Assembly: GCA_010672165.1 (NCBI GenBank)
Contig: JAAHHN010000062.1
Coordinates: 1 to 32,209 of the forward strand
Source of the DNA: Spirulina sp. SIO3F2
Lineage (GTDB): Bacteria > Cyanobacteriota > Cyanobacteriia > Cyanobacteriales > Spirulinaceae
Length of the DNA: 32,209 nucleotides
Direction: 5' to 3'
Shown here: positions 1 to 32,209 of the stretch, one piece after another
Layout of the letters: every line of letters begins with the position of its first letter
Position numbering within the stretch: the stretch's first letter is position 1
Program-made: the position numbers and the translations under genes
The notes under the pieces: model-generated
What the model saw: the letters and a program-made list of their open reading frames with translations, nothing else
Database searches by the model: none
What the model was told of the DNA's origin: nothing

Positions 1-201
1 TCATTACTAGAAAATCCATTTTCCTTGATGAGGTTCAGCTCATCACGTCAATCACTTACCCTTCAAGGCTTTCACCGTTCATTTGATGACGAAGTCTGAT
101 GATAAGTGACATAAAGAATAATTTTTTTGCCCATTTTGTGAATTTTCTTGATAAATTGTATTTAAATGCAATATTAGCAATACTTATTTTCATAAATCAC
201 C

Positions 202-516
202 ATGGCAAGCAATGACTTTTTCCTAGAGCCCGATGAAGCGAAGACCTTAGGCGACATCGACTACATGCGCGAGTCTAATACCGTGAAGCACACCTTCCCT
301 GGCAACAAAAACAATGGCGGTAGCTTTGCGATCGTCAAGGAAGTTAACTCTACGGAAGAACGGACGATGAGCGGGCCTGCTGCTGCGGCTTCTTCCTCCC
401 CCAGTTCTGCAAGTTCTACCTCCACCAATCAGCCAACATTTACGCCCCGTCGTTCAAGCAACACTGATACGGGGATGGATATGTTCCGGAAGATGGCCAA
501 GGGAATGAAGCGGTAA
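202..516 (+). CDS. Small conserved cyanobacterial protein of unknown function
   Basis: This gene encodes 104 residues with no signal peptide or membrane segment. The N-terminal half (about residues 5-50, containing FFLEPDEAKTLGDIDYMR) looks folded and charged. Residues 57-88 are a Ser/Pro/Ala/Thr-rich linker, and the C-terminus is a short basic tail (MFRKMAKGMKR). I recognise the general look of a conserved cyanobacterial hypothetical but cannot give it a function. The ATG at 202 follows an AT-rich leader (1-201) with no gene and no clear ribosome binding site. It is transcribed alone and is followed by a good terminator hairpin, which supports a real monocistronic gene. Confidence 0.8.
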   Translation: MASNDFFLEPDEAKTLGDIDYMRESNTVKHTFPGNKNNGGSFAIVKEVNSTEERTMSGPAAAASSSPSSASSTSTNQPTFTPRRSSNTDTGMDMFRKMAKGMKR

Positions 517-627
517 GCCGAAGCTTCGAACTGTATTCAAGATTTTTGCTGTATTGTTACAGGTCAAGCGTGTAGCAAAAGTTGTTATCGTCACCAGATC
601 ACGAACATTAAAATTGTTTGAGCGTTA

Positions 628-656
628 TGGGAGTTGGCATGCCAAACTCCCATTTT
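628..656 (+). terminator. Rho-independent terminator after the 104-aa gene
   Basis: The arms GGGAGTTGGC and GCCAAACTCCC pair around AT with one bulged base, and the stem is followed by ATTTTTA. It lies 110 bp after the stop codon of the gene at 202-516, on the same strand. Confidence 0.75.
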
Positions 657-736
657 TACTTTAGGGTTGGGTGTGTTATCGCTTTTCTCATCAGAATTCT
701 AGAAGAATAGGGTAACATAACCTAAGTTATTTTGTC

Positions 737-1567
737 CTAGTCTAAGCGTTCAGCAATCTGACTCAGAAGATGCTCAATAAAACGAGCCTCTTCAAGCTGA
801 GGTATTGTTTCGAGATAGAGCTGAAGATCGGTCTGGGCGGCAATCCAATGGCCCAATTCAAAATGGACTAAGCCCCGCACCTTGCGCTCGGGCGCATGAT
901 CGGGAAACAGAGCTAAAATTCCGTCTACAGTCCAAAGCATTTGCTCTAGTTTGCCCTGATTCAGATAAATTTGCTTGAGATTGGACAATAAACGAGCCAA
1001 GATTGATTTGGTACTCACGGGCGCAAAATATTCAGAATGAAAAGGCACAGGATGCTTATAGATTTGGGCAAGTAGCGCCATACAATCTTGGGGAAACAGA
1101 ATCTCACCCTGATTAAATACATCCACAAAAATTTCTGCATCTTCAAAGTCTGGTCGTACTAAAAAATGCCCTGGCATGCCAATCCCTACCATTGGCAGCT
1201 CAACTCGACGAGCCAAATCAAGATACAGCACCGCAAGGCTAATGGGAATGCCGAGACGACGATCAAGAACTTCATTGAGAAAACTATTACGCGGATCATA
1301 ATACTGATCTTGATTCCCCTGAAACCCCCATTCTTCATATAGAAAGCGATTGATCATCTGAATCACTTTAAGGGGATAAGGGGGATTGGGTCGGTTCGCT
1401 TGAAGCGTTCGCCCCAACTCTTGAAGTCGAGTTTGGTAAGGGGTTATATCTAAACCCGGTGCTGCGATTTGAGCAATATTTAAGGCAGCGGTGGTCAGAT
1501 CGATCGCTGTCTCGGGTTGGCTTACAAGCTGGGTGAAACGGGCTAGGGCAAGGGTGCGATCGCTCAT
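737..1567 (-). CDS. SirB1-family transglutaminase-like/TPR protein
   Basis: The 276-aa product matches the SirB1/transglutaminase-like family (N-terminal transglutaminase-like fold, C-terminal TPR-like helices). The diagnostic block lies near residues 95-145: DPRNSFLNEVLDRRLGIPIS, then a helix, then GIGMPGHFLVRP. The C-terminal 90 residues are helical and repeat-like (KQIYLNQGKLEQML, ALFPDHAPERKVRGLVHFEL). The family's biochemical activity is not established, so I assign none. It starts at an ATG inside a GCGATCGCTCAT stretch. It is the last gene of a minus-strand run after hisS and the 958-aa gene, 37 bp downstream of the latter, so co-transcription is likely. Confidence 0.88.
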   Translation of the reverse strand: MSDRTLALARFTQLVSQPETAIDLTTAALNIAQIAAPGLDITPYQTRLQELGRTLQANRPNPPYPLKVIQMINRFLYEEWGFQGNQDQYYDPRNSFLNEVLDRRLGIPISLAVLYLDLARRVELPMVGIGMPGHFLVRPDFEDAEIFVDVFNQGEILFPQDCMALLAQIYKHPVPFHSEYFAPVSTKSILARLLSNLKQIYLNQGKLEQMLWTVDGILALFPDHAPERKVRGLVHFELGHWIAAQTDLQLYLETIPQLEEARFIEHLLSQIAERLD

Positions 1568-1604
1568 TAATGAAGACCAAGATTAACCATGACTGACTAG
1601 GAAT

Positions 1605-4481
1605 CTAATGCTCTGAAAGGGGTAAGACTGAGACACCTTCTGCGAACCCATCTATATTGAGTTGGGTAAAGTCTGGGGGCACAACTGGGCGATCGCAGCT
1701 AACCTTGCGGCTCTCTTGCCCTGTACTGACATCAATTGTAATCGCTTCAAAACGAATCGCTAAACTCCCTAACGGCACAATAATTTGGGTCATGGTCTCT
1801 AAATGACCGGTTGGCAACGTTTCAAAGTCCACAAAAGCTCTCGGTCCATCCAAAAGCTGACGAGTTTCACAGTCTTTAACCCAAAGCTTGACATAGATCA
1901 AGCCCGATCGTTCAGGAATCTTAACTTTAACCAGTACTAAATCACCTGCCACCAGTTCTCCGGCGGGCAGCATCAGCTCAGGTGTTGGTGGTGTTGTCAG
2001 TGGGGAGGATGACATGGAAGATGGCGTTGAGGTCTTGGCTAAGGCAGAATGCTGAGGGGGATTCGTTGGTGAGAGCCAGGCGGTCGTGTCTTGAAGTTGG
2101 CTGGGATAAGGCAGACCCGAAGCATCATATGTCGGTAAAGGTGGCGCAATCGACGGCACTGAATCTTCGCGCAACTCAGAGAGGTCTTCGTCAACAACAA
2201 ACTCCTGCAAGGGCCAATCACTGGAATGTTCTGGCATAGGGGCTAGAGGCTCTGGTTGTTTGGGGGGGGCAGTGGTATCAGCGGGTTTTGCCAAGGTTTT
2301 CCCCTCTGCTAGACGACTGAGCTGTTGTGAGAAGCGATTGTCAAAATGCAGGGACTGCGCAGTCGAACTAGCCGTTTCCAGCTCAGAATCAGGCTGTTCT
2401 AGAGACGATGGAGTCAACTCAGCCTCCAATTGGGTTACAGCAAGTTCAGAACCATCAATTTCAAACAGATTGAGCTCTGGGATTAGCGATTGCTCTGAGC
2501 TGTATTCAGTGCGCGATTGGGGTGCGCTAATCTGTTGCAAGTCTTCCCTCTGCCTCTGGGGATTCAAGTTCTGGTTAGAATCATTTTTGTTTAACGAGAA
2601 TGTTGTGCCCACAGCCTGCTTGTGGGTCATCCCTTGCTCTGATGTGTCATCGACCCTGGCCGCAAGAGTGGCCATCAACTCATCTCGGTCAACATTTGAG
2701 GGCTCAACAGGGAATGAGTCTGAGCCCAAGTCCAAGGCGTCTGACTCAACACCCTTCTGTCCAAGCACCATTGACGTCGAGAACGCGTTTACAGCAGCGT
2801 GGGCAGAGGGGGGTGGATTACCAAAACTAGGAAGTTCTGGCATTTTTCGATCTGTACCACTGGTTTGAGGCAATTTGGGAGGCAGGACTGTCGGTTGGGC
2901 TTTTGCTAGGGGTTGAACTAGGTGTGGATAGTTTTCTTGAGCCGTAGGCATTTTCAAAGCAGGGGGCGGCTCGGGTTGCAACTGTGACGTGGGTGTTTGA
3001 TGAACGGTCTGAAGCAGATCAGCTAGACCTGCCGTAATGGAGAACGTCTGTTGGGCGAGTGACTGCTCGTCACCTTCACCTGTGGTGAGCGCAGGCTGGG
3101 TAATCGTTAAACGTACTTCTCCCAAGACCAGCCGGGTTGCATAAGCAGTGGGGACATCTAAAAGATAGTTGAACACCAAGGGAATCGTGGCGTCGTGGAG
3201 GGGCTGTTCGACGGCTAGAAGTAATTCTTGTGTTTGGGGATCGCGTAACTCATAATGCAAGAAACCCGCAAATCCTTGATCCAGAATGCTTGACTCTAAC
3301 GTATCTCGCAGCTCAACTTGGCCAGAGATGAGAATCGGTTCGTCCTGATGGCGAATAAATGTATCTTGAGCTAAGGTAATGCTCAGACAGGGTGGATTAA
3401 CCCCAGAGAAAGGCTCAGGTACAGAAGATCCAGGCAACGGCACTGTTGCAAGCGTAGGCGTGGTCAAAAAAGCATCTGCTGGCAATTCCGTTGGAGTAGG
3501 AGAAGCTGCCGTCCGTTCTGTGATTAGCTCAGGGGGAGTCGATACGGTCGGTGGCGGGATCAGATTCTCACCTGGCTCACTCACCTGTTGCAGTATTTGC
3601 TCGAGGCTTTGGATTGATTGCTCAAGGAGTGCATGGGGATTGTCGCCGAATTCAGGGGGGGGTTGATTGTTCTGAGTTGTCAATTCAGGAACAGATGAGA
3701 CTTCAAATTCGACGTCATCACCAGTTAAAATCTCAGGGGTCAGAGCGGCTGTGGAAGATTCAGCTGGGGGCTCATTTGGGGCAATCCGCTCGGAGATACG
3801 TTCAGACTCAAGCTCAAGGGGTGTGAGCCAGGCGGCTGGTGCTTCTTCAGTGGGTATGGAGTCGGGGAGTTGCTGTGGGTTAACCAAAGCCAAGGGAGGC
3901 AGCGAAGCGAACCAGGAAGCCGAATCAGGTTCTGATTCAAGGGAAGCAAATGCCGTCGTAACAGGTTCGAGTTGAGTGGGCTTAGGCTGGGTGAGAGAGA
4001 AAGTGGGTTGATAGGCTGCTGCCCGTTGTGGTGGGAGAACGACAGAGTCAGCATCTGAGTGGTACTGAATCGCTGGCTTTGCATCAGAACTGATATCCAC
4101 TTTGATCGGCTCTGTTCCTAACGAGTTAGTGTTGGGCGACTTTACCTTCATGTGGATGACATCTTGCCAATCGTCACCCCAAAGCGCTCGAATTTGGGGT
4201 GAACTGATATGTAACTCCCAGAAACCTGGCCGGAGGTCGGTAAAGGGCACAATGACCATCAAGCCTTCTTCGCTCGTCCGTCCAACCCGCTTTTGCGATC
4301 GCCGCTCTAGATTGGTTTTATCTAAGGTTTGATAGAAAACCTGAATTTCGACATCAATTTTGGGTGGGCAGCCTTGGGCAATCAGACGATACGTACCGGC
4401 CCCCAAACTCACCTTACGAGTCTGGAGCGGCAGCCAGGAGCGTGTTCCCTGTTTTTGTAGTAGAAATTCCCAAGTTTCCAT
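1605..4481 (-). CDS. Large low-complexity cyanobacterial protein, function unknown
   Basis: This 958-aa protein has no signal peptide or transmembrane segment. I see three probably folded islands: residues 1-120 (beta-rich, starting METWEFLLQKQG), about 365-470 (beta-sandwich-like, PCLSITLAQDTFIRHQDEP) and about 850-950 (LVAGDLVLVKVKIPERSGLI, VDFETLPTGHLE). Long Pro/Ser/Thr/Glu/Gln-rich linkers, expected to be disordered, separate them. The outer islands resemble each other in general character (interaction-type beta domains), but I do not recognise a named family. It sits 15 bp after hisS and 37 bp before the sirB1-like gene, so it is probably translated from the hisS transcript. The long linkers suggest a scaffold or tether; that is inference. 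Confidence 0.75.
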   Translation of the reverse strand: METWEFLLQKQGTRSWLPLQTRKVSLGAGTYRLIAQGCPPKIDVEIQVFYQTLDKTNLERRSQKRVGRTSEEGLMVIVPFTDLRPGFWELHISSPQIRALWGDDWQDVIHMKVKSPNTNSLGTEPIKVDISSDAKPAIQYHSDADSVVLPPQRAAAYQPTFSLTQPKPTQLEPVTTAFASLESEPDSASWFASLPPLALVNPQQLPDSIPTEEAPAAWLTPLELESERISERIAPNEPPAESSTAALTPEILTGDDVEFEVSSVPELTTQNNQPPPEFGDNPHALLEQSIQSLEQILQQVSEPGENLIPPPTVSTPPELITERTAASPTPTELPADAFLTTPTLATVPLPGSSVPEPFSGVNPPCLSITLAQDTFIRHQDEPILISGQVELRDTLESSILDQGFAGFLHYELRDPQTQELLLAVEQPLHDATIPLVFNYLLDVPTAYATRLVLGEVRLTITQPALTTGEGDEQSLAQQTFSITAGLADLLQTVHQTPTSQLQPEPPPALKMPTAQENYPHLVQPLAKAQPTVLPPKLPQTSGTDRKMPELPSFGNPPPSAHAAVNAFSTSMVLGQKGVESDALDLGSDSFPVEPSNVDRDELMATLAARVDDTSEQGMTHKQAVGTTFSLNKNDSNQNLNPQRQREDLQQISAPQSRTEYSSEQSLIPELNLFEIDGSELAVTQLEAELTPSSLEQPDSELETASSTAQSLHFDNRFSQQLSRLAEGKTLAKPADTTAPPKQPEPLAPMPEHSSDWPLQEFVVDEDLSELREDSVPSIAPPLPTYDASGLPYPSQLQDTTAWLSPTNPPQHSALAKTSTPSSMSSSPLTTPPTPELMLPAGELVAGDLVLVKVKIPERSGLIYVKLWVKDCETRQLLDGPRAFVDFETLPTGHLETMTQIIVPLGSLAIRFEAITIDVSTGQESRKVSCDRPVVPPDFTQLNIDGFAEGVSVLPLSEH

Positions 4482-4496
4482 ACGTAATGATGAAGT

Positions 4497-5783
4497 TTAG
4501 CCTTGCCCCAAATGATCCTGCAATTGTGCCCTAAATGTTTCAATGGTATTCAAAAATTCGGCTTGTGTAACGGTGGTTTGGGCCTGGGTTGCTAACCATT
4601 TCACATTTAAGGTTGTGGCTTCCGCTTCAGCATCACCGATAACCAGGCAAACTTGTGCACCACTATTATCGGCTCGTTTAAACTGTTTTTTAAAGTTTGC
4701 GCCGGTGAGATCAAATTCGACGGCGATGTTTTGGCTACGGAGCTTTTGCGTTAGTACCATCGCTTGGGATGTGGCCTGATCGCCTCGCGAGACAACATAT
4801 ACCGCTGGTGTTTCCGGTGAGCGGGTTTGCAACTTCTCTAAAAGCAAGATAAGGCGCTCAACTCCCATCGCCCAACCTACAGCAGGGGTTGGTTTCCCAC
4901 CCAACTGCTCAACTAAAGTGTCATAGCGCCCACCGCCACACACTGTCGCCTGTGCTCCCAAGTCATCCGATTGGATTTCAAAAGCAGTATGGGTGTAATA
5001 GTCAAGACCACGCACCAAACGAGGATTGATAGTAAAAGGGATTTCTAGAGCGTTGAGCATTCCTTGCACCTGCTCAAAGTGTATACGTGAAGTTTCGCTC
5101 AAATAATCCAACAGTTGCGGTGCGTTCTGAACAATTGTTTGGGTGTTTTCATTCTTACTATCGAGAATGCGAAGCGGGTTGCGCGTAAGGCGATCTTGGG
5201 AATCGGAGTCAAGTTCAGCTTTATAGGGGGTGAGATAGTTAATCAATGCTTCACGATAGTTGCTGCGATCCTCCTGATTACCAACTGAGTTGATATCTAG
5301 TTTTAAGGATTTGAGCCCTAACTGTTGCAAAATATCGGTAGCGATCGCAATCACTTCCACATCTGCGGCAGGGGAGCCATTGCCAATCAGCTCAGCTCCA
5401 ATTTGATGAAACTGCCGTTGCCGACCTGCTTGAGGACGTTCGTAACGAAATACTGGCCCCGCGTACCAGAGCCGTTGGACACTGCCTTGCGAGCCGAGGC
5501 TATGCTGGATAAAAGCCCGCACTACCCCAGCGGTAAACTCGGGTCGCAGCGTGATGGAGCGATCGCCGCGATCGGTGAACGTATACATTTCTTTGCCCAC
5601 CACATCAGTGGCTTCACCAATGCCCCGAGCAAACAGTTCCGTTTGTTCAAAAATAGGGGTACGAATTTCTTGGTAGGCGGCACGGGCAAAGGTCTGGTAG
5701 GCAATCGTCTCAAGCTGCTGCCAATAGCCAACCTCAGCGGGCAAAATATCTTTAGTGCCGCGCAGCGCGTTAATACTCCCCAT
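4497..5783 (-). CDS. hisS: Histidyl-tRNA synthetase
   Basis: This is a class II aminoacyl-tRNA synthetase that charges tRNA-His with histidine in the cytoplasm. The 428 aa match the usual bacterial length. Visible signatures are the N-terminal LRGTKDILP, motif 2 (GPVFRYERPQAGRQRQFHQ), the histidine-binding HisA motif (RGLDYYTHTAFE) and motif 3 (AVGWAMGVERLILLLE). A C-terminal anticodon-binding domain covers about residues 330-420. The start is the ATG giving MGSINALRGTKD. It is the first gene of a three-gene minus-strand operon with the 958-aa gene (15-bp gap) and the sirB1-like gene. The upstream region also holds the terminator of the first SLH porin. Confidence 0.97.
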   Translation of the reverse strand: MGSINALRGTKDILPAEVGYWQQLETIAYQTFARAAYQEIRTPIFEQTELFARGIGEATDVVGKEMYTFTDRGDRSITLRPEFTAGVVRAFIQHSLGSQGSVQRLWYAGPVFRYERPQAGRQRQFHQIGAELIGNGSPAADVEVIAIATDILQQLGLKSLKLDINSVGNQEDRSNYREALINYLTPYKAELDSDSQDRLTRNPLRILDSKNENTQTIVQNAPQLLDYLSETSRIHFEQVQGMLNALEIPFTINPRLVRGLDYYTHTAFEIQSDDLGAQATVCGGGRYDTLVEQLGGKPTPAVGWAMGVERLILLLEKLQTRSPETPAVYVVSRGDQATSQAMVLTQKLRSQNIAVEFDLTGANFKKQFKRADNSGAQVCLVIGDAEAEATTLNVKWLATQAQTTVTQAEFLNTIETFRAQLQDHLGQG

Positions 5784-5939
5784 AATTTGATGATGACCTG
5801 TAGAGTGTGACTGCCAGAGTTAATCTTGTTTCAGTAAATCCTATGGCTGAAAGAATATTAACAAATTCTGTTGGGTGAGATAGACGTGAGTTGGCGATCG
5901 CTTGCTTGCAATACCAGGAAACCCAGAAAGTCTTGTGAC

Positions 5940-5968
5940 AAAAAGGGACAAGCCAAAGGACTTGTCCC
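5940..5968 (-). terminator. Terminator of the first SLH porin
   Basis: Read on the minus strand, GGGACAAG, an 8-nt loop and CTTGTCCC form a perfect 8-bp stem followed directly by TTTTT. It lies 55 bp past the porin stop at 6024 and before hisS, so it separates the two transcription units. Confidence 0.9.
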
Positions 5969-6023
5969 AACTATTCTCTTTGGAGTTTAAGCGCTAGAAA
6001 ATCAAGCGATTAACCTAATCGGC

Positions 6024-7745
6024 CTAGAACGTGAACGTGGTGCGGAGGGTTCCCACAATCGTATCGTTGTCGATTTGGTTGGGCGCAGTGAGCCAGATAA
6101 AACCGGGTGTGATCGAGATGTTGTCACTGAGTTGATACTTATAGAACAACTCAACGTGATAAGGCGTCTCATCTGTATCGAAGGCTAGACCCGGAATATC
6201 AATGCTACCGGCATAGGGTTGAGCACCTGCAAATAGACCCAGTACATTACCCTCGCCACCCAAATCCGGGAAAGCCAAACCTGCACCATAAGTCCAAATC
6301 TCTGCATCGCCCTTGCGACTTCCCACGAGCGTAGCATCTGTATAGGCGAAGAAACCACTAAAGGAGATGTCATCGCTAATGCGCCAAGCCAGCTCCGCAC
6401 CATAAGAATTGGTGGCATTGGGCGTATCGGTGGAAACGCCGCCACCACCGACCAAGTTCGCCAAAGCTGTACCCACAACGCCAGGTGTACCCACACCTCC
6501 GAGGTCAAAAACTGAGGTGTTATCGGGGTGGTAACCATGCACATAGGTCAGACCGAGGGCAATATCATCACTGATGTTGACGTTGGCTTGACCCAAGAAG
6601 GCATAGTCCCCAGAGAAGAGACCCCGAGTGGCATCGTTGGCTTGGCCAGCGAGATAACCAACCGTAATTGTGGAGGGGCCGAGGATGCTATCGAGGAGGT
6701 CAAAGTTGAAGCTAAAGCCTGCACCTGCACCCCCACCAATCCGATAGATGGGGCTTTCGGATGCAAAGGTGGAAAGGGCACCATTACCCCCGTCGTAGTC
6801 CTCAAAGTAGGGGTTGAGAGTGGGGACAAAGTCACTCCAAATCCCGCCATTGGCAGCAATATAACCTTGAGAATCGCCTACAGGGAAATAATAAGCTACC
6901 CAGTCGATTGCAACATTGTTGTTGTTGTTGCCAAGGTTGAAGGTCTGGGTGGTTTCACCCGTTTGAATCCCTGCAAAGTTCACCACCGTATTCGTGTTGA
7001 ATGCAGGTGCTGCCAGGTTCCCCGTCGCCAAACGAGTAATCAAAAGGTCTTTACCGCTAAAGCTGGTGTTGAGGGTGAGGCGAGCCCGATAGCCAAGAGT
7101 CAGCTCTTCATCAGTGTTGTTGACCACTGCGCGGTAGTTACCGCCATTGGCAACCCCTTGGTTGCTGGTAAACACATCTTGGCCACTAAACAGTCCGGTT
7201 GCCGCAACGATAACCTCACCTGTGAGCTTGGTGGTGGTAGAGAAGCTGTTGTCTTCTAAGAAAGAAACACGGCTCTCCAGGGCATCCACACGAGCGCCGA
7301 GGGCAGCCAGCTCAGCCTCGAAATCTTCCATCAGGCGCTGAATTGTTGCCAGGTCATCGCGGGTGACAAAGTCAGCCGTCGTTTCAGCAATCAGGCGCTC
7401 AATTTGCTGCATACAAGCATTTAAGCCTGCCGCGAATTCGTAACGAGAGAGGGCTCGGTTGCCGCGGAACGTGCCGTTGGGATATCCCTTAAGGCAGTCG
7501 TAGCGACGCACCAAGTCATCCAGGGCTTGATACGCCCAGTCAGAGGGAGAGACATCACTAAACTGCGCAGCACCAACACCCTGACCCAGACCTTGATCAA
7601 AGCTGAACTGGGACTCATAAGTATCCATTTGACCCAGGAGTGCTTCAACCTCATTTAGAGATTGAGCTGTCGCTGCGGTTGCACTCAGACCCACTGTGGC
7701 TAATACTGCGCTAGAAATCTGTAGAGCTTTGTTTTTGAACACCAT
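6024..7745 (-). CDS. SLH-domain OprB-type outer-membrane porin (iron-uptake porin family), copy 1
   Basis: The product is a 573-aa cyanobacterial outer-membrane porin. Residues 1-27 are a signal peptide (MVFKNKALQISSAVLATVG, cleavage near ATA/Q). One SLH domain follows at about residues 60-118 (FSDVSPSDWAYQALDDLVRR, KGYPNGTFRG). A short coiled coil comes next (LMEDFEAELAALGARVDALE), then a beta-barrel of about 400 residues ending in TLRTTFTF, with the terminal Phe usual for barrel proteins. The SLH domain is expected to contact peptidoglycan or its polymers. I chose ATG 7745 rather than the upstream in-frame GTG at 7763, because the GTG overlaps the Shine-Dalgarno AGGAG. Cyanobacterial members are often called iron uptake porins; the substrate cannot be read from sequence. 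It is the last of three tandem copies. Confidence 0.93.
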   Translation of the reverse strand: MVFKNKALQISSAVLATVGLSATAATAQSLNEVEALLGQMDTYESQFSFDQGLGQGVGAAQFSDVSPSDWAYQALDDLVRRYDCLKGYPNGTFRGNRALSRYEFAAGLNACMQQIERLIAETTADFVTRDDLATIQRLMEDFEAELAALGARVDALESRVSFLEDNSFSTTTKLTGEVIVAATGLFSGQDVFTSNQGVANGGNYRAVVNNTDEELTLGYRARLTLNTSFSGKDLLITRLATGNLAAPAFNTNTVVNFAGIQTGETTQTFNLGNNNNNVAIDWVAYYFPVGDSQGYIAANGGIWSDFVPTLNPYFEDYDGGNGALSTFASESPIYRIGGGAGAGFSFNFDLLDSILGPSTITVGYLAGQANDATRGLFSGDYAFLGQANVNISDDIALGLTYVHGYHPDNTSVFDLGGVGTPGVVGTALANLVGGGGVSTDTPNATNSYGAELAWRISDDISFSGFFAYTDATLVGSRKGDAEIWTYGAGLAFPDLGGEGNVLGLFAGAQPYAGSIDIPGLAFDTDETPYHVELFYKYQLSDNISITPGFIWLTAPNQIDNDTIVGTLRTTFTF

Positions 7746-7885
7746 CTGGTATCTGCTCCTCACAAAGTAAATTGAATAAGTAACAGTGCAATTAATCGAT
7801 CACAGTGCTTAATTTAACCATAAAGATTTGATGATAATTTCCTGAGAGCATTGGCTTTAAGTTTCCTCAGCACCAATACAACAAG

Positions 7886-7912
7886 AAGGAGCAAGTCTCA
7901 GACTTGCTCCTT
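7886..7912 (-). terminator. Hairpin after the second SLH porin
   Basis: AAGGAGCAAGTC pairs perfectly with GACTTGCTCCTT (12 bp, 3-nt loop). The minus-strand T tract is poor (TTCTTGTTGT), so it may act as a terminator or a 3'-end stabiliser. Its core GGAGCAAGT/ACTTGCTCC recurs in the hairpin after the third porin. Confidence 0.65.
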
Positions 7913-7962
7913 CCTCTAAGCTCTAGGGTCTAACCCCTTGAGCCAATCACCAAGCTGATAGC

Positions 7963-9624
7963 TTAGAACGTGAAGGTGGTACGGATGGTTCCGACCAACG
8001 CATCGTTATCAATTGAGTTGGGGGTGGTCAACCAAATAAAGCCAGGTGTGATCGAGATTTGGTCGGTGAGCTGGTACTTGTAGAACAACTCAACGTGGTA
8101 AGGCGTATCATCAACGCGGTAGCCGCCATTGGAGAGGTTCGCAGAACCCAGGTAGGGTTGAGCACCGGCAAACAGACCCAAGAGGTTACCCTCGCCACCC
8201 AAGTCGGGGAAGGCTAAGCCTAAACCGTACGTCCAAACTTCAGCATCACCGGTAACACCAGTACCCACGACATCGGTGTAGGCAAAGAAACCGCTGAAGG
8301 AAATATCATCGTTGATGGCCCAAGCCAGCTCTGCACCGTAGGAGTTAGAGGATTTAGCAACCCCTTCCAGGTTGGCAGGGCCGGTACCCACAACCCGAGA
8401 ACCACCACCCAGGTCAAAGAGGGCACTGGTGCCACCGGGATGATAGCCGTGGACGTAGGTCAAGCCGAGAGAAATATCCTCAGTCAGATCACCAGCGATC
8501 TGACCCAAGATGGCGTAGTCACCCGAGAAGAGACCTTGGGTTGCATTATTGGCTGTACCAGAGAGATAACCCGCAGATAGGTTGAACTTGTCACCGAGGG
8601 GATAATTGATCCCGGCACCGGCACCACCGCCAATGCGGTAAATGGGGCTCTCAGAAGCAAAGGTCGAGAGGGCACCATTACCACCGTCGTAGTCTTCAAA
8701 GTAGGGGTTGAGGGTGGGGACAAAGTCACTCCAGATCCCGCCGTTGGGAGAGATAAAGCCCTGAGCCTCATCACCCAAGGGGAAGTAATAGGCGATCCAG
8801 TCGATAGCAACGGCGTTATTGTTTGCACCCAAGTTGAAGGTCTGAGTGTTCTCACCCGTGACATTCCCTGGCAAGAAGCCAGCACCATTAGCGGTGTTCA
8901 AACCAGGTGTTGCCAGGTTTCCGGTTGCCAGACGCGTGATCAAAAGATCCTTACCGCTGAAGCTGGTATTGAGGGCCAAACGCGCACGATAACCGAAGGT
9001 GATTTCGTCATCCGTGTTATTGACGGTTGCAGCGTTACTGGCGCCTTGAGTCGCGGTGAAGGTCTCATTACCACCGATCAAGCTAGTTGCAGCCATGATC
9101 ACCTCACCCGTCAACTTGGTGGTGGTGGAGAAGCTGTTGTCTTCCAAGAAAGAAACGCGGCTTTCCAGGGCATCCACACGAGCGCCGAGGGCAGCCAGCT
9201 CAGCTTCGAAATCTTCCATCAGGCGCTGAATCGCATCCAGGTCCTCACGGGTGACAAAGTCAGCCGTCGTTTCAGCAATCAGGCGCTCAATTTGCTGCAT
9301 ACAAGCATTTAAGCCCGCCGCAAACTCGTAACGGGAGAGGGCCCGGTTGCCGCGGAAGGTGCCGTTGGGATACCCCTTGAGGCAGTCGTAGCGACGCACT
9401 AAGTCATCCAAGGCTTGATACGCCCAGTCGGAAGGGGACACATCGCTAAACTGCGCTGCACCAACGCCACCTTGATCAAAGCTAAACTCGGACTCATAGG
9501 CGTCCATCTGACCAAAGAGTGCTTCAACCTCACTTAGAGATTGAGCCGTCGCTGCGGTTGCACTCAGACCCACTGTGGCCAGGGCCGCGCTGGAAATCTG
9601 TAGGGCTTTGTTCTTGAATACCAT
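7963..9624 (-). CDS. SLH-domain OprB-type outer-membrane porin, copy 2
   Basis: This 553-aa paralogue has the same order as copy 1: signal peptide (MVFKNKALQISSAALATVG), SLH domain at about 55-115, coiled coil (RVDALESRVSFLEDN), then the barrel ending TIRTTFTF. It lacks the GLGQ insertion that copy 1 carries before GVGAAQF. The ATG at 9624 is preserved relative to its neighbours and is preceded by GTGAGGAG as Shine-Dalgarno; the longer in-frame GTG start would overlap it. Its 5' third is nearly identical at DNA level to copy 3, while the outer-loop part of the barrel differs, as expected if exposed loops diversify. It ends in the hairpin at 7886-7912. Confidence 0.93.
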   Translation of the reverse strand: MVFKNKALQISSAALATVGLSATAATAQSLSEVEALFGQMDAYESEFSFDQGGVGAAQFSDVSPSDWAYQALDDLVRRYDCLKGYPNGTFRGNRALSRYEFAAGLNACMQQIERLIAETTADFVTREDLDAIQRLMEDFEAELAALGARVDALESRVSFLEDNSFSTTTKLTGEVIMAATSLIGGNETFTATQGASNAATVNNTDDEITFGYRARLALNTSFSGKDLLITRLATGNLATPGLNTANGAGFLPGNVTGENTQTFNLGANNNAVAIDWIAYYFPLGDEAQGFISPNGGIWSDFVPTLNPYFEDYDGGNGALSTFASESPIYRIGGGAGAGINYPLGDKFNLSAGYLSGTANNATQGLFSGDYAILGQIAGDLTEDISLGLTYVHGYHPGGTSALFDLGGGSRVVGTGPANLEGVAKSSNSYGAELAWAINDDISFSGFFAYTDVVGTGVTGDAEVWTYGLGLAFPDLGGEGNLLGLFAGAQPYLGSANLSNGGYRVDDTPYHVELFYKYQLTDQISITPGFIWLTTPNSIDNDALVGTIRTTFTF

Positions 9625-9687
9625 ATGGAATTTACTCCTCACTCACTAAAGCTGTAATTATAACGGTCATAATGACAAACGGCGTTA

Positions 9688-9787
9688 AGGGAACCTCAAT
9701 TAATTGCTATTTTTATGATTTTCGAGAGCTGAAACAACGAGAATTCGTTCTAATCTAGCTCAGAATCTGAATTTTTTGAGGTTCCCT
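9688..9787. repeat. 100-bp element bounded by 12-bp perfect inverted repeats
   Basis: AGGGAACCTCAA (9688-9699) is the exact reverse complement of TTGAGGTTCCCT (9776-9787), with an AT-rich interior between. It lies between porin copies 3 and 2, upstream of the copy 2 start. It could be a MITE-like insertion, a long-range stem in the leader region, or a regulatory site. No clear target-site duplication is visible. Confidence 0.5.
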
Positions 9788-9870
9788 ATTAAGTTAAGTC
9801 ATCAGAGGCTCATAAAAAATATCCTGAGTACGTTGGAATTGAACGTTTTGAGTCTCAAATCAATACCTAA

Positions 9871-9905
9871 AGAGAAGGAGCAAGTTTAAAACTTGCTCCT
9901 TCTCT
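9871..9905 (-). terminator. 17-bp palindromic hairpin after the third SLH porin
   Basis: The two 17-nt arms, 9871-9887 and 9889-9905, are exact reverse complements around a single A. It lies 37 bp past the porin stop at 9942. The core GGAGCAAGT...ACTTGCTCC is shared with the hairpin after copy 2, so the terminator was probably duplicated with the gene. Confidence 0.75.
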
Positions 9906-9941
9906 AAATTAAACCTTCGAGCTAATCACCAAGTTGGTCAT

Positions 9942-11585
9942 TTAGAAAGAGAAGGTGGTTCGGATGGTGCCAACCAACGCATCGTTATCGATCTGGTTGG
10001 GGGCGGTTAGCCAAATAACACCCGGGGTGATCGAGATTTGATCGGTGAGCTGGTACTTGTAGAACAGCTCAATGTGATAAGGGGTTTCGTCTGTGTAGAA
10101 GGAACCTGAAGAAAGATTAACGTTCCCTGCATAGGGTTGAGCACCGGCAAAGAGACCTAAGAGGTTACCCTCACCACCCAAGTCGGGGAAGGCAAGTCCT
10201 AAACCGTAAGTCCAGACTTCAGCGTTACCTGTGGCAACACTGGTGGCAATGACATCGGTGTAGGTGAAGAAACCGTTGAGGGAAATATCATCGCTGATTG
10301 CCCAAGCCAGTTCTGCACCGTAGGAATTACTTGATTTGCCAACACCATTCAAATTAGCTGACGCAGTCCCAACACCGAGATCAAAGAGATCGTTGCCGCT
10401 GGGGTGGTAGCCGTGGACGTAGGTGAAGCCCAAGGAAATGTCTTCGGTGATATCACCAGCAATTTGACCCAAAATGCCATAGTCACCCGAGAAGAGACCT
10501 TGAGTTGCATTGTTGGCGGTGGAGGAGAGATAACCCACGGAAAGGGTGAATTTGTCACCGAGAGGATAGTTCAAACCAGCACCAGCACCAGCACCGATCG
10601 CGTAGATGGGGTTCTCAGAGGCAAATTGAGAGAGAGCGCCCTTACCATTGGTGTAGTCCTGGAAGTAGGGGCTGAGGGTGGGAACAAAGTCATCCCAGAT
10701 GCCGCCATTGGCAGCGATAAAGCCCTGAGCTTTATCACCAATGGGTAGGTAGTAAGCCAACCAGTCAATGACTACACCGTTTGCATTGCCATCATTAAAA
10801 GTCTGGGTATTTTCTTTGGTGTCTTGACCAGCGAAGAGACCTACGCCATTGTTGATGTTAAGTCCAGGCTTGGCCAAGTTTCCAGTGTTCAAGCGGGTTG
10901 CCAAGAGGTCTTCACCCGTGAAGCTGGTGTTGAGGGTAAGACGAGCGCGATAACCGAAGGTGATTTCGTCATCCGTGTTATTGACCACTGCACCAGTTGT
11001 TGTACCTTGGCTACTGGTGAAGGTCTCATTACCACCGATCAAGCTAGTTGCAGCCATGATCACCTCACCCGTGAGCTTGGTGGTGGTGGAGAAGCTGTTG
11101 TCTTCCAAGAAAGAAACGCGGCTTTCTAGGGCATCCACACGGGCACCGAGAGCAGCCAGCTCAGCTTCGAAATCTTCCATCAGGCGCTGAATCGCATCCA
11201 GATCTTCACGGGTGACAAAGTCAGCCGTCGTTTCAGCAATCAGGCGCTCAATTTGCTGCATACAAGCATTTAAGCCCGCAGCGAATTCGTAACGGGAGAG
11301 GGCCCGGTTGCCTCGGAAGGTGCCGTTGGGATACCCCTTGAGGCAGTCGTAGCGACGCACTAAGTCGTCCAACGCTTGATACGCCCAGTCAGAAGGGGAC
11401 ACATCGCTAAACTGCGCTGCACCAACGCCACCTTGATCAAAGCTAAACTCGGACTCATAGGCGTCCATCTGACCAAAGAGTGCTTCAACCTCGTTTAGAG
11501 ATTGAGCCGTCGCTGCGGTTGCACTCAGACCCACTGTGGCCAGGGCCACAGTGGAAATCTGTAAGGCTTTGTTTTTAAATACCAT
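9942..11585 (-). CDS. SLH-domain OprB-type outer-membrane porin, copy 3
   Basis: This 547-aa paralogue carries a signal peptide (MVFKNKALQISTVALATVG), an SLH domain (FSDVSPSDWAYQALDDLVRR), a coiled coil and a C-terminal barrel ending TIRTTFSF. The conserved Cys pair in YDCLKG and LNACMQQ is present in all four porins of the window. ATG 11585 follows the GTGAGGAG Shine-Dalgarno, as in the other tandem copies. It is the first gene of the porin run, divergent from leuS, with about 245 bp between the two starts that must hold both promoters. Each of the three genes has its own downstream hairpin, which suggests partly separate transcripts rather than one simple operon. Confidence 0.93.
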   Translation of the reverse strand: MVFKNKALQISTVALATVGLSATAATAQSLNEVEALFGQMDAYESEFSFDQGGVGAAQFSDVSPSDWAYQALDDLVRRYDCLKGYPNGTFRGNRALSRYEFAAGLNACMQQIERLIAETTADFVTREDLDAIQRLMEDFEAELAALGARVDALESRVSFLEDNSFSTTTKLTGEVIMAATSLIGGNETFTSSQGTTTGAVVNNTDDEITFGYRARLTLNTSFTGEDLLATRLNTGNLAKPGLNINNGVGLFAGQDTKENTQTFNDGNANGVVIDWLAYYLPIGDKAQGFIAANGGIWDDFVPTLSPYFQDYTNGKGALSQFASENPIYAIGAGAGAGLNYPLGDKFTLSVGYLSSTANNATQGLFSGDYGILGQIAGDITEDISLGFTYVHGYHPSGNDLFDLGVGTASANLNGVGKSSNSYGAELAWAISDDISLNGFFTYTDVIATSVATGNAEVWTYGLGLAFPDLGGEGNLLGLFAGAQPYAGNVNLSSGSFYTDETPYHIELFYKYQLTDQISITPGVIWLTAPNQIDNDALVGTIRTTFSF

Positions 11586-11831
11586 CTGGAATCTGCTCCT
11601 CACAAATCAATTAGGTTAGGCAGGATTTTTGTATAACACCATCTAGATTAATCAGACTGAAGTTTTACCTTAATCTCTGATTAATCTCTGAGATGCTAGC
11701 ACAAAAATAAAAATGTGATCTGTATTCGATAATTTAGTTTAGACAGGGGTAAATAGAGAGAATTTTGTTCCGTAACACGACATATTACAGGCTACAATAC
11801 CTGCGATGTGTTTTAGACGCCAAGGAGAACT

Positions 11832-14399
11832 GTGGTGGAGTCCCGCTATCAAGCTGACGCAATCGAATCGAAATGGCAGCAACATTGGGCGAGTGCGGGG
11901 TTAGATCAAACCCCAGACCAGACGGAGCAACCCAAATTCTATGCCCTCTCCATGTTTCCCTACCCGTCTGGGAATCTGCACATGGGCCATGTTCGTAACT
12001 ATGTGATCACTGACGTAATCGCGCGTCTCAAGCGAATGCAAGGCTATCGGGTACTTCATCCCATGGGTTGGGATGCCTTTGGGTTGCCAGCAGAGAATGC
12101 GGCCATTGACCGGGGTGTGGCACCTGCCCAATGGACACATCAGAATATTGCCCAGATGCGTCAGCAACTTCAGGAGTTGGGCTTGTCCTTAGATTGGCAG
12201 CGGGAGGTGGCTACTTGCTTCCCAGACTATTACAAATGGACGCAATGGCTCTTTTTGCAGTTCTACGCGGCCGGTTTGGCCTATCAAAAAGAAGCGGCGG
12301 TCAATTGGGACCCGATTGATCAAACGGTTCTAGCCAATGAACAGGTCGATAGTGAAGGGAAGTCTTGGCGATCGGGCGCGATCGTTGAGCGCAAGCTCCT
12401 GCGGCAATGGTTTTTGAAGATCACCGACTATGCCGAAGAATTGTTACAAGACCTTGACAAGCTTTCGGGCTGGCCCGATCGCGTCAAAACCATGCAAGCC
12501 AATTGGATTGGCAAGTCTGTTGGGGCTTATTTGGAATTTCCGGTGGTGGGCATGGATGAAAAAGTCGCCGTGTTTACAACCCGCCCCGATACGGTCTATG
12601 GCGTCACTTATGTGGTCTTGGCACCAGAGCACCCGTTGACGCCAAAAGTGACGACTAGCGATCGCGCCGAAGCAGTAGACGCCTTTATTGCTGAAGTGAG
12701 CCAAACCAGCGAGCAGGAGCGCACTGCCGAAGACAAGCCTAAGCGCGGCATTCCCACGGGCGGCATGGTGGTTAATCCATTTAATGGCGAAGCAGTCCCG
12801 ATCTTAATTGCAGACTATGTTCTCTATGAATACGGCACAGGCGCAGTGATGGGCGTTCCGGCTCATGATGCCCGAGACTTTAAGTTTGCCACCCAGAACC
12901 AGATGCCAATCAAGACGGTGATTATCCCTGAAGGGGGTGATGCCGACGCAACCTTAGAGGCGGCATACACCGAACCGGGCATTATGGTCAATTCCGGAGA
13001 CTTCGACGGCATCCCTTCCACCGAAGGCAAACAAAAGATTATTGAGCACGCCGAAACCCAAAACTACGGTAAAGCCAGGGTACAGTATCGTTTGCGCGAT
13101 TGGCTCATTTCCCGCCAACGCTATTGGGGTTGCCCAATTCCGGTGATCCATTGCCCCAGTTGTGGCACGGTTCCGGTTCCTGATGAACAATTGCCAGTGG
13201 AACTGCCGAGCAATGTAGAATTCAGTGGTCGTGGCCCGTCGCCGTTGGCAAAGCTGGACGATTGGGTGAATGTGCCATGCCCCAGTTGTGGTGAACCGGC
13301 CAAGCGCGAGACGGACACAATGGATACGTTCATCGATTCGTCTTGGTATTTCTTGCGCTATACCGATGCCCAGAATACCGGGCAGGCATTTGAGCGCGAT
13401 CGCGTCAATGATTGGATGGCGGTGGATCAATATGTAGGGGGTATCGAGCACGCCATCTTGCATCTATTATATTCTCGCTTTTTTACCAAGGTGTTGCGCG
13501 ATCGGGGTTTGCTCAACTTTGATGAGCCTTTCAGCCGCTTGCTGACTCAAGGGATGGTGCAGGGCATTACCTACAAAAACCCAGTAACGAATAAATACGT
13601 TGCTCCGGCAGATGTGGCTGATCCGGAAAACCCGGTTGATCCCGCAACGGGTGATGCGCTGGAGGTCTTTTACGAGAAGATGTCGAAATCTAAGTACAAC
13701 GGTGTTGACCCCAAAGCTGTCCTCGGTAAGTACGGTGCAGACACCGCACGAATGTTTATCCTTTTCAAAGCACCACCGGAAAAAGACCTGGAGTGGGATG
13801 ATGCTGATGTGGAAGGTCAGTTTCGCTTCTTGAATCGGGTTTGGCGTGTGGTGCAGGGTGTGATTGAGCAGCCGATTACTGGAGAAACTCCTGACAAACT
13901 CTCAAAACCTGAAAAAGATCTGCGACGGGCAATTCATACGGCGATCAAAGAAATCACCGAAGACCTTGACGGCGATTATCAATTTAATACTGCGGTTTCG
14001 GAGTTGATGAAGCTCAATAATGCGCTCACCGATGCCAAATGCACCAATTCTCCTGTTTATCAGGAGGGGATTGAAACGCTGCTGAAGCTCCTCGCGCCTT
14101 TTGCCCCTCACCTCGCAGAGGAACTCTGGAGCCAGTTGGGTCACTCTGATTCGATCCATCAGGCTGCTTGGCCGGTGCTGGATGAGTCAGCGTTGGTTGT
14201 GGATGAAATCCCGCTGGTGGTGCAAATCATGGGCAAGAAGCGGGATGTGATTCAAGTACCAGCGAGTGCGAGCAAAGCGGAGCTAGAGGCGTTGGCGCGA
14301 GGCTCGGAGAAGGTACAGCCTTATTTGGAGGGGACTGAGGTGAAGAAGGTGATTGTGGTGCCGGGTAAGTTGGTGAACTTTGTGGTGGCGAAGAAGTAA
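11832..14399 (+). CDS. leuS: Leucyl-tRNA synthetase
   Basis: This class I synthetase charges tRNA-Leu and proofreads through a CP1 editing domain. The 855 aa match bacterial LeuRS. The HIGH-type motif is visible as [14 protein letters not shown] (near residues 44-57). The CP1 editing region includes [12 protein letters not shown] and [15 protein letters not shown]. Paired Cys ([17 protein letters not shown]) suggest a Zn site, and KMSKS lies at residues 616-620 ([14 protein letters not shown]). The C-terminus ends [17 protein letters not shown]. The start is a GTG at 11832, placed 4 nt after a strong AAGGAG; a second GTG follows at once and could serve instead. It is divergent from the porin run. 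Confidence 0.97.
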
Positions 14400-14416
14400 A
14401 AATACCATCTAGAAAG

Positions 14417-14444
14417 TTGGGGCGATCGATTCAGGTTGCCCCAA
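14417..14444 (+). terminator. Weak hairpin after leuS
   Basis: TTGGGGC and GCCCCAA form a 7-bp stem 17 bp after the leuS stop, but the loop is 14 nt and no T tract follows. It may attenuate transcription into the downstream toxin gene or have no role. Confidence 0.3.
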
Positions 14445-14497
14445 GACAATGAAGAAGACAGAATATCGTCTAGAACTAAACTTTATGGGTGCTTTCG

Positions 14498-14854
14498 ATG
14501 GATAAGTGGAGCGTCGAATTTTGTGAGGAGTTTGACCAAGAGTTTGCTGGATTCTCTCGCGGTCTGAAAACTGCGATCGCTCTTCGCCTTAAGCTCCTTG
14601 CTGTGGGTGGGCCTAGCCTAGGGCGACCAATCGTCGATACACTCAATGGCTCTAAGCACGCTAATATGAAGGAACTACGTCTCAGTTTTGATGGGTGTCC
14701 GTGGCGTCTTGCATTTGCTTTTGATCCAAATCGTAAAGCAATCGTTCTTGTCGCGGCCAATAAGTCAGGTGTACCGCAACGAAAGTTTTACAAAACCTTG
14801 ATCAAGACCGCAGATCAACGACTTGATAATTACCTTAGAAATTCTGGAGAATGA
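14498..14854 (+). CDS. HigB/Gp49-type toxin of a type II toxin-antitoxin pair
   Basis: This 118-aa RelE/ParE-superfamily protein of the HigB (phage Gp49-like) type is expected to be an mRNA interferase. Family features seen are the N-terminal WSVEFCEEFDQEF, the helix GLKTAIALRLKLL, the central GPSLGRPIVDTL...MKELRLSFDG, the strand WRLAFAFDPNRKAIVLVA and the basic C-terminal stretch KSGVPQRKFYKTLIKTADQR. ATG 14498 fits the family N-terminus (MDKWSVEF); an in-frame GTG at 14489 is the alternative. Its stop overlaps the next ATG by 4 bp (ATGA), the usual toxin-first HigBA arrangement. The toxin reads as full length, although its antitoxin is shortened. Confidence 0.85.
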   Translation: MDKWSVEFCEEFDQEFAGFSRGLKTAIALRLKLLAVGGPSLGRPIVDTLNGSKHANMKELRLSFDGCPWRLAFAFDPNRKAIVLVAANKSGVPQRKFYKTLIKTADQRLDNYLRNSGE

Positions 14855-15051
14855 GAATGGGACGAACATTGGATGAAGTTATCAGCGCTCTACCACAATC
14901 TCATCAGGATGAAATTGTTCAGAAAACAGAAGAATTTATCCTTGAAAATAAGTTATATGAACAGTACCCAGAGTTCCTTGAACTGATTAGTCCAGAGGAA
15001 AGGGCAAAACTTCAAGGCGTCAGTATGTCGAGTTCAGGGCGTTCCGCATAA
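14851..15051 (+). CDS. HigA-like antitoxin lacking the HTH domain
   Basis: The 66-aa N-terminus GRTLDEVISALPQSHQDEIV matches the start of XRE-type HigA antitoxins that partner Gp49 toxins, where a helix of this kind precedes the HTH. Here the HTH (expected near residues 35-95) is absent and replaced by EQYPEFLELISPEERAKLQG and a Ser-rich end. ATG 14851 overlaps the toxin stop; ATG 14857 (MGRTLDEV) is an alternative. Without the HTH it could still bind toxin but should not bind DNA, or it may be a decayed copy. Its stop overlaps the ATG of the next small frame by one base (TAATG). The identification rests on the N-terminus and the context. Confidence 0.6.
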   Translation: MRMGRTLDEVISALPQSHQDEIVQKTEEFILENKLYEQYPEFLELISPEERAKLQGVSMSSSGRSA

Positions 15052-15227
15052 TGGATTTTGGACGCTATTCTTATGGTGTGTTTTGGTCTGAGGAAGATCA
15101 GAAATTTATTGGTTTGTGTGAGGAATTTCCGCTACTAAGTCATTTGGATGAATTCTCAGATCTAGCTTTTACGGGAATTAAAGCATTAGTCAAAGATGTA
15201 GTTGAGTATCGAGGCCAGCAGAATTAA
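15051..15227 (+). pseudogene. HicB-like antitoxin fragment (58 aa)
   Basis: This short frame encodes YSYGVFWSEEDQKFIGLCEE followed by FPLLSHLDEFSDLAFTGIKA and LVKDVVEYRG. That is the N-terminal fold of HicB-family antitoxins (the SEEDxxFxGLCxEFPxLSHLD type). The usual C-terminal DNA-binding part, about 50 residues, is missing. After the TAA stop the same frame goes on with APEPV, resembling the family hinge, then stops again. This suggests a nonsense change followed by decay, but a short functional protein is possible. It overlaps the preceding HigA-like stop by one base, so it would be translationally coupled. No HicA toxin is nearby. Confidence 0.6.
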
Positions 15228-15253
15228 TATGCTCCTGAACCTGTGACAGTGCC

Positions 15254-15395
15254 TACTGCCGTGGCACGCCTTATTTAGTGCATTCGATTAACCAGTCAAT
15301 GGAACCTCAAAACAGTTATCCCTGTTGGGTTTTGTGCCTCGACCCAATCTACAACCTACAATCTATTGTACTATTTTAGCTGTGCCACGGCACTA
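15254..15395. repeat. MITE-like repeat with about 14-bp terminal inverted repeats
   Basis: TACTGCCGTGGCAC (15254-15267) matches the reverse complement of GTGCCACGGCACTA (15382-15395) at 13 of 14 positions. The interior has no reading frame and contains a GGGTCGAGGCAC...CCCAACA-like stretch on the minus strand. That resembles a short interspersed repeat common in filamentous cyanobacteria (from memory). It fills the gap between the TA remnant and the dioxygenase gene. Confidence 0.55.
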
Positions 15396-15422
15396 CTGTT
15401 TTAAAAGGGAAGTTCCAAGACA

Positions 15423-16046
15423 ATGACCCATGATTACATTGAATATTCCAACAGTATTTACACAGTATCCAACTTGCTCTCAGAAGAACGCTGTGCAGAA
15501 CTGATCGCGCTCTCTGAACAGATGGGCTACAATTCAGCCCCGATCACCACAGAACGGGGATTTGAAATCAAACAAAATATTCGCAACAATACTCGCGTTA
15601 TTTTAGATTCCATCGAATTAGCTGAGGAGTTTTGGTCTTTAGTCGAGCCTTGGGTGGTAAGCGATTGGAGAACTTGTAAGGCAGTTGGACTCAATGAGCG
15701 ATTTCGATTTTACCGATACGATTCAGGACAACAGTTTGATTGGCATCGGGATGGGATCTATCGGCGTAAAAATGGACAGAAGAGCCTGTTTACTGTGATT
15801 TTCTACCTCAACGCTGACTTTGATGGTGGCCTGACAGAATTCAGGGATTTAGAAATCCCCATAGAAGCAGGTTCAGCCCTATTCTTCTGGCATTCTGAGC
15901 TGCACCGGGGGTCTCCCGTGACGGCAGGACGAAAATATGTGCTCCGGACTGATGTAATGTACAGTCCAGAGCCGACGTTTAAAACGTGCCAGGTTAGTGA
16001 CCTTCCCTTGTCTCTCTATCATGGCGATCGTCATGCGTGGTCTTGA
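15423..16046 (+). CDS. 2-oxoglutarate/Fe(II) dioxygenase, prolyl 4-hydroxylase-like
   Basis: This 207-aa protein has the double-stranded beta-helix signature of the P4Hc family. H108 and D110 (FDWHRDG) with distal H161 (SELHRGSPV) would bind Fe(II). R175 (KYVLRTDVMY) is placed to bind 2-oxoglutarate. Family members hydroxylate protein or small-molecule substrates; the substrate here is unknown. The ATG at 15423 follows GGGAAGTTCCAAGACA, a weak ribosome binding site. It stands alone between a repeat and a trpB remnant, in a part of the window that looks like accessory DNA. It is a different subfamily from the PiuC-type protein at 22772-23431. Confidence 0.88.
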   Translation: MTHDYIEYSNSIYTVSNLLSEERCAELIALSEQMGYNSAPITTERGFEIKQNIRNNTRVILDSIELAEEFWSLVEPWVVSDWRTCKAVGLNERFRFYRYDSGQQFDWHRDGIYRRKNGQKSLFTVIFYLNADFDGGLTEFRDLEIPIEAGSALFFWHSELHRGSPVTAGRKYVLRTDVMYSPEPTFKTCQVSDLPLSLYHGDRHAWS

Positions 16047-16229
16047 TTTTGGGGCATAATCCCAATTACAACAGAGCCATCTTACGAGAACCAGCAACAA
16101 GCTAAAGGGTAGAGTAGACATAACCACTCACCCGGATCTAGCGATTTGGCAGAACCACCGTGTATACAGGGATTTTGCGGGAAATCCTCCCTACTAATAA
16201 AGGGCTATTGAATCAAGTCTTGAGCCACC

Positions 16230-16470
16230 GTGACCACCACACCACTTCCCTCTATCACCCCCCAACCCAATGCTCTTGGCTTCGGCGGCAAATATGTCCC
16301 CGAGACCCTGATGCCCGCCCTGAGCGAACTCGAAGCTGCCTATGAACAGTATCGGCGCGATTCTCAATTCCTTTGGCTTGTGTGGGCGGTGGCTCCAACG
16401 CGATGGGGGTGTTTCATAACTTTCTCGAAGAAAAGACGGTGCGGATCATTGGTGTCGGGATCGTCCTCCT
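16230..16470 (+). pseudogene. trpB: Tryptophan synthase beta-chain remnant with large internal deletion
   Basis: The first part, from GTG 16230, reads [20 protein letters not shown] and [20 protein letters not shown], the canonical N-terminus of TrpB. After about residue 46 the frame shifts: from 16376 another frame reads [20 protein letters not shown] and TVRIIGVG. That is the PLP-phosphate-binding glycine loop normally near residue 230. About 185 codons, including the catalytic Lys region, are therefore missing, and everything after the loop is gone too. A three-residue gap is also likely after NALG compared with usual TrpB. It cannot make a working enzyme. A complete trpB is presumably elsewhere in the genome, so this would be a dead duplicate. 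Confidence 0.88.
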
Positions 16471-16471
16471 C

Positions 16472-17038
16472 TAGCTGTGTCTTCAACTGAGGCAGTTTTT
16501 TAAAAGGCTTCTTGGGCTTCGGGGTCGGCTTTGGTGTGGTGGGGACGGGGGCGTTGCTACGATTGATTCAGCTTTGGTTCCAGATCTCTTCGCTCGTCCA
16601 GTCACTTTCTCTATCCATCTCGCTACCTTCGGCCCTGTCCAGATGCCCCCATCCTAAGTACAGGACAAAAAGAGGAGAGGGTTGAATAGGATTTGCTTTG
16701 CTGAATAAATCCCCCTCCCCTGTCTGAAGATCAATCCCTCTGTTGACAAGAATCACGTTGAAAGTGTGACATTCCCTACAAAACATTCTGTGGAGACAAG
16801 ACAAGATACAAATGGGAACCAAAAGCAGATTAGCATTGTTCCCAGATGTAAAGAATATAAAGCCATTGCAAAGCTACTGTAAAGCAACAATAAAGTTGCT
16901 TTAGCCCTACGGTGATTCTGGCAATTGTCAATGTTTTAAACCATTCAATTTGCGAGAATCATTCGGAAACTCTAGCTTGGTCTTTGTAGTCTTTTAAAGT
17001 TAAGGAACTGTGCCAAACACAACGCACAGAACAAAAAA
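16472..17038. other. Gene-poor stretch after the trpB remnant
   Basis: No convincing gene is seen here. On the minus strand a Pro/Lys-rich frame ([20 protein letters not shown], about 16475-16565) is interrupted by TGA near 16568 and continues upstream in the same frame (ESDWTSEEIWNQS). This may be a decayed gene, or chance. The last 170 bp before 17039 are AT-rich and probably carry the promoter of the next gene. Confidence 0.4.
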
Positions 17039-17425
17039 ATGGTTGATGCCACAAACTACCCTCCGCGATCGATCAACTTGAGCGATTTGTCTCCCCAGCT
17101 CATCACTCCCAAGTTTCCTAAAGTGCCCCAATGGGGCCGACTGCTCCAAAAACTTCAAGATTTCGGCAAAGCCCCGCTCCAGCTTCTAAAAGCTCGGATT
17201 GATCAAGTTGAAGTGCAGGATGCAGATTTGGCTCATCTACTCTGTCAGCTCATTCCTGCCCAATGCCCATTTGAGCGTGATATTAAAGTCTTCGGTAAGG
17301 TGCTCTTCCATATCCCGCCGATGTGCAAACTCAATCCGTTCTATGAGCAGGTGGTTTTCCTCCGCTTTCGGGCATTGTGCTATTTGGCGGATGAATGTGG
17401 AGAAGACGTTGGTCAATACTGCTAA
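17039..17425 (+). CDS. Mo-dependent nitrogenase C-terminal-domain protein
   Basis: This 128-aa cytoplasmic protein carries, over residues 65-128, the cyanobacterial Mo-nitrogenase C-terminus-type domain. The signature is IPAQCPFERDIKVFGKVLFH, then IPPMCKLNPFYEQ and RFRALCYLADECGEDV. Three to four Cys are well placed for metal binding (QCPF, MCKL, ADECG), which is inference. The domain is found fused to some nitrogenase proteins but mostly stands alone in cyanobacteria, including non-fixers, and its function is not known. No nif genes are in the window. ATG 17039 follows an A-rich leader without a clear Shine-Dalgarno. It appears to be monocistronic. Confidence 0.85.
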   Translation: MVDATNYPPRSINLSDLSPQLITPKFPKVPQWGRLLQKLQDFGKAPLQLLKARIDQVEVQDADLAHLLCQLIPAQCPFERDIKVFGKVLFHIPPMCKLNPFYEQVVFLRFRALCYLADECGEDVGQYC

Positions 17426-17471
17426 ACCGCATTTAGGTTAGACAGGTCGTTTTTGTAGGGTAATACCTCCG

Positions 17472-17580
17472 CAATACTGTTCGGTTCAGCTCGGCATTTC
17501 ATGAGCCACATAAGCAGCGTTGAACTTCCTGTAGCTGCGTTGCTAGCATTGAGCAACTTGCTTGTATTCGAACAGTATTG
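17472..17580. repeat. 109-bp stretch bounded by 12-bp perfect inverted repeats
   Basis: CAATACTGTTCG (17472-17483) is the exact reverse complement of CGAACAGTATTG (17569-17580). The interior has a second partial self-complementarity rich in TTGCTAGCA-type sequence. It has no reading frame and no clear target duplication. It could be a folded 3' UTR or small RNA, or a miniature mobile element. Confidence 0.5.
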
Positions 17581-17651
17581 AAATTGAATACCTTCGTGCC
17601 TAACCCAGTAGGGTCTGGATAAGCAACGAGGAGAATTGCCCCTAAAGTATT

Positions 17652-17695
17652 TTTAAAACTGACGTATTGCTCGCTTGCAATACGTCAGTTTTAAA
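17652..17695. terminator. Perfect 19-bp hairpin, probable bidirectional terminator
   Basis: The arms 17652-17670 and 17677-17695 are exact 19-nt reverse complements around the loop TCGCTT. The arm ends are TTTAAAAC and GTTTTAAA, so transcripts from either side end in a U-rich stem base. It lies between the convergent Mo-nitrogenase-domain gene (stop 17425) and the glycosyltransferase gene (stop 17929), fitting a shared terminator. The perfect stem could also come from a mobile element. Confidence 0.65.
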
Positions 17696-17713
17696 TTGCT
17701 GTTTAGCAACGGA

Positions 17714-17825
17714 CTAGTACCGCAGGGCGGAAGTTCAAAGTGCAGAGTTCAAAGTTCAAAGTGTCTGTATGACAGATATCGGGTGGATTTTGAATAGGTG
17801 GCTTACTTCCGCCGTCGAGTACTAG
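17714..17825. mobile_element. MITE-like element, copy A (112 bp)
   Basis: It begins CTAGTACCGCAGGGCGGAAG and ends CTTCCGCCGTCGAGTACTAG. The 21-bp ends are inverted repeats with 17 of 21 matches. Copy B at 31278-31367 has the same ends and shares internal blocks (TTCA-AGTGC, CTGTATGACAG versus CTTGTATAACAG, and TTTTGAATAG-TGGCTTA). Copy A has about 20 bp extra, from a tandem TTCAAAG repeat. It has no coding capacity, so it must be mobilised in trans if it is active. Confidence 0.8.
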
Positions 17826-17928
17826 AAATATTGAGGCAGCTAGGATCAAAAGGAGCGATCGCTTGGGGGTATTCCAACACTCATAGAACATACAGTCTAT
17901 TAAATTACCTCAAAGTGTGAGCACGGCC

Positions 17929-19119
17929 CTACAATGGCGTCGGACTCACAAAAAAGAGCTGCTCCAGGCGTTGATCTTGGGGATTTTCCACGAGTGCTTG
18001 GAGTTGTTGGAAGAACCGAACCGTTTGGGGAGAGAACCATTCTTTTTGAATCGCCAGTTGTTCTGGGGGCAACGCCGCAAGCTGACTTTCATGTTGAAGG
18101 GTCTGACATTGATCTAACGTCAAAAGTTGAGCTTGCTGGAGCAAATCCAGAATGGGCGGATGGGCAGACTGCTTCAGAAGCTGCTCAAATTCGGTGGCAA
18201 AAAACCGGATTGTTTCAGGTTTGAGCCATTGATATTGATTAAGCAAGGTCGCTTCGTCAGGTGGCTTGCCTGCATTTTCCTTCGTGAGCCGCACCTGCTC
18301 AGTTAGGAGTTGCTCCACTTGGTCTTTAGAGAGCAAGCCAGCATCATGCAAAATCAAAGCTAATGGTTTGTGGTAACGATAGCGATTGAACCGTTGCAAC
18401 ACCACCCAGCCCAAAAAGGGTAAACTCTCAACCAAATAGCGCCGCCAGAGCCGTTTGGGGTTTTCTTTGAGGCGATAGAGCCATTCTAAGCCACAATAGC
18501 TCATCCATTGGGGCGATCGCCGTACATTCCCCGCTTCAAAATCAATTGTGGCCCCAATTGCCAAAAAAGTCTTAATCCCTGGTAGTTGCTGGCGATAGCG
18601 ATAGATCCATTTTTCTTGCTTGGGTGCCCCCAGACCCACTGCCAGGACATTGGCGTCGCTCTGATTAATCAGCGTAATGATTTTTTCACATTCTTGAGGA
18701 TCACGTTCAAAGCCAAAAGGAGGGGAATAAGTGTCCACCACCAGTTCTCGCCCCGCCTTGGCATTGATATTGAGTTGGGCTTGACGTGCCACACCTGGTG
18801 CTGCACCGAGTAAAAAGACCTTCTCGGTCTCATCCTCAGCATAATACTGGCAGAACGCTGGGAAGAGATCTGAACCTGAGATTTTTTCTTGAATGGGTGT
18901 CCCTAAAAAGCGTGCAACCCAGATCAAAATTTGGCTGTCGCACACTACATAATCCGCATGTTGGTAGATATAAAAAAACTCAGGATCGTTCTGTAGTTTG
19001 ACCAAATGATCGACGTTGGGTGTAATAACGAATCCACCTGATTTGAGTTGAGCGAGTAACTGTTTGGACGAGATGTTATCAATCTCAACATTAAGTAAGG
19101 GAATTTTAGCAGCAGGCAT
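17929..19119 (-). CDS. WecG/TagA/CpsF-family glycosyltransferase with C-terminal extension
   Basis: This GT26-family enzyme is expected to transfer an aminohexose (ManNAc-type) from a UDP-sugar to an undecaprenyl-linked acceptor at the inner face of the plasma membrane, for surface polysaccharide. Visible signatures are TPNVDHLVKL (33-42), ADYVVCDSQILIW (55-67), VGLGAPKQEKWIYRY (161-175), IGATIDFEAGNVRRSPQWM (188-206) and GLEWLYRLKENPKRLWRRYL (210-229). The family is normally about 240-250 aa. Here residues 250-396 are an extra helical, Gln/Leu-rich tail (KDQVEQLLTEQ, LLQQAQLLTLDQCQTL) of unknown role. No polysaccharide cluster surrounds it. It converges on the gene at 17039. Confidence 0.9.
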   Translation of the reverse strand: MPAAKIPLLNVEIDNISSKQLLAQLKSGGFVITPNVDHLVKLQNDPEFFYIYQHADYVVCDSQILIWVARFLGTPIQEKISGSDLFPAFCQYYAEDETEKVFLLGAAPGVARQAQLNINAKAGRELVVDTYSPPFGFERDPQECEKIITLINQSDANVLAVGLGAPKQEKWIYRYRQQLPGIKTFLAIGATIDFEAGNVRRSPQWMSYCGLEWLYRLKENPKRLWRRYLVESLPFLGWVVLQRFNRYRYHKPLALILHDAGLLSKDQVEQLLTEQVRLTKENAGKPPDEATLLNQYQWLKPETIRFFATEFEQLLKQSAHPPILDLLQQAQLLTLDQCQTLQHESQLAALPPEQLAIQKEWFSPQTVRFFQQLQALVENPQDQRLEQLFFVSPTPL

Positions 19120-19567
19120 AGGGACGAATAAGGGCCCAAAATAGGGGTTCAGAAATCAGCAGAAATACACAAGTCCCAAAATCGCTCGATCCAGACCCCG
19201 AGGAAGTCAGAATCCCCTGAATTGTATGATGAGGGAGAGCAGGGTGAGCGCGTGGGAATTCAGGGAGCAACTCAATTATAGGGAATCGTTTCATCCACAT
19301 CCATTCAGTATAATCTCTACCATTTCTCTCTAAGAAGAGAATTATGGTTTGCCAATGTAAAGAAGACGTAAATGCTCCAATCTTTATTCTGGTAAGGCAG
19401 CGTTGTTTTATGCATTACACCCAGTAGTGCTAGATTTCTGGATTGAACTGAGGGCGTGTTATCTCATTGATTCTGGAATTTCTATGGAATGAGGTATAAC
19501 AGTCCGAGCCAACAGAAAAGGGGTCTGTCAGCCAGTTAGGGCAATAGTTTGGCCTCAGCTACAGACC
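19120..19567. other. Intergenic region with candidate terminator
   Basis: There is no convincing gene between the glycosyltransferase start and the AI-2E permease stop. Near 19522-19567, GGTCTGT pairs with ACAGACC across a long loop. On the minus strand it is followed by CCTTTTC, a plausible but weak terminator for the permease gene. The rest is AT-rich and should contain the glycosyltransferase promoter. Confidence 0.4.
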
Positions 19568-20596
19568 TTAGGATTTAGATTGCCAAGGGTTGAGAATATC
19601 ATGGAGCACGACTTGAGCAAGCCAGACTTGTCCGACAAGGGTTAGGGGTAGAGAGAGCAACAAACCGGGCAGACCAAATGTCAGCGTAAAGAAGAGCTGA
19701 CCCAACAGTGTCACGGCAGGCAAAGGCAAAGACGCTTTGTGCATCAAGCGGGGGGTGAGAATGTTGTGCTCGAACTGATAAATGGCAATATAGAACACAG
19801 GTACAAGCACAGATTTCCAGGGTTGATCGAGCAGAGCGATCGCCATTGGTGGAATAATACTCAAGGCCGCCCCCAACGTCGGGATCAATGTCAGTAAGCC
19901 AGCCAACAATGCTTGAGACAGGGCAAGCGGGATCTGCAAACTAAGCAATACAACAAAACTCAAAACCGCTGTCACCACCATATCCAGAGCAACGCCCTTG
20001 AGCCAGCGTTGCAACACATGGTCGCAATGCACCAAAATTTGATCCGCCCGGGAACGATAGAAGGCAGGGAATAGGCGTAGTACCCCTTGACGGTAGGGAT
20101 CGGGGTTGGCTAACAACATTAGGGTCAAAACGATCATCAGCAAGCTGTTGAGCAAGCCAGAAACGGTATTCGAAAACCAACTCCACCCCTCACCGAGAAG
20201 GTTATTGGCAAGCTCCGGGAGTTGCACCGCAAAGTCATCCACTGTGGGCACAGCGATCGAATCGGGCCAATCAATGCGCTCTTGCAGTTGCATCCACCAA
20301 AAGGAGAGGCGATCAATGCCTTGGAGCACTTCGGTGGGAAGTTGCTCAATTTGTTCGAGCACAGGGGGTACAACCACCCGGATAATCGCTACCAAACTCA
20401 GTAACGCCAAACTGAGGGTGATGAGCACCGCGAGCGGCCGCGACAGACCCGATTTTCGAAAGCGGCGGACTACTCCACTTAAGGCATTCGCCAATAGGAT
20501 TGCTGCCAATACAACGATCGCCAGCGATCGCAACTGCCACAGCACGTATAGCGACCCCAGCACCACGACCAAACCCACCCATTTGCCCAGTTTCAT
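19568..20596 (-). CDS. AI-2E-family (TqsA/PerM-type) membrane permease
   Basis: This 342-aa integral membrane protein matches the AI-2E transporter family. Paired N-terminal helices at about residues 5-45 (WVGLVVVLGSLYVLWQ, LAIVVLAAILLANAL) precede a third helix (LAVLITLSLALLSLVAIIRV). An amphipathic stretch at 85-150 is followed by the C-terminal helices with GLLTLIPTLGAALSIIPPMA, a family hallmark, and PRLMHKASLPLPAVTLLGQL. Members export diverse small molecules or act in Na+/H+ antiport, so the substrate is open. It starts at an ATG 12 bp after the small membrane-protein gene upstream (stop 20609), with which it is probably co-transcribed. Confidence 0.93.
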   Translation of the reverse strand: MKLGKWVGLVVVLGSLYVLWQLRSLAIVVLAAILLANALSGVVRRFRKSGLSRPLAVLITLSLALLSLVAIIRVVVPPVLEQIEQLPTEVLQGIDRLSFWWMQLQERIDWPDSIAVPTVDDFAVQLPELANNLLGEGWSWFSNTVSGLLNSLLMIVLTLMLLANPDPYRQGVLRLFPAFYRSRADQILVHCDHVLQRWLKGVALDMVVTAVLSFVVLLSLQIPLALSQALLAGLLTLIPTLGAALSIIPPMAIALLDQPWKSVLVPVFYIAIYQFEHNILTPRLMHKASLPLPAVTLLGQLFFTLTFGLPGLLLSLPLTLVGQVWLAQVVLHDILNPWQSKS

Positions 20597-20608
20597 GCTT
20601 GCCTAACG

Positions 20609-20791
20609 TCATTGTGACGGTTCAGATTGTGTTTGCTTCCACAATACCAAAGCCATCAGGCTCGGCGGCAGTAGAACCAAAATGAGGGCACTGGTAGTGT
20701 TGGCTGGAATGGGCAGCAATGGCCCCACATATTTGAGCAGTAGGGAAATGCTGGCTGAAGCCAGGATGATTTTGAGCAGAAGCTTAAGCAT
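20609..20791 (-). CDS. Small two-helix membrane protein, unknown
   Basis: This 60-aa protein has two hydrophobic segments (MLKLLLKIILASASISLLLK and ALILVLLPPSLMALVLW) around a Pro-rich turn (GPLLPIPANTT), with a polar tail. I do not recognise a family. Its stop lies 12 bp before the AI-2E permease start on the same strand, so it may be a partner subunit or simply an operon mate. Other frames here give no better protein. The composition is that of a real membrane protein and not of an antisense shadow. Confidence 0.6.
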   Translation of the reverse strand: MLKLLLKIILASASISLLLKYVGPLLPIPANTTSALILVLLPPSLMALVLWKQTQSEPSQ

Positions 20792-20901
20792 AAGGAGAGG
20801 TTTAACAGTAAATTCGGACTGGGTGGGGGAAGCGCCAGTTTCGAGGAGCAGCGTGAGCCGTAGGATTGTGGGATGAGATATGAAGCGTGATTCAAGACAA
20901 C

Positions 20902-20934
20902 AAAAAGCAGCAGGAGATGAACCACCTGCTGCTT
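20902..20934 (-). terminator. Terminator of the fourth SLH porin
   Basis: On the minus strand AAGCAGCAGG and CCTGCTGCTT form a 10-bp stem with a 10-nt loop, followed by TTTTTG. It lies 46 bp past the porin stop at 20981. Confidence 0.88.
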
Positions 20935-20980
20935 ATGAGCATATCTAGAAATCAGGGTCTAAATACTCAATTGCGCCTGA

Positions 20981-22603
20981 TTAGAACTTGAAGCGGGTGC
21001 GGATCGCGCCCATGAGAATGTCTGGGTTATTGTCGTTATTGTTCGGTGCTGTCAGCCAAATAAGACCAGGCGTTATCTCAATGCTATCGCTAAGCTTGAT
21101 TTTGTAGAAGCCTTCAATATGGAAGCTGGTGTCCGGGTCACCCCGACCATTCGTGCCGTTGAGGTCAAGGAGATTATTAGAAACCAACTGGCCATCGGTA
21201 TAAGCTAAGTAGGGTTCACGACCGATGATAAAGCCCAAGACATTGCCATCCCCACCCAAATCGGGGAAACCCAGAGTCAGTGCATAATTCCACACCTCAG
21301 CACTGCCCTGGCCAAGGACAATCGCATCACTGTAGCCAGCCCAACCGCCAACGAAGAAACTGTCGCTAACGTCAAAATGAGCTTCTAAGCCGTAGTTGTT
21401 GTGGGTAGTGGGAGAATTCACATCCACGTTCGAGGCAACACTCCCGGTGGAATGACCGATACCGGACAGAGCCGAATAGCCGTGAACGTAAGCAGCCGCG
21501 ATCGCAAAATCACCATTGTCGAAGACCAAACGTGCTGGGATTGAATAGTCGCCGCTGAAGACCCCTTTAGTGGCTGTGGGAGCATCGCCGGCAGTATAGC
21601 CCACATCAAAACTCAGGTCATCCGAGAGCTTATAGTTGAGTGCAATCCCAGCCGTATCTGTGCCTGTACCCCGGTAGATGAATGGATTGCGCTGACCAAA
21701 CCGGGAGAGAGCACCGCCCCCTGTGGAAGCGAAGGGGCTCAGAGGGCTCATCAGGTCATCGAGATCGATGCCATTGGCCCAAATTTGCAGTTTGGCACGA
21801 TCGCCCACAGGTGTTTTATAAAACACCTGGTCAAGGTCAATGTTTTGTATCCCCCGATAACCTAAGCGGGCTTCATTGGTGAAGTTGCGGACATCAAAAT
21901 CCTGGATATTCCGGGCACCCAGACGCATTCCTAATTGGTCTTCACCGTTAAACGAGGTGACGAGCTTAAGGCGTGTTCGATAGCCAAAAGTAATTTCATC
22001 CCCAGGTTGGCTGGTGGCTTCGGTGAGGCGATCGCCATCGGTGGGGTTGTCAAAGCTGCCGTCATAAAAGGCCTGCTGTTGGGTAAAGAGCACTTCCCCC
22101 TGGAGCTTAACCGTGGTTGAAAACTGATTATCTTCTAAAAACGAAACCCGGCTGTCTAAGGCATCAACCCGTGCACCCAAGGCCGCAAGCTCTGCTTCAA
22201 AATCCTGCATGAGGCGACGCAGGGTTTCAAGATCATCACGGGTGACAAAGTCAGCGGTCGTCTCAGCAATCAGGCGCTCGATTTGCTGCATACAAGCATT
22301 CAAACCTGCCGCAAATTCATACCGTGAGAGGGCACGATTGCCCCGAAACGTGCCGTTGGGATAACCCTTGAGACAGTCGTAACGACGAACCAAGTCATCC
22401 AAAGCTTGATATGCCCAGTCACTCGGGGAAACATCGCTAAACTGAGCAGCTCCAACGCCTTGGCCAATCGTGCGGCTACGATTGTAATCTCGAACTTGGT
22501 TGAGCACCTCTTGGGTATTGGTTTGCGCATCTACAGCTAAAGGTTGTGCCAAAAGCAGTGATGCCCCAAGCACAGCACATCCAGCTTTCCGTAAGTTTGA
22601 CAT
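20981..22603 (-). CDS. SLH-domain OprB-type outer-membrane porin, copy 4
   Basis: This 540-aa porin is more divergent than the tandem three. The signal peptide differs (MSNLRKAGCAVLGASLLLAQ, cleavage near VDA/Q), and there is an RDYNRSRTIGQ linker. The SLH and coiled-coil region (FSDVSPSDWAYQALDDLVRR to VSFLEDNQFSTTVKL) is almost the same. The barrel ends GAIRTRFKF. I chose ATG 22603: the longer in-frame TTG at 22624 overlaps the GAGGAG Shine-Dalgarno. It lies 168 bp downstream of the PiuC-type gene on the same strand, near the multicopper oxidase and the His-rich lipoprotein. That context favours metal transport. It has its own strong terminator. Confidence 0.93.
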   Translation of the reverse strand: MSNLRKAGCAVLGASLLLAQPLAVDAQTNTQEVLNQVRDYNRSRTIGQGVGAAQFSDVSPSDWAYQALDDLVRRYDCLKGYPNGTFRGNRALSRYEFAAGLNACMQQIERLIAETTADFVTRDDLETLRRLMQDFEAELAALGARVDALDSRVSFLEDNQFSTTVKLQGEVLFTQQQAFYDGSFDNPTDGDRLTEATSQPGDEITFGYRTRLKLVTSFNGEDQLGMRLGARNIQDFDVRNFTNEARLGYRGIQNIDLDQVFYKTPVGDRAKLQIWANGIDLDDLMSPLSPFASTGGGALSRFGQRNPFIYRGTGTDTAGIALNYKLSDDLSFDVGYTAGDAPTATKGVFSGDYSIPARLVFDNGDFAIAAAYVHGYSALSGIGHSTGSVASNVDVNSPTTHNNYGLEAHFDVSDSFFVGGWAGYSDAIVLGQGSAEVWNYALTLGFPDLGGDGNVLGFIIGREPYLAYTDGQLVSNNLLDLNGTNGRGDPDTSFHIEGFYKIKLSDSIEITPGLIWLTAPNNNDNNPDILMGAIRTRFKF

Positions 22604-22771
22604 AGTTGTTTCTTCGCTCCTCAAGAATTAGGTTTTTGGGTTTGTGCGGACTTAAACCAAAATTAACCCAGAATTAATCCAGTGCAGATCACCATATCCT
22701 ATCCACTCGGATTTCGCCAGATCCGGTCAGAGAATATCCATTTTGGGAAGCGATCGCTCACATCACCCAGC

Positions 22772-23431
22772 TTACTCTACCCACATTCGCAGGAGGTTGG
22801 CACTACTTTTGGAGAGTAAGTCAAACTCGGGAGTTTTGCCTTCACGGGCAAACCAACTGCGACGTGCCACTTCGAGGTCAAAAAGAATCTCGCGCTTATG
22901 AACATCTCGAATGCGACTTTGCACCCAACCCACCGCCACCAAGCGAGTCCCAGCCGTAACGGGTTCAACTCGATGCAAAGTGGTGGAGGGATAGACGATC
23001 GCATCTCCAGCAGCTAATTTATAACTCTGCTCATCATCCGCACCTTCAATCACCAGTTCACCCCCCTTATAGTCTGTGGGGTCATTCAAGAAGACGGTGA
23101 ACGAAACATCGGAACGCAGGCCTTGCATCAAGGCGTTGTCAGTATGCCGACCGTAAGCCATACCCACGTCATAGCGACTCATCAGCACGGTGTGGATCTG
23201 CTTCGGTTGCACAGCACTCTGGAAGAGGGGATGTCCATTAAGTGCGGATTTAACCATCTGTTTGAGGGTTGTAGCTTGGGGACAAGTCTTGCTCAGTTGT
23301 TGATTTTCTTTAACCAGCTTGGCGTGCCAGCCGGCCGTCAGCTTACCGTCCACAAAATCGGCTTCGTTGAGGATGGTGCGAATCGTCTTGAGGTCTTCAG
23401 GGGCAAGAACGTGAGGAATTTTAAAACGCAT
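22772..23431 (-). CDS. piuC: PiuC-type Fe(II)/2-oxoglutarate dioxygenase (PKHD-type hydroxylase)
   Basis: The 219 aa match the PKHD-type hydroxylase family, whose Pseudomonas member PiuC is linked to siderophore/iron uptake genes. Fe(II) ligands are H96 and D98 (YGRHTDNALM) and H153 (STTLHRVEPV). R163 (TAGTRLVAVGW) should bind 2-oxoglutarate. The conserved helix TLKQMVKSALNGHPLFQ and the C-terminal DLLSKSSANLLRMWVE are also visible. The true substrate is not known for the family. It lies 168 bp upstream of porin copy 4 and downstream of the multicopper oxidase and His-rich lipoprotein genes. An array of short hairpins (23468-23582) occupies its upstream region. Confidence 0.9.
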   Translation of the reverse strand: MRFKIPHVLAPEDLKTIRTILNEADFVDGKLTAGWHAKLVKENQQLSKTCPQATTLKQMVKSALNGHPLFQSAVQPKQIHTVLMSRYDVGMAYGRHTDNALMQGLRSDVSFTVFLNDPTDYKGGELVIEGADDEQSYKLAAGDAIVYPSTTLHRVEPVTAGTRLVAVGWVQSRIRDVHKREILFDLEVARRSWFAREGKTPEFDLLSKSSANLLRMWVE

Positions 23432-23467
23432 GGATCTCTTGCATATTTGAACAAATGGGCTTTTACG

Positions 23468-23582
23468 CGTTACCTGGCAGAGCCAGGTAATGCGGTTGTA
23501 GAGGCTCTGCCTCTAGAGAGCCATAAGGTTATACGTAGGTGGCAGAGTCACAAATTCAGCATGTCACGGCAGAGCTATGACG
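23468..23582. repeat. Array of four short hairpins with GGCAGAG cores
   Basis: Unit 1 (23468-23492) pairs CGTTACCTGG with CCAGGTAATG around CAGAG. Unit 2 (23499-23515) pairs TAGAGG with CCTCTA around CTCTG, the same core inverted. Weaker units sit at 23539-23551 (GTGGCAGAGTCAC) and 23563-23581 (GTCACGGCAGAGCTATGAC). Similar CAGAG-loop hairpins are widespread cyanobacterial short repeats. The array lies between the His-rich lipoprotein stop and the PiuC start. Confidence 0.75.
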
Positions 23583-23689
23583 CGAGAGAGAATCATAAAA
23601 ACAACGAAAGGGCAAGTTTTACCTACCCTTCTGTTCAAACCTGCGGAAAACTCAATGAGTATTTCTCAATTCAGAACTCAGAAACTGAA

Positions 23690-24595
23690 TTATTTACTCT
23701 TCAATTCAATCTCAGCAACTAGACCAAACACCTCACTGGGTTCCAGGATCGGTGCATCCGGAGGATTCACCTCTGGCCAAGCAGTCTTAAGTTCTTCAAA
23801 GGCTACAGTGATGGCTTCATTTGCTTCTGCATCCATCTGATCCGCAATATTGCCGTAAAGCGTCTCAGCATAGAGCACAAAACCGCGAGAATCTTGGTAT
23901 TCCACAACCTCAACAAACTTCCCGTCTGCGATCGCGGCTTCATACTCCTCCGCAGCCACCCGGAGCATATTATTAACGATCGTTATGGTGAACTCAGGGG
24001 AGTCGAGCTGCTCACTCATCGCGCCGAGGGCAACGTCAATCGCTTTCACCGAATCGCTATAAGCGACCTTAACTTCTGGTGCATCCGGTGTGGTTTTGAT
24101 CAGGTCATGAAACTCGTTGAGTGTGTTCTTGAAGTCATCAACGCCTTTTTCAGGAAGGACTTCTTCTACATCACCGTAGAGTTCCTCTACCGGGTGGCCA
24201 ACATGGGGTTCGGCTTCCTCATAGCTGCCTTGGGTAATTAGCTCATCCGCAACCAGTAAGTGACCTTGCATCAATGCCAGCGCAGTCACATAATCCACAT
24301 CAGCGTTGCCACTGTTGCCCCCTTCACCGCCTTCACCACCTTCACCACCTTCTCCGCCTTCTCCGCCTTCTCCGCCGTGGCTATGATCTTCTTCGCCTTC
24401 GCCACCTTCTCCGCCTTCTCCGCCGTGGCTATGATCTTCTTCGCCTTCTCCGCCTTCTCCGCCGTGGTTATGGCTTTCTTCAGTTTTTTCGCCTTCGCCG
24501 CCTTCACCGCCTTCTGGTGTAGGGGTTGCACAAGCGCCCAGGGTTGCGACGAGGCCAAGGGTTAGAAAGAGTTCAACAGGTTTAATGTGTTTCAT
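23690..24595 (-). CDS. His-rich acidic lipoprotein with imelysin/EfeO-like helical domain
   Basis: This 301-aa protein has a lipoprotein signal (LVATLGAC, Cys22 as lipid site). Residues 29-93 are a Gly/Glu-rich repeat carrying three HxH clusters (H42/H44, H55/H57, H71/H73) inside EEDHSHGGEGGEG units. The remainder, about residues 98-301, is helical (YVTALALMQGHLLVADELIT, EPHVGHPVEELYGDVEEVLP, NNMLRVAAEEYEAAIADG). The HxxHxxEE arrangement recalls imelysin/EfeO-type periplasmic iron proteins, but similarity is weak and I would not name it EfeO. It should be membrane-anchored in the periplasm and bind Fe, Cu or Zn. It lies 76 bp after the multicopper oxidase on the same strand, so joint function is likely. 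Confidence 0.8.
   Translation of the reverse strand: MKHIKPVELFLTLGLVATLGACATPTPEGGEGGEGEKTEESHNHGGEGGEGEEDHSHGGEGGEGGEGEEDHSHGGEGGEGGEGGEGGEGGEGGNSGNADVDYVTALALMQGHLLVADELITQGSYEEAEPHVGHPVEELYGDVEEVLPEKGVDDFKNTLNEFHDLIKTTPDAPEVKVAYSDSVKAIDVALGAMSEQLDSPEFTITIVNNMLRVAAEEYEAAIADGKFVEVVEYQDSRGFVLYAETLYGNIADQMDAEANEAITVAFEELKTAWPEVNPPDAPILEPSEVFGLVAEIELKSK
24317..24511 (-). repeat. In-gene repeat encoding Gly-Glu / HxH metal-binding units
   Basis: The coding strand is a run of imperfect GGCGGAGAAGGC-type 9-nt units encoding GGE. It is interrupted by two near-identical copies of a segment encoding GEEDHSHGGEGG and a variant with HNH. Simple repeats like this change length by slippage, always by whole 9-nt units here, so the frame is kept. 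Confidence 0.85.
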
Positions 24596-24671
24596 GATAT
24601 TTAATGCAAAAGATTCTCAATCCTATAATGCCGATGAATAAGTTAATGCAAATAAAAATAAATGTCAATAG

Positions 24672-25694
24672 TCAGTTTGCTTTTTGCCAGCTCTCTTCAG
24701 ATAACACATCGAAAAAGCCCATGCAGCCCAATTCTGCAATATGGTCTTGATGGGGATGGAACATGTACTTGCCGGTGAAGGGATAGGCAAACTCTAGAAT
24801 GTGGCGTTCGGCAGTCCCCATTGTGATCACGTCGGTTTCTTCATCGGGGGTGAGCGATCGCCCGGTGCGATAGACTCGAAAGAAATTGGCGTGGATATGG
24901 AAAGTGACGGCCGGGTCAAACTCAATCATATTAAGCACATAAAGCCGCACCAACTGGTTTTGCACAATCGGGATCGGACGATCGCGGAAGACATTGGGAA
25001 TCCCGTTAAAGACATATAGTTCATTGTGTTTATCGTTATCCAGGTCATAGCCGCCCATAACCAAAACCAGCTCATCAGCAGGGGGACGCCCACCGGGCGG
25101 ATCAACAATAAACAAACCATAGAGGCCCTTCTCTACATGGCGAGTTACAGGCGCAATATGGCAATGGTAAAGATGGATGCCATAGGGCTGGGCATCAAAC
25201 TCATAAACCTGGGTTTTACCGTGACGAACGGGATTGACGCCGTCCATCTCCTCGGGATGGGTACCGTGAAAGTGCAGCGTGTGGGAATGACCATCGGCGT
25301 TGTGGAAAATCACCCGAACGCGATCGCCTTCAGTTACGCGTAGGGTTGGCCCGGGTACACGACCATTCAGGTTCCAGCTTACGTAGTCGATCGCGCGATT
25401 AAGCTGAATCACAGTGCTATCGGCCTCAACGCGAAATTCCCGAATGCGGCGACCATTTTCGTAATACACCGTGCCGTAGTCAAAGTCCCGTACGATTTGC
25501 AGGGGGTCAAAGCCGTTGCGTTCTAGGCTCTCCTTACTCACTTCAATATCAGGAATGTGCGGTGCTGCCACAGAGGGGCGGCGCTGCCACAGCCCCGCCG
25601 CGATCGCGCTGCCCCCTAGACTCAGTGCCCCCGCCTGCAAAAGCTGGCGGCGGCTCCAGGGGATTCGAGGATGACGGCGAGAGAAATTTGGCAT
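24672..25694 (-). CDS. Tat-exported two-domain multicopper oxidase
   Basis: This 340-aa protein has a twin-arginine signal (SRRQLLQAG, residues 14-22) and two cupredoxin domains. Domain 1 carries HSHTLHFHG (136-144) and LYHCHIAPVTRHVEKGLYG (175-193), giving trinuclear-site His plus type 1 ligands C178 and H186 with Leu191 at the axial position. Domain 2 carries FHIHANF (265-271) and FHPHQDHIAELG (312-323). There the usual Cys of HCH is Pro314, so domain 2 has no type 1 copper. This matches two-domain oxidases with the type 1 site in domain 1. It may oxidise Fe(II) or Cu(I), or be a small laccase; the neighbouring His-rich lipoprotein favours a metal substrate. It is the first gene of this minus-strand group. 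Confidence 0.92.
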   Translation of the reverse strand: MPNFSRRHPRIPWSRRQLLQAGALSLGGSAIAAGLWQRRPSVAAPHIPDIEVSKESLERNGFDPLQIVRDFDYGTVYYENGRRIREFRVEADSTVIQLNRAIDYVSWNLNGRVPGPTLRVTEGDRVRVIFHNADGHSHTLHFHGTHPEEMDGVNPVRHGKTQVYEFDAQPYGIHLYHCHIAPVTRHVEKGLYGLFIVDPPGGRPPADELVLVMGGYDLDNDKHNELYVFNGIPNVFRDRPIPIVQNQLVRLYVLNMIEFDPAVTFHIHANFFRVYRTGRSLTPDEETDVITMGTAERHILEFAYPFTGKYMFHPHQDHIAELGCMGFFDVLSEESWQKAN

Positions 25695-26053
25695 GTTGGG
25701 TGGGCAGACGCAGACAGATCCAGACTTAAAATTAAAAATTATTGCAATTAATTAGCAATTTAAAATCAACTATTGCATCTTAGAGTCATTTAGGTGCGAT
25801 CGGCAATCCCTCCCCCCAACTCAACAAGATGATCGATTAGGCTGGATCTAGTGCCCATTCTTTGGATGCTGCGAGTTTCTAACCTGCATTATTCATGAGT
25901 TCTACCCAAAACCTCTGAACGCTAGCTTCAGCAAAGGGGCGGGCAAGATGCCCGCCCTACGGATCGCAATGGAGAAAACACCGTAGCACAGGCGTCCCGC
26001 CTGCCGACTGAATAATGCAGGCACGGGCACAAATCCCCATCACCCGATTCTTT
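25695..26053. other. Intergenic region between divergent oxidase and VWA genes
   Basis: The part next to the oxidase is very AT-rich and holds ATTGC-N9-GCAAT (25741-25759), a possible but unproven operator. The middle has no recognisable element. The part next to the VWA gene holds the G+C-rich hairpin repeats listed separately. Confidence 0.4.
25937..26003. repeat. Two adjacent GC-rich hairpin repeats
   Basis: GGGCGGGCA/TGCCCGCCC (25937-25957) is a perfect 9-bp stem with loop AGA. CAGGCG/CGCCTG (25989-26003) is a 6-bp stem with loop TCC. Both, with the linking CTACGG/CCGTAGC words, are of a type seen scattered through many cyanobacterial genomes. A decayed relative is at 28904-28925. Confidence 0.75.
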
Positions 26054-26824
26054 ATGGCTATTTCCCTCGAAAAAATTGAACAAAAAGCCCCTAGCCTGAT
26101 CAACCTGGCGAAAACGGCAGACAAATCAATTAGCAAAGTCAATCTCACCAAGCACCGTGCTAAGGTGGCGCTCTGTTTGGATATTTCTGGCTCCATGTAT
26201 GACCTCTACGAGTCAGGCAAGATTCAGCAGTTTGCTGAACGGATTTTGGCGCTGGGCTGTCGGTTTGATGATGATGGTGCGATCGAGATTTTTCTATTTG
26301 GTCAGAAGGCACACCATGCAGGTGAAATGACCCTAGAGAATTTTGGCAACTGCATTGGGCAGCTCCGACAACGCTACCGTTTTGAGGGAGCAACGAATTA
26401 TGGTGAGGCGATCGCAGCGATCCAAAACTTCTATTTCCCCCGCCAACAAGTCCCTCAACCTGGATTCTGGCAACGCCTAGTGGGCGGACAGCCAAATGCC
26501 CCTGCCCCCGAGCCGATCGCAGGACAGGAACCCGTATATGTCATGTTTGTCACCGATGGCGCAGCAACCGATGCAGCCAAAGCCCAAACTGATTTAACCC
26601 TGGCATCTTATGCACCGATCTTTTGGCAGTTTATGGCGATTGGTATAGGAGAGTTCCCCTTTCTCCAACATTTGGACGATCTGGCAGGTCGCTTTATTGA
26701 TAATGCTGATTTCTTCTCGGTGGGCGATCCGTTAGAAACCCCCGATGATCAGCTCTACGATTTGTTGATGACAGAATATCCCGACTGGGTCAAGCAGGCT
26801 CAGGCTCAAGGTTTATTGGTTTAA
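26054..26824 (+). CDS. VWA-domain protein (TerY/TerF-like)
   Basis: The 256-aa cytoplasmic protein is a von Willebrand factor A domain with a complete-looking MIDAS metal site. DISGS is at 43-47, a Thr lies in FEGATNYGEAI, and an Asp in VMFVTDGAATD. Close relatives occur in tellurite-resistance-type and stress gene sets and in many cyanobacteria; the function is usually unknown and probably involves metal-dependent protein binding. I chose ATG 26054 (MAISLEKIEQKAPSLINLAK) over the earlier in-frame ATG at 26015. The earlier start would add residues unlike the family and run through the repeat flank. It stands alone, with no ter gene cluster around it. Confidence 0.85.
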   Translation: MAISLEKIEQKAPSLINLAKTADKSISKVNLTKHRAKVALCLDISGSMYDLYESGKIQQFAERILALGCRFDDDGAIEIFLFGQKAHHAGEMTLENFGNCIGQLRQRYRFEGATNYGEAIAAIQNFYFPRQQVPQPGFWQRLVGGQPNAPAPEPIAGQEPVYVMFVTDGAATDAAKAQTDLTLASYAPIFWQFMAIGIGEFPFLQHLDDLAGRFIDNADFFSVGDPLETPDDQLYDLLMTEYPDWVKQAQAQGLLV

Positions 26825-26825
26825 A

Positions 26826-26933
26826 TCACATCACCTCGTCCGGATCAATGCCTTGTTCTCGCAACAGGGCAGCCAACTTCTCTGCCCGTATCTTTGTAGC
26901 TGCTGCCCGCTCATCTCCTAATGTGGCTGATAT
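26826..26933 (-). pseudogene. C-terminal fragment of a Uma2-family endonuclease-like gene
   Basis: The minus strand encodes AAATKIRAEKLAALLREQGI then DPDEVM and a stop. This ending (AEKLAxxLRxxGIDPDEV) is typical of cyanobacterial Uma2/DUF820 PD-(D/E)XK proteins. Only about 35 codons remain; the frame is closed by TAG at 26934-26936 and no catalytic domain is found upstream. It converges directly on the VWA gene, two bases past its stop, so the VWA 3' end may mark an old rearrangement point. Confidence 0.6.
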
Positions 26934-27041
26934 CTAACTCAGAAGCGAGTGGATGGATGGTGATGGGATTGAGTTGGCCAACCATAGGGAAAGTTAGAAT
27001 ACTTGTACAACATTATAGCGATCGCCCCCTGTCAAAACCAT

Positions 27042-27962
27042 TTAAAACAGCAAATCTTCCTCAGCAAGGGGCTGGGTTTTGAGCTTAATGATCGTGCTGA
27101 CTTGCTCTTCGATAGGCAATTCTGTTGCCCCATTCCCCAGCTTCTTCATCGTATCTTTCGTGAGATTAACAGCAAAATTTAGGTCAAGATCTTGGGCTTG
27201 GGCATAGGCTGCAATCGCCCCAAAGTCAACTTTCCGAGTTGTGCGTTTTGAAGTCTGTATCGAAACGCCCTGTTGCTCCTGAATGCCTTGAGCCGGCATC
27301 GCTTTTTTAAGTCGTTCTTCAATATGTTTCACTTCAGCATTGAGGGTGTCCCACTTGGGTTTGAGCTGGTGGTAACGCAAGATCAGCGCTTCAATATCTT
27401 CGGTCGCTGGCTCAGGATGGCTACGTTGATAAAGGGGCCGAAGATGGTTATAAATTTGGGCTAAATAGATCACATCTAAGCTAGCGTAATGGCATTGAGA
27501 TGGAGTGAGTGGGCGCTGTCCCCAATCACTGCTCTGTTCAGCTTTATCTACCGCAGAAGCGATCGCAAAATATTCCGTCAGCGTTTTGAGTTGATGATTT
27601 TCAACCGGGAGCAAATGGTGAGGAATCGCCTTAGCCATCTCTAGGGTGCAAGTCAGATTTTGGACGCGATCTTTCCCCAAGAAACGGCGATCAAAGGCCG
27701 CATTATGACAAATTTTGGCGATCGCCCCATTCTCCATAATGATGTCAATAAACTGCTCAACACTTTTCGGCTGCTCTAACACATCCAAAACCCAAACTTG
27801 CTCAGGTGTGACTATTTCTCCCACGGCTAAAACCTGAATTAATGACAAGCGTGGCTTCTTAGTTTTATAGTCTGCTGTTTCAGTGTCGAGCCAGAGTTGA
27901 GGGGCTTGGCTTAATTGGGCGATCGCGGCGGCCAGCTCATCAGGGTCACGCAGATAGGGCAT
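27042..27962 (-). CDS. RNase D-family 3'-5' exonuclease
   Basis: The 306-aa protein has a DnaQ-like DEDDy exonuclease domain over residues 1-180. D26 and E28 (WLDTETA), D91 (HNAAFDRRFL) and Y159/D163 (HYASLDVIYL) are all in place. The last ~120 residues are helical and basic (KHIEERLKKAMPAQGIQEQQ) and do not clearly form the HRDC domains of E. coli RNase D. It is expected to trim RNA 3' ends in the cytoplasm, though a DNA substrate is possible. ATG 27962 gives MPYLRDPDELAAAIAQL. It is divergent from the DALR-like gene with under 40 bp between the starts, so the two share a promoter region. Confidence 0.88.
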   Translation of the reverse strand: MPYLRDPDELAAAIAQLSQAPQLWLDTETADYKTKKPRLSLIQVLAVGEIVTPEQVWVLDVLEQPKSVEQFIDIIMENGAIAKICHNAAFDRRFLGKDRVQNLTCTLEMAKAIPHHLLPVENHQLKTLTEYFAIASAVDKAEQSSDWGQRPLTPSQCHYASLDVIYLAQIYNHLRPLYQRSHPEPATEDIEALILRYHQLKPKWDTLNAEVKHIEERLKKAMPAQGIQEQQGVSIQTSKRTTRKVDFGAIAAYAQAQDLDLNFAVNLTKDTMKKLGNGATELPIEEQVSTIIKLKTQPLAEEDLLF

Positions 27963-28000
27963 ATTTAAGCACCAGATGCAGGAATTTAAGGTCTATTGTA

Positions 28001-28819
28001 TTGTTGATACTTCATATTGATGCAGTTGTACAAAATTTGATGCAATCTGATTCTTCTAGACGTTTGCTGGCGAAACTATCCCTCCAAACACAATTGCAAC
28101 AACTGTGTGCACCACTGAGTAAACAATTGCCTTGGTCAGCCGTGATTCGTCCCTCTACACCGCTGGTGCTCTATCGTGTCAAGCAAACCTATCCAATCGT
28201 CTACCGTTCGCCGTTACTCCAGCAACTCAGGGTGGATAATATAGTGACGTTTGCTGAACAGTTCTTAAACCAACTCCCCCCCCATCCCCATTGGCAGATT
28301 CAGCTCACCGCCCAAGGCCGTCTTGAATTTCAATGGCGTGAGGAGGCGATCGCCCCTTATCTACAAGCCCTACGCACGATCAACTGGAAGACAGACGCTG
28401 AACATCAGGCTTTACCTTTGTTACAGCTCACAACCGAGCAATTGCAATTGCAATATTGTCAGGGGCGTTGTTCCAGTCTGCTGAGATTGGCTCAACGGGA
28501 CGGTTGGACTGTTACTGAGCAGCCAGATTGGTTGAGTTTGGCTGCTGAGGGCGATCGCACTTTCTTCTCTGTTTGGCTTGATTGTGGCGATCGTTTGGCG
28601 ATGGCATCTCACCCTCTTCAATTACAGAACTTGAAACTGTTGTTATCGCTCGCCCAAGCTTGGCACATTTGGTATGCCCAAAGCCAGATTTGGGGTATTG
28701 CAAAAGAGCAACCCCCTCATCTTGCTCAAGCCAGGTTGGGTATTATTTATCTTACACAACAATTATTGAGTTGGTCTCTACAAGAAATGGGGGGAGTAAC
28801 TCCCTGGCGATCGGCGTAA
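28001..28819 (+). CDS. Cyanobacterial DALR anticodon-binding-domain-like protein
   Basis: The 272-aa reading frame begins with TTG 28001; ATG 28040 (MQSDSSRRLLAKL) is a possible shorter start. The C-terminal ~100 residues (LQNLKLLLSLAQAWHIWYAQ, then ARLGIIYLTQQLLSWSLQEM ending GGVTPWR) have the ARLGL...VLxxxLxxLG pattern of the DALR helical domain of arginyl-tRNA synthetase. No synthetase catalytic motifs are present. Stand-alone proteins of this kind are known in cyanobacteria, but their role is unclear; tRNA binding is inference. The N-terminal half (LPWSAVIRPSTPLVLYRVKQ) is not recognised. It is divergent from the RNase D-type gene. Confidence 0.72.
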   Translation: MLILHIDAVVQNLMQSDSSRRLLAKLSLQTQLQQLCAPLSKQLPWSAVIRPSTPLVLYRVKQTYPIVYRSPLLQQLRVDNIVTFAEQFLNQLPPHPHWQIQLTAQGRLEFQWREEAIAPYLQALRTINWKTDAEHQALPLLQLTTEQLQLQYCQGRCSSLLRLAQRDGWTVTEQPDWLSLAAEGDRTFFSVWLDCGDRLAMASHPLQLQNLKLLLSLAQAWHIWYAQSQIWGIAKEQPPHLAQARLGIIYLTQQLLSWSLQEMGGVTPWRSA

Positions 28820-28903
28820 AAGTACGCTAAGAAAAAATAATCTATTAAATATATTCATTGGTGTCAGGCAGATATCTACACTACGGATATCAAAATAGAA
28901 AAA

Positions 28904-28925
28904 CCGTAGCGCGGGCGTCTTACCC
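28904..28925. repeat. Decayed copy of the CCGTAGC-type GC-rich repeat
   Basis: CCGTAGCGCGGGCGTCTTAC resembles CCGTAGCACAGGCGTCCCGC at 25981-26000, but the right arm is lost. It lies just after the cyclase stop, in a 117-bp gap with no gene. Confidence 0.4.
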
Positions 28926-28936
28926 ATTTTTAAAAG

Positions 28937-30862
28937 TCATATTTTAGGAATATTCTGACTCTGTCTATCCTGTAACCAATACGTTATCATTTCTCCCCGC
29001 CCCTTAACAGCAATTATGCCCCGTTTTTCTAGCTCAAACTGCCCTTGCAAACAATGATAGGTTGCCTCCGTCACCTGAATTCGACTCGGCTCACTTTGGG
29101 ACTCCATCCGAGAGGCGATATTTACCGAATCCCCCCACAGGTCATAGCGAAAGCGCTTGAGACCAATCACACCGGCAATCACTGGCCCGGTATTAATCCC
29201 AATCCGAATCTGCAAAGGATTACCCAGATCATCAATTTGCTGAGCCATATGCTGTTGCATATCGAGGGCAAGGTGCGCGATCGCTAGGGCATGGTCAGAT
29301 CGCGGTAGCGGTAAGCCACCGACAACCATATAGGCATCACCGATCGTTTTAATTTTCTCTAAGCCATAGTCATCCACCATCTGGTCAAATGTTGAGAAAA
29401 TTCGATTGAGTTTGCTGATCAGCTCCAACGGTTCTACACGGGCAGCAAAGCTTGTAAACCCAACAATATCGGCAAAGAGAATCGTCACCGCCTCAAAATA
29501 TTCAGCCGGAGATTCCCCCGACTGCTTTAATTGTTCCGCGATCGAGATGGGTAAAATATTCCGTAATAATTGCTCAGAGCGGTCTTTTTCTCGCTGTAAC
29601 TCCGCTGTTCGTTGGGCGACCCGTTGCTCTAGTTCCTCATTCGCTTGCTGTAAGTTTTCCTCTGCTCTTTTGCGTGCAGTAACATCTCGAATAATGTTAA
29701 GTACCATATCTCCTTCTAAGGGAACAATCCGTACTTCTTCATCGTGATATTTATTTTGGATATTGAGCCTTTGCTCATAAACCTGAAGACGTCCAGACTC
29801 CAAAGCTTTACGGATATAGTAGAGGCGCTTGATTGCTTCCTTTTTCGGAAGAATTGCACGAATATTGACATTCTCTGCATAGCCTTGCGCCATTTTGGAT
29901 TGGCTGACATGCTCACCTGGAACCACACTCAAACAGGTGCCATCACTTTTCATACGGATAAGTAGATCAGGAATTGCTGAGATCAAAACCCGGTTATCTT
30001 TGACACTCCGTTGTAAGTTAGCCTCTGTTTGTTTACGTTGGGTGATATCCCGAATAACAAATAAGGCTGAACGCTCACTATAGGCCATCACATGTGATTC
30101 ATAGTGATAGGTGCTGCCGCTGCTTGCGATCGCATATTCTAATATTTGAGGTTTTTGTTGAGTCAGTACTTGATGAATCGCATTGAGATATTGAGTGGCA
30201 AGGTCAAGGGGCAAAAATGTGTAGATATTTCTGCCAATACTATCTTGGGGGTCGAGGTTTTGAATTGGACTAAACCCATCTGCTTCCACATAATCCAAAC
30301 AAATACCTTCTTGATCAACTTCTAGAATAAGGTCTGGAACAGCATTTAATAATGCATGGGTGCGGGCTTCGGCTTGACTCAAGGTTTTGGATGACTGTTG
30401 CAGTTGATTAGAGAACAGTCCAAAGGTTTTATTAAACGTTGCAGTTTTACTAACTCGCATTGATTGAATCGCAATTAATCCTTTGAAGGTTGCCAAACGT
30501 GCCGGACCAATAAATAGATATAGAGTTCGGGGTACACGCAGTAATACGGCATATTGGTGAGTCGGGAATAGCAGCAGTAGTAGTAATGAGCTAAAGGAAA
30601 AGAGATTACCAAAATCCAGAAAATACTGCCAAATCCGAGGAGAGTAGTCAAAAATACCAATGATATTTTCAAACAGCAATAAAAAAAGAATTAGCCATAG
30701 CAAATAATCCACAAAAGACTGATAGCTGCCTTGCCATTCTGTTACTGCTTGAATAATCAATAAAACGCCAGACAGAATCAGTATTGTCAAGAAAAAGGAT
30801 TGGAACCCTTGAGAATCGATGAATTTGCGGCAATTCACGATCGCTGTTTTGATTGTATTCAA
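28937..30862 (-). CDS. Adenylate cyclase with voltage-sensor-like membrane domain and two PAS domains
   Basis: The 641 aa run as follows. Residues 20-130 hold four membrane segments, residues 165-275 a PAS domain and 285-395 a second PAS domain (each ends RDITQRK or RDVTARK). Residues 398-432 are a coiled coil, and 445-630 a class III nucleotidyl cyclase. Metal ligands D465 and D509, adenine-selecting K505 and D574, and transition-state N581 and R585 are present, so cAMP is the likely product. The membrane part resembles a voltage-sensor domain: FE in helix 2, YFLDFGNLFSF where channels have WNxxDF, and R109/R112/R122 in the fourth helix. That part is inference; the charge ladder is sparse. 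It is transcribed alone. Confidence 0.92.
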   Translation of the reverse strand: MNTIKTAIVNCRKFIDSQGFQSFFLTILILSGVLLIIQAVTEWQGSYQSFVDYLLWLILFLLLFENIIGIFDYSPRIWQYFLDFGNLFSFSSLLLLLLFPTHQYAVLLRVPRTLYLFIGPARLATFKGLIAIQSMRVSKTATFNKTFGLFSNQLQQSSKTLSQAEARTHALLNAVPDLILEVDQEGICLDYVEADGFSPIQNLDPQDSIGRNIYTFLPLDLATQYLNAIHQVLTQQKPQILEYAIASSGSTYHYESHVMAYSERSALFVIRDITQRKQTEANLQRSVKDNRVLISAIPDLLIRMKSDGTCLSVVPGEHVSQSKMAQGYAENVNIRAILPKKEAIKRLYYIRKALESGRLQVYEQRLNIQNKYHDEEVRIVPLEGDMVLNIIRDVTARKRAEENLQQANEELEQRVAQRTAELQREKDRSEQLLRNILPISIAEQLKQSGESPAEYFEAVTILFADIVGFTSFAARVEPLELISKLNRIFSTFDQMVDDYGLEKIKTIGDAYMVVGGLPLPRSDHALAIAHLALDMQQHMAQQIDDLGNPLQIRIGINTGPVIAGVIGLKRFRYDLWGDSVNIASRMESQSEPSRIQVTEATYHCLQGQFELEKRGIIAVKGRGEMITYWLQDRQSQNIPKI

Positions 30863-31514
30863 GGCTCCCCGTGTTGAGATAGAGAAGATGAGTGCAGTAG
30901 AAACTGAACAGGTGAACTTGTAATACTGTTGACTTCACTATGTACATCTTTAGATTTTAATACGAGCGTTTTGTATCTGTACAGGATGAATTTTTTTGTG
31001 CTACTTATGTAACGTCACGACGTGGAGGATGAAGAGGAGTCCAATACCATATATTGAAAATACGGTCAACAAGAGAAAGATGAACTAGCAAAAAGCCCCC
31101 CTAAATGAAAGATGCTACCGCTAGTAGGAATACCCAGAACAATAGAGCAAGGATTCGAGGAATATAAAAATATTCAATGAGGAAAAGCGAGTATCAGCAT
31201 GTGCTGATTGACTAACCATTTGCATAGAGATGGTTATCGCCGTGATTCAAGGTGGGGAAGTAAAGCTCACCCAATGGCTAGTACCGCGAGGCGGAGTTCA
31301 GAGTGCTTGTATAACAGGCATTCTATGAGTTTTGAATAGCTGGCTTATTTCTGCCGTTCTGTACTAGCCTACCTACCCTGCCGAGGAAAATATGCCCAAA
31401 GCAAGCAGCGACGAGTCAGGCGCTGGCAACTCTCTATGTCTCTGCTCAAGGTAGCGATCGCGTCGCTACGTCAACCATATCCTTAAATTCGATAATTCCC
31501 CCTCAAAATTCAGG
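30863..31514. other. Long intergenic region between the cyclase and menD
   Basis: These 650 bp hold no convincing gene. Apart from MITE copy B they are AT-rich. A hydrophobic minus-strand stretch near 31090-31170 (IPRILALLFWVFLLAVASFI) ends in a stop but has no start codon. The MITE copy ends about 150 bp downstream of menD. Promoters for the cyclase gene should lie near 30863-30960. Confidence 0.5.
31278..31367. mobile_element. MITE-like element, copy B (90 bp)
   Basis: It begins CTAGTACCGCGAGGCGGAGT and ends TTCTGCCGTTCTGTACTAG, with inverted ends matching copy A at 17714-17825. The flanks (GG before, CC after the CTAG ends) show no long target duplication; CTAG itself may be the target. 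It is 22 bp shorter than copy A, mostly through absence of the TTCAAAG repeat. Confidence 0.8.
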
Positions 31515-32209
31515 CTAGCCCAGCAGGACTTGACGCTGCTGTTGATCAGCAAGGCGATCGCATTTTAGTTCTAGCAAGCGGACACCTTGCTGGGGGAGCG
31601 TGCTGATTAATGTACTGAATTGTTCCCAATTGGCGATCGCAATATATTCAACCCCATAAGCATTGCAGAGATGGTGTAGATCAACCTGCTGGGGTGTGGC
31701 AAAAAACTCTTCAAAGGGGGGCTCAAACTGAGCAATTGGCAGCATTTCAAAAATCCCCCCTCCCTTGTTGTTAATCACAATAATTGTTAAATGTCCTTGG
31801 AGTTTTGGGCAATTCAATAAGCCATTCGTATCATGGAGAAATGCCAGATCGCCTGTGAGTAGAACTGTGGGTTGATTGTGGTGAGCCAGGCCTAGAGCAG
31901 TTGACAATGTTCCATCAATCCCATTCGCGCCTCGATTGAAATAAGGCTGAATATGGCGATCGCCTGTTTGCCAAAAGTAAGCCACATCTCGCACAGGCAT
32001 ACTGTTCGCAATCATCAAAGGGGTTTGAGCTGGCAGATATTGGGAGAGTAGCCACGCTGCCTTGCCTTCAAAAAGCGAAGAGATGGGGGCGATCGTTGCA
32101 TTTAATGTTTGGCGACAAGTGTGTTCCAGGGTTTGCCATTGCTGCCAGTACTGCTCCTTGTCATCCCCCCTGCCCCCCTTAGTAAGGGGGGAAATTGCAG
32201 CAACTGGGT
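31515..32209 (-). CDS. menD: MenD, C-terminal part (runs off the window)
   Basis: The gene encodes 2-succinyl-5-enolpyruvyl-6-hydroxy-3-cyclohexene-1-carboxylate synthase, a thiamine-diphosphate enzyme of phylloquinone (photosystem I quinone) synthesis. The visible 231 residues include NSMPVRDVAYFW, FNRGANGIDGTLSTALGLA and the ThDP/Mg motif GDLAFLHDTNGLL with INNKGGGIFEMLP, all characteristic of MenD. The frame stays open from 31515 to the window edge at 32209, so the N-terminal part lies outside; the TTG at 32016-32018 is internal. Near the window end the frame reads through a G/C-rich palindromic repeat (SPLTKGGRGDD), which looks like an in-frame insertion into the linker before the ThDP domain. 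Confidence 0.95.
   Translation of the reverse strand, partial: PVAAISPLTKGGRGDDKEQYWQQWQTLEHTCRQTLNATIAPISSLFEGKAAWLLSQYLPAQTPLMIANSMPVRDVAYFWQTGDRHIQPYFNRGANGIDGTLSTALGLAHHNQPTVLLTGDLAFLHDTNGLLNCPKLQGHLTIIVINNKGGGIFEMLPIAQFEPPFEEFFATPQQVDLHHLCNAYGVEYIAIANWEQFSTLISTLPQQGVRLLELKCDRLADQQQRQVLLG
32165..32191. repeat. C-rich/G-rich palindromic repeat inside menD
   Basis: CCCCCCTT/AAGGGGGG (32173-32180 and 32184-32191) pair around AGT, preceded by another C6 run at 32165-32170. This is a widespread short repeat of filamentous cyanobacteria, usually between genes. Here it sits in the coding sequence and keeps the frame. Confidence 0.8.

Follow-up and report, generated by a model that had tools for sequence, protein, structure and literature searches.

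The closest described iron uptake systems each share part of their make-up with the locus analysed here. As in yeast Fet3p-Ftr1p, a multicopper oxidase (MCO) gene is linked to FTR1 in relatives, the copper-ligand motifs of the oxidase are intact, and FTR1 carries REXXE motifs. Unlike the yeast system, the MCO has two domains and an RR signal, a lipoprotein (LIP) and often a ferritin-like protein are added, and the permease is unlinked in the genome that holds the locus. EfeUOB and EfeUOB-M also combine an FTR1-family permease with a periplasmic all-helical protein, but our LIP has neither an M75 match nor GxHxxE, and an MCO is linked here. The cyanobacterial cFTR1 reduction/re-oxidation pathway shares an FTR1 permease with a re-oxidation step; in the available text of a review, that step is assigned to oxygen and no oxidase is named (PMC7676907), whereas here an MCO and a lipoprotein are tied to FTR1. 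Bacterial FtrABCD likewise joins an FTR1-family permease to periplasmic partners, and the accessible part of one account calls its ferrous oxidase unknown (PMC11966278); here MCO and LIP are present. In CciT-CciO, PiuA-PiuC and Fiu-YbiX, as in our locus, a dioxygenase of the PiuC family belongs to a predicted set of genes for iron acquisition, but the usual partner of PiuC, a TonB-dependent receptor, is here neither adjacent nor detected in the genome (0 Plug and 0 TonB_dep_Rec matches at 96.5% completeness).

The conserved MCO-LIP-FTR1 set offers a named candidate oxidase that is open to deletion and assay. A Caulobacter study, in the portion available, leaves the role of PiuC open (PMC12004947), and a PiuC in a genome without a detected TonB-dependent receptor bears on what PiuC does. 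In searches of mostly open-access literature, we recognised no description of an MCO-LIP-FTR1 or MCO-LIP-PiuC set.

The four genes and their products

The locus comprises four consecutive minus-strand open reading frames at 20981-25694 of the window, the 32,209-nucleotide stretch of Spirulina sp. SIO3F2 DNA that we analysed (Table 1). They encode MCO, LIP, PiuC and a porin, as an earlier note made from the bare sequence had described.

Table 1. Features of the locus, in window coordinates.
Feature	Position	Strand	Details
SLH-OprB "iron uptake porin" family protein	20981..22600	-	OprB + SLH; NF033921, 473 bits (cut-off 100)
PiuC/YbiX-type 2OG-Fe(II) dioxygenase	22772..23431	-	NF003974, 307 bits (cut-off 143)
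Terminator-like stem-loop	23607..23631	-	directly 3' of LIP
LIP, predicted lipoprotein	23690..24595	-	Gly/Glu/His linker + all-helical domain
Helical domain of LIP	23693..24304	-	conserved GH, AEPHxGHPVEExY and EYQDSRGF motifs (alignments)
Second Fur-box-like site	24603..24621	.	directly upstream of LIP; 15.8 bits
Third Fur-box-like site	24651..24669	.	between MCO and LIP; 13.7 bits
MCO, two-domain multicopper oxidase	24672..25694	-	Cu-oxidase_3 + Cu-oxidase_2 matches
Fur-box-like palindrome	25741..25759	.	ATTGCTAATTAATTGCAAT on minus strand; starts 65 bases before MCO start codon; 17.6 bits

MCO is the two-domain oxidase that had been proposed, as its two domain matches confirm. Type 1 and type 2/3 copper ligand motifs, which mark the Fet3p type, are both present, with the type 1 motif in domain 1 only. 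Among 113 MCOs drawn from 125 loci (our own, 44 relative loci and 80 named ones, the best 80 of 390 LIP relatives), H177, C178, H179 and H186 are kept in all 113 and the HxH pairs 141/143, 266/268 and 313/315 in 112-113. Tat export, also proposed, fits the RR motif in the signal peptide; the TAT model scores below its cut-off (11.5 vs 16.7), but RRxphi recurs in 107 of the 113. The best NCBIfam match is copper nitrite reductase, under the cut-off (77 vs 296 bits). No natural MCO-LIP fusion occurred among the ORFs called.

LIP forms an all-helical family for which Pfam has no model. An LGAC lipobox and, within a linker rich in Gly and Glu, clusters of HxH agree with its original description as a putative His-rich lipoprotein. 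The lipobox recurs in 105 of 125 related LIPs (118 distinct proteins, some loci being shared between the 80 named and the 44 relative ones) and is absent from 10 of 27 PiuC-type LIPs; wrong start codons may explain some of the missing ones. The linker motif GGEGG occurs in 24/27 PiuC-type LIPs, 0/60 FTR1-type LIPs and 10/38 others.

The imelysin/EfeO-like body ascribed to LIP was not confirmed. Pfam's M75 model does not match our LIP, an M75 profile matches 5 of 52 family members (best E 3.6e-5), and hhalign against cyanobacterial M75 sets returned probabilities of 0.1 to 3.3; on these profile and profile-profile results we set aside an EfeO/imelysin assignment by sequence. GxHxxE is absent from the domain, where the alignment shows GHPVEE and KGHLxVA instead. 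As to the paired four-helix-bundle fold of the M75 superfamily, the best Foldseek match to an AF2 model of the helical domain (mean pLDDT 96.5) was EfeO (7wgu), at a weak E of 0.13 and TM of 0.38. VIA-align paired the domain with helical bundles from unrelated proteins, at Z scores reaching 9.3, with neither imelysin nor EfeO among the 50 entries listed, and a PDB sequence search gave low-complexity and designed-protein matches, nothing informative. LIP and M75 seldom occur together: 46 genomes have LIP, 20 have M75 and two have both (p = 3e-4).

The other two products belong to the families first suggested. PiuC, well above its family cut-off, is the sole match to that family in its genome. 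The predicted outer-membrane porin has the expected OprB and SLH parts; by reading, ATG 22600 is a likelier start codon than TTG 22624. Viewed in a hand-picked sample of 15 genomes, the porin is only loosely linked to the MCO-LIP locus.

The MCO-LIP pair and a candidate route for iron

The MCO and LIP pair is the core of the locus. Across 99 genomes (our own and 98 relatives), a close MCO occurs in 43, LIP in 46 and both in 43 (Fisher p = 7e-25, ignoring phylogeny); in G001 and G014 the two lie on separate contigs. We examined neighbours in the named loci, which are the best 80 of 390 LIP relatives, and in 44 relative loci (45 were fetched, and L076 of G051, without a recognisable LIP, was left out). 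In these best 80 of 390 and in the 44, respectively, MCO lies at most 2.5 kb upstream of LIP on the same strand in 67 and 34, FTR1 downstream of LIP in 38 and 22, PiuC downstream in 17 and 9, both in none of either set, and neither in 25 and 13, some of the last cut by contig ends. Ferritin-domain genes lie within 5 kb in 36 and 23 of the same two sets, and CbiM cobalt-uptake genes nearby in 15 and 6.

Two arrangements divide the LIP phylogeny, MCO-LIP-(bacterioferritin)-FTR1 and MCO-LIP-PiuC, and the window is of the PiuC type. A single 100/99 branch parts the FTR1 type (56 rows) from the PiuC type (22) in a tree of 109 of the 125 rows, from which duplicates, short and unmatched rows were excluded. 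Picosynechococcus sp. PCC 7117 (L152) has a PiuC-type locus.

The four genes are not a single conserved unit: PiuC marks one clade, and the porin is variable. Their exact order was found again in 4 of 124 related loci (L032, L036, L037 and L147, among the 44 relative loci and the best 80 of 390 named). This count, the terminator-like hairpin 3' of LIP and the absence of a Fur-like box before PiuC and the porin led us to reject one conserved four-gene operon. Over the whole region, terminator-like stem-loops show no clear excess (7 found vs 5.3 expected in shuffles), and a sigma-70 scan gave 2 against 5.3 expected.

Gene neighbourhoods and a Fur-like box lend good support to a predicted iron-handling locus. 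MCO-LIP is likely a bacterial version of yeast iron uptake, because the pair neighbours an iron permease and iron-storage proteins in many relatives. On sequence evidence, we favour a Fet3/Ftr1-like, oxidation-coupled iron uptake module with its permease encoded elsewhere; the window's MCO-LIP is most likely an unusual split form of it. Iron would reach the periplasm through porins. Because its copper-ligand motifs are intact, the exported MCO would be an Fe(II) oxidase, yielding Fe(III) with O2, and membrane-anchored LIP would bind substrate or product and pass iron to the FTR1 permease. Most FTR1-type loci have FTR1 and a bacterioferritin-like gene after LIP; in the window's clade PiuC stands in that position, and the FTR1 gene lies elsewhere. 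PiuC might conceivably aid the same iron supply, either as a cytoplasmic enzyme or by acting on a chelate bound to the cell.

A wider reading is possible, and we offer it tentatively: MCO-LIP-FTR1 may be a widespread cyanobacterial Fet3-Ftr1 equivalent that provides the missing re-oxidation step of cFTR1 uptake, with LIP a new iron-chaperone family and PiuC joined in one clade, working without any TonB-dependent receptor. The substrate of PiuC would therefore not need to be imported by a receptor.

Many two-domain MCOs have substrates other than iron, and Cu(I) oxidation is common among MCOs. A copper locus, with MCO a CueO-like cuprous oxidase, LIP a periplasmic copper buffer and the iron neighbours a sign of Cu-Fe crosstalk, is unlikely. 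MCO does score against models for CopA (50 of 479 bits) and CueO (41 of 525), though both scores fall far short of the cut-off. Against a copper role, the neighbours found to recur, in a search that left copper genes out, are FTR1, PiuC and proteins with a ferritin domain. The His-rich linker of LIP could bind Cu, but that Gly/Glu/His linker is limited to part of the LIP family, and the promoter motif is Fur-like.

The FTR1 permease

The absence of FTR1 reported at first is true of the window, but FTR1 is present elsewhere in the genome. It matches PF03239 at 165 bits (cut-off 25.3), lies on a separate contig from the locus, and has REGTE and REGFE readable as REXXE motifs. Because of this gene, a permease-less set, one of two options raised by the earlier note, is unsupported, and a permease-less genome is ruled out. 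The other option, a distant permease, fits: FTR1 is off-locus here and in eight of nine relatives with PiuC after LIP. Oxidase-permease gene linkage, usual but not strictly defining for the Fet3p-Ftr1p type, is absent in the window's genome. Its FTR1 stands alone, has no Fur-like box before it (best score 1.7 bits) and occupies a long branch of unsure placement in a tree of 54 proteins hand-picked from 86 matches. FTR1 occurs in 40 of 43 MCO+LIP genomes versus 36 of 56 others (p = 7e-4); it was not found in G001, G085 and G091.

It is quite unlikely that MCO-LIP of the PiuC clade instead oxidises and sequesters periplasmic iron against Fe(II), with the FTR1 elsewhere unrelated. G085 does have MCO-LIP-PiuC and no detectable FTR1, but nine of ten genomes with PiuC after LIP, our own included, retain the permease. 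The mutual exclusion of PiuC and FTR1 after LIP in the loci examined (44 and the best 80 of 390) and the diverged, unlinked FTR1 of our genome would suit sequestration; the putative Fur box argues for low-iron expression, when uptake, not detoxification, is needed.

A Fur-like palindrome before MCO and LIP

MCO and LIP are probably repressed by Fur, to judge from a shared palindrome. We found it de novo upstream of relatives' MCO genes, in 112 regions reduced to 88 after near-copies were removed. Its log-likelihood was 303. Four Markov-shuffled sets searched with equal effort reached 40-52, and shuffled sets with fewer random starts 29-34. With a scoring matrix built without the window, the three best matches in the 32-kb window all precede MCO and LIP; the next score 9.9 bits, overlapping the first site, and 8.8. 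None of 100 Markov shuffles equalled the best site (median best 11.2 bits).

Elsewhere in the genome the pattern has five other matches, two of them inside ORFs. Only one stands before a clear iron-regulator gene; this match has a single mismatch, and the gene is of the Fur family, with Fur proteins as its four best solved relatives. Zur boxes resemble Fur boxes, and CobW-like genes, one of which adjoins a genomic match, are often under Zur. The literature, as far as available, supplied no Zur consensus for comparison. A zinc or mixed-metal locus under Zur, with the palindrome a Zur box, is very unlikely: FTR1 and ferritin genes belong to iron handling, the match before the Fur-family gene lies directly ahead of it, and the Anabaena FurA consensus AAATAAATTCTCAATAAAT, in the part of the published account available, has the ATTCTCAAT half in common with the palindrome, while the rest differs.

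Two conserved arrangements around an oxidase-lipoprotein pair

As the earlier note described, four adjacent same-strand genes fill the locus, encoding a two-domain multicopper oxidase (MCO), a predicted lipoprotein (LIP), the 2OG-Fe(II) dioxygenase PiuC and an SLH-OprB porin. They lie in a 7.3 Mb cyanobacterial assembly (contig C413, window at 1-32209), with intergenic gaps of 76 bases (MCO-LIP), 258 bases (LIP-PiuC) and, assuming a porin ATG at 22600, 171 bases (PiuC-porin). The window also holds a 958-aa ORF at 1605-4481 that matches no Pfam family at E 0.01.

Features of the locus and related elements in the window
Feature	Coordinates	Strand	Palindrome score
MCO, LIP, PiuC and SLH-OprB porin ORFs	20981-25694	minus	
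Best palindrome site in whole window	25741-25759		17.6 bits
Second-best palindrome site	24603-24621		15.8 bits
Third-best palindrome site	24651-24669		13.7 bits
Further SLH-OprB porin, first in a row of three	6024-7763	minus	
Further SLH-OprB porin, second	7963-9642	minus	
Further SLH-OprB porin, third	9942-11603	minus	

Among 99 genomes (the window's own and 98 relatives), 46 carry LIP and 43 a close MCO (E < 1e-100), and every one of these 43 has LIP as well (Fisher p 7e-25, relatedness ignored). Three genomes (G024, G051, G071) have LIP without a close MCO; their LIPs are diverged or partial, and in G051 part of an MCO adjoins the LIP fragment. G001 and G014 have MCO and LIP on separate contigs. 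Across the phylum, 69 of 386 genomes encode LIP.

Neighborhoods were compared at the best 80 of 390 named LIP loci, all cyanobacterial, and at 44 loci from relatives, some ending at contig ends. MCO lies within 2.5 kb upstream of LIP on the same strand at 67 of these best 80 and 34 of the 44, and anywhere within 8 kb at 73 and 40. Downstream of LIP stands the iron permease FTR1 (38 of the best 80; 22 of 44) or PiuC (17; 9), never both (0 of the best 80; 0 of 44); 25 and 13 loci have neither, some of them ending at contig ends. In the FTR1 arrangement, a 144-aa protein between LIP and FTR1 contains a ferritin domain; in Picosynechococcus-type loci the domain is present in two genes that diverge from MCO. 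Adjacency of all four families, which the earlier note proposed to look for, is repeated in the full order only at L032, L036, L037 and L147 among the loci examined.

The LIP tree reflects both arrangements: a single branch (support 100/99) parts 56 FTR1-type from 22 PiuC-type rows, and rows that belong to neither type occur on each side of it. A helix-hairpin-helix pattern marks the N-terminal region of 55 of 60 FTR1-type LIPs versus 0 of 27 PiuC-type (HHH_3 was matched in one example), and GGEGG is found in 0 of 60 versus 24 of 27.

Individual loci carry further genes. At L032, 6528-7325, between MCO and LIP, a LIP-like signal and His-rich linker are joined to a histidine phosphatase domain. 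L054, L059 and L062 have two FTR1 genes after LIP with a ferritin-like gene between. Picosynechococcus-type loci (L036 4198-4974; L152) encode, downstream of PiuC, a protein of 258 aa that includes a His/Asp-rich stretch and matches nothing in Pfam. A CbiM-like cobalt-uptake gene lies near MCO at 15 of the best 80 of 390 named loci and 6 of 44 relative loci (e.g. L184, L188, L190), which may be a second metal link or mere neighborhood.

A distant permease and the proteins of the locus

The permease is encoded elsewhere. The window's genome has one FTR1, on contig C400 among unrelated neighbors, so the permease-less set once suggested is not supported for it. The alternative, use of a distant permease, fits: among ten genomes in which PiuC follows LIP, the window's own included, nine carry FTR1 at another place and the tenth, G085, gave no match. 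Overall, 76 of 99 genomes encode FTR1, 40 of 43 with MCO and LIP versus 36 of 56 others (p 7e-4). A tree built from 54 FTR1 proteins gathers every one of the 25 operon copies into a single 35-row group, with support of only 91/77; copies from PiuC-type genomes, the window's included, fall outside it, with weak basal forks and a long window branch, and the permease may either have moved or been replaced. The locus most likely acts like the yeast ferroxidase-permease Fet3p-Ftr1p: MCO would be a ferroxidase, LIP would bind iron, and iron would be delivered to FTR1, with a part for PiuC and control by Fur.

The nearest solved MCO relatives carry multicopper oxidase names (3gdc, E 2e-87; 7rab, E 7e-76), with copper nitrite reductases ranking after them (9cck, E 4e-41). 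H177, C178, H179 and H186 are kept in 113 of 113 related proteins, and the HxH pairs 141/143, 266/268 and 313/315 in 112-113. Assignment of such ligand motifs to copper types is established. Domain 2 has HPH at the position matching the domain 1 copper motif, which leaves domain 1 as the sole expected site of type 1 copper. RRxphi stands close to the N-terminus in 107 of 113.

LIP was earlier described as imelysin/EfeO-like, a description that its sequence does not support. Up to E 1, the full-length protein had no match in Pfam, the domain alone gave a single sub-threshold match unrelated to M75 (the imelysin/EfeO profile), and profile-profile probability was 3.3 with 19 cyanobacterial M75 proteins and 0.1 and 1.3 with seven of them. 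M75 was matched by 5 of 52 family members (best E 3.6e-5). An AlphaFold2 model of the domain, with those 52 members as input, is all-helical (pLDDT 96.5); its top Foldseek match in the PDB is E. coli EfeO, weakly (E 0.13, TM 0.38), and VIA-align ranked unrelated helical bundles highest. LIP may be remotely related to imelysins. Identity of the locus with EfeUOB is not supported. Alignments reveal (near-)invariant GH, AEPHxGHPVEExY and EYQDSRGF, likely a metal site. A lipobox is found in 105 of 125 LIPs and, with start codons as called, is absent from 10 of 27 PiuC-type LIPs.

A promoter palindrome shared by oxidase and lipoprotein genes

An EM palindrome search of 88 non-redundant MCO upstream regions returned ATTGAaAATaATTtTCAAT with log-likelihood 303, versus 40–52 for four Markov-shuffled sets given equal starts and 29–34 for four others given fewer starts than the real search. 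With a matrix built without the window, matches after the top three window sites score 9.9 bits (overlapping 25741-25759) and 8.8; none of 100 shuffles reached 17.6 bits (median best 11.2). Sites of at least 12 bits precede 49 of 88 MCO genes, the matrix training set, versus 13 of 365 controls, and 54 of 122 LIP genes; none lies upstream of the window's PiuC or porin or the genome's FTR1. Allowing one mismatch, a palindrome-like pattern has six sites in the window's genome versus one for the reversed pattern: the window's, one 43 bases ahead of the ORF of a Fur-family gene, one beside a CobW-like gene, one between two ORFs and two inside ORFs. The published Anabaena FurA consensus has only a half-site in common with the palindrome. 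Fur would be a likelier regulator than Zur.

PiuC and porin partners

In Caulobacter, the TonB-dependent receptor CciT needs the neighboring PiuC homologue CciO (PMC12004947). The window's genome has PiuC but no Plug or TonB_dep_Rec match. The Plug search covered G001 and the ten genomes where PiuC follows LIP, 11 altogether; G000 (the window's own), G031 and G057 gave no match, and the other eight gave some; the TonB_dep_Rec search agrees for these three. G031 and G057 are 99% complete, and G000 96.5%, leaving room for a missed receptor gene. A second 2OG-Fe(II) oxygenase-superfamily ORF (15423-16046, plus strand, 207 aa) was unmatched in the own-genome PiuC search.

The porin link is a tendency. 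Porin-family density is 2.2 matches per Mb in 15 hand-picked genomes, some picked for a nearby porin and fragments counted; at that density a stretch of 11.5 kb should hold about 0.026. Porin genes occur no more than 5 kb from LIP at 13 of the best 80 of 390 named loci (binomial p 1e-7) and 11 of 44 relative loci (p 1e-8), relatedness ignored. Porin placement varies: downstream of PiuC, same-strand upstream of MCO (Crocosphaera and Cyanothece types) or divergent. The three further porins in the window share 46–48% identity with that of the locus, and the genome has 22 matches to the family, fragments included.
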